The notes beneath the pieces are model-generated. The model made no database searches, was not told the DNA's origin, and saw nothing but the letters and a program-made list of their open reading frames with translations. From Labilithrix sp. (lineage in GTDB: Bacteria; Myxococcota_A; Polyangia; Polyangiales; Polyangiaceae), in assembly GCA_019637105.1 (NCBI GenBank), contig JAHBWF010000041.1, positions 1 through 50,803 on the forward strand: a stretch of 50,803 nt of DNA, in the 5' to 3' direction. The translations under genes and the position numbers were made by a program. The number at the start of each line of letters is the position of its first letter. Positions within the stretch are counted from its first letter, which is position 1. Shown here piece after piece: positions 1 to 50,803 of the stretch.

Positions 1-929
1 TGCTCGAGGGGGCGGCGGGGCTCTTCGGGAGCGATCCGCCGTTCGCTTACCTCTGGTTGCTCCCGGCGAACGTCTTCCTTCCGGTCGTGCTCGCGCTCCT
101 CGCGGTCGCCGCGCTCGCGTGGCTCCGCTGTCCGCGTCATCCGCTCACGTGGGCGACGCTGCCGTTCTTCGTCGTCCACAACCTGATCGCGCACAAGGAA
201 GAGCGGTTCCTCTTCCCGATGGCCGTGCTGTCGACGGCGCTCGTCACGACGGCGCTCGGTCCGTCGTTCGCGCGCTCGCCTCGGCGGCTGGGCGCCGTGA
301 CCGAGCGCGCGGCCGCCTGGGGGTGGGCGAGGCGCCGCGCGTGGCCGGGGCGCGTCCTCGCCGTCGCGAGCTTCGCGGGGATGGCGCTGCTCGCGTTCGT
401 GCCGCTCGGGTGGCACCACGACGTGCGCTTCACGCGCTTCGTCCACGAGACCGTCGGCGACGAGCTCCACGCGACGGCGTTGCCGGAGATCGACCTCAAC
501 CTCCCCGCGTTCCACCCGCGCGTCTACGACGTCGACAAAGCCGATCCCGCCGAGGTCGCGCGGCGGATCGAGGCGGGGACGGCGCGGCGGTGGCTCATCG
601 CGGACCGTCCCGTGTTGCGGACCGGCACGAGCCTCGACGAGCACGCGACGCTCGTCTACTCGGAGCTGCCCGTGTGGCGCGATCGGGAGCTCACCGAGCG
701 GGCGATGCGCCTCGTCGAGCGGTACAACGCGTCGGCGCCCGCGCCGCTGCGCCGGCTGCGGTTCCGCAGCCTCTACCGGCTCTCGCGCGAGGACGGCGAC
801 TCGCGCGCCGGCGATTCGGGCGCCGGCGGCTCGCGCGCCGGTGATTCGGGCGCCGGCGATTCGGGCGCCGGCGATTCGGGCGCCGGCGGCTCGCGCGAGG
901 ACGGCGAACGGCGGACCGCGCCCGAGTGA
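1..929 (+). CDS. GT22 (Alg9/PIG-B-like) mannosyltransferase, C-terminal part
   Basis: The reading frame is already open at base 3 and ends at the stop at 927-929, so only the last 308 residues are in the window. The first ~100 residues are hydrophobic and carry the motif HKEERFLFP, which is the conserved HKExRFLFP signature of GT22 dolichol/polyprenol-mannose-dependent glycosyltransferases. A further membrane segment lies near VLAVASFAGMALLAFVPLG, followed by a soluble domain. The last ~35 residues are a GDSGAG/GGSRAG repeat made from an 18-bp DNA repeat. Family assignment is from the motif and topology; donor and acceptor cannot be told from this fragment. Confidence 0.75.
   Translation, partial: LEGAAGLFGSDPPFAYLWLLPANVFLPVVLALLAVAALAWLRCPRHPLTWATLPFFVVHNLIAHKEERFLFPMAVLSTALVTTALGPSFARSPRRLGAVTERAAAWGWARRRAWPGRVLAVASFAGMALLAFVPLGWHHDVRFTRFVHETVGDELHATALPEIDLNLPAFHPRVYDVDKADPAEVARRIEAGTARRWLIADRPVLRTGTSLDEHATLVYSELPVWRDRELTERAMRLVERYNASAPAPLRRLRFRSLYRLSREDGDSRAGDSGAGGSRAGDSGAGDSGAGDSGAGGSREDGERRTAPE
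790..900 (+). repeat. 18-bp in-frame minisatellite in the mannosyltransferase 3' end
   Basis: About six imperfect copies of an 18-bp unit (ggcgattcgggcgccggc and variants) encode GDSGAG/GDSRAG/GGSRAG at the extreme C-terminus. The period is a multiple of three, so copy-number change keeps the frame. Confidence 0.8.
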
Positions 930-972
930 CGCGCCCGCGCGGCCGATCGACGGAGCGGCCGCGCGCGGGATC

Positions 973-1383
973 TCAGTCCTCGGCGGTCGCGCGGGCGTAG
1001 AGCTCGAGGGCGACGGCGAGGCGGCGCTCGAGCGACGCGAGGAGGTTCGGCTCGGCGCCGGCGGGCAGCTCGCCGAGCATGCCGAGCGTCGCGCGCGTGT
1101 CGTCGAGCAGCCCGACGATCGGATCGCCGTCGCCGCCGACGGCGTACGAGAGCAGCGTGAGCAGGTCACGATCCTTCAGCTCACACGGCTCGGCGAGCCG
1201 GCGGCGCAGGCGCTCGAGGTCGGCGCGCTGAACGGCCCGCGCGCCGACGGCCCGCGGCGCCGCGCGCTCGCGGCTCGCGGCGTCGCGAGGTCCGGGCTGA
1301 CCCTGCACGACGGCGAGGGCGTCGGCGCGCGACGGCAGCGAGCGTGGATCGATGACGAGTCGTTCCTTGGGATAGGCGGCCAT
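973..1383 (-). CDS. Hypothetical protein downstream of KASIII
   Basis: A 136-residue protein starting at an ATG (1381-1383) with a GAGG 7 nt upstream. It lies 33 nt after the KASIII stop on the same strand, so the two probably form an operon. The N-terminus is polar; the C-terminal half (about residues 53-136) is predicted helical and rich in Leu and Arg, with no membrane segment or signal peptide. I do not recognise a family. An accessory role for the KASIII is only a guess from position. Confidence 0.6.
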   Translation of the reverse strand: MAAYPKERLVIDPRSLPSRADALAVVQGQPGPRDAASRERAAPRAVGARAVQRADLERLRRRLAEPCELKDRDLLTLLSYAVGGDGDPIVGLLDDTRATLGMLGELPAGAEPNLLASLERRLAVALELYARATAED

Positions 1384-1416
1384 GGGAGGTCCTCGTGCTT
1401 TCGTGGGCGCGGAGCT

Positions 1417-2424
1417 TCAGGCGCGGACGAGCGCGTCGGTGATGCGGAGCGCGACGCCCGCCTGGTTGTGCCCGACGCCGGAGCCGACCAGGACCACGAG
1501 ATCGCCCGCCTTCGCGCGGCCGCTCTCGAGGGCGTCGTGCAGCACCATCGGGATGCACGCGGACCCGGTGTAGCCCCACTTTTCCATGACGGTGTGCGTC
1601 TTCTCCATCGGGAGCTCGAGCCCGGCCATCACCTTCTCGATCGTGCGCTTGCGCACCTGCGTGAAGACGAAGAGGTCGACCTCGGCGAGCGAGAAGCGGT
1701 TGCGCTCCGCGAGCATCTTCACGATCGCGGGCCAGCCCTCCTCGTTGATCGAGGGCGGGTAGCGGTCGTGCATGCGCACGTGCGTCCGGCCGGCGGCGAT
1801 GGATTCGACGCTCGCGGGCTCGGCGGTGCCGCCGCTCAGGATGCCCCAGTGCTTGGCGTACGAGCCGTCGGCGCGGAAGGCCGACTGCAGGACGCCGGGC
1901 TCCTTCGACGGCTGGAGCAGCGCCGCGCCGGCGCCGTCTCCGTAGAAGAACGACATCGTGTCGTTCGGATCGGCGAGCTTGTGCATCATGTACGCGCCGA
2001 TCACGAGGACGTTCTTCATCCACGGGTTGCCCGTCATGATCCCGTTCGCCGCGGAGAGCGCGGTGGGGAACGACGCGCACGCGCACCCGACGTCGAACGT
2101 TCCGGCGCGCTTCGCGCCCAGCTTGTGCTGCACGACGACCGACGTCGACGGCGTGATGTAGTCGGGGGAGTCCGTCCCGACGAGGATCAGATCGAGGTCC
2201 TCCGGGGAGACGCCCGCGCGCCCGAGCGCCTGGTTCGCGGCGCGGACGGCGAGGTCCGACGTCGCCCACTCCTCGGGGGCGAACCATCGCGTCTTGATCC
2301 CGGACGAGGCCTCGGTCTTGTCGACGAACTCCGGGTTGTCTTTCGCGAAGCGGTCGCGGAGGACGGAGTTCGGGACTTCGAGCTCGGGGACGTAGATGCC
2401 GGTGCTGCGGATCGCGGTGAACAC
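1417..2424 (-). CDS. 3-oxoacyl-ACP synthase III (FabH/KASIII) family protein with altered active site
   Basis: A 335-residue thiolase-fold protein of normal KASIII length. Visible landmarks are the nucleophile Cys116 in VGCACASF and the FYGDGAGA glycine-rich segment. The FabH motif HQAN is replaced by TQVR (Thr255 at the His position) and GNTSAAS by GYTGSAC (Tyr285 at the Asn position); the 30-residue spacing between the two matches E. coli FabH, so both catalytic partners of the Cys appear lost. The GTG start at 2422-2424 gives a typical FabH start (MFTAIRSTGIYVPE) and lies 6 nt after a TAGAAC box; a TTG two codons upstream (2430) is the alternative. It might be an acyl transferase or ester-forming KASIII relative rather than a condensing enzyme. 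Confidence 0.85.
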   Translation of the reverse strand: MFTAIRSTGIYVPELEVPNSVLRDRFAKDNPEFVDKTEASSGIKTRWFAPEEWATSDLAVRAANQALGRAGVSPEDLDLILVGTDSPDYITPSTSVVVQHKLGAKRAGTFDVGCACASFPTALSAANGIMTGNPWMKNVLVIGAYMMHKLADPNDTMSFFYGDGAGAALLQPSKEPGVLQSAFRADGSYAKHWGILSGGTAEPASVESIAAGRTHVRMHDRYPPSINEEGWPAIVKMLAERNRFSLAEVDLFVFTQVRKRTIEKVMAGLELPMEKTHTVMEKWGYTGSACIPMVLHDALESGRAKAGDLVVLVGSGVGHNQAGVALRITDALVRA

Positions 2425-2430
2425 GCCCAA

Positions 2431-2471
2431 GTTCTACATCGCTCGATGTTGCGGCGCAACATCGAGCGATG
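2431..2471 (-). promoter_or_regulatory. KASIII promoter with perfect 16-bp inverted repeat operator
   Basis: On the minus strand a -10-like TAGAAC (2431-2436) sits 6 nt before the GTG start. Directly upstream lies a perfect inverted repeat: catcgctcgatgttgc at 2437-2452, spacer ggc, and its reverse complement at 2456-2471. The palindrome therefore covers the -10/-35 spacer and the expected -35 position, the classical place for a repressor operator. The repressor is unknown. Confidence 0.65.
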
Positions 2472-2482
2472 CAATCTCGGTC

Positions 2483-2500
2483 AACTTATTGCAATTAGTT
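2483..2500. promoter_or_regulatory. Second imperfect palindrome in AT-rich patch
   Basis: The 18-bp aacttattgcaattagtt pairs with its own reverse complement at 16 of 18 positions. It sits in an AT-rich patch (2481-2510) unusual for this sequence, 12 bp beyond the KASIII operator. It could be a second regulator site or an UP-like element. Confidence 0.45.
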
Positions 2501-2541
2501 CATAAAATGGTCTGTAGTCTCTGGTGCGACGCACCATCGTG

Positions 2542-2727
2542 TCACGCGAGCACGAACTCGGCGTCGAGGTCGGCGCGCCGCCAGCCCTCGAAGGAAGACC
2601 ACCAGTGCCGCCGCGGGGCGCGCTGCTCCTGCGCGCCCCGCGCGGGCTTCGCCTCCTCGCCCGTCGCGGAGGGGGGGCGTGGATCCTCGACGAGGTCGAA
2701 GACGTCGAACGCGTCGAAGGTGCTCAT
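2542..2727 (-). CDS. Small hypothetical protein (61 aa)
   Basis: Starts at an ATG (2725-2727) with GGAG about 6 nt upstream on the minus strand, which is the main support for a real gene. The N-terminus (MSTFDAFDVFDLVEDP) is acidic and the C-terminal half is basic, with a WWSSFEGWRRADLDAEF segment. No domain is recognised. Its stop is about 40 bases from the AT-rich KASIII upstream region. It could be a small post-translationally modified peptide precursor or simply unrelated; nothing more can be supported. Confidence 0.5.
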   Translation of the reverse strand: MSTFDAFDVFDLVEDPRPPSATGEEAKPARGAQEQRAPRRHWWSSFEGWRRADLDAEFVLA

Positions 2728-3095
2728 GGGTGCTCCGAGCGACGGAGGTGCAGCCCTCGCGCCAACCCCTCACCACGCATGGAACACCCGCGATCTCCGG
2801 CGCTTCGCCGCCCCTCCGCGGCGAAACCGCTGTCGCGTACGCATCACTGTCTCTGCTTCCGACACGTCGTCGGAAGGCGGCCCGTATCGCAAGACGTCGC
2901 CGCTCGAGCTCGCCCTCGCCGGCGCGAGCGCGTCGCCGCTCGAGCTCGCCCTCGCCAGCGCGAGCGCGTCGCCGCTCGAGCTCGCCCTCGCCAGCGCGAG
3001 CGCGTCGCCGCTCGAGCTCACCCTCGCCGGCGCGAGCCGTGCGGGGGGCGTCGGGGCTCGAGCTCGTCGGCGCGGCGCGCGCGGCCGACTTCCTC
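2728..3095. other. Non-coding stretch with tandem repeat
   Basis: No convincing gene lies here. It contains the divergent start region of the 61-aa gene, the 36-bp tandem repeat at 2896-3039 and the promoter region of the methionine sulfoxide reductase gene. Confidence 0.6.
2896..3039. repeat. Four tandem copies of a 36-bp repeat
   Basis: Copies run 2896-2931, 2932-2967, 2968-3003 and 3004-3039, each starting gtcgccgctcgagctc and differing at only a few positions. Each unit contains the 10-bp palindrome cgctcgagct-like core. The array ends ~57 bp before the -10 box of the downstream gene, so it may influence its promoter. Confidence 0.9.
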
Positions 3096-3101
3096 TATCG
3101 T
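3096..3101 (+). promoter_or_regulatory. -10 box placed for a leaderless start
   Basis: TATCGT lies 6 nt before the ATG at 3108, with no Shine-Dalgarno. This geometry puts the transcription start at the start codon. Inferred from spacing and repeated elsewhere in the window. Confidence 0.5.
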
Positions 3102-3107
3102 GGTCGC

Positions 3108-3626
3108 ATGTCGGAAGGGATCGTCTTGCCCGCCGTCGCCCGCGGAACGCTCCTCGCCAAGCCCGAGCGCCTCGCCCGCCTCGAGCAGGCGCTCCCGCAG
3201 ATCCGAGCCGCGCTCGCCGGAGAGCGCGACGCGGTGGCGATCCAGGCGACGCTGGCCTGCCTCCTCTGGGAGACGTTCGCGCAGGCGAGCTGGTGCGGCT
3301 TCTACCGGCGCGTCGGGGAGCGTACGCTCGCCGTCGGGCCCTACCAGGGCACGATGGGCTGCCTCCGGATCGACTTCGACCGCGGCGTCTGCGGCGCCGC
3401 CGCGCGCACGCGCGAAGCTCAGCTCGTCCCCGACGTGTCGCGGTTCCCCGGTCACATCGCGTGCGACGACCGGACGCGCTCGGAGCTGGTCGTGCCGGTC
3501 GTGGTCGGCGGCGAGCTCCGCGCCGTGCTCGACCTCGACTCGACGCACCTCGACGCGTTCGATCCCGCCGAGGCCGAGCGGCTCGCCGCGCTGATGGCGG
3601 ACGCCTTCGCAGGAGCGACCTTCTGA
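3108..3626 (+). CDS. msrC: Free methionine-(R)-sulfoxide reductase (GAF-type fRMsr)
   Basis: A 172-residue single GAF domain that reduces free methionine-R-sulfoxide in the cytoplasm. All three family cysteines are present at the expected places: Cys85 (GTMGC), Cys95 (GVCGAAA) and Cys119 (FPGHIACD), matching E. coli Cys84, Cys94 and Cys118; the flanking GPYQG and SELVVPV segments also match. The ATG at 3108 gives the usual length and follows a TATCGT box. Its stop overlaps the next start (TGATG), so the two are translationally coupled. The gene would act in oxidative-stress repair. Confidence 0.9.
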   Translation: MSEGIVLPAVARGTLLAKPERLARLEQALPQIRAALAGERDAVAIQATLACLLWETFAQASWCGFYRRVGERTLAVGPYQGTMGCLRIDFDRGVCGAAARTREAQLVPDVSRFPGHIACDDRTRSELVVPVVVGGELRAVLDLDSTHLDAFDPAEAERLAALMADAFAGATF

Positions 3627-4015
3627 TGCCGTCCCCCACGCCGAGCCGGCGCGTCTCCTCCGGCGTGACCGTCGCCCTGCCGGCGGCGCTCGCTGTGCTC
3701 GTCGTCGCGCTCGCGGCGCCGGCGGCGTGCGCGAACGACGCCGAGCCGGGGAGCTGCTTTCGCGGTCACGACAACGCGTGCGTGGACTACGACCGCGCCC
3801 GGGCGGCCGCCGGCAAGCGCATGTGCGCCGGGATGACGTGGACCGCCGGCGAGAGGAGCTGCCCGCGGGACGCTCGCCTCGGCTCCTGCAACAAGAAGAG
3901 CGGCGCGGAGTGGATCTACGCAGGGCCGCCCAACAACTACGGCCCGGCGAGCGCGAAGAGCGCGTGCGAGCTCAACGGCGGCACGTTCGTCCCCGCGCCC
4001 TCGTCGAGCCCCTGA
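3626..4015 (+). CDS. Secreted Cys-rich hypothetical protein
   Basis: A 129-residue protein whose ATG (3626-3628) overlaps the msrC stop. It has an N-terminal signal peptide (basic start, hydrophobic run LPAALAVLVVALAAPAACA); the PAAC could be a weak lipobox, so it is either exported or lipid-anchored. The mature part has five further cysteines (SCF, ACVDY, MCAGM, SCPRD, SCNKK, SAC region) and no recognised domain. Coupling with msrC suggests an envelope partner in redox repair, but this is inference only. Confidence 0.7.
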   Translation: MPSPTPSRRVSSGVTVALPAALAVLVVALAAPAACANDAEPGSCFRGHDNACVDYDRARAAAGKRMCAGMTWTAGERSCPRDARLGSCNKKSGAEWIYAGPPNNYGPASAKSACELNGGTFVPAPSSSP

Positions 4016-4017
4016 CG

Positions 4018-4048
4018 CGACGGCGCGAGCCATGGCCGCGCGCCGTCG
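4018..4048 (+). terminator. GC-rich hairpin after the msrC operon
   Basis: cgacggcgcg (4018-4027) pairs perfectly with cgcgccgtcg (4039-4048); the loop itself holds the palindrome gccatggc. It starts 3 nt after the stop codon. There is no T-run, so it may be a Rho-assisted or stem-only terminator. Confidence 0.5.
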
Positions 4049-4354
4049 TCGAGCCCTGACGCCACGTCCACGCGAGCTCATGCCCGCGCGCCGCCAAACA
4101 TGCGCCGATCGCGTCCGCTCCGTTCACGCCGGCCGTGAGAGAGCGCCGCGACGAGAGGCACCGAGGACGAGCCGCGCGCGCGCCGCCCGCGGTCCCGCTC
4201 GCAGCGGCCGGCGGAGTTGCGAAGCGGGCGGATCTCGTGCCTGAGTCCATGGCTCGTCGGGGAATGGCGAGGCCCGCTTCGCCCGTGAGGGCCATCGCGA
4301 TGGTCCGACAAAGCCGAACGTCGGGCTCGGACACGTGACGTTCTCATACCCGTG
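4049..4354. other. Intergenic region, nothing recognisable
   Basis: Lies between convergent transcription units. The open frames crossing it are Arg-rich, lack ribosome-binding sites and resemble no family. A short direct repeat of gtcgagccc/tgacgc near 4046-4062 copies the end of the upstream gene. Confidence 0.5.
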
Positions 4355-4376
4355 CCCGAGTCCTTGCGGACTCGGG
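4355..4376 (-). terminator. Hairpin after the FHA gene
   Basis: cccgagtcc (4355-4363) and ggactcggg (4368-4376) form a perfect 9-bp stem with a ttgc loop, 3 nt beyond the stop of the FHA gene. No T-run follows on the minus strand. Confidence 0.5.
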
Positions 4377-4379
4377 ACG

Positions 4380-5954
4380 CTAGGGATACTTCGCCTTCAC
4401 GTCTTCGCTGCAGGCGCGATCGCCCATCGCCTTGCACGCCTGGCGAACGAGGTTCGCCTCGTCGGGCGTCCCGTGACCGCTGCGGACCTTCTGCTCGAGG
4501 AGCTGTCGGACCGCGGCCGGCTCGCCGCGCAGCGCGGCCTCGCGCGCCTTCTCGTACGCGTTCACCGAAGGCTTCGGCGGGGTCGGGACGGGCGCCGGCG
4601 CCGGCGCGGTCGTCGTGGCGTTCGTGACCGTCGTGTGGGACGTGGGCGTCGTCCGCGTCGGGGGCGGCGTCGGCGCGATCGGCGCGGTCGCGACGGCGCC
4701 CGAGTCCTTGGGGTCCACGGTCGGCAGGTCCGTCGGCGTCGGCGACGGCTCCGGCGCCGCGAGCAGCTCGTTCGCTCGCTGCCTCATCGCGGCGTCCACG
4801 CGCGGATCGGCGAGGACTCGGCTCAAGGTCGCTCGCCGGCTCGCGCTGTCGGGGTCGACGCGCGCCTTGCTCAGCAAGGACTCGGCCCACGTCGACGTCA
4901 CGTAGTGGAAGTCGGCGTGGTCGCGCCATGGCGAGCCGTCCGGGAAGGTCGACACCATCGTGTGCGCCTCCTCGCACTCCTCGACGGTGCACTTGCTCTT
5001 CGCCTGGGCGAGGATCGTCTGCTCGGTGTCGACGGCGCCGACGATCTCCGGGTCGGTCGGATCGACGGCGCGTTGGCGCAGGACGTAGACGAAGGCGAGG
5101 ATGATCACCGCGCCCACGAGGCCCGCGCCGATCACGGGGACGGCGTAGCCGCTGAGGCCCTTCTTCGGCGCGACGAGCTCGGCTTCGCGATCGCTGATCG
5201 CCGTGAGCTGCTGGCTCTCGTTCGGACCGGGCACGAAGATCTGCCCGGCGCCGACGAACTTGAAGCGGACGTCGCCGAGCTCGATGACGTCACCGGCCTC
5301 GATGATGCTGCGCCGCAGCTCGACGGCGTTGACGCGCACGCCGTTCGACGACCCCTTGTCGACGATCTCGAACCGCCCGTCGCCCAGCGCGTGGACCTCG
5401 CAGTGCAGGCGCGAGACCGAGTTGTGGTTGACCGAGATCGACGCGTCCTCGGCGCGGCCGATCGTCATGCGCTCGCGATCGAGCGGGTACTCGACGCCCG
5501 GCGTCGGCCCCACGAGCATGACGAGGCGGTTCGGCCGCTCGGTGAGCGTTTGACCCCGGTAGGCCGGCGCGATCGGGATGGTCGCCTTGGCGTCGCTCGG
5601 GTCGACCGTCGTGATCGGGATGGTGGCGTTCTCGACCGAGGCGGCCGCGTCGTCCTGGAGGACGATGCGATAGTCGCCGATCTGAATGAGATCGCCGTGT
5701 TGGAGATCCTGGGTGTGCGCGACCCGGAGCCCGTTGACGAACAGCCCGTTGTAGCTGCGCAGGTCTTCGAGGACGAAGACGTGGCCGGCGCCGTTGCCCG
5801 AGCGGTTGCGGCGCACGCGGCCGTGCGTGCGCGAGACGTTGCGCTCGGTCAGGCGGATGGTGTTCCCCTCCTGACGCCCGATGGTGTAGTCATCGCGCGA
5901 CAGGGGGACAACTGTCCGCTTTCCTTCGTCGTCCTCGATGACCAGCTTCCACAT
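4380..5954 (-). CDS. Tandem FHA-domain membrane protein
   Basis: A 524-residue protein with two phosphothreonine-binding FHA domains: FHA1 at about 1-105 (GRQEGN at 26-31, SRTH at 41-44, NGLFVNG) and FHA2 at about 140-240 (GRAEDA at 166-171, SRLH at 181-184, SSNGVRVN). A single transmembrane helix lies at about 270-292, followed by a Pro/Thr-rich region and a C-terminal helical segment ending in DVKAKYP. The linker between the FHAs has two Thr motifs, ATIPIT and ATIPIA. Because the FHAs precede the helix, they are probably cytoplasmic and would read Ser/Thr-kinase output; two such kinases are in the window. It is divergent from the PDZ lipoprotein gene. Confidence 0.9.
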   Translation of the reverse strand: MWKLVIEDDEGKRTVVPLSRDDYTIGRQEGNTIRLTERNVSRTHGRVRRNRSGNGAGHVFVLEDLRSYNGLFVNGLRVAHTQDLQHGDLIQIGDYRIVLQDDAAASVENATIPITTVDPSDAKATIPIAPAYRGQTLTERPNRLVMLVGPTPGVEYPLDRERMTIGRAEDASISVNHNSVSRLHCEVHALGDGRFEIVDKGSSNGVRVNAVELRRSIIEAGDVIELGDVRFKFVGAGQIFVPGPNESQQLTAISDREAELVAPKKGLSGYAVPVIGAGLVGAVIILAFVYVLRQRAVDPTDPEIVGAVDTEQTILAQAKSKCTVEECEEAHTMVSTFPDGSPWRDHADFHYVTSTWAESLLSKARVDPDSASRRATLSRVLADPRVDAAMRQRANELLAAPEPSPTPTDLPTVDPKDSGAVATAPIAPTPPPTRTTPTSHTTVTNATTTAPAPAPVPTPPKPSVNAYEKAREAALRGEPAAVRQLLEQKVRSGHGTPDEANLVRQACKAMGDRACSEDVKAKYP

Positions 5955-6073
5955 GGGAGCACGCGCGACCGGCCCCGAGGCTACGCAGGACCATCCCTGG
6001 GGGACGAAGTCGACGAACGAAAGTTTAGCGACCTGCCGCGACCGAAAGCAACGCTCTCTCTCGTCGTAAGCGA

Positions 6074-6445
6074 ATGAATTTTTTCAAGCTCTCTGGAAGA
6101 GCGAGGCTCGTCCTGCTTTTTCCGCCGATTTTTGCGCTCGCCGCGGGCTGCGGGAGCTCGGCGCCGGGGACGATCGGAGCGGCGCTCGGTCAGACGACCG
6201 ACCGTCGGTTGTTCGTCCGCTCGGCGCCGTCGGGTCAGGGCGCCGAGCGCGCCGGGCTCGCGATCGACGACGAGATCCTCCTCATCGACGGCAAGGACGT
6301 GCGCGCGATGAGCGAAGAGGACATCCGCCGCGCGGTGCGCGGCGACGTCGGGAGCACGATGGTGCTGACGATCTTGCGCGGCACGGAGAAGCGGGAGATC
6401 AAGGTCGCCCGCACGCCGCTGCTCGCCGGCGGCAAGTCCAAGTAG
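6074..6445 (+). CDS. Small PDZ-domain lipoprotein
   Basis: A 123-residue protein with a lipoprotein signal peptide (lipobox ALAAGC, Cys at about 26) followed by a single PDZ domain: GQTTDRRLFVRSAPSGQGAERAGLAIDDEILLIDGKDVRAM and a VLTILRGTEKREIKV strand pair. No protease domain is attached, so it is likely a peptide-binding envelope adaptor. It is transcribed divergently from the FHA gene across a 119-bp gap, so the two may share control. Confidence 0.8.
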   Translation: MNFFKLSGRARLVLLFPPIFALAAGCGSSAPGTIGAALGQTTDRRLFVRSAPSGQGAERAGLAIDDEILLIDGKDVRAMSEEDIRRAVRGDVGSTMVLTILRGTEKREIKVARTPLLAGGKSK

Positions 6446-6506
6446 TCGGCGATCCAGCCCGCTGATTCAAGTCATTTCGATGGGTTGAGGTCCATGGGAC
6501 CGTCCC

Positions 6507-6534
6507 TTGACGCAGTGCGTTCAGACCTCATACT
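6507..6534 (+). promoter_or_regulatory. Sigma-70-like promoter of the 85-aa gene
   Basis: TTGACG (6507-6512) and CATACT (6529-6534) are spaced by 16 bp; the expected start gives a ~30-nt leader carrying GGAGGTG at 6560-6566 before the ATG at 6571. Confidence 0.5.
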
Positions 6535-6570
6535 GGGGTTGCATAGCGCGCTGCGTTACGGAGGTGTCCC

Positions 6571-6828
6571 ATGAATGAGCAAGAGAAGAAGGCTCCGCAG
6601 GAGGAGCCGTCGAGCCCCGCCGATGCGTCGAAGCGATCGATCGTCGACGCGGTCTTCGACGCGCTCACGCTGCGCACCGCGAAGGGCCTCGTCCTCGTGA
6701 AGGACGTGTTCGAGAGCACCGCGCGTTGGTTCGACGCCCGCGCGAAGCGCGCCGGCGAGCTCGCGGCGAAGCTCTCGTCCCCGTCGTCGTCCTCCTCCGA
6801 GAGCGGGACGCGCGAGGCGTCGGCCTGA
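6571..6828 (+). CDS. Small hypothetical protein (85 aa)
   Basis: The ATG is preceded by a strong GGAGGTG Shine-Dalgarno (6560-6566) and by a plausible promoter, so the gene is well supported although the family is unknown. The protein has a charged N-terminus, one central amphipathic helix (about residues 22-68, with SIVDAVFDALTLRTAKGLV and FESTARWFDARAKRAGEL) and a Ser-rich tail. No signal or membrane helix. Its stop is 5 bp from the stop of the convergent cinA-like gene. Confidence 0.7.
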   Translation: MNEQEKKAPQEEPSSPADASKRSIVDAVFDALTLRTAKGLVLVKDVFESTARWFDARAKRAGELAAKLSSPSSSSSESGTREASA

Positions 6829-6833
6829 TCGCG

Positions 6834-7583
6834 TCACTCCACGCGCTGCGGCTCGCCCTCGGGCAGGAGCGCGATGAAGGCGTCGCGCGCCGCGTCGACG
6901 CGCCGTGGATCGCGGCCGTCGAACGTGAGCTTCGTCTTGTACGTCGGATCCTGCCACTTCGGGTAGGAGCCCACGCCGACGTCCGGGAAACGCTCGACGA
7001 TCTGATCGAGCAGCGACTTGAGATCGCCCTCATCCATCTTCGTGAACACCGCGCGTGACACGAAGCCGACGCCGCCGGCCAGGCGATCGACGACGACGGC
7101 GAGCTTCATCCGGAAGATCTCGGGGACGCCGGGCAGGAGCCACGTGTTGCCGAGGCGGATCGTCGGCCAGCGGACGCTCTCGTGCGACTCGAGGCTCGCG
7201 CCCTCGGGGACGAGCGCCATCTGGAGGTGCCCGTCGGTGCAGCGCTCCTTGTAGTGCTCGCGCAGCATCGCCGCGAGCGTCGGATCCTCGACGACCTTCG
7301 CCCCGAAGGCGCGCGCGACCGCGTGGACCGTCACGTCGTCGTGCGTCGGCCCGACGCCGCCGGAGGTGAACACCCAGTCGTGCGCCGCGGAGAGCTCCTT
7401 CACCTCGCGCGCGATCACGTCGACGTCGTCGAGCACCATCACGACGCGCCGGAGCTCGATCCCGAGCGCGCGGAGGGCGCGGGCGAGGACGTGGACGTTC
7501 GCGTCCTCGATCTTGCCGCTCAAGAGCTCGTTGCCGATCACCAACGCGGCGGCGGTCTTGGGAGGAGGCAGCGAGCCGGACAC
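6834..7583 (-). CDS. CinA-type molybdopterin-binding (MoaB/Mog fold) protein
   Basis: A 249-residue protein with the Mog/CinA N-terminal domain: the start AAALVIGNELLSGKIEDAN, the signature SGGVGPTHDD and the later LPGVPEIFRMK loop. The C-terminal half is a partly conserved extension seen in stand-alone CinA-N proteins; the deamidase (CinA-C) domain is absent. Members are linked to molybdopterin binding or ADP-ribose/nucleotide pyrophosphatase activity, so the exact reaction is open. The GTG start (7581-7583) is 6 nt after a TAGACT box, consistent with a leaderless mRNA. Confidence 0.85.
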   Translation of the reverse strand: MSGSLPPPKTAAALVIGNELLSGKIEDANVHVLARALRALGIELRRVVMVLDDVDVIAREVKELSAAHDWVFTSGGVGPTHDDVTVHAVARAFGAKVVEDPTLAAMLREHYKERCTDGHLQMALVPEGASLESHESVRWPTIRLGNTWLLPGVPEIFRMKLAVVVDRLAGGVGFVSRAVFTKMDEGDLKSLLDQIVERFPDVGVGSYPKWQDPTYKTKLTFDGRDPRRVDAARDAFIALLPEGEPQRVE

Positions 7584-7589
7584 GTCATG

Positions 7590-7595
7590 AGTCTA
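7590..7595 (-). promoter_or_regulatory. -10 box placed for a leaderless start (cinA-like gene)
   Basis: On the minus strand TAGACT is followed by 6 nt and then the GTG start at 7583. There is no Shine-Dalgarno. Confidence 0.5.
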
Positions 7596-7744
7596 CACGC
7601 CGAGGCGATCACCGTCGCCTGCTGGCGCGATCTCCTCCGTCGCGAGCCCGAAGCGCCCCGTCGGACGAGCCGGCGGGGCCTCGAGCCTGCTCGAGCCTAC
7701 GAGGCGAGCCTACGAGGAAAGAGCCTTCGTCTCCGCGCCTCTGT

Positions 7745-7750
7745 TACACT
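7745..7750 (+). promoter_or_regulatory. -10 box of the chemosensory operon, leaderless geometry
   Basis: TACACT is followed by 7 nt and the GTG at 7758. No Shine-Dalgarno precedes this first gene, in contrast to cheA and cheW further down the operon. Confidence 0.5.
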
Positions 7751-7757
7751 GGGCGCC

Positions 7758-8243
7758 GTGGTGCGTCGTATCCTCGTCGTCGAAGACTCCGCGTCGACGC
7801 GCTCGCTGGTCCGGGCGATCCTGGAGGACCCGACGTTCGCGCAGGCGGTCGGCCCCGTCGAGGTGACGGAGGCGCAGAGCGGCTTCGACGCCATGCGCCT
7901 CCTGCCGCGCGCTCGCTACGACCTCATCGTCACCGACATCAACATGCCGGACGTGAACGGGCTCGAGCTGATCCACTTCATCCGGCGCTCGGAGCAGTAT
8001 CGGTCGACGCCGCTCGTCATCATCTCGACGCAGGCGACCGAGCGCGACGTCGAGCGCGGCCGGAAGCTCGGCGCGAACGCGTACGTCCCGAAGCCGTTCA
8101 CCCCCGAGTCGCTGCGCGCCGCCTGCGAGGCGCTGCTCTCGAGCGGCTCGGACGGCGGACGCGCGAAGGCCGAGCCCTCGAGCGCGTCGCCCGCCGCCTC
8201 GGTGAAGGTCCGGTCCGCCCCGCCGAGCGGCTCCGGGAGGTAG
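7758..8243 (+). CDS. CheY-like response regulator
   Basis: A 161-residue single receiver domain (about 1-130) plus a Ser/Ala/Pro-rich tail and no output domain. The acidic pocket (Glu9, Asp10), phosphorylation site Asp60 (LIVTDINMPD), Ser/Thr at 90-91 (IISTQA) and Lys112 (YVPKPF) are all present. It is the first gene of the chemosensory operon, and cheA begins 2 nt after its stop. It is the probable phosphate acceptor of CheA. Confidence 0.9.
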   Translation: MVRRILVVEDSASTRSLVRAILEDPTFAQAVGPVEVTEAQSGFDAMRLLPRARYDLIVTDINMPDVNGLELIHFIRRSEQYRSTPLVIISTQATERDVERGRKLGANAYVPKPFTPESLRAACEALLSSGSDGGRAKAEPSSASPAASVKVRSAPPSGSGR

Positions 8244-8245
8244 CG

Positions 8246-10783
8246 ATGGCCGAGCACTCGGGCGGTGGTCGAGGCGACAGCGCGGGCGACAAGGCGCGCG
8301 AGGAGTTCTTCTCGGAGGCGCAGGAGATCGTCGACGGCCTGAGCCGCGATCTCCTCGTGCTCGACGAGGTCTGCCGTCGCGGCGGGAGCGACGCCGAGCT
8401 CGTCAACGACGTCTTCCGCGCGGTCCACACGTTGAAGGGCCTCTCCGGGCTCTTCGGCGCGGCCATGATGTCGGGGCTCTCGCACGAGCTCGAGAACCTC
8501 CTCGACGATCTCCGGCTCGGGCGCATCGAGCTCACGCCGCAGGTGCTCGATCTCCTCTTCCAGTCGGTGGAGCTCTACGGGCGGATCCTCGGCGCGGCCA
8601 AGGGCGACGGGCCCGAGCCGGCCGCCGAGGTGAAGGCGCTCCTCGCGGCGCTGGGGCAGGTGGCCCAGCAGAAGGGCGGGGGCGGCGGGAGCGTCGTCGC
8701 GCAGTACGAGCTCGATCCGGGGCTGCTCGGCGTGCTCACCGAGTACGAGGAGCACCGGCTCCGGACGAACCTGCAGGCCGGCCTGTCGCTCTACCGGATG
8801 CGCGTGCAGTTCCAGCTCGCGACGATCGACTCCGCGCTCGACGACCTCAAGGCGAGGACGCGCCCGCACGGCGAGATCATCACGTTCCTCCCGACGGGCG
8901 AGGGCGGCGACGCCGAGAGCGTCGAGCTCGAGATCCTGGTCGCGAGCCGCGAGGGGCTCTCGGTCCTGGGCGAGGCCGTCGCCGGACCGAACCTCACGAT
9001 CGAAGAGGTCCGCCGGCGGGACGCCGCGCCCCCCGCCGCGAAGGAGAGCATCCGGCCGCCGCGTCCTGCGCTGTCGGACATGGCGCCCGCGCCGCTGCCG
9101 TCGTTCGCGCCGCCGCCGGGGTTCGACGTCCCGCAGACGATCGAGACGGACGACTACACCGAGGGCGCGCGCACGTCGCGGCCGCCGCCGCCGATGAGCC
9201 CCACCGGGCTGCCGAGCGTGCAGTCGTTCCCCCCTCCGCCGCCGCCGTCGGCGCCGCCGAACAACGCCGGCGGGCCGCAGGCCCAGCGCGAGCGAGAGCT
9301 GACGCTCCGCAGCGTCACGCAGACCGTCCGCGTCGACATCCGCAAGCTGGATCACCTGATGAACATCGTCGGGGAGCTCGCGATCGTGCGCTCCGCGGTG
9401 TCGCGGCTCACCGAGCGGGTGCGCCTCCACGAGACCCTCGTGAGCGGGCGCGCCGAGGCCGCCGAAGGCGGCTGGTCGCGCGCGGGCGATGCTGGCCCGT
9501 GGCGCGGCTCGGCCGGGCCGCGCGACGGCGAGCTCCGCGAGCTCGTGACGAGCCTGACGCGACTTCACCGCTCGTTCGATCGCCACCTCACGCAGATGCA
9601 GAACGGCATCCTCGAGGTGCGCATGGTCCCGCTGGGCCAGGTGTTCGACAAGCTCGCCCGCATCGTGCGGCAGATCTCTCGCGAGCACGACAAGCAGGTG
9701 AACCTCGTCGTCACGGGCGCGGAGACCGAGATCGACAAGCTCATCGTCGAGGAGCTGAGCGACCCGCTCATGCACATGATCCGCAACGCGATCGATCACG
9801 GCATCGAGGACCGCGACGAGCGCATGCGCGTGCAGAAGCCGGCCGTGGGGACGATCGCCCTCAACGCGTTCCAGAAGGGCAACCACGTCGTCATCGAGGT
9901 CGAGGACGACGGCAAGGGCATGGACCCGCCGGTCATCCTCGCCGCGGCGATGAGGCGCGGGCTCGTGACCGAGGCCGAGGCGCGAGAGATGAGCGCGAAG
10001 GACGTGCTCGCGCTCGTCTTCCAGCCGGGCTTCACGACGCGCGAAGAGGCGACGAGCCTCTCGGGGCGCGGCGTCGGGATGGACATCGTGAAGACGAACA
10101 TCGCCAAGCTGGGCGGCGTCGTCGACATCACGAGCGAGGTCGGCATCGGCACCAAGATGACGATCACGCTGCCGATCACGCTCGCGATCATCAGCGTGCT
10201 GATCGTCGAGGTGGCGGGGCGGACCTTCTGCATGCCGCTCGCGAGCGTCGAGGAGGCGATCGTCTTCGACGACTCGATGGTGAGGACGTTCGAAGGTCGC
10301 GAGGTGATGACGCAGCGCGGGGCGACGCTGCCGATCGCCCGGCTGGCGAAGGTGTTCCAGCTCGAGGGGCACCGCGCCGGCGTGTGGTTCAACGAGGACG
10401 CCAAGACGCCGACCCCGCCGGCGGTGAGCGCGCGCCCGCTCGGCCGGCCGAAGAGCTACGTCGTCATCGCCACGGTCGCCGGCCGGCGCGTCGGGTTCGT
10501 GGTCGACCGGCTCGTCGGCCAGCAGGACATCGTCATCAAGGCGCTCGGCCGCTCGCTCAAGAAGGTCCGCGGCTTCGCCGGAGCGACCGAGCTCGGCGAT
10601 CAGCGCGTGGGGCTCGTGCTCGACGCCGCCGCGCTCATCGCCGAGGTGCTCGCGAACGCCCCGGGCGACTCCGCGCGCCCGGCGCCGGTCGGTGCGAGCG
10701 GCGAGATCGCGGTCGTGCGACGGAGCGACGACGCCGTCGGCGGCGGAGCCGCGGGGACGCCGGCGCGAGGAGGCTTCGCGTGA
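8246..10783 (+). CDS. cheA: Chemotaxis histidine kinase CheA
   Basis: An 845-residue CheA. The Hpt domain is at about 15-125 with phospho-accepting His61 (HTLKGLSG). A long variable P2/linker region with Pro-rich stretches runs to about 350. The dimerisation domain (VDIRKLDHLMNIVGELAIVRSAV) has an inserted Gly/Ala-rich segment, and the ATPase domain shows NAIDHGIEDRDER (N box), VEDDGKGMD (G1) and GRGVGMDIVK (G2). A CheW-like regulatory domain covers about 650-815. A GGAGG lies 4 nt before the ATG. The kinase residues all look intact. Confidence 0.96.
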   Translation: MAEHSGGGRGDSAGDKAREEFFSEAQEIVDGLSRDLLVLDEVCRRGGSDAELVNDVFRAVHTLKGLSGLFGAAMMSGLSHELENLLDDLRLGRIELTPQVLDLLFQSVELYGRILGAAKGDGPEPAAEVKALLAALGQVAQQKGGGGGSVVAQYELDPGLLGVLTEYEEHRLRTNLQAGLSLYRMRVQFQLATIDSALDDLKARTRPHGEIITFLPTGEGGDAESVELEILVASREGLSVLGEAVAGPNLTIEEVRRRDAAPPAAKESIRPPRPALSDMAPAPLPSFAPPPGFDVPQTIETDDYTEGARTSRPPPPMSPTGLPSVQSFPPPPPPSAPPNNAGGPQAQRERELTLRSVTQTVRVDIRKLDHLMNIVGELAIVRSAVSRLTERVRLHETLVSGRAEAAEGGWSRAGDAGPWRGSAGPRDGELRELVTSLTRLHRSFDRHLTQMQNGILEVRMVPLGQVFDKLARIVRQISREHDKQVNLVVTGAETEIDKLIVEELSDPLMHMIRNAIDHGIEDRDERMRVQKPAVGTIALNAFQKGNHVVIEVEDDGKGMDPPVILAAAMRRGLVTEAEAREMSAKDVLALVFQPGFTTREEATSLSGRGVGMDIVKTNIAKLGGVVDITSEVGIGTKMTITLPITLAIISVLIVEVAGRTFCMPLASVEEAIVFDDSMVRTFEGREVMTQRGATLPIARLAKVFQLEGHRAGVWFNEDAKTPTPPAVSARPLGRPKSYVVIATVAGRRVGFVVDRLVGQQDIVIKALGRSLKKVRGFAGATELGDQRVGLVLDAAALIAEVLANAPGDSARPAPVGASGEIAVVRRSDDAVGGGAAGTPARGGFA

Positions 10784-11265
10784 AGGGGCTCGCCCGGAGG
10801 ATCGAGGGCCGATCCGCGCTGCAGCGCGCCGACGAGATCGGCAACCGCGCCGAGTACCTCGCGTTCATGCTCGGCAACGAGGCGTACGCGATCGAGATCG
10901 GCAACATCGTCGAGATCCTGAAGCCGCTGCCGATCACGGAGATCCCGCGCGCCGATCCCGACGTCGTCGGGGTGATGAGCGTGCGCGGCCGTCTCGTCGC
11001 GGTCCTCGATCTGAAGCGTCGCTTTCGCCTCGCGCGCACGTTCACGATGGACCGCAAGAGCCGCATCCTCCTCGTCAACGCGGTCGAGGAGGAGATCGGC
11101 CTGCTCGTCGACGAGGTCCTCCAGGTCTATCGCCTGTCGGAGGCGGAGATCGAGCCGCCCACGGTGCTCGGCACCGAGCAGCCGCTCCACGTCGTCGGCA
11201 TAGGGCGCCCTCAGGCCGGCGCCGTGCTGATGCTCCTCGACCTCGCGCCGCTCTTCGAGGAGTAA
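10780..11265 (+). CDS. cheW: CheW-like coupling protein 1
   Basis: A 161-residue CheW domain (EYLAFMLGNEAYAIEIGNIVEILKPLPITEIPRA, VRGRLVAVLDLKRRF, GLLVDEVLQVYRL). It would couple CheA to receptors. The GTG start overlaps the cheA stop by 4 bases (GTGA), with AGGAGG about 7 nt upstream. A second cheW follows 2 nt after its stop. Confidence 0.92.
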   Translation: MKGLARRIEGRSALQRADEIGNRAEYLAFMLGNEAYAIEIGNIVEILKPLPITEIPRADPDVVGVMSVRGRLVAVLDLKRRFRLARTFTMDRKSRILLVNAVEEEIGLLVDEVLQVYRLSEAEIEPPTVLGTEQPLHVVGIGRPQAGAVLMLLDLAPLFEE

Positions 11266-11267
11266 CG

Positions 11268-11810
11268 ATGGCACGTCACCGGCACGATCCCTCGAAAGAC
11301 CTCGTCGGCTTCCTCGTCGGCGAGGTCATGTACGCGGTGCGGATCGAGGTCGTGCGCGAGATCGTGAACCCGCTCGCCGTCGTCGACGTGCCGCGCGCGC
11401 CCGTGACGGTGAAGGGCGTCGCCGACTACCGCGGCGAGGTCGTCCCGGTCATCGATCTGCGCGAGCGGTTCGGGCTCCCGGCGATCCCGCGCTCGCGCAA
11501 GACGAAATGGATCGTGCTCGACGTGGGGCCCGCGGGCAGCGGGCGGCGCTCGACGGGCGCGGGGGCGGTCGCCGGAGCGCGCTACGCCGCGCTCGTCGTC
11601 GACGCCGTCACGGAGGTCTTCGGCCTCGCCGGCGGCGAGCTGCGCCCCGCGCCGCCGCTCGGCGCGGGCGACGACACGCGCGGGATCGAGGGCGTGACCA
11701 CACTGGGCTCGCGCCTCGTCTTCGTCCTGTCCGCGCCTGCGTTCGGTCCGGTGACGCAGGCGGCGCTCGCGGGCAGCGCCGCGAGCGTGGCCCCGGCGGA
11801 GGCGACGTGA
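11268..11810 (+). CDS. CheW-like coupling protein 2
   Basis: A 180-residue second CheW domain (LVGFLVGEVMYAVRIEVVREIVNPLAVVDVPRAP, YRGEVVPVIDLRERFGLP, ALVVDAVTEVFGL). It differs from the first by a Gly/Ala/Ser insertion near residues 85-105 and an Ala-rich tail. Two different CheWs in one operon may serve different receptors or build different arrays. The ATG is 2 nt after the cheW1 stop; the next gene overlaps by 4 bases. Confidence 0.9.
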   Translation: MARHRHDPSKDLVGFLVGEVMYAVRIEVVREIVNPLAVVDVPRAPVTVKGVADYRGEVVPVIDLRERFGLPAIPRSRKTKWIVLDVGPAGSGRRSTGAGAVAGARYAALVVDAVTEVFGLAGGELRPAPPLGAGDDTRGIEGVTTLGSRLVFVLSAPAFGPVTQAALAGSAASVAPAEAT

Positions 11811-13906
11811 CCGAGCGGACGGCGGCGCGCGTCCGCGCGGGCCTCGAGGACCCGGAGCCCGAGGTCCGCCGGCGCGCCGCGCAGGAGATCCCCGCGCTGC
11901 CCGCGCCCGAGTCGTGCGAGCTGCTCCTCTCCGCGCTCGGCGACGACGACTGGCGCGTCCGCAAGGAGGCGGCGGCCGTCGCGACGCGCGTCGAGCCGCG
12001 CACGGCCGTGGTCTTCGCGGTGGCGCGCGCGCTCGCCGAGCACGAGAACGTCGGCCTCCGCAACGCGGCGGTCGAGGCGCTGATCCTCATCGGCCCGGAC
12101 GCCGTGCCCGGGGCGATCGACGCGCTCGGGCGGCTCGACGCGGACGGCCGCAAGCTCGCGGTCGAGGTCCTCGCGGGAGCGCCGACGCTCGCGGGCATCA
12201 AGACGCTCGTCCGCGCGACGAAGGACGCCGACGTGAACGTCGTGATCGCCGCGCTCGAGGGCCTCGGCAAGGCGGATCTCGCCGGCGAGGAGGCGCGCGA
12301 GCTCGCCATCGCGACGCTCACCGCGCTCCTCGGCGGCGAGCAGGAAACGACCGCGCCGGCCGCGCCGGCCGCAGCGGCCGCGCCGCACGCCGCCCAGGTG
12401 CGCGGCGCGACGCTCGACGCGCTCCGGGCGCTCGACGCGCCCGTCCCCTGGGCGAGCCTCGAGCCGCTTTTCGGGGACGCGCTCCTCCGGCGAAACGCGA
12501 TCGCCGCCGCGGCCGGGAGCGGCGCGCCGCGCGCGCTCCTGATGCTGGCGCAGGCCGTCGCCGATCCGAGCCCGACGCTCGCGCGCGAGGCGACGACGTC
12601 GCTCGGGCGATCGCTCGAGGAGGTGTGGGGCGACGAGGAGCTCGCCGAGATCGCGGCGCGGACGCTGCGCGCTTCGCCCGCGGCGCACGCGCGGCTCCGC
12701 GCGCTCGCGAGGCAGGCGCGGGACCCCGCGCGGGGCGCGGCGCTCCTCGCGCTCGGCCTGGTGCGCGATCCCGACGACGTCTCGCTCATCGCCGAGGCGC
12801 TGCAGTCGGACGACGTCGCCGAGCGCGCGGAGGCCGCGCTCCACCTCTTCGGCGACCAAGCCGTCGAGCCGCTGCTCGCCGCGGGCCGCAGCGCGGCGCC
12901 GTCGCTTCGCGGGGCGACGATCTCGATGCTCCCGGATCTCGCGTCGTCGGAGGCCGAGCCCCTCGCCGCCGTGCGCGACGCGCTGGGCGACACCTCGCCC
13001 GAGGTCGTCGCGCCGGCGTTGAAGAGCCTCGCGATCGTCGGCGTCGGCGCCGACCTCGCCAGCGTCGCGCGCCACGCCCGGAGCGCCGACGCCAAGGTCG
13101 CGTCGGCCGCCCACGGCGCGCTGCTCGCGATCGCCGGACGCCACGTCGGCCCCGCGCGCGAGATGCTCCAGGGGATCGATCCGCGCGGCGACGACGCGCT
13201 CTGGGCGGTGATCGTCGTCGGGGCGCTCGCGCGCGCCGGCGCCGAGGCGCCGTCCGACGCGGCGTTCCTCGCGAGCGCGCTCACGCATCGCGAGGCCGCC
13301 GTCCGCCGCGCGACGATCGACGCGCTCGCCGTGGTCGGCGGAGAAGAGGCCGCGCAGGCGGTCACCGTCTCGCTCGCCGACGAGGAGGCCGTCGTCGCCC
13401 TCGCCGCGATCCGGGCGCTCGGGCACCTCGGCCACGCGGAGGAGCTCGCCTCGCTCGCGGCGACGACGCGCGACCCGATGCGGCTCGGCGCGGTGCTCCG
13501 CGCGCTCCGGGAAGCGGATCCCGAGCGCGCCTTCGCGGCCGCGCGCCCGCTCGTCCGCTCGCGCGATCCGTCGATCGCGGCGGCGGCGATCGACGTCGTC
13601 GGCGACGTCGCCCTCGACGGCCACGTCGAGGCGCTGCTGAGCGCGACGGACCACCCGGATCACGAGGTCGTGAAGCTCGCGCTCGGTGAGCTCGCGAAGC
13701 TCGGCGACGAGCGCGCGCTCGCCGCGCTCGCCTCCGCCGTCGAGCACGCCGCCGAGTCCGTGCGGCGGTGCGCGGCGGAGCTGCTCGGGCAGTTCGGCGC
13801 CGACGGCGAGAGCGTCCTCCGCGCGCGGCTGGACCGCGAGCGGAGCGCCGACGTTCGGCGATCCATCATGCAGGCCCTCGCGGTGCGCTCTACCGGCGCG
13901 GGGTGA
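11807..13906 (+). CDS. HEAT-repeat protein of the chemosensory operon
   Basis: A 699-residue protein made of some 18-20 helical HEAT/PBS-lyase-type repeats from end to end (for example DPEPEVRRRAAQEIPAL, GDDDWRVRKEAAAVA, THREAAVRRATIDALAVVG). No catalytic motif, signal or membrane helix is seen. The GTG start overlaps the cheW2 stop (GTGA) and its own stop overlaps the cheR start in the same way, so it is firmly part of the operon. From memory, the Myxococcus Che7 system also contains a HEAT-repeat protein, Cpc7. A scaffold or receptor/response-regulator-binding role is likely but unproven. Confidence 0.88.
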   Translation: MTERTAARVRAGLEDPEPEVRRRAAQEIPALPAPESCELLLSALGDDDWRVRKEAAAVATRVEPRTAVVFAVARALAEHENVGLRNAAVEALILIGPDAVPGAIDALGRLDADGRKLAVEVLAGAPTLAGIKTLVRATKDADVNVVIAALEGLGKADLAGEEARELAIATLTALLGGEQETTAPAAPAAAAAPHAAQVRGATLDALRALDAPVPWASLEPLFGDALLRRNAIAAAAGSGAPRALLMLAQAVADPSPTLAREATTSLGRSLEEVWGDEELAEIAARTLRASPAAHARLRALARQARDPARGAALLALGLVRDPDDVSLIAEALQSDDVAERAEAALHLFGDQAVEPLLAAGRSAAPSLRGATISMLPDLASSEAEPLAAVRDALGDTSPEVVAPALKSLAIVGVGADLASVARHARSADAKVASAAHGALLAIAGRHVGPAREMLQGIDPRGDDALWAVIVVGALARAGAEAPSDAAFLASALTHREAAVRRATIDALAVVGGEEAAQAVTVSLADEEAVVALAAIRALGHLGHAEELASLAATTRDPMRLGAVLRALREADPERAFAAARPLVRSRDPSIAAAAIDVVGDVALDGHVEALLSATDHPDHEVVKLALGELAKLGDERALAALASAVEHAAESVRRCAAELLGQFGADGESVLRARLDRERSADVRRSIMQALAVRSTGAG

Positions 13907-14835
13907 AGGTGAAGAAGCCGCTCTTCGGAGGACGTCGTGGGCCCGGGGAGCCCCAGCTCCGCGCCGAGGAGTACCGCCTCCTCCGCGACCTCGTCAGCGA
14001 GCGGCTCGGGATCTGGTTCGGGCCCGAGGCGCGCTCGTCGCTCGAGCGGCGGCTGCGCGAGCGCCTCGACGTGCGCGGCCTCACGTCGTTCGCCGACTAC
14101 TACCAGCTCCTCAAGTACAGCCCGGCCGCGGGCGAGGAGTGGGACGAGGCGGGCGACCTCTTGACGACGCACGAGACCTATTTCTTCCGCGAGGACTACC
14201 AGCTCCGCGCGTTCCAGCAGGAGCTCCTGCCGATGCTCGCCGCCAAGCCGCGCCGGCGCATCCAGGTGTGGAGCGCCGGCTGCTCGACCGGCGAGGAGGC
14301 GTACACGATCGCCATGCTCATCCTCGAGTCGGGCCTCTTCGAGCCGACGGACGGGTGGGAGCTCCGCGTCTACGGGTCCGACCTCTCGAAGAAGTGCATC
14401 GCGGCGGCGCGCCGCGGCGTCTACGGTCCAGCTTCCTTCCGCGCGACCACCGACGAGGCGCGCGCGAGGTGGTTCGTCCCGCACGGCCGCGAGGCGCCCG
14501 GCCCCGCGGGCGATCCGGCGCCCCCGAGGTTCTACGGCGTCGCGCCGGCCGCGCGCTCGCTCTGCCACTTCACGCAGATGAACCTCCTCGACGAGGAGCG
14601 CACGCAGCTCGTCGGCCGATGCGACGTCATTTTTTGCAGGAACGTCGTCCTCTATTTCGACGCCGCCGCGCGGCGGCGCGTGATCGAGACGTTCTACGAA
14701 CGACTCGTCCCCGGCGGCGTACTCTTGCTCGGCCACGCCGAGTCGCTGTTGAATGTCTCGACGGCGTTCGAGCTGCTACATTTGAAAGAAGACCTGGTGT
14801 ACCGAAAACCGTTGATCGCGAGCGCCGTGAAATGA
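13903..14835 (+). CDS. cheR: Chemoreceptor methyltransferase CheR
   Basis: A 310-residue SAM-dependent glutamate methyltransferase. The N-terminal helical domain includes ERLGIWFGPEARSSLERRLRERL; the catalytic domain shows TTHETYFFRE, the SAM-binding VWSAGCSTGEEAYTIAM, the IFCRNVVLYFD motif and LLLGHAESL. The start is the GTG at 13903 in the GTGA overlap with the HEAT gene; a second GTG two codons later is possible. No TPR tail is present. It would methylate a receptor encoded elsewhere. Confidence 0.94.
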   Translation: MKVKKPLFGGRRGPGEPQLRAEEYRLLRDLVSERLGIWFGPEARSSLERRLRERLDVRGLTSFADYYQLLKYSPAAGEEWDEAGDLLTTHETYFFREDYQLRAFQQELLPMLAAKPRRRIQVWSAGCSTGEEAYTIAMLILESGLFEPTDGWELRVYGSDLSKKCIAAARRGVYGPASFRATTDEARARWFVPHGREAPGPAGDPAPPRFYGVAPAARSLCHFTQMNLLDEERTQLVGRCDVIFCRNVVLYFDAAARRRVIETFYERLVPGGVLLLGHAESLLNVSTAFELLHLKEDLVYRKPLIASAVK

Positions 14836-15914
14836 GTCGAGGCCCGATCCGGCTCCTCATCGTGGACGACTCTGCGTACAACCGGCGGAACATCGCCGAG
14901 GTCTTCGCGGGCTACCCCGAGGTCGAGGTCGTCGGAAAGGCGGCCGACGGCGAGGAGGCGCTGCGGTTGGCGACGCTCCTGAAGCCCGACGTCATCACGC
15001 TGGACCTCGAGATGCCGCGGATGGACGGCTTCACGTTCCTGCGCATCCTGATGTCACGGCAGCCGACGCCGGTCATCGTCGTCTCCAGCTACTCGCAGAA
15101 GGAGAACGTCTTCAAGGCGCTCGAGCTCGGCGTGCTCGACTTCGTGGCGAAGCCGACGGCGCAGATCGCGCCGGACGCCACCGACCTCCGCGATCAGATC
15201 CGCGAGAAGGTGCTCCTGGTGCGCCAGCTCCGGGCGAGCTTCCCGGGCGCGCCCGTCTCGCGGCGTCCGCAGAGCTCCGCCGGCTACGATCGCGGCAGCT
15301 TCGCCGAGTCGGCGGGGATGCGCGCCGCGACGGCGTACGTCCCGCCGAAGCTCGTCGTCGCGATCGCGAGCTCGACCGGCGGCCCGAGCGCCCTGCTCGA
15401 GATCTTCGGCAAGATCCCCGCGACGACCACCGCGGGCTTCGTCGTCGCGCAGCACATGCCCGACAAGTTCACCCGCACGTTCGCCGAGCGGCTCGACCGT
15501 AAGGGCGCCGTCCGCACGAGCGAGGGGCAGGACGGCGATCGGCTCGGCAAGTGCACGGGCTTCGTCTGCCCCGGGCGCCACTGCATGGAGGTCGTCCAGA
15601 ACGGCGTCGAGCTCAAGATCACCGTCGGGGCGCCGAGGCCCGAGGACCGCTACGTGCCGAGCGCCGATCGGCTCTTGAAGAGCGTCGCGCAGGCCGCGGG
15701 GCCTCGCGCGATCGGCGTTATCCTCACCGGTATGGGGGACGACGGCGTCGAGGGCGCGCGCGCCATCCGCGACGCCGGCGGCATCGTCGTCGCGGAGGCG
15801 CAGGAGACCGCGGTGGTCTACGGGATGCCCGGCGCCGCGGTGCGCGAGGGGATCCCGCAGAAGGTGCTGCCGCTCCCGCAGATCGCCGAGTACCTCGCGT
15901 CGCTCGGCGGCTGA
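14832..15914 (+). CDS. cheB: Chemoreceptor methylesterase CheB
   Basis: A 360-residue protein with an N-terminal receiver (Asp12/13, phospho-acceptor Asp58 in ITLDLEMPRMDG, Lys108 in FVAKPT) and a C-terminal methylesterase/deamidase domain. The catalytic triad is intact: Ser181 (ASSTGG), His208 (AQHMP) and Asp304 (TGMGDDG). The ATG overlaps the cheR stop (ATGA). Last gene of the operon; a GC hairpin follows the stop directly. Confidence 0.95.
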   Translation: MSRGPIRLLIVDDSAYNRRNIAEVFAGYPEVEVVGKAADGEEALRLATLLKPDVITLDLEMPRMDGFTFLRILMSRQPTPVIVVSSYSQKENVFKALELGVLDFVAKPTAQIAPDATDLRDQIREKVLLVRQLRASFPGAPVSRRPQSSAGYDRGSFAESAGMRAATAYVPPKLVVAIASSTGGPSALLEIFGKIPATTTAGFVVAQHMPDKFTRTFAERLDRKGAVRTSEGQDGDRLGKCTGFVCPGRHCMEVVQNGVELKITVGAPRPEDRYVPSADRLLKSVAQAAGPRAIGVILTGMGDDGVEGARAIRDAGGIVVAEAQETAVVYGMPGAAVREGIPQKVLPLPQIAEYLASLGG

Positions 15915-15944
15915 GCGGCGCGCCCGCTCGAGCCCGAGCGCCGC
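15915..15944 (+). terminator. Hairpin at the end of the chemosensory operon
   Basis: gcggcgc (15915-15921) pairs with gcgccgc (15938-15944), starting on the base after the cheB stop. There is no T-run. The remaining bases to 16067 show no gene. Confidence 0.4.
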
Positions 15945-16067
15945 GCGGGTGGCTGCCGCTCACCTCGTCGTCGCGGCGGCGGGCGCGGCCGAGGTCGACC
16001 GCGGCGCGCGCGCGATCGGCCACGCTTCGTCCGGAGCGCGCGACGCCGGCGGGGCGCGGAGGTGTGC

Positions 16068-16073
16068 TACCGT
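16068..16073 (+). promoter_or_regulatory. -10 box placed for a leaderless start (pmbA)
   Basis: TACCGT, 6 nt, then ATG at 16080. Confidence 0.45.
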
Positions 16074-16079
16074 GGAGCA

Positions 16080-17459
16080 ATGACTTCTCGCGTTGACTCC
16101 GAGCTCGCCGAGCTGCTCGAGCTGGGAGATCGCATCATCGGGATGGCGACCAAGGGCGGCGCCACCGTCGCGGAGTGCCTCTTGCGGTCCGGCGCGGAGC
16201 TGTCGGCGCGGGTTCGCCTCGGCAAGCCGGAGCTCGTCGAGGAGGCGGCGCATCGATCGGCCGGCCTGCGCGTCATGAAGGGCAAGCAGGTCGCGACCAC
16301 GTCCACGAGCGATCTCACCGACGGCGGCATCCAGCGCTTCGTCGCCGACGCCCTGGAGCTCGTCGAGCTCGCCCAGGAGGATCCGTTCGCCGGGCCCGCG
16401 GACGAGCCGCTCACCGATCCGTCCGGCGCGCCCGATCTCGATCTGTTCGATCCGAAGGGCGGGGGAGTCGACGCCGCGCAGGCGATCGCCACGGCGAAGA
16501 TCGGCGAGCAGGCGGCGCGCGATTTCGACGCGCGGATCTCCAACAGCGAGGGCGCCACCTTCAGCCGCACCGCGGGCGGCGCGGCGATCGTGCTCTCGAG
16601 CGGGTTCCGCGCGGCGTACAAGGGCTCGTACCAGTCGCTCAGCGTCGTACCGGTCGCCGAGGACGAGGGCGGCAAGAAGCGGCGCGGCTACCACTGGACG
16701 GCGAAGCGATTCCTCGACGAGCTCGACGACCCGAAGTCGGTCGGCGAGGAGGCCGCGCGCCGGACGCTCCGCAAGCTGGGCGCGCGCTCCGTGGCGACCG
16801 GCGAGTTCCCGGTCGTCTTCGACCCCGACGCGGCGCGCTCGATCCTCGGCATGCTCGCGGGCTGCGTCATGGGCAGCGCGATCTGGCGGAAGTCGAGCTA
16901 CCTCGTCGGCCGCGAGGGGACGGAGGTGGCGAGCTCGCTCGTCACGATCGTCGACGATCCGCTGATCAAGCGCGCGCCGGGCTCGCGCCCCTACGACGGC
17001 GAAGGTCTGGCGAGCCGCCGCAACGTCGTCGTCGAGAAGGGCGTGCTCCGCACGTACCTCTGCGACAGCTACTCCGCGCGCAAGCTCGGGCGGAAGAGCA
17101 CCGGCAACGCCGCGCGCGGCGGATCCGCCGGGGTCTCGTGCAGCACGACGAACTTCATCCTCGAGCCGGGCGCGGACTCGAACGCCGCGATCATCGCGGG
17201 CACGAAGTCCGGCCTGTACGTCACGGAGATGATGGGCTTCGGCTTCAACGCCGTCACCGGCGACTTCTCGCGCGGCGCCGCCGGCTTCTGGATCGAGAAC
17301 GGCGAGCTCGCCTACCCGGTGAGCGAGGTCACGATCTCGCTCAACGTCGACGAGCTCTACAAGCGGATCGACGCGGTCGGCTCCGACCTCGACCTGCGGA
17401 CCGCGACCGCCGCGCCGACCATCCGCGTGAGCCGGATGACCGTCGCCGGATCGGGCTGA
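16080..17459 (+). CDS. pmbA: TldD/PmbA family protein, PmbA (TldE) type
   Basis: A 459-residue TldD/PmbA protein. It has the family N-terminal half with GKPELVEEAAHRSAGLRV, the ISNSEGATFSRT core, the VVFDPDAARSILGMLAG segment and the C-terminal GLYVTEMMGFGFNAVTGDFSRGAAGFWIENGE motif. No HExxxH zinc motif is seen, so this is the TldE-like subunit that pairs with a metalloprotease TldD; no tldD is in the window. The complex degrades or processes peptides (antitoxins, modified peptides) in the cytoplasm. Start chosen at the ATG 6 nt after TACCGT; a GTG at 16062 is the alternative. Confidence 0.9.
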   Translation: MTSRVDSELAELLELGDRIIGMATKGGATVAECLLRSGAELSARVRLGKPELVEEAAHRSAGLRVMKGKQVATTSTSDLTDGGIQRFVADALELVELAQEDPFAGPADEPLTDPSGAPDLDLFDPKGGGVDAAQAIATAKIGEQAARDFDARISNSEGATFSRTAGGAAIVLSSGFRAAYKGSYQSLSVVPVAEDEGGKKRRGYHWTAKRFLDELDDPKSVGEEAARRTLRKLGARSVATGEFPVVFDPDAARSILGMLAGCVMGSAIWRKSSYLVGREGTEVASSLVTIVDDPLIKRAPGSRPYDGEGLASRRNVVVEKGVLRTYLCDSYSARKLGRKSTGNAARGGSAGVSCSTTNFILEPGADSNAAIIAGTKSGLYVTEMMGFGFNAVTGDFSRGAAGFWIENGELAYPVSEVTISLNVDELYKRIDAVGSDLDLRTATAAPTIRVSRMTVAGSG

Positions 17460-17490
17460 GCGCGGGGCCGTCGTCCCGGCGATCCGGTCG

Positions 17491-17514
17491 GGCGGACGCC
17501 GGCGCTCGTCCGCC
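17491..17514. terminator. Hairpin between convergent genes
   Basis: ggcggacg (17491-17498) and cgtccgcc (17507-17514) form a perfect 8-bp stem between the pmbA stop and the stop of the convergent lipoprotein gene. Confidence 0.45.
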
Positions 17515-17543
17515 AGGGGCCGCCGCACGAGCGAGAGCGCCGT

Positions 17544-18608
17544 TCAACGCACGAGCGCGCAGGTCGTCCGATCGCCGGACGTGGTCGTGTCGGCGCACCA
17601 GAGCACCTCGAACGTCGACTCGGTCGCTCCGGTGAGCACGAACGCGGTGTGGAGCGAGCCGCCGTGCAGCCCGAGGTCCGCGCTCTGGCTCTGCCACGTC
17701 TCGAAGCCGGAGTCGGCGCCGTCGCTCGACGCGGGGCCGATCGCGATCGACGCGGGCGGAGGGATGGGCGCGGCGGTGACGTAGCCGAGGCCGTCGACCA
17801 TGACCGCCTGGGACGCGGTCGCGGCGCGGCGCGGCGCGACGCGATCCGCGAGCACCGTCGTCTTCGACGCGACGGCGCGGACCGCGAGCGGGCCTACGCC
17901 CGGGACGTCGGCGGCGCCGAGCGCGGCGTGGATGACGCGGGCCCGGAGCTTGTTCGGCTCGGTGCTGCGATCGTCGGTGAACGCGCCGACCTCGAGCGAG
18001 ACGCCGCCGTCGGCGTGGCGCCCGAAGAGCGCCACCGTGAAGAGCTTGCCGGGATCGAGCGTCACGTCCGCCGTCACCAGCGCGTTCGCGCACGACGTCG
18101 CGCCGGCGGGGAGGAACGCGAGCGTGATCGGCCCGGCGGCTTGCAGGACGAGGTACTTGGAGACGGTGCGATAGGACGCGGCGCGCGGCGCGTCGGGCTC
18201 GCCTCCGCCTCCGTCGTCGTCGCCGTCGTCGTCGCTCGGGGACGCGTCGACGATCGTGTCGGCGCCGGCCTCCGTGCGGTCGTCTTCTTCGGTGTCCCCG
18301 GCGTCGCTCGAGCCCGGGCCGCCGCCGTCCGCCGCGCCGCCGCCGCCCAGGACCGGGCCGATGAAGGTGCCCTTCCTCACGCCCTGGTAGCAGAAGTCGA
18401 TCGGGCCGACGCCGGGCGCGAGGTGCGCGACGCGCATCGTGGACATCGTGGACGCGGCCTGCGCGTCTCCCGCCTGGGCGTCCTGCGGGATCGGAGCGCC
18501 CCGGCCCGCGGTCGGATCGAGGTCGCGCGAGGCGCCGTCGTCGCTGCACGCGGTCTGCACGGCGAACGCGAGGGCGAGCACGAAGGCGAGACGGAACGTG
18601 GACCGCAA
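17544..18608 (-). CDS. DUF4397-like lipoprotein
   Basis: A 354-residue exported protein. The likely start is the TTG at 18606-18608, since GGAGG lies 7 nt upstream and the resulting N-terminus (MRSTFRLAFVLALAFAVQTAC) is a normal lipoprotein signal; an ATG eight codons further upstream (18632) is the other candidate. Two segments resemble the DUF4397 repeat start: MRVAHLAPGVGPIDFCYQG and LRARVIHAALGAADVPGVG. Between them lies a Gly/Asp-rich low-complexity insert (about residues 85-140). It probably sits in the cell envelope; function unknown. Confidence 0.75.
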   Translation of the reverse strand: MRSTFRLAFVLALAFAVQTACSDDGASRDLDPTAGRGAPIPQDAQAGDAQAASTMSTMRVAHLAPGVGPIDFCYQGVRKGTFIGPVLGGGGAADGGGPGSSDAGDTEEDDRTEAGADTIVDASPSDDDGDDDGGGGEPDAPRAASYRTVSKYLVLQAAGPITLAFLPAGATSCANALVTADVTLDPGKLFTVALFGRHADGGVSLEVGAFTDDRSTEPNKLRARVIHAALGAADVPGVGPLAVRAVASKTTVLADRVAPRRAATASQAVMVDGLGYVTAAPIPPPASIAIGPASSDGADSGFETWQSQSADLGLHGGSLHTAFVLTGATESTFEVLWCADTTTSGDRTTCALVR

Positions 18609-18711
18609 GGAAGTCCCTCCATGGTAGCGCATCGAGCCGCCTCGGGTACCCGGGCAGGAGGGCGCCGTGGTCGCCGCGCCGGAGCCCGTACTCTCTTCTC
18701 TTGAGCTGTAC

Positions 18712-18717
18712 TAAGGT
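18712..18717 (+). promoter_or_regulatory. Possible -10 box of the HTH gene
   Basis: TAAGGT ends 8 nt before the GTG at 18726, with TACTAA overlapping just upstream. The leader would be 0-5 nt, again without a Shine-Dalgarno. Confidence 0.35.
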
Positions 18718-18725
18718 CCGGCGCC

Positions 18726-19055
18726 GTGAGCCCCGACGAGATCAAGGCGCTGCGAAAAGAGCTCGCTTGCACGGCGAAGGAGCTCGCCCAGGCGATCGGC
18801 ATCGAACAGAACACGGTGCTCCAGTGGGAGAAGGGCGAGCTTTTCCCGACGAAGCAATACATCGACAAGATGAATCAGCTCCGCGCGCGAGGCCCGGCGG
18901 CCATCCCGAAGAAGGCGCGCGGCGACGCGCCGATGAAGGTCCTCGCCGACCCTGCGCTCTGGGAGCTCGTGCGCAAGCTCGTCGCGCACAAGAAGCTGCG
19001 CGACGAGGTGACGAAGCTCGCGAGCGCGTACGCCGATCCGAAGGACGAAGGCTGA
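18726..19055 (+). CDS. XRE-type helix-turn-helix protein
   Basis: A 109-residue protein whose N-terminal ~55 residues form a Cro/C1-type HTH: MSPDEIKALRKELACTAKEL, then AIGIEQNTVLQWEKGELFPT as the recognition part. The C-terminal half (about 60-105) is a Lys-rich helical region of unknown role (LWELVRKLVAHKKLRDEV). It lies divergent from the DUF4397-like gene with a 117-bp gap, so it may regulate it or itself; no operator is obvious. Confidence 0.8.
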   Translation: MSPDEIKALRKELACTAKELAQAIGIEQNTVLQWEKGELFPTKQYIDKMNQLRARGPAAIPKKARGDAPMKVLADPALWELVRKLVAHKKLRDEVTKLASAYADPKDEG

Positions 19056-19168
19056 CGGCGCGCGACCGAGTCGCGCCCCGGCGATCGCGTGTTCGCCCTG
19101 TCCCTCCGACGTCGCGTCTGGTTAGATGGATGCTGGGGGAAATCCGACACACCGGAAGGGACACGCGC

Positions 19169-21208
19169 ATGCGCCGATGGCTTCGTGGGAGTGCAGTCCT
19201 GGTCTCTGGCGCGCTCATCGTGTTCGCCGGCTGCGGCGACGCCGGCGAGAGCGTCTTCACGGGCGAGGCCGAGGACGGCGGGGGAGCGTCGTCCTCCGGC
19301 AGCTTCCCGGTCGCGGACGGGAGCGTCGCTCCGCTCGACGGCTCCGAGCCGGCGGTCTGCGGCGACGGAGAGCTCCAGCCGGGCGAAGGCTGCGACGACG
19401 GCAACGTCACCCCGTCGGACGGCTGCAGCGCGACGTGCCAGCGTGAGCCGGGCTTCGCGTGCCCCATCCCCGGCTCGCCTTGCGCGCCCGCCGCGACGTG
19501 CGGCGACGGCTTCATCCAGGGCGCCGAGCAATGTGACGACTCGAACACGGACTCGAACGACGGCTGCAGCGCGACCTGCACCGTCGAGGGCGGGTGGATC
19601 TGTCCGTTCCCCGGCGCCGCGTGCTTCGCCGCGAAGTGCGGCGACGGCATCGTCGCGGGCGACGAGGAGTGCGACGACGGCGTGGCGGGCACCACCGACG
19701 GCGGCGTCGACGGCTGCTCGGCGCAGTGTCGGCTCGAGGAGGGCTTCAAGTGCCCGACGCCGAACATGTCGTGCGTACCCACGACGTGCGGTGACGGAGT
19801 CGTCGAGGGGACGGAGCAGTGCGACGACGGCGAGCTCAAGCCGGGAGGGCTCGGCTACCTCCGGCCGTACGACGGCTGCTCGACGACGTGCAAGCGCGAG
19901 CCGTCCTGCACCTCGGCGACCGACGGCGGGATCGTCGTCGGCGCGTGTCAGGGCGTGTGCGGCGACGGGCTCGTGTTCCCCGGCGAGGCGTGCGACGACG
20001 GCAACAAGCGGGACGGGGACGGCTGCAGCAGCACCTGCACGAAGGAGCCGGGCTTCGATTGCACCGACGTCGCGACGGATCCGCCCGACGTGCTCGAGCT
20101 CCCGCTGATCATCCGCGATTTCCGCGGGTACGACGACGCCGGCGGCAACCGGCATCCGGACTTCGAGAAGAGCACGATGAGCCCGACGTGCCCGTCGCCG
20201 GCGGGGTTCGAGGCGGGCCTCGCCACCGGGATGCTCGGCCCGCTCTTCACGACGAGGCTCGACGCGGACGGCAAGCCCGTCTACGTGGGCAACGGGGTGA
20301 ACGGGGACGACTGCATCCGCGGGGGCGCGGCGGGCTTCGCGCAGTGGTACCGCGACACGCCGAACGTCAACGCGACGGTCGTGAAGTCGTTGCGCCTCCT
20401 GCGTCAGCCGGACGACAGCTACGTCTTCGACAGCGACACGCACGCTCCGTACGTCGCGCTGGGAGGCTTCTTCCCGATCGACGGCGAGCTCTTCGGCAAC
20501 CAGAACGCCAGCCCGAACCACAACTTCCACTTCACGAGCGAGGTGAAGTACTGGTTTTCGTACCAGAGCGCGGCGGCGCCGCCGGTCCTCGCGTTCACGG
20601 GGGACGACGACGTCTTCGTGTTCATCAACGGCCGGCTGGCGGTCGACATCGGCGGCATCCACGGCAGGATCGATCGCAGCGTGACGATCGACGCGGGCGT
20701 CGCCGGCAGCCTCGGGCTGGAGGACGGCAAGCTCTACGAGATCGTCGTGTTCCAGGCCGAGCGCAACCGCACGCAGTCGAACTACAAGCTCACGCTCCGC
20801 GGCTTCGAGCAGAAGAAGAGCACGTGCGTCCCGCGGTGCGGCGACGGCATCAAGACCAAGTTCGAGGTCTGCGACGACGGTCCGAACAACGACACCAACG
20901 GTCCGGCCGCGGGGGACGGCGGCGCGAGCCGGCCGCCCGCGTACGGCAAGTGCTCGTTCGACTGCCGATCGCGGGGAGGCTACTGCGGGGACGGCGTCGT
21001 GCAGACCGAGGCGGGAGAGGTCTGCGATCTCGGCCCGGACAACGGCGGCTACGGCCCGAACAGCTGCCTCCCGGGCTGCAAGGCCCCCGGCCCGCGCTGC
21101 GGCGACGGCAAGGTCGACGTCTTCTTCGGCGAGGAGTGCGACGACGGCAACACGGCGAGCAACGACGGCTGCTCGTCGACGTGCAAGCGTGAGGGCAGCG
21201 TGAAGTGA
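19169..21208 (+). CDS. DUF4215 Cys-rich repeat / fibro-slime domain lipoprotein
   Basis: A 679-residue surface lipoprotein (MRRWLRGSAVLVSGALIVFAGC, lipobox VFAGC). Several myxococcal Cys-rich repeats of the form CGDGxxxxGExCDDGNxxxxDGCSxxCxxE occur at about 60-310, and three more at the C-terminus (about 550-679). They flank a fibro-slime/PA14-like beta domain at about 310-550 (LPLIIRDFRGY, GDDDVFVFINGRLAVDIGGIHG, LEDGKLYEIVVFQAERNRTQSNY). Such architecture suggests carbohydrate or matrix binding outside the cell. GGAAGGG lies about 8 nt before the ATG. Confidence 0.9.
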   Translation: MRRWLRGSAVLVSGALIVFAGCGDAGESVFTGEAEDGGGASSSGSFPVADGSVAPLDGSEPAVCGDGELQPGEGCDDGNVTPSDGCSATCQREPGFACPIPGSPCAPAATCGDGFIQGAEQCDDSNTDSNDGCSATCTVEGGWICPFPGAACFAAKCGDGIVAGDEECDDGVAGTTDGGVDGCSAQCRLEEGFKCPTPNMSCVPTTCGDGVVEGTEQCDDGELKPGGLGYLRPYDGCSTTCKREPSCTSATDGGIVVGACQGVCGDGLVFPGEACDDGNKRDGDGCSSTCTKEPGFDCTDVATDPPDVLELPLIIRDFRGYDDAGGNRHPDFEKSTMSPTCPSPAGFEAGLATGMLGPLFTTRLDADGKPVYVGNGVNGDDCIRGGAAGFAQWYRDTPNVNATVVKSLRLLRQPDDSYVFDSDTHAPYVALGGFFPIDGELFGNQNASPNHNFHFTSEVKYWFSYQSAAAPPVLAFTGDDDVFVFINGRLAVDIGGIHGRIDRSVTIDAGVAGSLGLEDGKLYEIVVFQAERNRTQSNYKLTLRGFEQKKSTCVPRCGDGIKTKFEVCDDGPNNDTNGPAAGDGGASRPPAYGKCSFDCRSRGGYCGDGVVQTEAGEVCDLGPDNGGYGPNSCLPGCKAPGPRCGDGKVDVFFGEECDDGNTASNDGCSSTCKREGSVK

Positions 21209-21219
21209 ACGGGACCTGA

Positions 21220-21260
21220 CGAGGCGCGGGCGGCGGGACGTGTCTTCGACGCCCGCCTCG
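21220..21260. terminator. Possible hairpin between convergent genes
   Basis: cgaggcgcgggcg (from 21220) pairs with cgcccgcctcg (21250-21260) with a 2-base bulge. Weak candidate. Confidence 0.3.
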
Positions 21261-21332
21261 CGCGTCCGTCGGGGCGGGCCGTGGACGCGGTCGAGCCTTC
21301 CGGCGTCGAGCGCGCAACGGACTCGAGCCCGC

Positions 21333-21439
21333 GCGCGCGTCGCTCCGCCCGCGCGTGTCGCTCCGCCCGCGCGCGTCGCTCCGCCCGCGCGCGTCGCTCC
21401 GCCCGCGCGCGTCGCTCCGCCGCGCGTGCCGTTCCGCCC
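21333..21439. repeat. 18-bp tandem repeat between convergent genes
   Basis: Six near-identical copies of gcgcgcgtcgctccgccc lie between the fibro-slime lipoprotein and scpB stops. The fifth copy is one base short and the last has two changes. No gene is supported here. Confidence 0.85.
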
Positions 21440-21495
21440 GCGCGCGTGCATGGGTGCTTCGCGAGAGCCGTCGTCGCGATCGATCGTGATGCCGG

Positions 21496-22800
21496 TCAGT
21501 CGTCGTCGTCGTCGTCGTCGTCCGCGTCGTCGTCGTCGTCCGCGTCGTCGTCGTCGTCGTCGTCGTCGTCCGCGTCGTCGTCGTCGTCGTCCGCGTCGTC
21601 GTCGTCGTCCGCGTCGTCGTCGTCGTCCGCGTCGTCGTCGTCGTCGTCCGCGTCGTCGTCGTCCGCGTCCGCGTCGTCGTCGTCCGCGTCGTCGTCGTCC
21701 GTGTCGTCGTCGTCTGTGTCGTCGCCGTCGTTCGCGTCGTCGTGAGCGTGGGCGGGGACGGCCATGCTCTCGCGGACGTCACGTCCGTCGTCTTCCGAGG
21801 CCGCGCCCTCGAGCTCGTCCGGGTCGAGCGTCGTCGCTCGCGGGGGCTCCTCCTCGTCGAGCGGGGGGGCGTGGTTCGGCGGCTCGCCCATCTCTTCTTC
21901 GTAAGCTTCGCGCGACTCGTCGGTGAGCTCGGTGAACTCACGGAGCGTCGGGAGATCTTTCAGCGACTTGAGGCCGAAGAACTCGAGGAAGGCGTTGGTC
22001 GTGCCGTAGATGAGCGGGCGCCCGGGCTCGTCGCGCTTGCCGAGGATGCGGACGAGGTCGCGCTCGAGCAGGAGCTTCAGTACCGGGCCGCTGTCGACGC
22101 CGCGTACGTCGTCGATCTCGGGGCGCGTGACGGGTTGCCGGTAGGCGATGATCGCGAGCGTCTCGACCTGGGAGCGGGTGAGGCGGACGGGGCGCTGCTT
22201 CGTGAGATCGCGGACGAACGGCGCGTACTCGGGGCTCGTACGGAAGACCCAGCCTCCGGCGACCTCCTCGAGGTGGATGCCGCGCGTCGAGAAGTCCCGC
22301 GTCAGCTCGCCCAGGACCTCGACGACCTGCTTCACCGGCGCGGAGGCCAGCCGAGCCAGATCCTTCGGCTTGATCGGCGCGTCGCTCGCGAAGATGAGCG
22401 CCTCGAGGAGCCCGCGGAGGTGCTTGCGCTGCGCGAGGAGGTCGTCGACGTCGGCGAGCGCCTCCGTCCCGAGCGCGACCGTCGGGGCGTCGAGATCGTC
22501 ACGTCCGGGGAACGGGAGCATGTCGCCGCTGACGTTCACCGTGGTCTCGACGTCTTCGACCTCCGTGACGGAGATGGCCGTGAGGAGCGCGCGCTCGCTC
22601 TCCCTCGCCGTGCCCATCGCGTGCGCGAGGATGTCCGACGGCAGCGCAGCCTTCGACGTCGCGCCGTCCTCTTCGAGCGCGAAGACCTCGCTCGCGTCGA
22701 TCGGCGGCGTCGCTTCGGACGGCGCGGCGGCTTCCGTGGTTGCTGTACCGTCCCCCGTCGTCTCGGCCGGGCGGGCGGCGGGCTTCTTCCGCTTGCTCAC
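21496..22800 (-). CDS. scpB: Segregation and condensation protein B with poly-Asp tail
   Basis: A 434-residue ScpB. The central region (about 120-310) has the paired winged helices: LRGLLEALIFASDAPIKPKDLARL, RLTRSQVETLAIIAYRQPVTRPEIDDVRGVDS and DEPGRPLIYGTTNAFLEFFGL. It binds the ScpA kleisin of the SMC complex. Compared with the usual ~180-200 residues it has an N-terminal extension of ~115 residues and an acidic C-terminal tail whose last ~80 residues are almost only Asp with Ala/Thr spacers. The GTG start overlaps the scpA stop by 4 bases. Confidence 0.93.
   Translation of the reverse strand: MSKRKKPAARPAETTGDGTATTEAAAPSEATPPIDASEVFALEEDGATSKAALPSDILAHAMGTARESERALLTAISVTEVEDVETTVNVSGDMLPFPGRDDLDAPTVALGTEALADVDDLLAQRKHLRGLLEALIFASDAPIKPKDLARLASAPVKQVVEVLGELTRDFSTRGIHLEEVAGGWVFRTSPEYAPFVRDLTKQRPVRLTRSQVETLAIIAYRQPVTRPEIDDVRGVDSGPVLKLLLERDLVRILGKRDEPGRPLIYGTTNAFLEFFGLKSLKDLPTLREFTELTDESREAYEEEMGEPPNHAPPLDEEEPPRATTLDPDELEGAASEDDGRDVRESMAVPAHAHDDANDGDDTDDDDTDDDDADDDDADADDDDADDDDDDADDDDDADDDDDADDDDDDADDDDDDDDDADDDDDADDDDDDDD
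21499..21735. repeat. GAC/GTC triplet repeat tract in scpB
   Basis: A near-continuous run of the trinucleotide gtc (gac on the coding strand) interrupted by cgc/gtc variants encodes the poly-Asp tail. It is microsatellite-like and prone to slippage, always in frame. Confidence 0.9.
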
Positions 22801-24272
22801 GTGTTCTCGTCCTCGGCGTCTTCGCTGACGCCCCCTGCGTCTTCCTCCGCGTGCGCGTGCCGCGGAGCCGGCCCTGCCACGTCGCTCGTGCCGTCGTCGC
22901 CGCGGGCGTGGAGCGTGTCGGTCTCCTCGACGTCGCTCGTGTCGTCGTCGCCGGGCACGTCGCTCGTGTCGTCGTCGCCGCGGGCGTGGAGCGTGTCGCC
23001 CTCCTGGCCGTCGCTCCTCACCACGTCGCTCGTGCCGTCGTCGCCGCGGGCGTGGAGCGAGTCGGTCCCTTGGCCGTCGCTCGTGTCGTCGCCGGGCACG
23101 TCGCTCGTGTCGTCGTCGTCGCCGCGGGCGTGAAGCGAGTCGGTCCCTTGGCCGTCGCTCGTGTCGTCGTCGCCGGGCACGTCGCTCGTGTCGTCGTCGT
23201 CGCGGGCGTGAAGCGAGTCGGTCCCTTGGCCGTCGCTCGTGTGGTCGTCGCCGGGCACGTCGCTCGTGTCGTCGTCGCCGCGGGCGTGAAGCGAGTCGGT
23301 CTCTTGGCCGTCGCTCGTATCGTCGTCCACGCGGGCGTGGCGCGAGTCGGTCTCCTCGCCGTCGCCGAGTGCGTCGTCGCTGCTCGCGTCGCTCTTCGCG
23401 TCGACGGCGGGCGCGTGGCCGTTCGCGTCGAGCGCCTCGACCTCCGCGCCGGCGTCGAGCGTCGCGCCGCCGTCGGGGGCCGCCGCGCCGCCGTCCTCGG
23501 CGTCGGCCGTCACCTGCGCGGTGAACTCGATGTAGATGTGCGAGTCGAAGTCGGCCTGGAACAGGCGCGTCATGCGGAGGCGCGTCATCTCCAGGAGCGC
23601 GAGGAACGTGATGACGAGATCGAATCGCGTCTCGAGGTCGGCGAAGAGCTCCTCGAAGGTGACGCGGCGTCGCGCGCGGAGGATGTCGACGAGCTCGTTG
23701 ATGCGATCGGCGAGGGTGACGCGCTCGTGCACGATGTCGTGCGAAAGCTTCACGTTGCTCTTCGCGAGGACGCTCTGGAACGCCTCGACGAGCGAGAAGA
23801 GCGGCACCTGCGCGAGCGGCGGGAGGCCCGTGTGCACGGCCTCCTCGATCGGCATCCCGCGCAGGAACACGTCGCGGCCCGCCACGCCGCGGGCCGCGAG
23901 CTCGGCGCCCGCCTGCTTGTACTTCTGGTACTCGAGCAGGCGGCGGATGAGCGCCTCGCGCGGGTCCTGTTCCTCGGCCGCGATCTCGTCCTCCTGGCCC
24001 GGCGGCGGGGCGGGGAGCAGCATCTTCGACTTGATGTGCGCGAGCGTCGCCGCCATCACGAGGTACTCGCTCGCGATGTCGAGGTTCAGCAGTTGCAGCA
24101 CGGAGAGGTACTCGAGGTACTTCTCCGTCACGAAGGCGATCGGGATGTCGAGGATGTCGAGCTCGTGCTTCTGGCAGAGGTGCAAGAGCAGATCGAGCGG
24201 CCCCTCGAACGTGGGCAACGTCACGGAGTAGCCGCCCGCCGGCGGCGCCTCGTTCAGCTCGACTTCCGACAC
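22797..24272 (-). CDS. scpA: Segregation and condensation protein A with repetitive acidic tail
   Basis: A 491-residue ScpA kleisin. Residues 1-250 match the family: LPTFEGPLDLLLHLCQKHELDI, PIAFVTEKYLEYL, EYLVMAATLAHIKSKMLLP, VTFEELFADLETRFDLVITFLALLEM. The remaining ~235 residues are absent from ordinary ScpA (about 250 residues): they contain about six copies of a 25-residue acidic repeat of the type TSDGQGTDSLHARGDDD-TSDVPGDD. The start is a GTG at 24270-24272 with no Shine-Dalgarno. It forms an operon with scpB (4-base overlap). An extended C-terminus is odd because the kleisin C-terminal domain normally docks on the SMC head. Confidence 0.93.
   Translation of the reverse strand: MSEVELNEAPPAGGYSVTLPTFEGPLDLLLHLCQKHELDILDIPIAFVTEKYLEYLSVLQLLNLDIASEYLVMAATLAHIKSKMLLPAPPPGQEDEIAAEEQDPREALIRRLLEYQKYKQAGAELAARGVAGRDVFLRGMPIEEAVHTGLPPLAQVPLFSLVEAFQSVLAKSNVKLSHDIVHERVTLADRINELVDILRARRRVTFEELFADLETRFDLVITFLALLEMTRLRMTRLFQADFDSHIYIEFTAQVTADAEDGGAAAPDGGATLDAGAEVEALDANGHAPAVDAKSDASSDDALGDGEETDSRHARVDDDTSDGQETDSLHARGDDDTSDVPGDDHTSDGQGTDSLHARDDDDTSDVPGDDDTSDGQGTDSLHARGDDDDTSDVPGDDTSDGQGTDSLHARGDDGTSDVVRSDGQEGDTLHARGDDDTSDVPGDDDTSDVEETDTLHARGDDGTSDVAGPAPRHAHAEEDAGGVSEDAEDENT
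22865..23345. repeat. ~75-bp coding minisatellite in scpA
   Basis: Five to six copies of a 72-78-bp unit on the minus strand encode the DSLHARGDDDTSDVPGDD-type repeat. Units differ by whole codons, so the frame is kept. Confidence 0.85.
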
Positions 24273-25101
24273 GATTCGCGAGACTTAGAGGAGAGTCGCT
24301 CCGGCCGCAAGACGCAGGGGCGCGCGCGCGACGCTTCTCCGACACGCACGCGAGCCCTGAAAAACAGCCTCGAGCGCACTTATCCACAGTACCTCCACAC
24401 GTCTCTCCCGACGCAGGAGCGTGCGCGCGCCGACGTTCGTGTCGCGCGGCTCTGCTCCCGACGGCCGCAGCGCGAGGACGGCCGCGGCGCGCGGACGGCG
24501 AGCTCACTCGTTGGGGGCACCGCGAACGCAAGCGCGACGCTCGCGCTCGGGAGCTCCGGCTCGGACTGGGGAGCTTCGGCTCGGACTCGGGAGCTCCCCG
24601 GCTCGGACTGGGGAGCTTCGGCTCGGACTCGGGAGCTCTGGGTTCGGACTCGGGAGCTCTGGGCTCGGACTCGAGAGCTTCGGCTCGGACTCGGGGAGCT
24701 CCCGCTCGGAACCGAGCGCCGGGCTCGGCGGGCTGCGCGAGCGGAGGGGAGCCCGAACGGGCGGACGCACCCGCCGAGCTGCCGAGCTGGAGAGATCGGG
24801 CGGCGATCGGGCGGCGGCGACGTCGCGAGGACGTCACGAGGCCGCGTCCTCGCCCGGAGCGGAGCTGGAGCGGCGCCGCGATGTCGCGTCACGCGGCGCT
24901 CTCCCGCGCGGGCGCGTGCAGCGGAATCCCGTCGCCCGCTCGGCTGTCACCTGGGGAAGGCCGCGACGCGGAGAAGCGCGAGCTTCGAGGGACGGGCCTC
25001 TCCGGCCGGCGCCCGCCGTCGACGCGTCGCGCGTCGTCGATCGTGGGCCCGCCGCCCGCGGCGCCCCGGCCGGGGAGGGAGCCTTCGGACGGAAGAAAAG
25101 G
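24273..25101. other. Long intergenic region with repeats and one DnaA-box-like site
   Basis: About 830 bp between the divergent scpA and Ser/Thr kinase starts hold no credible gene; open frames are Arg/Ser/Pro-rich repeat translations. It contains a perfect TTATCCACA at 24380-24388 and the ~20-bp repeat array at 24545-24712. The unusual length may serve regulation or be repeat-driven expansion. Confidence 0.6.
24545..24712. repeat. Degenerate ~20-bp tandem repeat
   Basis: About eight units of 20-22 bp of the form gctcggactcgggagctt. Each contains gagct(c), so neighbouring units can form GAGCTC palindromes. Confidence 0.8.
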
Positions 25102-25107
25102 TAGGAT
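25102..25107 (+). promoter_or_regulatory. -10 box placed for a leaderless start (Ser/Thr kinase)
   Basis: TAGGAT, 6 nt, then GTG at 25114. This decides the start in favour of 25114 over the GTG at 25108 that touches the box. Confidence 0.45.
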
Positions 25108-25113
25108 GTGAGC

Positions 25114-27639
25114 GTGGCGATGGACGTGTCGGCGGTGCCGTCGAAGGTGTGCGCAGCGTGTGGCGGGCGCTACCCCGGCGACGCGCTGTTCTGCCCGACG
25201 GACGGGACCCCGCTCCAGAGCGCCGCCGCCGCCGAGCGCGAGGCCACCGATCCGTACCTCGGCCAGGAGATCTCCGGGCACATCGAGATCCGCCAGCTCG
25301 TCGGGGTCGGCGCGATGGGCCGCGTCTACCGCGCGTTCCAGCGCGGCATCGATCGCGACGTCGCCGTGAAGATCCTCCACCGCGAGCTCTCCGCGAACGC
25401 GCAGCTCGTCTCGCGCTTCACGCGCGAGGCGAAGGTCGCCTCGCGCCTCCAGCACCCGAACGTCGTCCAGGTGTTGCTCGCCGGGCAGCTCCCCGACCGC
25501 GCGCTCTACATGGTGATGGAGTACCTCGACGGCCTCTCGCTCCAGAGCGCGCTCGCGGCCGCCGGCGGGGCGCTGCCGTTGAACCGCGCGCTGCACATCG
25601 CGCTCCAGCTCTGCGAGGCCGCCGGCGAGGCCCACGCTCAGGGCATCGTGCACCGCGATCTCAAGCCGGAGAACGTGATGCTCGTCCGCCGCGGCGCGGA
25701 TCCGGACTACGTCAAGGTGCTCGACTTCGGGATCGCGCGCATCAACTGGGGCGAGCAGTCCGTGGCGACCGCGGCCGGGCTCATCTTCGGGACGGCGCGC
25801 TACATCTCGCCGGAGGGCGCTCAGGGCAACGCGGTCGGCCCCGCGAGCGACGTCTACGCGATCGGCACGCTGCTCTTCCAGATGCTGTCGGGCCGCACGC
25901 CCTTCGACGGCGATCAGGCCGTCGGTCTCCTCGTCCAGCAGATCCACGATCCGGCGCCGCAGCTCCGGTCCATCCCTCGCGCCGCGTACGTGCCGGAGCC
26001 GATCGCCGACGTCGTGATGGCGACCCTCGTGAAGGATCCGGCCAGGCGCGAGCCCGACGCGCGCGCGCTCGGGCAGGCGATCTTCGAGGCCGCGAAGCTC
26101 TCGGGCCTGTCCCCCGACGAGTTCGCGCGGCCGCTGCACCGGCGCCCGCCCTCGGCGATGAAGCTGCCGCCGGTCGAGCGCACGAAGCAGCTCGAGCTCG
26201 CGCCGGAGATCGCCGAGCGCATGGCGGCTCCGGCGAACGGGCGCGCCGCCGCGGCGGAGCCGTCGCGTCCGCCCACGGCCGCCACGGTGAAGTGGGAGCC
26301 GCCCTCGGAGTTCCAGGCGCGGCTCGCCGAGGCGACCGGGCGCCCGGCGTCGTCGCCGGCCCTCTCCGGGGATCGCCCGTCGGGGGTGATCGACGCCGCG
26401 CCGAGGCCGCGCGTGCCGTCGAGCGTCGACGAGACCATCGACGACATGGCGTTCGACGCCAAGCAACACGGCTCCACGCCGGCGTATTTCCCCACGCCGA
26501 CGACCCCGCCGACGGTCATCCCCGCCGAAGGATCGGCGCCGCAGATCCCGCGCACCGTCCCGGGCGACGTGGAGGGGCCCGTGCGGACGCACTACACGCC
26601 GCCGATCGCCGACGCGACGACCAGCCCGCCGGCGGCGGCGCGGCCGCTGCCTTCGAGCCCCGAGCTCGCGCGTCCGTCGAGCCACCCTCCCGCTCCTGCG
26701 GCGCACGCCCCCGCTCCCGCGGCGCACGACGAGAGGCGCTCGCGCGCGTGGCTCCTCGTGGTCCTCTGCTTCGTCCTCGGCGCGGCGATCGCGCTCGGCT
26801 GGGCCTGGAAGGTCGGCAAGATCGGCGGCGCGGACGCCGAGGAGGAGCGCTTCGTCGCCCGCGCCACGGACGCGATGTTCAAGAACCGCTTCCACGAGCC
26901 TCCCGGCGACAACGTGAAGGACATCACCGACGAGGGGCTCCGCCGCTGGCCGAACGATCGTCGGCTGCTCGACATCCGCGTCCGCGCGGCGAGCGAGCTC
27001 ACGTCGCAGGCGATCGCCCAGCGCTCGGCCGGCGACGTCCTCGAGGCGTTGCGGCTCGCCAAGATCGCCCACGACCTCGATCCGCACGACGCGTCGGCGA
27101 AGCGTCTGGTCGAGCAGTACGAGTCCGAGCTCGCCACGTTCAGCCCGTCGGCCGCGCCGACGCTCGCCAAGCCGCCCGAGCGCCCGCCCGCACCCGCGCC
27201 CGCGACGGCGCCAAAGCCGCCCGGTCCCGGTCCGGCTCCGACCTCGTCGGTCCAGCCGCGCGTCGACTACAAGGCGCTCGTCGACGTGTCCGTCGCGACG
27301 CCGCGCCTCGGGCAGACGGTCGATTTGACGGCGCGCGTCGCGCCGAACAAGGGCGACTTCGAGGCGCCGGGGTTCACCGTCGTCGGCCCCGGCGTCCCCG
27401 GCGGCATCCGCGTGCCCGCGCAGGCCGTCCAGCCGGGGGTCTTCAAGGCGAGCTACGCCTTCCTCGAGCCCGGTCGCTTCGAGATCAGCTTCACGACGCA
27501 GGAGAGCGGCCGTCCGATCTCCGCCAAGCGCTCCGTCACCGCGGGCGCGCCTGCGCCCGCGCCCACGCCCACGCCGACGGCGCCCCCGACGACCACGACA
27601 CCGAGCCCGAAGCCGACGGAGAACGTGAAGTGGATGTAG
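25114..27639 (+). CDS. Transmembrane Ser/Thr protein kinase with zinc ribbon
   Basis: An 841-residue Hanks-type kinase. The N-terminus has a zinc-ribbon-like CAACGG...FCPTDG (Cys13, Cys16, Cys27; the fourth ligand position is Asp). The kinase domain (about 57-330) has the Gly loop GVGAMGRVY, Lys86 (VAVKIL), HRDLKPEN (Asp182), DFGIAR (Asp204) and SPE in place of APE; all catalytic residues are present. A Pro/Ala-rich linker leads to one transmembrane helix (about 544-565, AWLLVVLCFVLGAAIALGWAW), followed by a helical region and a C-terminal beta domain presumably outside the membrane. The next gene starts within about 15 nt of its stop. Confidence 0.9.
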   Translation: MAMDVSAVPSKVCAACGGRYPGDALFCPTDGTPLQSAAAAEREATDPYLGQEISGHIEIRQLVGVGAMGRVYRAFQRGIDRDVAVKILHRELSANAQLVSRFTREAKVASRLQHPNVVQVLLAGQLPDRALYMVMEYLDGLSLQSALAAAGGALPLNRALHIALQLCEAAGEAHAQGIVHRDLKPENVMLVRRGADPDYVKVLDFGIARINWGEQSVATAAGLIFGTARYISPEGAQGNAVGPASDVYAIGTLLFQMLSGRTPFDGDQAVGLLVQQIHDPAPQLRSIPRAAYVPEPIADVVMATLVKDPARREPDARALGQAIFEAAKLSGLSPDEFARPLHRRPPSAMKLPPVERTKQLELAPEIAERMAAPANGRAAAAEPSRPPTAATVKWEPPSEFQARLAEATGRPASSPALSGDRPSGVIDAAPRPRVPSSVDETIDDMAFDAKQHGSTPAYFPTPTTPPTVIPAEGSAPQIPRTVPGDVEGPVRTHYTPPIADATTSPPAAARPLPSSPELARPSSHPPAPAAHAPAPAAHDERRSRAWLLVVLCFVLGAAIALGWAWKVGKIGGADAEEERFVARATDAMFKNRFHEPPGDNVKDITDEGLRRWPNDRRLLDIRVRAASELTSQAIAQRSAGDVLEALRLAKIAHDLDPHDASAKRLVEQYESELATFSPSAAPTLAKPPERPPAPAPATAPKPPGPGPAPTSSVQPRVDYKALVDVSVATPRLGQTVDLTARVAPNKGDFEAPGFTVVGPGVPGGIRVPAQAVQPGVFKASYAFLEPGRFEISFTTQESGRPISAKRSVTAGAPAPAPTPTPTAPPTTTTPSPKPTENVKWM

Positions 27640-27653
27640 CGCGTGCGGCCTGC

Positions 27654-28481
27654 ATGCGCCTCGCGGTCCTCGTGTCGTACGGCGTCACCTCCGGCGTCGC
27701 CGCGGCGGCGCCGAGCGAGAGCGCCGCGTCGACCTCGGGCAGCGCCGCGTCGGCCTCGGGCAGCGCCGCGTCGACCTCGGGCGTCGTCTCGGCGCCCGCG
27801 TCCGAGCCGAGCGAGGGCGTCGCGAACGACGCGCTCGCGCGCATCATCGACCGCCCGCACACCGTCGCCGAGCTCGAGGCCGGGATCATCGCGCTCCCGA
27901 ACGCGCCGATCTCCCCGGGCCAGCGCGGCGGCGACACGCCGCTCGTCGGCAAGATCGGCCGCGGCGACGCCACGATGCAGACGGGGATCCACGTCCTTTA
28001 TCGCTGGAGCCGCGACTACGCGATCGGCGCCGGCGCCATCTTCGCGCCGAGCCCGACGTCGGACGAGCAGTACGGCGGCCTCACCGCGCTCCGCCGCACG
28101 CACGCGCGCTCGTACTTCTTCCTCGGGATGGAGGGCCGGTACGTCCCGCTCCACTACAAGTACTTCGAGGCCTGGGTCGGTCTCTCGGCGGGCGCCGTCA
28201 TCATCGCCGATCGCTTCACCACCGAGGCGGGCTCCGAGGTCCCCGCCATCCTCGGCACGCGCGACGTGACGATCCGCACCGAGGGCTTCGCGCTCGGCGC
28301 GCAGGGCGGCGGCACCTACTACCTCAGCGAGAACTGGCTCGCGGGCGCGAACCTCCGCGGCTACCACTGGATCCTGCCGGACACGCCGCGCTGCTCCGCG
28401 ATCGGAGACTGCGCGACGCTCGGCGGATCGGTCCTGGTGCTGGAGCTCGGGCTGACGATCGGCTACCGCCTGCCGCTCTGA
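27654..28481 (+). CDS. Outer-membrane beta-barrel-like hypothetical protein
   Basis: A 275-residue protein with a short N-terminal signal-like stretch (MRLAVLVSYGVTSGVAAAAP), a 7-residue repeat SAASTSG, and a C-terminal ~180 residues of alternating aromatic/hydrophobic strands (TGIHVLYRWSRDYAIGAGAIF, YFFLGMEGRYVPLHY, GTYYLSENWLAGANLRGYHW) ending in ELGLTIGYRLPL, which looks like a barrel. The start is uncertain: ATG 27654, or a GTG at 27630 that overlaps the kinase. Probably co-transcribed with the kinase. Confidence 0.75.
   Translation: MRLAVLVSYGVTSGVAAAAPSESAASTSGSAASASGSAASTSGVVSAPASEPSEGVANDALARIIDRPHTVAELEAGIIALPNAPISPGQRGGDTPLVGKIGRGDATMQTGIHVLYRWSRDYAIGAGAIFAPSPTSDEQYGGLTALRRTHARSYFFLGMEGRYVPLHYKYFEAWVGLSAGAVIIADRFTTEAGSEVPAILGTRDVTIRTEGFALGAQGGGTYYLSENWLAGANLRGYHWILPDTPRCSAIGDCATLGGSVLVLELGLTIGYRLPL
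27719..27783 (+). repeat. 21-bp in-frame repeat
   Basis: Three copies of a 21-bp unit encode SAASTSG, SAASASG, SAASTSG near the N-terminus of the barrel-like protein. Confidence 0.8.
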
Positions 28482-28519
28482 CGGCGCGCCGGCGCTTCGG
28501 ACGGGCGCTCGACGGGCGC

Positions 28520-29221
28520 TCAACCCGAGCGTACGGCCAGCGCGAGCACGTCCGCGAGGCGCTCGAGCACGATCGCGACGATCGCCAGCAGCCCGAGGGC
28601 GCGCAGCGGCGCCAGGAGCGCGTGCACCTGCGCGGGCGACGCCGCGCGCGCGACGAGCGCGAAGGCGATCTCGAGGACGACCGCCGTCGCGAGCAGCGGC
28701 GCGCCGATCGCCACGGCGAGGCCGATCCCCGCGACCAGCGCGTGCGCCGCCGCGAGCAGCGGGTGCTCGCCGAGCGTCGTCGTCGCGAGGGTCTCCGCGA
28801 CGCGCGCCGGTCCGCCCGTCGCGAGGAAGACGACGCTCGCGAGGAGCGAGAGCAGGATCGCGAGCGGCGTCGCGCGCGCGCCCTCCACCACCGCGAGCCC
28901 GGCGCCGTCCTGCGCACCGCGGAGCGAGTCGACGAGCCCGCCCGCCATCGTCGCGGCCCACAGCGGGATCGCCGCGGCGAGCGCGACCGGGATCCCCAGC
29001 GCGATCTGCTCGAGCGCGAGCACGAACCACGGCGTCGCGCCGCGCTCGAGCGCGATCGGCGCGAGCGCAGGGTAGATCCCCGCGGCGAGCGCGACGCCGA
29101 GCACCCCGCGCGCGGGCGCGGGCAGCGCCCTCAGCCCGAACGCCGGCACGATGGCGAGCGTCGGGGCGAAGCGCGCCCAGGCGAGGCCGAGGCCCTCGAG
29201 GTCGGACAGCGGCCCACCCAC
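28520..29221 (-). CDS. SctT/FliR/SpaR-family export apparatus protein
   Basis: A 233-residue, very hydrophobic protein with about six membrane helices. It follows the FliR/SctT pattern: N-terminal helix with ARFAPTLAIVPAFG, then GIPVALAAAIPLWAATMAGGLVDSLRGAQ (the conserved segment near residues 75-105), and C-terminal PLLATAVVLEIAFALVARAASPAQVH. This protein belongs to the inner-membrane export gate of flagella and type III secretion. No other flagellar or T3SS gene is in the window. The start is a GTG; it is divergent from the MaoC gene and convergent with the barrel-like gene. A little shorter than the usual ~260 residues. Confidence 0.82.
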   Translation of the reverse strand: MGGPLSDLEGLGLAWARFAPTLAIVPAFGLRALPAPARGVLGVALAAGIYPALAPIALERGATPWFVLALEQIALGIPVALAAAIPLWAATMAGGLVDSLRGAQDGAGLAVVEGARATPLAILLSLLASVVFLATGGPARVAETLATTTLGEHPLLAAAHALVAGIGLAVAIGAPLLATAVVLEIAFALVARAASPAQVHALLAPLRALGLLAIVAIVLERLADVLALAVRSG

Positions 29222-29269
29222 GGTCCGCAGATTGACACGGCTCGGAGGCCGTGGGAATCCGAGCTCGCC

Positions 29270-30118
29270 ATGGCCCTCGATCTATCCGTCGTCGACAAGC
29301 CGCTCGAGCCGCAGATCTTCTCCTACTCGTGGAAGGACACCGTCCTCTACGCGCTCGGCGTCGGCGCGAAGAAGGACGAGCTCGACTGGCTCTACGAGGG
29401 CCGCGGCCCGAAGGTGCTCCCGAGCTTCGCCGTCGTCCCGATGTTCAAGCCGATGCTCGATTGCGTCGTGAGGACGGGCGGCGATCTCTCGATGGTCGTG
29501 CACGGCAAGCAGAGCGTCCGCCTGCACGCCGATCTCCCGCCCGAGGCGACGGTCTCGACCGTGGCGCGTGTCCGCGGCCTCTACGACATGCGAAAGTTCG
29601 CGATCGTCGTCATCGACTGCGAGATCAAGGACGCCGCCGCGAAGCTCCTCGCCGAGACCTCGTCGCAGATCATCATCCGCGGCGCCGGCAACTTCGGGGG
29701 CGAGGCGCCGCCGAAGGAAGAGAAGGTCGCCGAGGCGCCGAAGGGGCAGGAGCCCGACTTCCGCTTCGAGGAGAAGACCGCCCCCGAGCAGGCGCTGCTC
29801 TACCGGCTCTCCGGCGACTGGAACCCGCTCCACGCCGACCCCGAGTTCGCGGCGCGCGTCGGCTTCGAGCAGGGGCCGATCCTCCACGGCCTCTGCACGT
29901 TCGGACACATGGTCCGTCACGTCGGCAAGGTCGCGTGCGGCGGCGATTCCTCGCGGCTGGTGGCGTTCGAGACGAAGTTCTCGAAGCCGGTGTGGCCGGG
30001 CGACACCCTGGTCACCGAGGGCTGGAACGTCGCGCCCGGGAAGATCGCGCTCCAGGTGAAGGCGAAGGAGCGCGACGAGGCCGTGTGCACGGCGTCGTGG
30101 GCGCTCACGCGCGCCTGA
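29270..30118 (+). CDS. MaoC-like (R)-specific enoyl-CoA hydratase
   Basis: A 282-residue double-hotdog hydratase 2, similar to the hydratase part of peroxisomal MFE-2. The C-terminal hotdog carries the hydratase-2 motif YRLSGDWNPLHADPEFA with catalytic Asp183, Asn185 and His188, followed by GFEQGPILHGLCTFG. The N-terminal hotdog (residues 1-140) lacks that motif, as usual. It hydrates trans-2-enoyl-CoA to (R)-3-hydroxyacyl-CoA. The thiolase at 32.6 kb is on the same strand but not in the same operon. The promoter is unclear. Confidence 0.9.
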   Translation: MALDLSVVDKPLEPQIFSYSWKDTVLYALGVGAKKDELDWLYEGRGPKVLPSFAVVPMFKPMLDCVVRTGGDLSMVVHGKQSVRLHADLPPEATVSTVARVRGLYDMRKFAIVVIDCEIKDAAAKLLAETSSQIIIRGAGNFGGEAPPKEEKVAEAPKGQEPDFRFEEKTAPEQALLYRLSGDWNPLHADPEFAARVGFEQGPILHGLCTFGHMVRHVGKVACGGDSSRLVAFETKFSKPVWPGDTLVTEGWNVAPGKIALQVKAKERDEAVCTASWALTRA

Positions 30119-30131
30119 CCGCGCCGCCGCT

Positions 30132-31727
30132 TCAGCGCTTCGCGATCACGCTGTCGATCGCGCGCATGATCGCCTCGCGCCCGAACGGCTTCTTGAGGCA
30201 GAGGTTCGGCACGGCCTCGAGGAAGCTCGAGAGCGCGGGCGTGAAGGCGCCGCCGGACATGAAGACGAGGCGCGCGAGGAGATCGGGCCGCCGGCTCGCG
30301 ATCGCGTCGTGCATGTCCATCCCGGTGCGGTCGGGCATCATCACGTCGCAGAAGATCACGTCGAACGACGTGGACTTGATCGCCTCCTCGGCGGCCTCGA
30401 CGCTCGCCACCACCGTGAGGTCGTGGCTCGCGAGGACGCGCTGGAACCAGCGCCGGATCCGCGCGTCGTCGTCGATCACGAGGACGGAGCACCTGCGCGG
30501 AGAGGAGGCGGGCGGCGCGGGGACGCGCGACGGACGGCGCGTGGCGGGCGTGCTCGGAGGGAGCTCGACCGTGAAGGCGGTCCCGAGTCCCGGTCGGCTC
30601 TCCACCGCGATCGAGCCGCCGAGCTTCTCGACGATCCCCTTGCAGATCGTGAGGCCGAGGCCGGTCCCCGCGCCGAGGGGCTTCGTCGTGAAGAACGGAT
30701 CGAAGACGCGCTCGACGTGCTCGGCGGCGATCCCGCAGCCAGTGTCGCGGATCTCGATCATCGCGCCGCCGAGCAGGCTCGTGGACGTCGTGACCGTGAC
30801 GGTGTTCTCGCTCGCGCGGCCGTCGGGGATCGCGTACGCGGCGTTCAAGAGCAGGTTCAGGAAGACCTGGGTGAGGCGCACGGCGTTGGCCGACACGGCG
30901 GGGACCACCTGGAGGTTTCGTACGATCCGGGCGCGGTGACGGAGCTCGTTGTTCGCCATCTGGAGCGCGGTCTCGAGGACCGAGCGGACGTCCATCGGCT
31001 CGCGCGTGTCGTCGTCGGTCCGCGACAGCGCGCGGAGATCGCGGACGATGATCTTGATCCGCTCGACGCCCGTCCGCGCGTCCTCGAGCGCCTCGACCAT
31101 CTCGTCGGCGCGCATCGCCGCGCCGGAGCCGAGCGCCTCGACGACGACGTCGAGGTTGCCCGCGATGTACGCCAGCGGGTTGTTGATCTCGTGAGCCACG
31201 CTCCCGAGGAGCTGCCCCACGGAGGCCATGCGCTCGGCCACGACCGCCCGCCGCGCGGCGAGCGCGCGCGCCTCCGTGACGTCGCGGAAACACCACACAC
31301 GCGCCCGGACCTCGCCGTCGCTCGCGTGGACGGGCGCCGTATAGCGGCTGATCGTGCGGCCGTCGGCGAGCTCGATCTCGTCCGTCGCGACCGCCTCGTC
31401 GTCGGCGTGGAGCTGACGCACGCGCTCGACGAACGCGTCGGGTCTCGCCGCGAGCGTCGCCGTGTGCGCGAGGAGGGCCTCGCCGCCGCCGCCGCTCTCC
31501 GCGGCGCGCCGCAGCGCCTCCGGGACGTGCCACATCTCGAAGAAGCCGCGGTTGATGCTGGCGATCGTGCCCGTGTCGTCCACGACCAGGATCGCCTCGG
31601 CCACCGCCGCGAGGACGGCTCGCGTCATCGCGAGGCTCTTCGCCAGCTCCCCGTTCTTCTGTTCGATCTCGGCGCGCAGCCGGTCCAGCGCAGCGAGGAC
31701 GTCGGGGAGCGAACGCGAGGGCGGCAT
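30132..31727 (-). CDS. Hybrid sensor histidine kinase (PAS-HisKA-HATPase-REC)
   Basis: A 531-residue soluble hybrid kinase. The N-terminal coiled coil (about 8-35) is followed by a PAS domain (about 36-155), HisKA with His179 (SVAHEINNPLAYI), an ATPase domain (NAAYAIPDG N box, DTGCGIAAEH G1, GAGTGLGL G2) and a receiver with phospho-acceptor Asp461 (IFCDVMMPD) and KKPF. All key residues are present. No membrane helix, so it senses a cytoplasmic signal. Convergent with the MaoC gene (13-bp gap). No partner regulator gene is adjacent. Confidence 0.94.
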   Translation of the reverse strand: MPPSRSLPDVLAALDRLRAEIEQKNGELAKSLAMTRAVLAAVAEAILVVDDTGTIASINRGFFEMWHVPEALRRAAESGGGGEALLAHTATLAARPDAFVERVRQLHADDEAVATDEIELADGRTISRYTAPVHASDGEVRARVWCFRDVTEARALAARRAVVAERMASVGQLLGSVAHEINNPLAYIAGNLDVVVEALGSGAAMRADEMVEALEDARTGVERIKIIVRDLRALSRTDDDTREPMDVRSVLETALQMANNELRHRARIVRNLQVVPAVSANAVRLTQVFLNLLLNAAYAIPDGRASENTVTVTTSTSLLGGAMIEIRDTGCGIAAEHVERVFDPFFTTKPLGAGTGLGLTICKGIVEKLGGSIAVESRPGLGTAFTVELPPSTPATRRPSRVPAPPASSPRRCSVLVIDDDARIRRWFQRVLASHDLTVVASVEAAEEAIKSTSFDVIFCDVMMPDRTGMDMHDAIASRRPDLLARLVFMSGGAFTPALSSFLEAVPNLCLKKPFGREAIMRAIDSVIAKR

Positions 31728-31948
31728 GTCCCCACAACGGCCAATGGATTGGAAGAGTTAAGCGTCGTGTCTCGCCACGCCGAGCGCGCGTCGGGCGTCT
31801 CGCCGCGCGGATGCGCGTTGGGGATCGCCGCGCCGGGGCGCTGGGTTGCACGCGATGTGGTCGCGTGGCGCCGACGAAGGCGGCGTGGCCGCCGACGCAG
31901 GTCGCGATCACGGCGCGAGATGCACGGCCGCGGGCGGGAAAAATGGTG

Positions 31949-32467
31949 TCAGTGACGGATCGCGTTGAGGCAGGCGCCGAGGAGCGAGGCGCCGATGAAG
32001 ATCGCCGCGACGGCGAGGCGTATCCAGAAGAACGTGCTCCATCCGCTCGCCCAGCCGCTCGGAGCCGCGTGGTTGTAGCCCGCGTACGGCTGCCCGCCGC
32101 CGAAGCCCGAGACGGGGTGGCCGTACGGGTTCGGCTGTGGCCCGCCGTACGGGTTCGGCGCGCCGTAGCCTTGCGGAGCATCGTAGCCCTGCGGAGCGCC
32201 GTAGCCTTGCGGAGCGCCGTAGCCCTGCGGAGCGCCGTAGCCTTGCGGAGCGCCGTAGCCTTGCGGAGCACCGTGACCCTGCGGAGCACCGTAGCCCTGC
32301 GGAGCGCCGTAGCCTTGCGGAGCGCCGTAGCCTTGCGGAGCGCCGTAGCTCTGAGGGGCTCCGTAGCCTTGCGGAGCCAGCGCCTGTCCGCAGAAGTGGC
32401 ACTGGATCGCTTGCGGGTTCGTACGCACGCCGCCGCAGGTCGGACACGTCGGAGCGCCAGCGTTCAT
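31949..32467 (-). CDS. Zinc-ribbon, QGYGAP-repeat, single-TM protein
   Basis: A 172-residue protein in three parts: a zinc ribbon at 8-28 (CPTCGG...CHFCGQ), about 14 tandem QGYGAP hexapeptides (33-115), and a C-terminal membrane helix ([22 protein letters not shown]). The repeat is Gly/Tyr/Gln-rich and intrinsically disordered, of the kind that can drive phase separation. The ATG is 7 nt after a TATCGT box. Zinc ribbon inside and C-terminal anchor suggest a tail-anchored inner-membrane protein. Function unknown. Confidence 0.8.
32110..32375. repeat. 18-bp tandem repeat coding for QGYGAP
   Basis: About 13 copies of an 18-bp unit (plus-strand form ccttgcggagcgccgtag) with sporadic point changes giving [12 protein letters not shown] and QGYDAP variants. 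Confidence 0.9.
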
Positions 32468-32474
32468 CGCCTCA

Positions 32475-32480
32475 ACGATA
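32475..32480 (-). promoter_or_regulatory. -10 box placed for a leaderless start
   Basis: Minus-strand TATCGT, 7 nt, then ATG at 32467; the same hexamer as in front of msrC. Confidence 0.45.
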
Positions 32481-32574
32481 TCGGTTTTCCCCGCGCGAGG
32501 ACGAGGGGTAGCGTCGCCCGGGGAAAACGCCTAAGTTCGCGGCCGGATCTCACTCACCTCGCTGGAGAATTGCC

Positions 32575-33768
32575 ATGGCCAAGCTGTCGAAGTCGATCGT
32601 CGTCGTGGGGGCCAAGCGCACCGCGTTCGGGACCATGCAAGGGACGCTCAAGGGGGTGGGCGCCAACGACCTCGCGGTCCACGCCGCGAAGGCCGCGATC
32701 GCGCAGGCCGGGATCGCCGCGGACGCGATCGGTCACGTCATCATCGGGAACGTCATGCAGACGAGCCCGGACGCGATTTACTGCGCCCGTCACGTCGGCC
32801 TCAAGGCCGGCCTCCCGATCACCACGCCCGCCCTCACCGTCAACCGCCTCTGCGGCTCGGGCTTCCAGGCGGTCATCAACGGCGCCGAGCAGCTCCTCCT
32901 CGGCGAGGCCGAGGCCGTGCTCGTCGGCGGGACCGAGAACATGACGCAGGCGCCGCACATCCTCCGCGGCAGCCGTGACGGCTGGGCCTTCGGGAAGGCG
33001 CCTCAGGTCGAGGACTCGCTCTGGAGCGCGCTCACCGACAGCTACGTGAACACGCCGATGGCGGTCACCGCGGAGAACCTCGCGACCAAGTACGGCATCG
33101 GCCGCGCGGAGTGCGACGCGTACGCGCTGACGAGCCAGCAGCGCTGGGCCGCCGCGAACGAGAAGGGCGTCTTCAAGGACGAGATCGCGCCGCTCGAGAT
33201 CCAGCAGCGGAAGGCCACCGTGCAGTTCGCCGTCGACGAGCACCCGCGTCCGCAGACGACGCTCGAGGCCCTCGCGAAGCTCGGGCCGGTCTTCAAGAAG
33301 GACGGCGTCGTCACCGCCGGCAACGCGTCCGGCATCAGCGACGGCGCCGCGTGCCTCGTCCTCACGACCGAGGACTTCGCGAAGGCGAAGGGCCTCAAGC
33401 CGCTCGCGCGCCTCGTGCAGTGGGGCGTCGCCGGCGTCGATCCGAGCATCATGGGCATCGGCCCGGCGCCCGCGATCCAGTCCGCGCTCGCCCGCGCCGA
33501 CTTGAAGCAGAGCGACGTCGACGTGTTCGAGGTCAACGAGGCGTTCGCCCCGCAGTACCTCGCCGTCGAGAAGGAGCTCGGGCTCCCGCGCGACCGGACG
33601 AACGTGAACGGCGGCGCGATCGCGCTCGGCCACCCGCTCGGCGCGAGCGGCGCGCGCATCACGGCGCACCTCGTCTACGAGCTCGCGCGTCGCGGCGGTC
33701 GCTACGCCGTCGGCAGCGCGTGCATCGGCGGTGGCCAGGGCCTCGCGGTCGTCCTCGAGAAGGTCTGA
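32575..33768 (+). CDS. Acetyl-CoA acetyltransferase / 3-ketoacyl-CoA thiolase
   Basis: A 397-residue type II thiolase of normal length. The catalytic residues are Cys93 (NRLCGSGFQ), His353 (GAIALGHPLGASGAR) and Cys383 (SACIGGGQG); the GGTENMTQAPH and VNEAFAPQYLAVEKELGL segments also fit. It either condenses two acetyl-CoA or cleaves 3-ketoacyl-CoA; the sequence does not separate AtoB- from FadA-type use, though the N-terminus resembles ACAA2-like enzymes. A GGAG lies ~9 nt before the ATG. Monocistronic in appearance. Confidence 0.94.
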   Translation: MAKLSKSIVVVGAKRTAFGTMQGTLKGVGANDLAVHAAKAAIAQAGIAADAIGHVIIGNVMQTSPDAIYCARHVGLKAGLPITTPALTVNRLCGSGFQAVINGAEQLLLGEAEAVLVGGTENMTQAPHILRGSRDGWAFGKAPQVEDSLWSALTDSYVNTPMAVTAENLATKYGIGRAECDAYALTSQQRWAAANEKGVFKDEIAPLEIQQRKATVQFAVDEHPRPQTTLEALAKLGPVFKKDGVVTAGNASGISDGAACLVLTTEDFAKAKGLKPLARLVQWGVAGVDPSIMGIGPAPAIQSALARADLKQSDVDVFEVNEAFAPQYLAVEKELGLPRDRTNVNGGAIALGHPLGASGARITAHLVYELARRGGRYAVGSACIGGGQGLAVVLEKV

Positions 33769-33788
33769 GCTCGGCCCGGCGGCGCAAG

Positions 33789-33811
33789 GTGTCGGCCCGC
33801 GAGGCCGGCAC
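33789..33811. terminator. Hairpin between convergent genes
   Basis: gtgtcggcc and ggccggcac form a 9-bp stem with one mismatch around a 5-base loop, 20 nt after the thiolase stop and 33 nt from the stop of the opposing gene. Confidence 0.4.
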
Positions 33812-33843
33812 CGCGCGCCCCGCTCAGGGGAGCTGCTCGACGC

Positions 33844-34329
33844 TCAGGAGAGCTGTTCGACGAGGACGGCGCCGTTCGCGCGCGCGCTGTCGAGGTCGCT
33901 CCAGCCGGTGCCGGAGACGACGCACCAACCGATGGCGTTCTTCATCCGCTGCACGGCGTCGAGGGCGGCGCGGAGGCTCGGGAACGTCCACGAGAGGAGC
34001 CCCGGCTCGACGTTGTGCCAGCCGTGAACGAAGAGCGTGACCTCGCGGGCGGCGCGTGACGCCGCGGCGGCGGCGGACGGATCGGGCTTGCAGACGAACA
34101 CGTCGGAGTCGTCGAGGCCGTCGTAGGAGGGAGGGGACGGAGGCACGCCGAGAGCCGGGAGCGAGTCGGTCGAAACGGGCTGCTCCACCACGGGAGCGAC
34201 GGGCGAGGGGCGGGAGGCGGGAGCGAGCTTCACGGGCGAGACTTGAGACGTAGCTTCGGCGGTCGCCGAAACGGCCTCGCGTCGGATGACCGACGTCTTC
34301 GTGTCTCGTGCTCGCCGGAAGAGGCGCAT
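33844..34329 (-). CDS. Hypothetical protein (161 aa)
   Basis: The ATG at 34327-34329 follows AAGGAAAAGAGG, a good Shine-Dalgarno, which fixes the start (the frame stays open further upstream). The N-terminal ~85 residues are basic then Pro/Val-rich and probably disordered. The C-terminal ~75 residues form a compact domain (VTLFVHGWHNVEPGLLSWTFPSLRAALDAVQRMKNAIGWCVVSGT, split here as seen) with two Cys and several Trp. I do not recognise it. No signal or membrane helix. Confidence 0.65.
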   Translation of the reverse strand: MRLFRRARDTKTSVIRREAVSATAEATSQVSPVKLAPASRPSPVAPVVEQPVSTDSLPALGVPPSPPSYDGLDDSDVFVCKPDPSAAAAASRAAREVTLFVHGWHNVEPGLLSWTFPSLRAALDAVQRMKNAIGWCVVSGTGWSDLDSARANGAVLVEQLS

Positions 34330-34400
34330 CCTCTTTTCCTTTTGCGATGGGTTTCCCGCGGCGACAAGGGCCAATCGACGAAATCGTATTGCGCGGCGCG

Positions 34401-34426
34401 TCGTAGGACCGTTGGTGCTCCTACGA
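34401..34426. promoter_or_regulatory. Inverted repeat, possible operator
   Basis: tcgtagga (34401-34408) and tcctacga (34419-34426) are perfect 8-bp arms around a 10-bp spacer, one helical turn apart. Confidence 0.4.
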
Positions 34427-34446
34427 TCTCCCGCGTGCCGTGAGCG

Positions 34447-34476
34447 GTGATCGCGCGGGTCGTGGGGCGCGATCAC
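34447..34476. promoter_or_regulatory. Inverted repeat, possible operator
   Basis: gtgatcgcgc (34447-34456) and gcgcgatcac (34467-34476) are perfect 10-bp arms around a 10-bp spacer; cgatcacgcg is repeated again just downstream. Confidence 0.4.
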
Positions 34477-34799
34477 GCGTCGATCACGCGTACCGTGGGC
34501 ATGATCGCGTAGGTCGTGGTGCGCGCTTCCGTGTCGGGCGCCTCGTCGGGCCCCGCGTGGGGGCTCGCTCGGCGCTCTCCGCGCGGGTCCGCCTCGCGAT
34601 CGACGCGTTCTGCACCAGGACGCTCGGCGGCGACGAGACGCGCGTCGGCTCGAGCCGACGATCCGGCTCGGCTCGGCTCGGGGATCGAGCGCAGCCAGAC
34701 GGCTCGCGCACAAGTCCGCGCCTGTCCGGTCCCCGCGCTACATTGGGCGGCGGCCAGGCAGCCGGCGTGTTGCGAACCCGTCCTGGGACGGATCTTTCG

Positions 34800-37037
34800 A
34801 TGAAGAACGATGATCCGCGCTCTCCGCGCGGCGGCTACAGCGATCCCGGGGAGCGCGACACGCGTCTCGATCCCCTCGAGGACCTGGCGGAAACGACGCA
34901 GCCGGGCTCGGTGCTGTCGCCCCCTGCGGCGGCGGATCTCGTCCCTCCCCATACGCCGCAGCCGGCCTTCTCGCCTGCGTTCGGCGCTCCAGCTCCGGCG
35001 GTCCCTCGCCCCGCCGGAGCTCCCCGTCCACCCGCTACGGCCTCGTTCCCGCCCACCGCGCCCCGCCCGCCCGGCGCGAGCGCGTACCCACCCGCCGCGA
35101 GCGGACATCCGCCTGCCGCGAGCGCGTATCCACCTGCCGCGGGGCCGTATCCACCTGCCGCGAGCGCGCATCCTCCCACCGCGCCGTATCCTGCCCGGCC
35201 GTATCCGCCCGGCACGAGCGCGTATCCGCCTGCCGCGGGGCCGTATCCGCCCGGCGCGAGCGCTCCGCCTCTCGGGCCGTCCCTGCCCCCGCCTCCGCCT
35301 CCCGGCGTTCCTCCGCCCGCGCCGTTCGCGCGGTCGCCGTTGCCGTCGGCCTCGCCGCCTGCGCCCGTCGAGACGGACGAGGCGCTCTTCCCCGGAGCCG
35401 ACCTCGGCCCTGGAGCCGACCTCGGCCCCGGAGCGGACGCCTTCGGCTCGATGCCGCCCGGGCCCGACGGGCTCCGGCCCTCGGACGTCCCGCCCGCCGG
35501 TGAGGCGTTTCGCGCGCGCGCGCCGCGCTCGCGGACGGGCTGGCCGTTCCTCCCGCTGGCGCCGCTGCTCGTGGTCGTGGTCGGGCTCGCGGTCGCGCTC
35601 GGGATCGGCCTCGTCGGCCTCGATCAGCTCTCGCGCGCCGGCGACGAGCACGCGGGCGCGCGTGCCGAGCTCATCGCCGCGACCGTGGCCGCGCGGCTCG
35701 GCGCGCTCCCGGAGCCGCGCCGCTTCGACGACGCGCAGCTCGCCGCGCGCCGGAGCGCCGCCGAGCTGCTCGTGGTGACCGCGCGGGGCGACGTCATCCA
35801 CGACCAGACGCTCGGCGCTCCGGATCGCGCCGCGCTGAGCACGATGATCTCGACGGGGCGCGGCGTCGCCGAGACGCGCATCGGCCGCGCGCGCTACGCC
35901 GTGCGCCCGATCGGCGCCGGCCCGGACGCGCCGCGCCTCGTGGTGCTCGTGCCCGAGCCGCGCGCCGCGGTGGGCGCGAACGCGCTCGCCAGCGCACTCG
36001 CGGCGCTCGCCGTGCTCCTCCTCGGCGTCGCCGCCGGCGTCGCCTACGCCGTCTCCCGCGACGTCACGCGCGACGTCGACTTCGTGACCCGCCGCGTCCG
36101 CGCGATGGCGCAGGTCCGCACCGAGCCGACCGGCGAGCTCATCCCCGCGCGCACGATGGACGAGGTCGGCCTGCTCACGGCGACGTTCAACAAGCTGGTC
36201 GGTCGCTTCGGCCTCGCGTCCAGCGCGTACCGCGGCGACCTCGCGCGGGCGAGCGCGGCGGACCGCGAGCGCGCCGCGTTCCTCGCCGCCGTCAGCCACG
36301 AGCTCCGGAGCCCGCTCAACGCCATCCTCGGCTTCGCCGACATCCTCATGGAGGAGGTCGACGGCCCGCTGTCGCCTTCGGCGAAGGAGGAGGTGGAGCA
36401 GATCCGCGGCTCGGGCGCTCACCTGCTCTCTCTCATCAACGACATCCTCGAGTTCTCGGCGCTCGAGAGCGGTCAGCTCCGCCTCACGCGCGGGCGCGTC
36501 GACGTCTTCGCGCTCGCGAACGAGGTCATCCGCGAGGCGCGCGGCCTGGTCGGCCAGAAGCCGCTCTCGGTGCGCGTGGAGGGCGAGCCGCTCATCGCGC
36601 GCGTCGACGGGCGCCGCGTCCGCCAGATCCTCGGCAACCTCGTCAACAACGCGATCAAGTTCACGCAGCGCGGCGAGGTCGTGGTCGGCGTCCGGCGCGA
36701 GGGGATGATGGCCGCGTTCCTCGTTCGGGACACCGGCCCCGGCATCTCGCCCCAGGAGCGCGCGGTCATCTTCGAGGAGTACAAGCAAGCGCGGAGCGAG
36801 CAGTTCCGCCGCCGCGGCACGGGCCTGGGGCTCGCGATCACCCGGCGCCTCGTCACGCTGCACCACGGCTCGATCTCCGTCGAGAGCGAGCTCGGGCGAG
36901 GCTCGACGTTCAAGGTGCTCCTGCCGATCGGCAACATCGACGCGCCGCCCTCGCGCAAGCTGTCGCGCCCGCCGGGCGCGCACCTCCTCCCGGGACCGGA
37001 GGCGCCGAGGCCGTCCCGGCCGGTGAGGCCGCGATGA
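34800..37037 (+). CDS. Membrane sensor histidine kinase with Pro-rich N-terminus
   Basis: A 745-residue kinase. Residues 1-245 are a disordered Pro/Ala-rich cytoplasmic region with a 7-residue YPPAASA-type repeat. Two helices (about 252-272 and 397-418) enclose a ~125-residue periplasmic sensor, then HAMP (about 420-475), HisKA with His500 (AVSHELRSPLNAIL) and an intact ATPase domain (NLVNNAIKF with Asn617, DTGPGI with Asp644, GTGLGLAI). The stop overlaps the next kinase start (ATGA). The start at 34800 is the only ATG near the domain edge; an in-frame GTG at 34768 is possible. No response regulator is adjacent. Confidence 0.92.
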   Translation: MKNDDPRSPRGGYSDPGERDTRLDPLEDLAETTQPGSVLSPPAAADLVPPHTPQPAFSPAFGAPAPAVPRPAGAPRPPATASFPPTAPRPPGASAYPPAASGHPPAASAYPPAAGPYPPAASAHPPTAPYPARPYPPGTSAYPPAAGPYPPGASAPPLGPSLPPPPPPGVPPPAPFARSPLPSASPPAPVETDEALFPGADLGPGADLGPGADAFGSMPPGPDGLRPSDVPPAGEAFRARAPRSRTGWPFLPLAPLLVVVVGLAVALGIGLVGLDQLSRAGDEHAGARAELIAATVAARLGALPEPRRFDDAQLAARRSAAELLVVTARGDVIHDQTLGAPDRAALSTMISTGRGVAETRIGRARYAVRPIGAGPDAPRLVVLVPEPRAAVGANALASALAALAVLLLGVAAGVAYAVSRDVTRDVDFVTRRVRAMAQVRTEPTGELIPARTMDEVGLLTATFNKLVGRFGLASSAYRGDLARASAADRERAAFLAAVSHELRSPLNAILGFADILMEEVDGPLSPSAKEEVEQIRGSGAHLLSLINDILEFSALESGQLRLTRGRVDVFALANEVIREARGLVGQKPLSVRVEGEPLIARVDGRRVRQILGNLVNNAIKFTQRGEVVVGVRREGMMAAFLVRDTGPGISPQERAVIFEEYKQARSEQFRRRGTGLGLAITRRLVTLHHGSISVESELGRGSTFKVLLPIGNIDAPPSRKLSRPPGAHLLPGPEAPRPSRPVRPR
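35085..35270 (+). repeat. 21-bp in-frame repeat (YPPAASA)
   Basis: About nine copies of a ~21-bp unit (e.g. gcgagcgcgtatccacctgcc) encode YPPAASA/HPPAASG/YPPAAGP in the kinase N-terminus. Confidence 0.8.
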
Positions 37038-38971
37038 GCCCGTTCGTCCAGGCCGCGGAGCGGCTCGATCGCCCCATCGCCGGGCAGCTCCTCTGGAGGA
37101 TGCTCGCGATCCAGGCCGCGACGCACGTCGTGGCGTTCCTCCTCGGCGCGGTCTTCGCGCCGCGGGTCCTCCTCCTCGAGCCGCAGTCCGCGGACGCGTC
37201 CCTCTCGGTCATCCTGACGATGGGCCTCTTCTCGGCGACGCTCTCGGCGGGGCTCACCGTGATCGTGCTCCAGCGCGTGCGGCCGCTGCTCACGGCGCTC
37301 GAGGTCGGCTCGGAGGCCGGCGATCCGGAGCACGTCCTCGCGCTCTACGACGCGCCGTCGCTCCTCTCGCTCGCCAACGTCGCCTTCGCCGGCGTCGTCT
37401 CGCTCGCCACGTTGATCCCCGCGCTCCGCCCGCAGGCGATCGACACGTACACCCAGCTCGCGCTCGTCCTCCTCGTCCTCACCCTCGTGAGCACCGCGAC
37501 GCTCCCCGCCTACGTCTTGATGCGCGCGCAGGTGGCGCGCACCCTCGAGCTCGTCTCGCCGGCCGTCGCGGAGGAGGGCCTCCGAAGGCTCGGCGGCGAG
37601 GTCCTCGGGCGCCTGCGCAAGCGCTACGTCGCCGCGGTGGCGCTGCCCGTCGCGCTCGTCGCGCTCGGCGCGTCGCTCCTCGCGGACGCGCACGCCCGCG
37701 CGTTCGACAAGGAGGCCCGCGCGAAGGACGCGGTCGACATCGCGCACGCGGCGTTCGAGTCGCTCGGCACCGGCGGCCCCGACGACGTCGCCGGTCGGGC
37801 CGAGGCGATCGAGGCCGCCGCGGCGCTCGGCTTCCACGTGCAGGTCGTCCCGACGCACGAGGGGGTCGAGACGCTTCGACAGGGCGACGAGGGAGAGACG
37901 CAGATCACCGTCCCGCTCCAGCCGGGGGCCGCGCTCGTCCGCTTCGGCACGACGCGCCTCTCGGCGGCGTTCGCGGCCTACCTCCTCCTCGCGATGGCGG
38001 CGGTGGGGCTCGCCGCGATCCTCGGCACGCGAGCGGCGGCGTTCTTCGACGCCGACGTCGCGCTGGCGACGCGCGAGGTCCGCCGCGCGGGCGTCGCCGA
38101 GGTCATGCGCGGCACGATCATCCTCCACGAGGCGCGCTTCTCGACCGTGAGCGAGCTGCTCGAGGCGATCGACGCGCTCGGCGGCATCTTCCGCGAGTTC
38201 GCGTCGGCGCAGCGCCGCGCGATCGACGCCCGCGAGGCCACGGAGCGGATGCGCGGGCTCTTGCTCGCGTCGATGAGCCACGACCTCAAGGCGCCGCTCA
38301 ACGCCGTGCTCGGCTTCACGGAGCTCGTCCGGCGCAACCCGCTCACGAAGGAGCAGCACGAGAGCCTCGCCATCATCGAGCAGCGCGGGCGCGAGCTGCT
38401 CGTGCTCATCGACACGATCCTCGACAGCGCCCGCGTCGAGGCCGGCGAGCTCGAGGTCTCGCCGGAGGCCACGCACGTCGGCGACGTCGTCATGTCGTCG
38501 GTGCTCGAGGCGCGCGACCTCGCCGTCGGCTCGGAGGTCCAGATCATGGGCGAGATCCAGCCCGGCATCCCGACCCTGCTCATCGACGGGACGCGCATCG
38601 TCCAGGCGCTCACGGCCGTCGTGATGACCGCCGCGCGCTTCAGCGACAAGGGCATCGTCCCGGTCCGCGCCACGCTGCCGGCCGATCAGGGCGCGCGCCT
38701 GCGCATCGAGGTCGAGACCAGCGGCGAGGGGCTCCCCGTCGCGGAGCGCGAGAAGATCTTCGACGCGTTCAAGAGCGCCGAGAGCGCGCGCCGCCAGGGC
38801 GGCCTCGGGCTCGGGCTCCAGCTCGCGCGGTCGATCGTCGAGATCCACGGCGGGTCGATCGAGGTCGACAACACCGACCACGGCGGGATGGTCTTCCGCG
38901 TCTGGCTCCCGGTGAAGAACGACCGCGCGTCGATCCGCGCCCGCGCCAGCCGGCCGACGCTCGCCTCCTGA
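37034..38971 (+). CDS. Degenerate membrane histidine kinase (probable pseudokinase)
   Basis: A 645-residue protein with about six membrane helices (22-45, 57-80, 113-132, 141-165, 198-218, 312-332), a HAMP-like linker, a HisKA domain with His416 (SMSHDLKAPLNAVLGF) and an ATPase domain. The ATPase N box reads QALTAVVMTAARFS, so the metal-binding Asn is Thr532, and G1 reads TSGEGL, so the ADP-binding Asp is Thr562; G2 (GGLGLGLQL) is kept. The frame is otherwise clean and no stop is seen, so selection seems to hold the fold without normal ATP binding. It overlaps the upstream active kinase by 4 bases, which suggests equal expression and perhaps heterodimers. Confidence 0.88.
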   Translation: MSPFVQAAERLDRPIAGQLLWRMLAIQAATHVVAFLLGAVFAPRVLLLEPQSADASLSVILTMGLFSATLSAGLTVIVLQRVRPLLTALEVGSEAGDPEHVLALYDAPSLLSLANVAFAGVVSLATLIPALRPQAIDTYTQLALVLLVLTLVSTATLPAYVLMRAQVARTLELVSPAVAEEGLRRLGGEVLGRLRKRYVAAVALPVALVALGASLLADAHARAFDKEARAKDAVDIAHAAFESLGTGGPDDVAGRAEAIEAAAALGFHVQVVPTHEGVETLRQGDEGETQITVPLQPGAALVRFGTTRLSAAFAAYLLLAMAAVGLAAILGTRAAAFFDADVALATREVRRAGVAEVMRGTIILHEARFSTVSELLEAIDALGGIFREFASAQRRAIDAREATERMRGLLLASMSHDLKAPLNAVLGFTELVRRNPLTKEQHESLAIIEQRGRELLVLIDTILDSARVEAGELEVSPEATHVGDVVMSSVLEARDLAVGSEVQIMGEIQPGIPTLLIDGTRIVQALTAVVMTAARFSDKGIVPVRATLPADQGARLRIEVETSGEGLPVAEREKIFDAFKSAESARRQGGLGLGLQLARSIVEIHGGSIEVDNTDHGGMVFRVWLPVKNDRASIRARASRPTLAS

Positions 38972-39294
38972 CGGACCGAGGCGTGGAGGTGGTCGCCGCG
39001 ACCACGCGCGGGCCCTGTGGAGAACCGCCGGGGAGGCGGTCTCGCGGGTGCGACGTGGGGTGAATTGTTCTAATAATATAGATATGTTACGCTGCGACAG
39101 ATCCAGGAGGCGCGAGCCGCGTACGAAAGGCTCGCGCCTTCCGGATGGAATGATCATGCTGGGGCGACCGTCCAAGGTCGGCGAGGCGCGCGAGGAAGCA
39201 CGGACGCCCGCGGGCGTACATCGTTCGAGGGCGCCTCGAACGCAGGCGGCAGAACGGAACGACAGGCGGCAGAACGGGAACGAGAGGCAGGACG
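38972..39294. other. Intergenic region with AT-rich promoter-like island
   Basis: No gene seen. Bases 39062-39090 (ttgttctaataatatag and following) are strikingly AT-rich against the background and probably include the promoter of the next gene, about 200 nt upstream of its ATG; a precise -35/-10 pair cannot be assigned. Confidence 0.45.
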
Positions 39295-39684
39295 ATGACC
39301 GGCAAGGCAAAGATCGAAGGGCTCACGAACTCCTGGTACGGCTTCGCCGTCTTCTCGGCGATCTACGGCGTCCTCATGAAGGGCATCGGCGTGTTCTCGA
39401 TCGCGGGCGCGGTCGGCGGGCTGCTCTTCAGTTGGTTCATCACGTTCCTCATCGGCCGGGCCCTCGTCAAAAAGTCGTCGCTGACGCGCCTCGTCCTCGT
39501 CTTCACGAGCGGGCTCCTCACCGTCCTCGGCACGCTCAGCGTCGGCAGGATGGCGTGGATGTTCGTGCAGACGTGGCAGTTCGGCGTGCTCGCCAGCATG
39601 GCGTACGCCACGGTCGGCGTCTGGATGCAGGCGCGCTCGTTCCGCACGCTGATGGACGGCTCGGTCAAGGCGTACATCGGCTGA
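39295..39684 (+). CDS. Small four-helix membrane protein
   Basis: A 129-residue protein with about four hydrophobic segments (YGFAVFSAIYGVLMKGIGVF, AGAVGGLLFSWFITFLIGRAL, LVLVFTSGLLTVLGTLSVG, FGVLASMAYATVGVWMQA). GAGAGGCAGG lies just before the ATG. No family recognised and no charged catalytic motif. A perfect hairpin follows. It stands alone behind an AT-rich upstream region. Confidence 0.75.
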   Translation: MTGKAKIEGLTNSWYGFAVFSAIYGVLMKGIGVFSIAGAVGGLLFSWFITFLIGRALVKKSSLTRLVLVFTSGLLTVLGTLSVGRMAWMFVQTWQFGVLASMAYATVGVWMQARSFRTLMDGSVKAYIG

Positions 39685-39715
39685 TCGTCGCCTTCGCTCG
39701 GCTCCGCGCGCGAAG

Positions 39716-39748
39716 ACGCGCAGCGTCCCCGCGGGCGCTGCGCGTTTC
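39716..39748. terminator. Bidirectional terminator-like hairpin
   Basis: acgcgcagcg (39716-39725) and cgctgcgcgt (39736-39745) form a perfect 10-bp stem followed by TTT on the plus strand, between convergent genes. Confidence 0.6.
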
Positions 39749-39821
39749 GCCTTCGTGCGACCCGCCGCGCGGGCTCGCGGCGCCCGCCGCGCGGGCGCGT
39801 GAGACGCCGCGCGCGCGGGCG

Positions 39822-41312
39822 TCAGGGCTCGGCGCCGGACATCGTCACGACGCTGAGCGCGTCCGGGTTGCAGATCTTCCCGCCGCCGGAGCGTGACGGC
39901 GTGAGCGTGGCCGTGTTCGGCGGAGCGGTGCTCGGCTGGTAGCGGAGCGCGACCGAGGTGGTCCTGCCGGCGCGCGTCGAGGTGCTCTGCGGGTTGCCGA
40001 GCCACGCGGGGCCGCCGGCGGTCCGCCGGAACGTCCACGCGAGCGAGGCGGTCTCGTTGCCGGTGTTCGTGATCGTGAACGACTCGCTCTTCGACGACTC
40101 GCCCTTCTTCGCCCGGAACGTCAGGTCGGTCGGCGCGACGGCGATCACGGCGCCGCGCACGTCGACGCGGAGCGTGGCGTGGTAGAGGACCCGGTCGCCT
40201 CCGCTCGTCGGCTCGATCGCGATCGTGACGGTCTCGGTGACCCGCGCGGGATCGGCGTCGAGCGGCCGCGCGCGGAACGTGATGTTCGCCGTCCCCGGCG
40301 AGCCGTAGCTCGACGAGGGCGCGGTGCCGGCCATCGCCCCCTGGAGCGTGAAGCGGCTCGGCGGCGTCAGGAGCGTCCAGCGGACGCTGCGGTTCGAGTA
40401 GTTCCGGACGACGACCGCGCGCGTGTCGGCGGGCTCGGTGCCGCAGTCCTTCTTGCCCCAGTCGGCGCCGCTGACGGTCACGGTCGTGTCGACGCGCCGC
40501 CCAGTCACGGTGAGCGCCGGCGCCGGCGCGCAGAGCCCCGCGGCGACGGGCGCGAGCGTCGTCGTCAGCGCGGCCGAGGTCGACGTGTTGCCTTTGGTGA
40601 GCTTGACCTCGATCTCCGCGTCCGAGCCGGCCTCGATCGTGAGCTGCCCCGGCGTCGCGACGAAGTCGTTCGTCGCGCCGTCAAAGCCGGTGATCGCGGC
40701 CGGGCGGAGGCCGGTGTTGCGGAGGCGCACGCGCGTCGTCCCCTCGGTGTCGAGCGGGGTCTCGCCGATGTCCGCGGAGGTCGACATCCACTCGAGCGTG
40801 GCGCCGGCGCCGACGACGCCGACCGGCACCGTCGCGAACGACGCCTCCGACGTCACGACGATGTTCGCCTTCGCGTCGCCCGACCAGGTCGGCCGCGCGA
40901 CGACCGGGATCACGATGTGGTCGCGCGGCGCGATCATCCCCTCGAGCGGGAAGTCAGTCGCGAACGGCGCGTCCGACGGCATCAGCACCTTGTACGTGCG
41001 CGGCTTGTCGGTCTGGTTCGCCACGACGAGGTTCTCGATCCGATCCGCGCCGCACCCCACGGTCCCGAAGTCGAGGACGTCGGTGACCTGGATCCCCTCC
41101 GCGTGGCTGTCGGTGTTCTGCTTCTCCTCCTCGCCGACGGCGCCGCCCGCGGGCTCGTCGGCGTCGGCCGATCGAGGCTCGGCGCGGTCCGAGCGGGACG
41201 CCAGCTCCGGCATCTCGACGCCGGCGATCTGGGCGCAGCCGAAGAGCGTCGAGGCCAGCGCGAGGACCGCGAACGGCGACCGTGAGAGTCTCCTCTGCCT
41301 ACCCCTCGTCAT
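39822..41312 (-). CDS. Lipoprotein with Hydin/choice-of-anchor-like Ig repeats
   Basis: A 496-residue exported lipoprotein (lipobox STLFGC, Cys at about 26). After a polar acidic linker it has about four ASH/Hydin-like beta domains of ~100 residues each (for example VTDVLDFGTVGCGADRIENLVV, WMSTSADIGETPLDTEGTTRVRLRNTG, LTFRAKKGESSKSESFTITNTGNETASL). Such repeats are common in large myxobacterial surface proteins and usually bind or space other domains. The Cys pairs (VGCGAD, KKDCGTE, KICNPD) may form disulphides. Alone in its operon. Confidence 0.8.
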   Translation of the reverse strand: MTRGRQRRLSRSPFAVLALASTLFGCAQIAGVEMPELASRSDRAEPRSADADEPAGGAVGEEEKQNTDSHAEGIQVTDVLDFGTVGCGADRIENLVVANQTDKPRTYKVLMPSDAPFATDFPLEGMIAPRDHIVIPVVARPTWSGDAKANIVVTSEASFATVPVGVVGAGATLEWMSTSADIGETPLDTEGTTRVRLRNTGLRPAAITGFDGATNDFVATPGQLTIEAGSDAEIEVKLTKGNTSTSAALTTTLAPVAAGLCAPAPALTVTGRRVDTTVTVSGADWGKKDCGTEPADTRAVVVRNYSNRSVRWTLLTPPSRFTLQGAMAGTAPSSSYGSPGTANITFRARPLDADPARVTETVTIAIEPTSGGDRVLYHATLRVDVRGAVIAVAPTDLTFRAKKGESSKSESFTITNTGNETASLAWTFRRTAGGPAWLGNPQSTSTRAGRTTSVALRYQPSTAPPNTATLTPSRSGGGKICNPDALSVVTMSGAEP

Positions 41313-41608
41313 GCCGGGCCCCTCTCCCTCGACGACACGCGCTGCAAGGGCCGTGCGCGAGGCGTCGGCGCCCCCGCGCGATCGTCCACGCGGTCACCGG
41401 ATCGCCGGTGAGGGACGCCTCGGCGACAACGCCACGGATTCATTCGTGCGGAGAAGGTACGCCACCGGAGGACAACGCCCGTGGATCGCCCCGCCTCCGG
41501 TGGATCGGCGGCCGTGGTCGGGCGCGCCGGCGGCTCAGATTTTCGGGGTCCCCACCCTCCGCGGTGGCTCCGCTACGCGTCGCCGAATTTCGAATTTTGG
41601 ACAGCTCT

Positions 41609-43078
41609 TCAGCGCTTCGGCGCCGCCTCGATCGCGCAGAGCACGCCGCGCGCCTTGTTGCGCGTCTCGTCCGCTTCGCTCTGAGGATCGCTCGCCTCGA
41701 CGACGCCCGCGCCGGCGGTCACCTCGAACGTGTCGCCCTTGCAGACGAGCGTGCGGATCGCGATGGCGAGGTCGAGGTCGCCGGTCGCGCCGACGTAGCC
41801 GATCGCTCCGCCGTAGATGCCGCGCGGGCGCGCCTCGAGCTCGCGGATGATCTGCATCGCGCGCACCTTCGGGGCGCCGCTGAGGGTCCCGGCGGGGAAC
41901 GCCGCGCGCGCGACCTCGAGGGGCGGCACCTCGGGCGGCACGCGCCCGCGCACCTCGCTGACGATGTGCATCACGTGCGAGTAGCGCTCGATCTCCATCT
42001 TGCGGAGGAGCTCCACCGAGCCGATGCGCGCGACGCGTCCGACGTCGTTGCGCCCGAGGTCGATCAACATGACGTGCTCGGCGCGCTCCTTCGGGTCGGC
42101 CAGGAGCTCGGCCTCGAGCCGCGCGTCTTCGTCGGGCGTCTTGCCGCGCGGTCGCGTCCCGGCGAGCGGGCGCACCGTCATCACGCCGTCCTCGAGCCGC
42201 ACCATCGTCTCCGGGCTCGCGCCGGCGATGCGGAGGCGGTCGCCGCCCGCGCCGCCCGCGTCGGGCGGCAGGTCGAGGAAGTACATGTACGGCGACGGGT
42301 TGACGAGCCGCATCGCGCGGTAGACGTCGAACGGGTCGCGGCCCTCGCGCGGCACCGAGAAGGTCCGGGCGAGGACGATCTGGAAGGCGTCGCCCGCCGC
42401 GATGTACTCCTTCGCTCGGAGCACGCGCGCCTTGTAGGCGTCGTCGTCGAGGTCGGTCGTGACGTTCGCCGGGACGCGCGCGCGATCGGGCAGGCCGACG
42501 GCGCCGAGGGCCGGCGCGCGCTGGAGGTCGGCGAGGGCGCGCTCCACGTCGGCCTCGTCCTCGGCGGCGATCGTCACCGTCTGGGCGAGCGCGTCGAAGA
42601 CGACGACCGTGGCTCCGCCGAGGAAGCGCGCCAGCGGGACGAAGTGCTCGTTCCACGTCGCGTCGCTGCCCGGCGGGACCTTGTCGATGAGGTGGACGAT
42701 GTCCCACGCGAGGTAGCCGACGTGCGCGGCCGCGAAGCGGGCGGCCATCGACGCGGGCGGCTCGCCGTCCCGGGGGCGGCCGCGCTGGAAGAGCGGACCC
42801 GAGGCGGCGATCGGATCGCCGCCGGCGTCGGCGAGCGGCGGCAGGCGCGCGCCCGTCGGATCGCCGCTGCCCGGCCGGAGCTTCCACCCCCGGCGATCGA
42901 GGACCGCCTCGTAGCGCGGTCGGTAGCCGAGGATCGACCAGCGGCCCCAGCGCTCGCCGCCGACGACGCTCTCGAGGAGGAACGACGCGCCCTCGGGATC
43001 GGCCTCGCGCAGCGCCGCGTAGGCTTCCGACCGGCGTGAGCGCGTCGGCGACGAGCGTACGCGCGTCGCGACCTTCAT
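41609..43078 (-). CDS. trpE: Anthranilate synthase component I
   Basis: A 489-residue TrpE making anthranilate from chorismate. It has the inhibitor-binding LLES (FLLESVVGGERWGRWS) and NPSPYMYFL, and catalytic-domain motifs IAGASPETMVR, RPLAGTRPRG, HVMLIDLGRNDVGRVA and FPAGTLSGAPKVRAM. The first ~20 residues do not fit the family: the expected DALTPV-type start lies in another frame just upstream and would join at about base 43028 if one G were removed (GTCGGAAGCC). So the annotated ATG at 43078 may be an artefact of a frameshift and the true N-terminus lies further upstream. No trpG, trpD or trpC is nearby. Confidence 0.9.
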   Translation of the reverse strand: MKVATRVRSSPTRSRRSEAYAALREADPEGASFLLESVVGGERWGRWSILGYRPRYEAVLDRRGWKLRPGSGDPTGARLPPLADAGGDPIAASGPLFQRGRPRDGEPPASMAARFAAAHVGYLAWDIVHLIDKVPPGSDATWNEHFVPLARFLGGATVVVFDALAQTVTIAAEDEADVERALADLQRAPALGAVGLPDRARVPANVTTDLDDDAYKARVLRAKEYIAAGDAFQIVLARTFSVPREGRDPFDVYRAMRLVNPSPYMYFLDLPPDAGGAGGDRLRIAGASPETMVRLEDGVMTVRPLAGTRPRGKTPDEDARLEAELLADPKERAEHVMLIDLGRNDVGRVARIGSVELLRKMEIERYSHVMHIVSEVRGRVPPEVPPLEVARAAFPAGTLSGAPKVRAMQIIRELEARPRGIYGGAIGYVGATGDLDLAIAIRTLVCKGDTFEVTAGAGVVEASDPQSEADETRNKARGVLCAIEAAPKR

Positions 43079-43079
43079 G

Positions 43080-43945
43080 CGGGCTCAGCAGGATCTCGCG
43101 CGCGCGGGACGGCTCCACGGGGTTTCGTCCGATCGAGCGGGCGTACGCGGCGGCGCGGGCGACGAGCGGCGCGCTGCCCGGCGAGCACGCCCTTCGAGAG
43201 GTAGATGTTGTCCGAGGCCGACGCGCGCGTGGCCGCCGGAGGCGCATCGCGAGCTCCGTCATCGGCTGCTGGCGGCGACCGACCGCGGCGGACGCCCAGG
43301 TCGTGTCCTCGCGCGCGCGCCGTCGCGTGGGCAGGCCGCTCGGAGATGCTGATCAGGCGAGGTTCGCTCGCTCGCGCCGATGCCGCCGGGCACACCCATC
43401 ACGAACTGAAATGGAGCGGGCGAGGACACGATGCCCTTGCTCGCGAGGAGGAGCGCCCTCTTCTCGACGTGGGCCGACCTCGGCATCTGAGCCTGGGGAT
43501 CTTGCTCCCCGACGCGCGGAGGGGCGCGCGGCGAGGTCTTTGATCTGCGGCGCGTGTTGACGAAGACGTCGTCGCCGAAGTTGCGCGTGCCGCCGCTGCA
43601 GTTGAAGGGTCGCCATCTCCGCCGGCAATCGGAGCGGTTGAGCGCGCCTGTCGATCGACATCCTGGATCGCGCCGCCGGTCGACACCTGCACGATGCAGT
43701 CGGTTCGCGCGGATCTTCTCGGATCGCCCGGCGAAGCGGTCGCATGACCGGGTGGGCGAGCCGTCACGTTGCGACATGGAGGGTGGATGGATTGAGGCGT
43801 CGTTTCGTGGTAGTGCGCGGCCTCGTCGGCGATCTCCCGCGCGGTGATGGGGCAGGTAGCGCGTCTGCTCGCGCGGTGATCTCCGCGCCGACGATCGCGG
43901 GCGGTGGTGACGAGCCCGCGACGTGCGCCTCCTCTGAACCGAGCG
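43080..43945 (-). pseudogene. kce: kce, 3-keto-5-aminohexanoate cleavage enzyme (BKACE), frameshifted
   Basis: No single frame is open, but consecutive blocks in changing frames spell a full-length KCE/DUF849 protein: PAIVGAEIT (~43890), [16 protein letters not shown] (~43805-43850), [11 protein letters not shown] (~43665-43700), [19 protein letters not shown] (~43605-43665), [13 protein letters not shown] (~43550-43590), [15 protein letters not shown] (~43370-43415), DNIYLSKGVLAG (~43185-43215) and APLVARAAAYARSIGR (~43130-43175). The total length (~290 codons) matches the intact enzyme, so lesions are small indels rather than deletions. KCE converts 3-keto-5-aminohexanoate and acetyl-CoA to acetoacetate and 3-aminobutyryl-CoA in lysine fermentation. 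Either a pseudogene or a region of poor consensus sequence. Confidence 0.75.
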
Positions 43946-44009
43946 TGCGGCCTCGGCTGGTCGGGGCCGGCCGGCGACGATGGCGCCGGCACGGGCCGCT
44001 CGCCCACGG

Positions 44010-44417
44010 GGAGAGCTGGCGTGGCACGTAGAGCTCGCGCGCTTGCGCTGCAGCTCCTTCTGCGGACGGCGTGCTGAGGGCGCGGCAGACGACGATCGGC
44101 CTGAGAGGACGTTCGCGGCGCTCGCGGGGACGCCGACCTTGGCGCAGGCACCACCACTCGCCGCCTCGAAGCGGATTTGCGTTTACTCGACGCTGACGAG
44201 CTCCGCGGTGGCCTGATGTAGTCGCCGGCCAGGACCGGCGCGAGGAACTCGACGGACTCGTACGCGCGGAAGAGCCCCCTGTCGCCGTCGAGGCGTGATG
44301 AGCAGCTGGTGGCGAGGTCGCTGAAGAGGGGCGAGACCGTGCGCGCACGAGCTCGCCGGCGTCGAGGGCGTCGCGCGCGCGGTCGCGGAGCCGGACGGTG
44401 CTCGTGCTGCCGACCAT
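44010..44417 (-). pseudogene. kal: kal, 3-aminobutyryl-CoA ammonia-lyase, frameshifted
   Basis: The frame starting at the ATG 44415-44417 gives a Kal-like start ([12 protein letters not shown]), then the match moves to a second frame with LFSDLATS and [18 protein letters not shown] followed by LAGDYI (~44215-44340), then a third with ATAELVSVE, and returns with PIVVCRA and following residues near 44090. This is the small hotdog protein that removes ammonia from 3-aminobutyryl-CoA to give crotonyl-CoA. Total length (~136 codons) fits an intact Kal. It sits directly upstream of kce, as expected for a functional pair, with the same kind of indel damage. Confidence 0.7.
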
Positions 44418-44441
44418 CGGCGGGAGAGGCTAGTACATCGA

Positions 44442-44459
44442 CCCATCGATTTCGATGGG
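44442..44459. promoter_or_regulatory. Inverted repeat between kal and uppS
   Basis: cccatcga (44442-44449) and tcgatggg (44452-44459) are perfect arms around TT. On the minus strand it lies upstream of a -10-like TAGCCT and the kal ATG, a plausible operator of the kal-kce-trpE unit. Confidence 0.4.
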
Positions 44460-44648
44460 GCGGGGGACGCCCCGGGAGACCGAGCTCGGTGGGCGCCGGG
44501 GGGCGACCGCGCGGGAGCATCGGGCGCCGCCGGCGCGACCGTTCGAGCGCCGGGCGCGACCGCTCCGTCCCCTCACGCGGCCGCGGGACGACCCGGCCGT
44601 CGACGCCGGGCGCGGCGCGGCGTACTCCGTAGCTTGCAGAGACGTTTC

Positions 44649-45500
44649 ATGGTACCGAACCCCACCGTTTCTCCAGCGCCGCCCATGGTTTACGTCGAAG
44701 CTCAGAACCTCCCTTCGCACATCGGGATCATCATGGACGGCAACGGGCGCTGGGCGCAGCTCCGCGGCCGCGAGCGCGTCGAGGGGCACCGTGAGGGCTC
44801 CAAGGCGGTCCGCCGCGTCGTCCGCGCCGCGCGCCGCCTCGGGATCCGCGCGCTCACGCTCTACGCGTTCAGCGAGCAGAACTGGGCGCGCCCCGATCTC
44901 GAGGTCGATGCGTTGATGCAGCTCCTCCGCGAGTTCCTCCTCTCGGAGCGCGACGACATCCTCGACAACGGGATCCGCCTGAACGCGATCGGCAACCTGG
45001 GCCGCCTCCCCGCCGTCGTCCGCACGGTCCTCGATCCGCTCCGGAAGGACAGCGCCGGGCACGACGAGATGACGCTCACCCTCGCGCTCAGCTACGGCGG
45101 CCGCGAGGAGATCGCGAACGCCGCGCGCGAGCTCGCCCGCGAGGTCGCGGCCGGCGCGCGGAGCGCCGAGGACGTCGACGAGCAGGCCCTGCACGCGCGG
45201 ATGCCGAGCCTCGCGGTCGGCGATCCGGACCTCGTCATCCGCACCGGCGGCGAGCGACGCATCTCGAACTTCCTCCTCTACGGGCTCGCCTACGCCGAGC
45301 TCCACTTCTCCGACGCGCTCTGGCCGGACTTCGCGGAGCGCGATCTCTACGAGGCGATCGCGAGCTTCCAGGGGCGCGAGCGCCGCTTCGGGCTCGTCGG
45401 CAAGGCCGCCGCGCCGGTGCTCACCGAGGGCGAGGCGGCGGCCGACGAGGCGGCGCCGCGATCGGAGGCGAGCGCCACGCTGCTCCGCCTCGTCGGCTGA
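44649..45500 (+). CDS. uppS: Isoprenyl transferase (undecaprenyl diphosphate synthase)
   Basis: A 283-residue cis-prenyltransferase that makes the C55 lipid carrier for cell-wall synthesis. The P-loop motif HIGIIMDGNGRWA (catalytic Asp), GHREGSKAVRRVVRAA, LTLYAFSEQNW, ALSYGGREEIA, DLVIRTGGERRISNFLLYG and the ELHFSDALWPDF ending are present. The ATG at 44649 is preceded by TAGCTT (44630-44635) and no clear Shine-Dalgarno; a TTG at 44634 and ATG at 44685 are alternatives. The last ~35 residues are an Ala/Glu-rich tail. cdsA follows on the same strand. Confidence 0.95.
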   Translation: MVPNPTVSPAPPMVYVEAQNLPSHIGIIMDGNGRWAQLRGRERVEGHREGSKAVRRVVRAARRLGIRALTLYAFSEQNWARPDLEVDALMQLLREFLLSERDDILDNGIRLNAIGNLGRLPAVVRTVLDPLRKDSAGHDEMTLTLALSYGGREEIANAARELAREVAAGARSAEDVDEQALHARMPSLAVGDPDLVIRTGGERRISNFLLYGLAYAELHFSDALWPDFAERDLYEAIASFQGRERRFGLVGKAAAPVLTEGEAAADEAAPRSEASATLLRLVG

Positions 45501-45505
45501 TCGCG

Positions 45506-45531
45506 CGCGGCGCGCGCGACGACGCGCCGCG
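45506..45531 (+). terminator. Hairpin after uppS
   Basis: cgcggcgcg (45506-45514) and cgcgccgcg (45523-45531) form a 9-bp stem 6 nt after the uppS stop. It may terminate or attenuate transcription into cdsA; there is no T-run. Confidence 0.4.
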
Positions 45532-45608
45532 AGGTCCTCGACCTCATGCGCTGCGCGGCCTCAGGTCGAGGACGGCTGGCGGCGGGCGTGCTATGGCCGT
45601 ACGCGCAC

Positions 45609-46496
45609 ATGGCCGAGGCGAACGCGAGCTCGGCGGGCAGCGCGCCCGACGAGGCCAAAGAACAGGCGAAGAAGGCCAACAGCAACCTCGCTGTTCGCAT
45701 CGCCACCGCCGCGGTCGGCGCGCCGCTCATCCTGCTCCTCCTCTACAAGGGAGCGCCCTGGGGCTTCTACCTGCTGGCCCTGCCGGCGACGTTGATCGCC
45801 GCCTGGGAGCTCTTCAACATGACCCACCCGGGCGATCGCGCATCGCAGATCGCGGGCGTGGGCCTCTCCGCGGCGGTGTCCGCGGCGACGTACTTCGCGG
45901 ACGGCGACGCGCGCGTCTTCGTCACGGTGCTCGTCTGCGCCCCGCTCGCCGGGCCGCTGGTGACGCTCGCGCGCCTCGGCGACATGAAGACCGCGGCGCT
46001 CCGGGCGTGCGCGATGGGCTTCGGTCCGCTCTTCGTCGGCGTCCCCGTGACGCTCCTCGCGGTGATGCGTCGGGACCTCGGCGACGCGGGCGCGGGCTAC
46101 GTGGTGCTCGCCATCATGTTCGCCTGGTTCGGCGACACCGGCGGCTACTTCGCGGGCCGCTTCCTCGGCCGGCGCAAGCTCTACGAGGCCGTCTCGCCGA
46201 AGAAGACGGTCGAGGGCGCGATCGGCGGTCTCGCGGGGAGCGTGGTCGGCGCGCTGCTCGCCCATTTCTGGTTTCTCCCGTCGCTCTCGCTCGCGCACGG
46301 CCTCCCGCTCGCCGTCGTGGCGGGCGCGCTCGGGCAAGCCGGCGATCTCGGCGAGTCGGTCCTGAAGCGATCGTTCGGGGTGAAGGACTCGGGGGCCATC
46401 GTCCCGGGCCACGGCGGCATCCTCGATCGCGTCGACGCGCTGATGCTGACGAGCGCCGTCACGTATCTCTATACGCTCTGGTTCGCGACGCCCTGA
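45609..46496 (+). CDS. cdsA: Phosphatidate cytidylyltransferase
   Basis: A 295-residue integral membrane enzyme (about eight helices) that makes CDP-diacylglycerol from phosphatidate and CTP. The CdsA signature is clear: SPKKTVEGAIGGL, then GDLGESVLKRSFGVKDSG and IVPGHGGILDRVDAL. The usual uppS-cdsA order of bacteria is kept, though dxr and rseP do not follow. The start at ATG 45609 gives a short polar N-terminus; an upstream ATG at 45546 would add 21 residues. Confidence 0.93.
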   Translation: MAEANASSAGSAPDEAKEQAKKANSNLAVRIATAAVGAPLILLLLYKGAPWGFYLLALPATLIAAWELFNMTHPGDRASQIAGVGLSAAVSAATYFADGDARVFVTVLVCAPLAGPLVTLARLGDMKTAALRACAMGFGPLFVGVPVTLLAVMRRDLGDAGAGYVVLAIMFAWFGDTGGYFAGRFLGRRKLYEAVSPKKTVEGAIGGLAGSVVGALLAHFWFLPSLSLAHGLPLAVVAGALGQAGDLGESVLKRSFGVKDSGAIVPGHGGILDRVDALMLTSAVTYLYTLWFATP

Positions 46497-46663
46497 GGGC
46501 GCCCTCGCAGCGCCCGCGCGACGTCCCGGCGGCGAGGCCGTGACGCGTCCCGGAGTGACGGAAATAAGGCCCCTACGGCCGAGCCCGACGACGCGTTGCG
46601 GCGAGATCACACGGCAAGAATTTCGCCTTTGCCGCTAGAGCAAATGAGCTAAGAGAAGCCCCG

Positions 46664-48001
46664 ATGACACCACCCGCTGATTCACCGAGCGTCCCGTCGA
46701 ACGTGGTTCCGCCTGCTCCCGGATCGTCGCGCACGATCATCGTCAAGGAGTACGACTTCTTCAAGGTCGTCCAGGACTACCTCGAGCGCGCTTCGCGCAC
46801 GCTCGATCTCGCCGACTTCGTCCGCGCGATCCTGAGCCAGCCGAAGAACGAGCTCATCATCAACTTCCCCGTGAAGATGGACAACGGGGAGGTGCGCCTC
46901 TTCAAGGGCTATCGCGTCCAGCACAACAACCTGCTCGGCCCCTTCAAGGGCGGCATGCGCTACCACCCGTCGGTCACGCTCGACGACGTCAAGGCGCTCG
47001 CGGCGATGATGACCTGGAAGTGCGCGCTCATGCGCGTCCCGTTCGGCGGCGGCAAGGGCGGCATCAAGTTCGATCCGCACTCGGTCACGAAGAACGAGCT
47101 GCAGAAGATCACGCGCCGCTTCACGCACGCCCTCGGCGAGAACATCGGGCCCGAGTACGACATCCCCGCGCCCGACGTCGGCACGAACAGCCAGACGATG
47201 GCGTGGATGATGGACACGTACTCGAACATGGTCGGCGCCGCGAACAAGCAGAGCGTCAAGGGCGTGGTCACCGGCAAGCCGGTCGCGTCCGGCGGCACGC
47301 TCGGCCGCGCGAAGGCCACCGGCCAGGGCGCCGTCTTCTGCGTGATCGAGTGGGCGAAGGAGAAGGGCTTCGAGCTCGAGGGCTCGACGATGACCGTGCA
47401 GGGCTTCGGCAACGTCGGCTCGCACCTCGCCGTCATCCTGTCGCGCCTCGGCGTCTCGACGATCGCCGTCGGCGATCACACCGGCTACCTCCTGAACCCG
47501 GAGGGCTTCAACGCGCACAAGCTGCAGGACTGGGTGGAGACCCACGGCTCGATCGCGGGCTACCCCGGCGGCAAGGCGATCACGCGCGAGGAGTTCTTCA
47601 AGACCAAGGCCGACATCTTCGCGCCGTGCGCGCTGGAGAACCAGATCGGCGAGACCGAGGCGAAGAACCTCGACTGCAAGGTCATCGTCGAGGGCGCGAA
47701 CGGCCCGACGAACCCCGCCGGCGAGCGCATCCTCCTCGAGCGCGGCATCGACATCATCCCGGACGTCCTCGCCAACTCCGGCGGCGTCACCGTCAGCTAC
47801 TACGAGTGGGTGCAGAACAAGCGCTCCGAGAGCTGGACCGAAGAAGAGGTCGACGCCAAGCTCGAGAAGGCGATGACGCGCGCCTACCGCGAGGTCGCCG
47901 ACTTCGCGCGCCAGCACAAGGTCGACCGTCGCATCGGCGCCTACGGGCTGGCGCTCCAGCGCATCGAGGCGGTCTACAAGGAGCGCGAGATCTTCCCGTA
48001 A
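46664..48001 (+). CDS. gdhA: Glu/Leu/Phe/Val-type glutamate dehydrogenase
   Basis: A 445-residue dehydrogenase interconverting glutamate and 2-oxoglutarate plus ammonia. It shows the substrate site KGGMRYHP, the active-site VPFGGGKGGIKFDP with catalytic Lys, the PAPDVGTNSQTMAWMMD segment, the Rossmann GFGNVGSHLA and VIVEGANGPTNPAG. A polar Pro-rich ~22-residue N-terminal extension precedes the domain. The acidic residue after the second Rossmann strand (VGDHTG) does not settle NAD versus NADP use. A strong intrinsic terminator follows, so it is a single-gene unit. Confidence 0.94.
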   Translation: MTPPADSPSVPSNVVPPAPGSSRTIIVKEYDFFKVVQDYLERASRTLDLADFVRAILSQPKNELIINFPVKMDNGEVRLFKGYRVQHNNLLGPFKGGMRYHPSVTLDDVKALAAMMTWKCALMRVPFGGGKGGIKFDPHSVTKNELQKITRRFTHALGENIGPEYDIPAPDVGTNSQTMAWMMDTYSNMVGAANKQSVKGVVTGKPVASGGTLGRAKATGQGAVFCVIEWAKEKGFELEGSTMTVQGFGNVGSHLAVILSRLGVSTIAVGDHTGYLLNPEGFNAHKLQDWVETHGSIAGYPGGKAITREEFFKTKADIFAPCALENQIGETEAKNLDCKVIVEGANGPTNPAGERILLERGIDIIPDVLANSGGVTVSYYEWVQNKRSESWTEEEVDAKLEKAMTRAYREVADFARQHKVDRRIGAYGLALQRIEAVYKEREIFP

Positions 48002-48036
48002 GGGGCACCACGTCGCGCCGGCGAGCGCGCACCGCG

Positions 48037-48090
48037 AAGCGGGAGTGTGTGCGGAGGCGAGTCGCGCCGCCGCAGACATTCCCGCTTTTT
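48037..48090 (+). terminator. Intrinsic terminator of gdhA
   Basis: aagcgggagtgtgtgcgg (48037-48054) pairs with ccgcagacattcccgctt (48070-48087) with two mismatches, followed by TTTTT (48086-48090). This is the one classical stem plus T-run terminator in the window. Confidence 0.8.
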
Positions 48091-48133
48091 CGCGTGGATC
48101 AAGGGGGACAAGGTAAAGTTGTCGGCGGCGCGC

Positions 48134-49573
48134 ATGGCCGACTCCGACGTCATCGGCATCCTGTCGCTGGTGCTCGCCGCCGCGGGGGCGGCCTACCTGG
48201 TCTGGACGCGCGTCCTTCGCGCGAGCCCGCGCCCCGGCGTTCCCGACGCGCGCGCGACCGCCGGCGACGATCGCGCGGCCGAGACGATGCCGCCCGCGCT
48301 GCGACCGCCGTCGGAGATCTCGCCGACGATGCGGGCCCGGCAAGAGGCACGCGGGACGTCCGCGTCCGCGCGGCCCCCGCCGTCGTCGTCCACGTCGGAG
48401 TCGCCTCCGTCCACGTCGGAGCCGTTGCCGTCGACGTCGGAGCCGTTGCCGTCGTCGGAGTCGTCCACGTCGGAGCCGTTGCTGTCGTCGGAGTCGCCGT
48501 CGTCCACGCCGTCGCCGTCGCCGTCGTCGGTGCCGTCATCGTCCACGTCGGAGTCGGCGACGCCGTCGAGGGACGTGACCGCGACGAAGGCGCAGGGACC
48601 GGCTCCTGCCGAGACGCTCGCCGCCGGGCGCGCGGTCGCGGCGCCAACCGCGGAGGCCGCGGCGGCGCGGGATCCGGACGTGCTCGCCGCGTACCCGCCC
48701 GTCGACGCGTCGAAGAGCGCCCGCGCGGCGCCGGCGGTGAAGCCCGCGCGGGTCGCGGACCCGGGCGCGGCTCCCCCGATCGTCGAGGCGAGCGTGCTCG
48801 ACGAGGGCGCCGACGTCGATCCGCCGGAGGACGCGTCGGCGGCGCTCGCCGTCCACGCCCTCGGGCGGACCGATCCCGGCAAGCGCAGGAAGGACAACGA
48901 AGACAGCCTCCTCGTCCTCGAGGGGAAGAACGTCTTCGTGGTCGCCGACGGGATGGGCGAGCACGGCGGACAGCGGGCGAGCGGCCTCGCCGTCGAGACG
49001 ATCGCCGAGGCCTTCGAGCACGCGTGCTTCGACGCCGCGCCTCACGACGGTGTCCCGCTCGCGGCCTCCGAGCTCGCGCGCGCGATCCAGATGGCCAACG
49101 TCGCGATCCTCCGCGAGGCGAACGAGAGGCCCGAGCTGAAGGGCATGGGCTCGACGCTCACCGCGGCGCGCCTCACCGCGGGCGCCCGGCGGCTGTACGT
49201 CGGTCATGTCGGCGACGGCCGCTGCTACCGCCTGCGCGACGGCGTGATGAAGCAGCTCACGACCGATCACACGATGTCCGACTACGGCGTCGCCGGGCCC
49301 GAGGGCACGCACCTGAGCCGCGTGCTCGGCGCGTGGCCGACGGTCGCCGTCGACGTGATCGTGGCGGAGCCCAGGGCGGGCGACGTGTACCTGCTCTGCA
49401 CCGACGGGCTCACGAAGATGATCCCCGACGGGACCATCGCGACGCAGCTCCTCCACGAGGAGGATCCGAAGGCGGCGCTCGAGCGGCTCGTCTTCTTCGC
49501 CAACGCGCACGGCGGCAAGGACAACATCACCGCGATTCTGCTCCGCGTCGTCGCCGCGGCGCCGCCGGGCTGA
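48134..49573 (+). CDS. PP2C-family Ser/Thr protein phosphatase, membrane-anchored
   Basis: A 479-residue protein with an N-terminal membrane helix (about 6-25, VIGILSLVLAAAGAAYLVWT), a ~210-residue Ser/Thr/Glu/Pro-rich linker with TSEPLPS repeats, and a C-terminal PP2C domain (about 238-475). The metal-binding motifs are complete: RKDNEDS, VVADGMGEHGGQ, GMGSTLTA, HVGDGRCYRL, LCTDGLT and GGKDNIT. It probably reverses the kinase encoded next. The ATG at 48134 follows the gdhA terminator and a TAAAGT box (48114-48119) by 14 nt; upstream alternative starts fall inside the terminator. Confidence 0.92.
   Translation: MADSDVIGILSLVLAAAGAAYLVWTRVLRASPRPGVPDARATAGDDRAAETMPPALRPPSEISPTMRARQEARGTSASARPPPSSSTSESPPSTSEPLPSTSEPLPSSESSTSEPLLSSESPSSTPSPSPSSVPSSSTSESATPSRDVTATKAQGPAPAETLAAGRAVAAPTAEAAAARDPDVLAAYPPVDASKSARAAPAVKPARVADPGAAPPIVEASVLDEGADVDPPEDASAALAVHALGRTDPGKRRKDNEDSLLVLEGKNVFVVADGMGEHGGQRASGLAVETIAEAFEHACFDAAPHDGVPLAASELARAIQMANVAILREANERPELKGMGSTLTAARLTAGARRLYVGHVGDGRCYRLRDGVMKQLTTDHTMSDYGVAGPEGTHLSRVLGAWPTVAVDVIVAEPRAGDVYLLCTDGLTKMIPDGTIATQLLHEEDPKAALERLVFFANAHGGKDNITAILLRVVAAAPPG
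48385..48560 (+). repeat. Ser/Thr/Glu-coding low-complexity repeat
   Basis: Repeated tcgtcggagtcgtccacg and gagccgttgccgtcgacg blocks encode SESSTSEPLPS-type sequence in the phosphatase linker, another in-frame repeat. Confidence 0.75.
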
Positions 49574-49618
49574 GGCCTGGGGCCGTCGCTGGTGCGCGCG
49601 CGCAGGCGGCGCGCGTCG

Positions 49619-49624
49619 TAGAAT
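49619..49624 (+). promoter_or_regulatory. -10 box placed for a leaderless start (second Ser/Thr kinase)
   Basis: TAGAAT, the closest match to the TATAAT consensus among these boxes, is followed by 7 nt and ATG at 49632. It overlaps the ATG at 49623, which argues against that start. Confidence 0.55.
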
Positions 49625-49631
49625 GAGCGCG

Positions 49632-50803
49632 ATGAGCGACCCCGCGTCGATGCCTCCGACCCGGAAGAGCGGTCGTGGGAGCCGCGACGCGGCGTCGACG
49701 GAGACGACGCGCGATCCGCCGCCGGGGCTCCCGCGGATCGGGGAGATCGTCGCGGGGCGCTACCGGATCGAGCGCGTCGTCGGCGCCGGCGGGATGGCGC
49801 ACGTCCTCGCGGCGCGCCACGTCGAGCTCGGCCACGGCGTCGCGCTCAAGGTGCTCGACCCCTCCTTCGAGGCCGACGCCGGCGCGAAGGCGCGCTTCGC
49901 GCGGGAGGCGCGCGCGATGGCGGCGCTCTCGAGCAGGCACACGGTGCGCGTCCACGACGTCGGAGCGCTCGCGACGGGCCTGCCGTTCCTGGTGATGGAG
50001 CTGCTCGAAGGGAGCGATCTCGCCGAGGTCCTCGCCGAGCGGGGCCCCTTGCCGTTCGACGAGGCGTGCGCGTACGTCGAGCAAGCCTGCGAGGCCGTCG
50101 ACGAGGCGCACGAGGTGGGCCTGATCCATCGCGACCTCAAGCCTCAGAACCTGTTCCTCGCGCGCGTCCACGACGGGCCGCCGATCGTGCGCGTGCTCGA
50201 CTTCGGGATCGCCCGCGCCGTCGGCGGGCCGATGGGCAAGCTCCAGACGCTCACGCGCGTCGGCGACGTCGTCGGGACGCTCTCGTACATGGCGCCCGAG
50301 CAGATCAAGAGCTCGCGCTCCGTCGATCGGCGCGCCGACGTGTGGGCGCTCGGGGCGTGTCTCTACCGCCTCGTCTGCGGCAGGCGTCCGTTCGTCGCGA
50401 GCTCCGAGCCCGCGCTCGTCGAGGCGATCCTCGTCGCTCCTCCGACGCCGATCACGGCGCATCGACCCGACGTGCCGGCGGTCCTGGTCAGCGTGATCCT
50501 CCGGTGTCTGCGCAAGGCCCCCGAGGAGCGCTTCCCCACGGCGCGCTCGCTCAAGAGCGCGCTCGCCGAGGCGCGCGCGATCATGGCCGTCGAGCCGCTC
50601 CGCGAGGCGGCCGAGCCCGCGGGCGCGTCGCCGGCGCGAGGAGCGCGAGTCGACCACGGGCTCCCCTCCGAGCGCGCGATCCGCGCGGCGCGCGCGACCG
50701 TCGACGCCGCGACCGGGCCCGAGCTCGCGCACACGGCGCGCGCCTCCGGGAGGCACGAGACGGCCGCGTCCACGACACGGCCGGACGGCCCGGTCGCCGC
50801 GCG
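49632..50803 (+). CDS. Ser/Thr protein kinase, N-terminal part (cut by window end)
   Basis: An open frame of about 390 residues running off the window. After a polar ~37-residue start comes a complete Hanks-type kinase domain: the Gly loop VGAGGMAHV, VALKVL (catalytic Lys), HRDLKPQN, DFGIAR and MAPEQ are all intact. The domain ends near AEARAIMAV; the rest is an Ala/Arg-rich linker without a membrane helix so far. It lies 58 nt after the PP2C gene stop on the same strand, forming a kinase-phosphatase neighbour pair, but it seems to have its own promoter. Confidence 0.92.
   Translation, partial: MSDPASMPPTRKSGRGSRDAASTETTRDPPPGLPRIGEIVAGRYRIERVVGAGGMAHVLAARHVELGHGVALKVLDPSFEADAGAKARFAREARAMAALSSRHTVRVHDVGALATGLPFLVMELLEGSDLAEVLAERGPLPFDEACAYVEQACEAVDEAHEVGLIHRDLKPQNLFLARVHDGPPIVRVLDFGIARAVGGPMGKLQTLTRVGDVVGTLSYMAPEQIKSSRSVDRRADVWALGACLYRLVCGRRPFVASSEPALVEAILVAPPTPITAHRPDVPAVLVSVILRCLRKAPEERFPTARSLKSALAEARAIMAVEPLREAAEPAGASPARGARVDHGLPSERAIRAARATVDAATGPELAHTARASGRHETAASTTRPDGPVAA

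Follow-up and report, generated by a model that had tools for sequence, protein, structure and literature searches.

The usual view of histidine kinases is that they are homodimers; to our knowledge, natural heteromers that share out the chemistry between their subunits have seldom been reported (FasBC, CheA3/CheA4). Phosphorylation between two kinases is said to occur in Myxococcus xanthus in EspA/EspC, which are hybrid kinases. FasB and FasC of group A Streptococcus are sensor kinase-like proteins encoded at a single locus, and a two-hybrid assay gave evidence for a heterodimer of the two and none for homodimers (PMC12675982). The authors propose that FasB, which has its own His, phosphorylates the His of FasC, a putative pseudokinase; the gene for their regulator, FasA, lies in that locus as well (PMC12675982). 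In Rhodobacter sphaeroides the catalytic domain and the acceptor reside on separate proteins, CheA3 and CheA4, which jointly make up one kinase and show biochemically that a kinase divided in this way is functional (PMC3591291). Kinase-like proteins likewise act on a partner kinase in DivL-CckA (PMC9491836) and RetS-GacS (PMC5992135), as far as the cited excerpts describe them. Among open-licence papers, judged by titles and abstract openings, no literature was found on the gene pair described below.

The window, i.e. the whole 50,803-nucleotide stretch of Labilithrix sp. DNA that was analysed, contains two overlapping histidine kinase-like genes, here called HK1 and HK2. Their features are given below, with counts referring to aligned rows from the window's family, f1.

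34800..37037, + strand: HK1, 745 aa, putative catalytic kinase of the pair
35565..35621, + strand: HK1 TM1, residues 256-274 (Kyte-Doolittle scan)
35985..36041, + strand: HK1 TM2, residues 396-414 (Kyte-Doolittle scan)
36297..36299, + strand: HK1 phospho-acceptor His500, present in 94/94 rows
36648..36650, + strand: HK1 N-box Asn617, present in 94/94 rows
36729..36731, + strand: HK1 G1 Asp644, present in 94/94 rows
37034..37037, + strand: ATGA stop/start overlap (HK1 TGA 37035-37037, HK2 ATG 37034-37036)
37034..38971, + strand: HK2, 645 aa, putative pseudokinase and phospho-acceptor subunit
38252..38446, + strand: HK2 HisKA (DHp), residues 407-471 (Pfam PF00512, E 2.3e-15)
38279..38281, + strand: HK2 phospho-acceptor His416, present in 97/97 readable rows
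38585..38917, + strand: HK2 degenerate HATPase_c, residues 518-628 (Pfam PF02518, E 1.4e-19)
38615..38617, + strand: HK2 Ala528 at the first N-box Asn position (Asn in 2/95 rows)
38627..38629, + strand: HK2 Thr532 at the N-box Asn position (Asn in 0/95 rows)
38717..38719, + strand: HK2 Thr562 at the G1 Asp position (Asp in 1/95 rows)

The coordinates and the contrast of H416, T532 and T562 in HK2 with H500, N617 and D644 in HK1 agree with the first-pass annotation, as do the ATGA overlap of the two ORFs and the GLGLGL G2 box kept in HK2. HK1 comprises a variable Pro-rich N-terminus, a TM segment, an extracytoplasmic loop of ~121 aa, a second TM segment, a linker, HisKA and HATPase_c. HK2 begins with four hydrophobic segments, followed by TM5, a loop of ~94 aa, TM6, a linker, HisKA and the degenerate HATPase_c. 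HisKA and HATPase_c scored above the curated Pfam cut-offs in both proteins, consistent with class I membership, while among the NCBIfam matches listed (25 per protein; 76 and 73 matched) no named kinase family reached its curated cut-off.

Judged by its residues, HK1 has a canonical His/Asn/Asp core of the kind expected of an active autokinase, the His, both Asn, the Asp and both Gly being retained in 94/94 family f1 rows. The residue at His+4 of HK1 is T in 68, S in 25 and N in one of these 94 rows, the window copy having S. HK2 lacks both the N-box Asn and the G1 Asp of an active autokinase (T532, T562), and we infer that it has lost ATP binding. The residue columns of the most degenerate CA domains are alignment-dependent. 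Among the HK2 rows, L076, L146 and L153 are too short to include the HisKA motif, and L079 and L155 stop short of the ATP site. Other kinase cores of the window genome (n=25) have the N-box Asn in 24/24 readable cases, the G1 Asp in 25/25 and the His in 22/22, in a sample that favours well-scoring cores, consisting of 20 chosen regions, mostly the better-scoring among 81 places, and the window kinase at 30132-31727. Compared with these cores of its own genome, the residue losses of HK2 were confirmed to be beyond chance.

Within family f1, 100 loci were taken and HK2 was recovered in 99; L151 yielded no HK2 by blastp, the same genome being represented by L210, and G068 and G070 were added later. 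Of the 100 rows holding HK2 (99 loci and the window), 94 have HK1 upstream of it in the same orientation; HK1 was not found in L081, L088, L109, L135, L137 and L140. An in-frame HK2 start at -4 to the HK1 stop was found in 89 of the 94 pairs, and HK1 and HK2 are probably translationally coupled. In G069, G037 and G070, HK2 has no neighbouring HK1 despite 3-5 kb of upstream sequence, and HK1 is located on another contig; both genes are retained even when unlinked.

The N-terminal region of HK2 was matched in 103 of 109 family f1 genomes, including the window genome. None of the 109 contained two full-length HK2 matches, and the five genomes with two matches hit different parts of the query, apparently pieces of one gene. 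Among the six f1 genomes without HK2, five also lacked a match to the HK1 sensor profile and the sixth (G047) matched it weakly, over the last half only. One short HK2-like fragment was seen in G005. Records matched with the whole HK2 protein as query, nine of which had long matches, are titled Labilithrix, Polyangiaceae or Myxococcales.

The dead ATPase domain of HK2 is under strong purifying selection. Its dN/dS was 0.019, 0.012 and 0.032 against the three nearest relatives (L056, L057 and L058, respectively) and 0.10-0.21 against the more distant L059, L060, L062 and L064, each time below the membrane parts. Mean pairwise identity in family f1 (1500 sampled pairs each) was 68% for the DHp of HK2 and 70% for that of HK1, while the corresponding CA values were 36% and 54%. 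The low dN/dS together with the lower CA identity suggests that the dead domain has been retained yet freed from ATP chemistry.

The first-pass annotation had called for a search for adjacent homologous pairs and for conservation of the two losses, and both were found in f1, with adjacent pairs beyond it as well. When the HK1 sensor was followed outward, the same tandem pair was recovered in eight further families of the class (f4, f6, f14, f11, f13, f15, f19 and f63), with the -4 overlap in 30 of 35 pairs outside f1. The class search gave a match at 1e-10 in at least 251 of 317 genomes, many of the matches being generic; 18 class loci were taken for long or doubled matches, of which 17 held a pair and one a fusion. 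Outside the class, a phylum sample of 377 genomes yielded no more than partial or weak matches to the sensor profiles (best for HK1, 1.2e-9 in G154 and 8.3e-9 in G336; best for HK2, 6.7e-4 in G147), with the caveat that the same profiles are weak or silent in f11, f13, f15, f19 and f63, where pairs exist, so that pairs may also occur outside the class.

The HK2 of f6 carries the canonical Asn/Asn/Asp in 5/5 cases, with the G1 glycines gone in two, and that of f15 retains the main N-box Asn and the G1 Asp in 3/3. Homologues with a normal Asn and Asp had been proposed as a sign that the window copy is merely decayed. Such homologues do exist, in f6, but the loss is common to all readable f1 members and the CA domain is under selection, which argues against mere decay of the window HK2. 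In f4 (10), f13 (4 readable), f19 (3), f63 (1) and f11 (1), the HK2 His is present and the N-box Asn is gone.

Family f14 divides these residues between the two proteins. Its HK1 has lost the phospho-acceptor His in 8/8 pairs (V, V, V, R, K, L, A, Q) with N/N/D/G/G intact in all eight, and its HK2 retains H-D, with R (7) or E (1) at the N-box Asn position, in 8/8. The G1 Asp is also retained in 8/8 of these HK2, so it is from the N-box and the G1 glycines that their loss of ATP binding is predicted. One f11 pair has the same reciprocal split (HK1 His to R, HK2 His kept without the N-box Asn). At the sequence level, catalysis and the acceptor His therefore lie on different proteins in f14 (8/8) and in the one f11 pair, while the window HK1 retains its own His, unlike the HK1 of those pairs. 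The HK1 His+4 residue is A or R in f14 and f11 and T, S or (in one f1 row) N in the other families. Of 14 f14 genomes, eight contain the pair, five (G453-G457) have no HK1 match covering the sensor, and G460 has a fusion, a single 1048-aa ORF in which the HK1 sensor and a DHp remnant without CA are joined to HK2; the HK2 part of this fusion has Asn at the N-box position. Across the 65 pairs of the tree set, the checked ATP-site residues are complete in every HK1 and the His is present in every HK2, and the N-box Asn of HK2 occurs only in f6 (5) and f15 (3), i.e. in 8 of 64 readable sequences.

The sensor parts of the two proteins had been described as very different. This holds for the six hydrophobic segments of HK2 and its extra N-terminal four-helix part, but not for TM5-loop-TM6, which is homologous to the TM-loop-TM of HK1 (hhalign probability 90.9, E 1.2e-6, 193 columns). 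Six hydrophobic segments were also present in the HK1 of L246, L251 and L254, from families other than f1. In an unrooted tree of the kinase cores, built with trait columns removed and f1 represented by 28 chosen pairs and the window (the HK2 of L256 being incomplete), a branch with SH-aLRT 99 set the HK2 cores of all nine families apart, and another, weakly supported (69), did so for the HK1 cores. The tree split, the sensor homology and the six-segment HK1 cases together fit an ancient tandem duplication. In the HK2 part of the tree, f6 with its intact Asn/Asp grouped with f1 (support 96), so the simplest view is that f1 lost the Asn independently of the other families. In the HK1 part, unlike the HK2 part, the f6 rows were nested inside f1 (93 for the fork with L104). 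Unrooted parsimony gave two changes for the HK2 Asn and two for the HK1 His; since only two changes are required, it is uncertain how many times the Asn was lost independently.

We consider it probable, from these comparisons, that HK1 and HK2 form one heteromeric membrane histidine kinase derived from a tandem duplication, with HK1 phosphorylating HK2 in trans. HK1 would be the catalytic subunit, binding ATP through its HATPase_c, and HK2 the acceptor subunit, whose DHp His would be phosphorylated in trans by HK1 within a mixed DHp bundle. The ATPase fold of HK2 would be retained as a catalytically dead part, probably regulatory or structural. From HK2 His416 the phosphoryl group would pass to a response regulator encoded elsewhere, and in family f1 HK1 His500 may serve as a second phosphoryl donor to that regulator. 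The 4-base overlap would keep both subunits stoichiometric. We infer that the two proteins associate physically and that phosphotransfer runs from HK1 to HK2; the identity of the regulator, the subunit stoichiometry and the integration of signals are likewise putative.

In the pairs read, the HK1 ATP site and the HK2 His were never lost, as predicted if HK1 phosphorylates HK2. The first-pass annotation had suggested such a heteromeric sensor with phosphorylation in trans, and comparative evidence strongly supports the suggestion: the conserved pairing and overlap, the invariant HK2 His, the dead CA domain under selection, and the reciprocal losses in f14 and f11. The G460 fusion, and the lack of a match to the HK1 sensor profile in five of the six f1 genomes without HK2, speak for the heteromer too, while the unlinked genes of G069, G037 and G070, the G1 Asp kept in f14 HK2 and the nesting of f6 HK1 inside f1 speak against it. 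For the class as a whole, we lean towards a set of HisKA kinases, present in nine families or more, that are obligate heteromers derived by tandem duplication, with functions divided more than once and fully reciprocally in f14 and f11, where neither protein would be a kinase alone.

By analogy, and as far as the Fas source describes its system, FasB/FasC is the nearest working precedent for HK1/HK2. The present pairs differ from it in their HisKA class, the Fas proteins being of another kinase subfamily, in the lack of a conserved adjacent regulator, and in the catalytic partner without a His in f14. The f14 pairs appear to have the same division of labour as CheA3/CheA4 as portrayed in the source sections used; the latter belong to a different kinase class and lack whole domains, whereas HK1 and HK2 keep their folds and lose single residues. 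The best reading is that HK1/HK2 would work like FasB/FasC and CheA3/CheA4, yet represent an independent case.

The HK1 His is kept in 94/94 f1 rows, so that HK1 homodimers might signal unaided or in parallel, with HK2 a mere modulator. HK2 would then be an allosteric regulator of HK1, as DivL is of CckA and RetS of GacS, and never a phospho-donor, which we regard as unlikely. RetS and DivL chains were among the five best solved-structure matches of the HK2 profile, through the generic DHp-CA core only, and purifying selection on the dead CA is expected for a protein-binding surface. We know of no overlapping gene pair in DivL-CckA or RetS-GacS. The His of HK2 and the Asp that follows it are invariant (97/97 family f1 rows each), whereas DivL can do without its phosphorylation residue in the account given by the sections used (PMC9491836). 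The same sections describe a ChrS variant of Corynebacterium glutamicum, a kinase without CA alongside the paralogous kinase HrrS, as HK2 is alongside HK1; unlike HK2, this pseudokinase variant is laboratory-evolved, and its His was unnecessary for the benefit (PMC9491836). Furthermore, in f14 and the f11 pair the HK2 His is the sole acceptor left, and a purely allosteric HK2 would explain neither the invariant His nor signalling by these pairs.

A DHp conserved without a working ATP site would also suit a phosphotransfer or sink protein that is phosphorylated by response regulators rather than by HK1, a role we find distinctly improbable for HK2. In the Red system of Myxococcus (RedC to RedF), RedE reportedly exchanges phosphoryl groups with a response regulator. 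This role is at odds with how often HK2 is paired with a catalytic kinase and overlaps its stop codon, and with the reciprocal loss in f14. A phosphatase role is also unlikely, since T or N at His+4 (the HE/DxxN/T motif of bifunctional HisKA kinases) is missing from nearly all HK2: 96 of 97 f1 rows have S, A or G there and one has N, with T in one further row, L210.

There is very little likelihood that the CA domain of HK2 still binds ATP non-canonically and autophosphorylates; the window copy does keep the two G1 glycines as well as its G2 box, but the near-complete absence of the N-box Asn and G1 Asp from the 95 readable f1 rows speaks against it, as do the G1 glycines lost and the ATP lid shortened in many other f1 members. 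That HK2 is a decaying gene copy is scarcely credible, for although the canonical f6 orthologues indicate that the HK2 losses may be derived, decay is contradicted by the match in 103/109 family f1 genomes and by the CA dN/dS of 0.012-0.032 against the nearest relatives.

For the heteromeric kinase that we favour, no regulator recurs as a neighbour of the pair across 135 loci, unlike the same-locus regulator of FasBC. A receiver-bearing ORF was present in 27 of the 135 (in a scan built from the window's receiver domain, over flanks of varying length), and only in G033, G034 and G036 of genus g23 did it lie directly behind HK2, where it encodes a sigma-54-type (NtrC-like) regulator. The best match of the g23 regulator in the window genome is C10:20707-22083 (72% identity; the next among the matches listed has 43%). 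No kinase core was found beside C10:20707-22083 in the flanks taken, and likewise none beside the best matches in five other genomes. Close matches also occur in genomes that lack the pair (G009, G010, G035 and G047) and in three families that yielded no pair (f2, f5 and f8), while no match at E 1e-100 was obtained in G001, G002, G003, G004 and G070, which carry both kinases. The distribution of g23-type regulators does not follow that of the pair, so C10:20707-22083 is no more than a candidate cognate regulator.

In L114 and its kin, HK2 is followed by ruvB and then by a receiver-GAF-PAS-type protein, named by reading its translation; neither was accepted as a partner, no specific link having been seen. 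The largest same-strand non-kinase cluster of neighbours, an acetyltransferase-like ORF (named by reading the sequence) upstream in 28 of 52 loci, comes from a coarse clustering blurred by the spurious ORFs of GC-rich DNA.

This one gene pair ranges from near-intact duplicates (f6, f15) through an asymmetric form with a pseudokinase (f1, f4, f13, f19, f63) to fully reciprocal forms (f14, f11). The series allows one to test directly how an obligate heteromer evolves from a homodimeric signalling enzyme and which loss comes first, and to ask what a dead ATPase domain kept by purifying selection still does. It also counsels caution against annotating HK2-type genes as ordinary kinases. If the reading is true, the obligate heteromer would be a natural version of the complementation between His-dead and ATP-dead kinase mutants.

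The canonical kinase of the tandem pair, HK1, carries a proline-rich N-terminal region, and the HK1 alignments of most relatives start only from about residue 210-270.
Window 35067-35270, plus strand: proline-rich region of the HK1 N-terminus, built of 21/42-bp repeats, within HK1

Around the HK1-HK2 pair, the window encodes the following.
Window 30132-31727, minus strand: hybrid histidine kinase that ends in a receiver domain
Window 31949-32467, minus strand: small protein with two CxxC motifs
Window 39295-39684, plus strand: hydrophobic-looking ORF of 129 aa, 3' of the pseudokinase HK2
Window 39822-41312, minus strand: protein matched several times by Ig-like domains of the HYDIN/ASH type

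The hybrid kinase, near the pair and on the opposite strand, has canonical core residues. According to the translation from which its CxxC motifs were read, the small protein contains GYGAPQ units, encoded by an 18-bp sequence repeated about 12 times (32156-32377), followed by a hydrophobic C-terminus. No Pfam match was found for the 129-aa ORF, and the HYDIN/ASH-type families matched by the fourth product take their names from ciliary and centrosomal proteins.

In three genomes, all of one genus, an NtrC-type sigma-54 regulator lies directly 3' of HK2.
L090 6372-7757, plus strand: NtrC-type sigma-54 regulator
L116 1695-3074, minus strand: NtrC-type sigma-54 regulator
L121 2888-4354, minus strand: NtrC-type sigma-54 regulator

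Its nearest relative in the window's own genome is G000:C10:20707-22083, and no kinase core was detected in the flanking sequence examined there.

At three loci from genomes of the window's family, L088 (G069), L109 (G037), and L212 (G070), HK2 occurs without an adjoining HK1, which is located on a different contig; the pair is thus separable, yet both genes are retained. Furthermore, a single ORF from a genome of another family, G460, spans both partners.
L247 2474-5617, minus strand: HK1-type sensor and DHp (HisKA domain) remnant joined to HK2, 1048 aa

The HK1-type portion lacks the ATP-binding CA domain and the HK2 portion is complete; this ORF is a natural fusion of HK1 and HK2.
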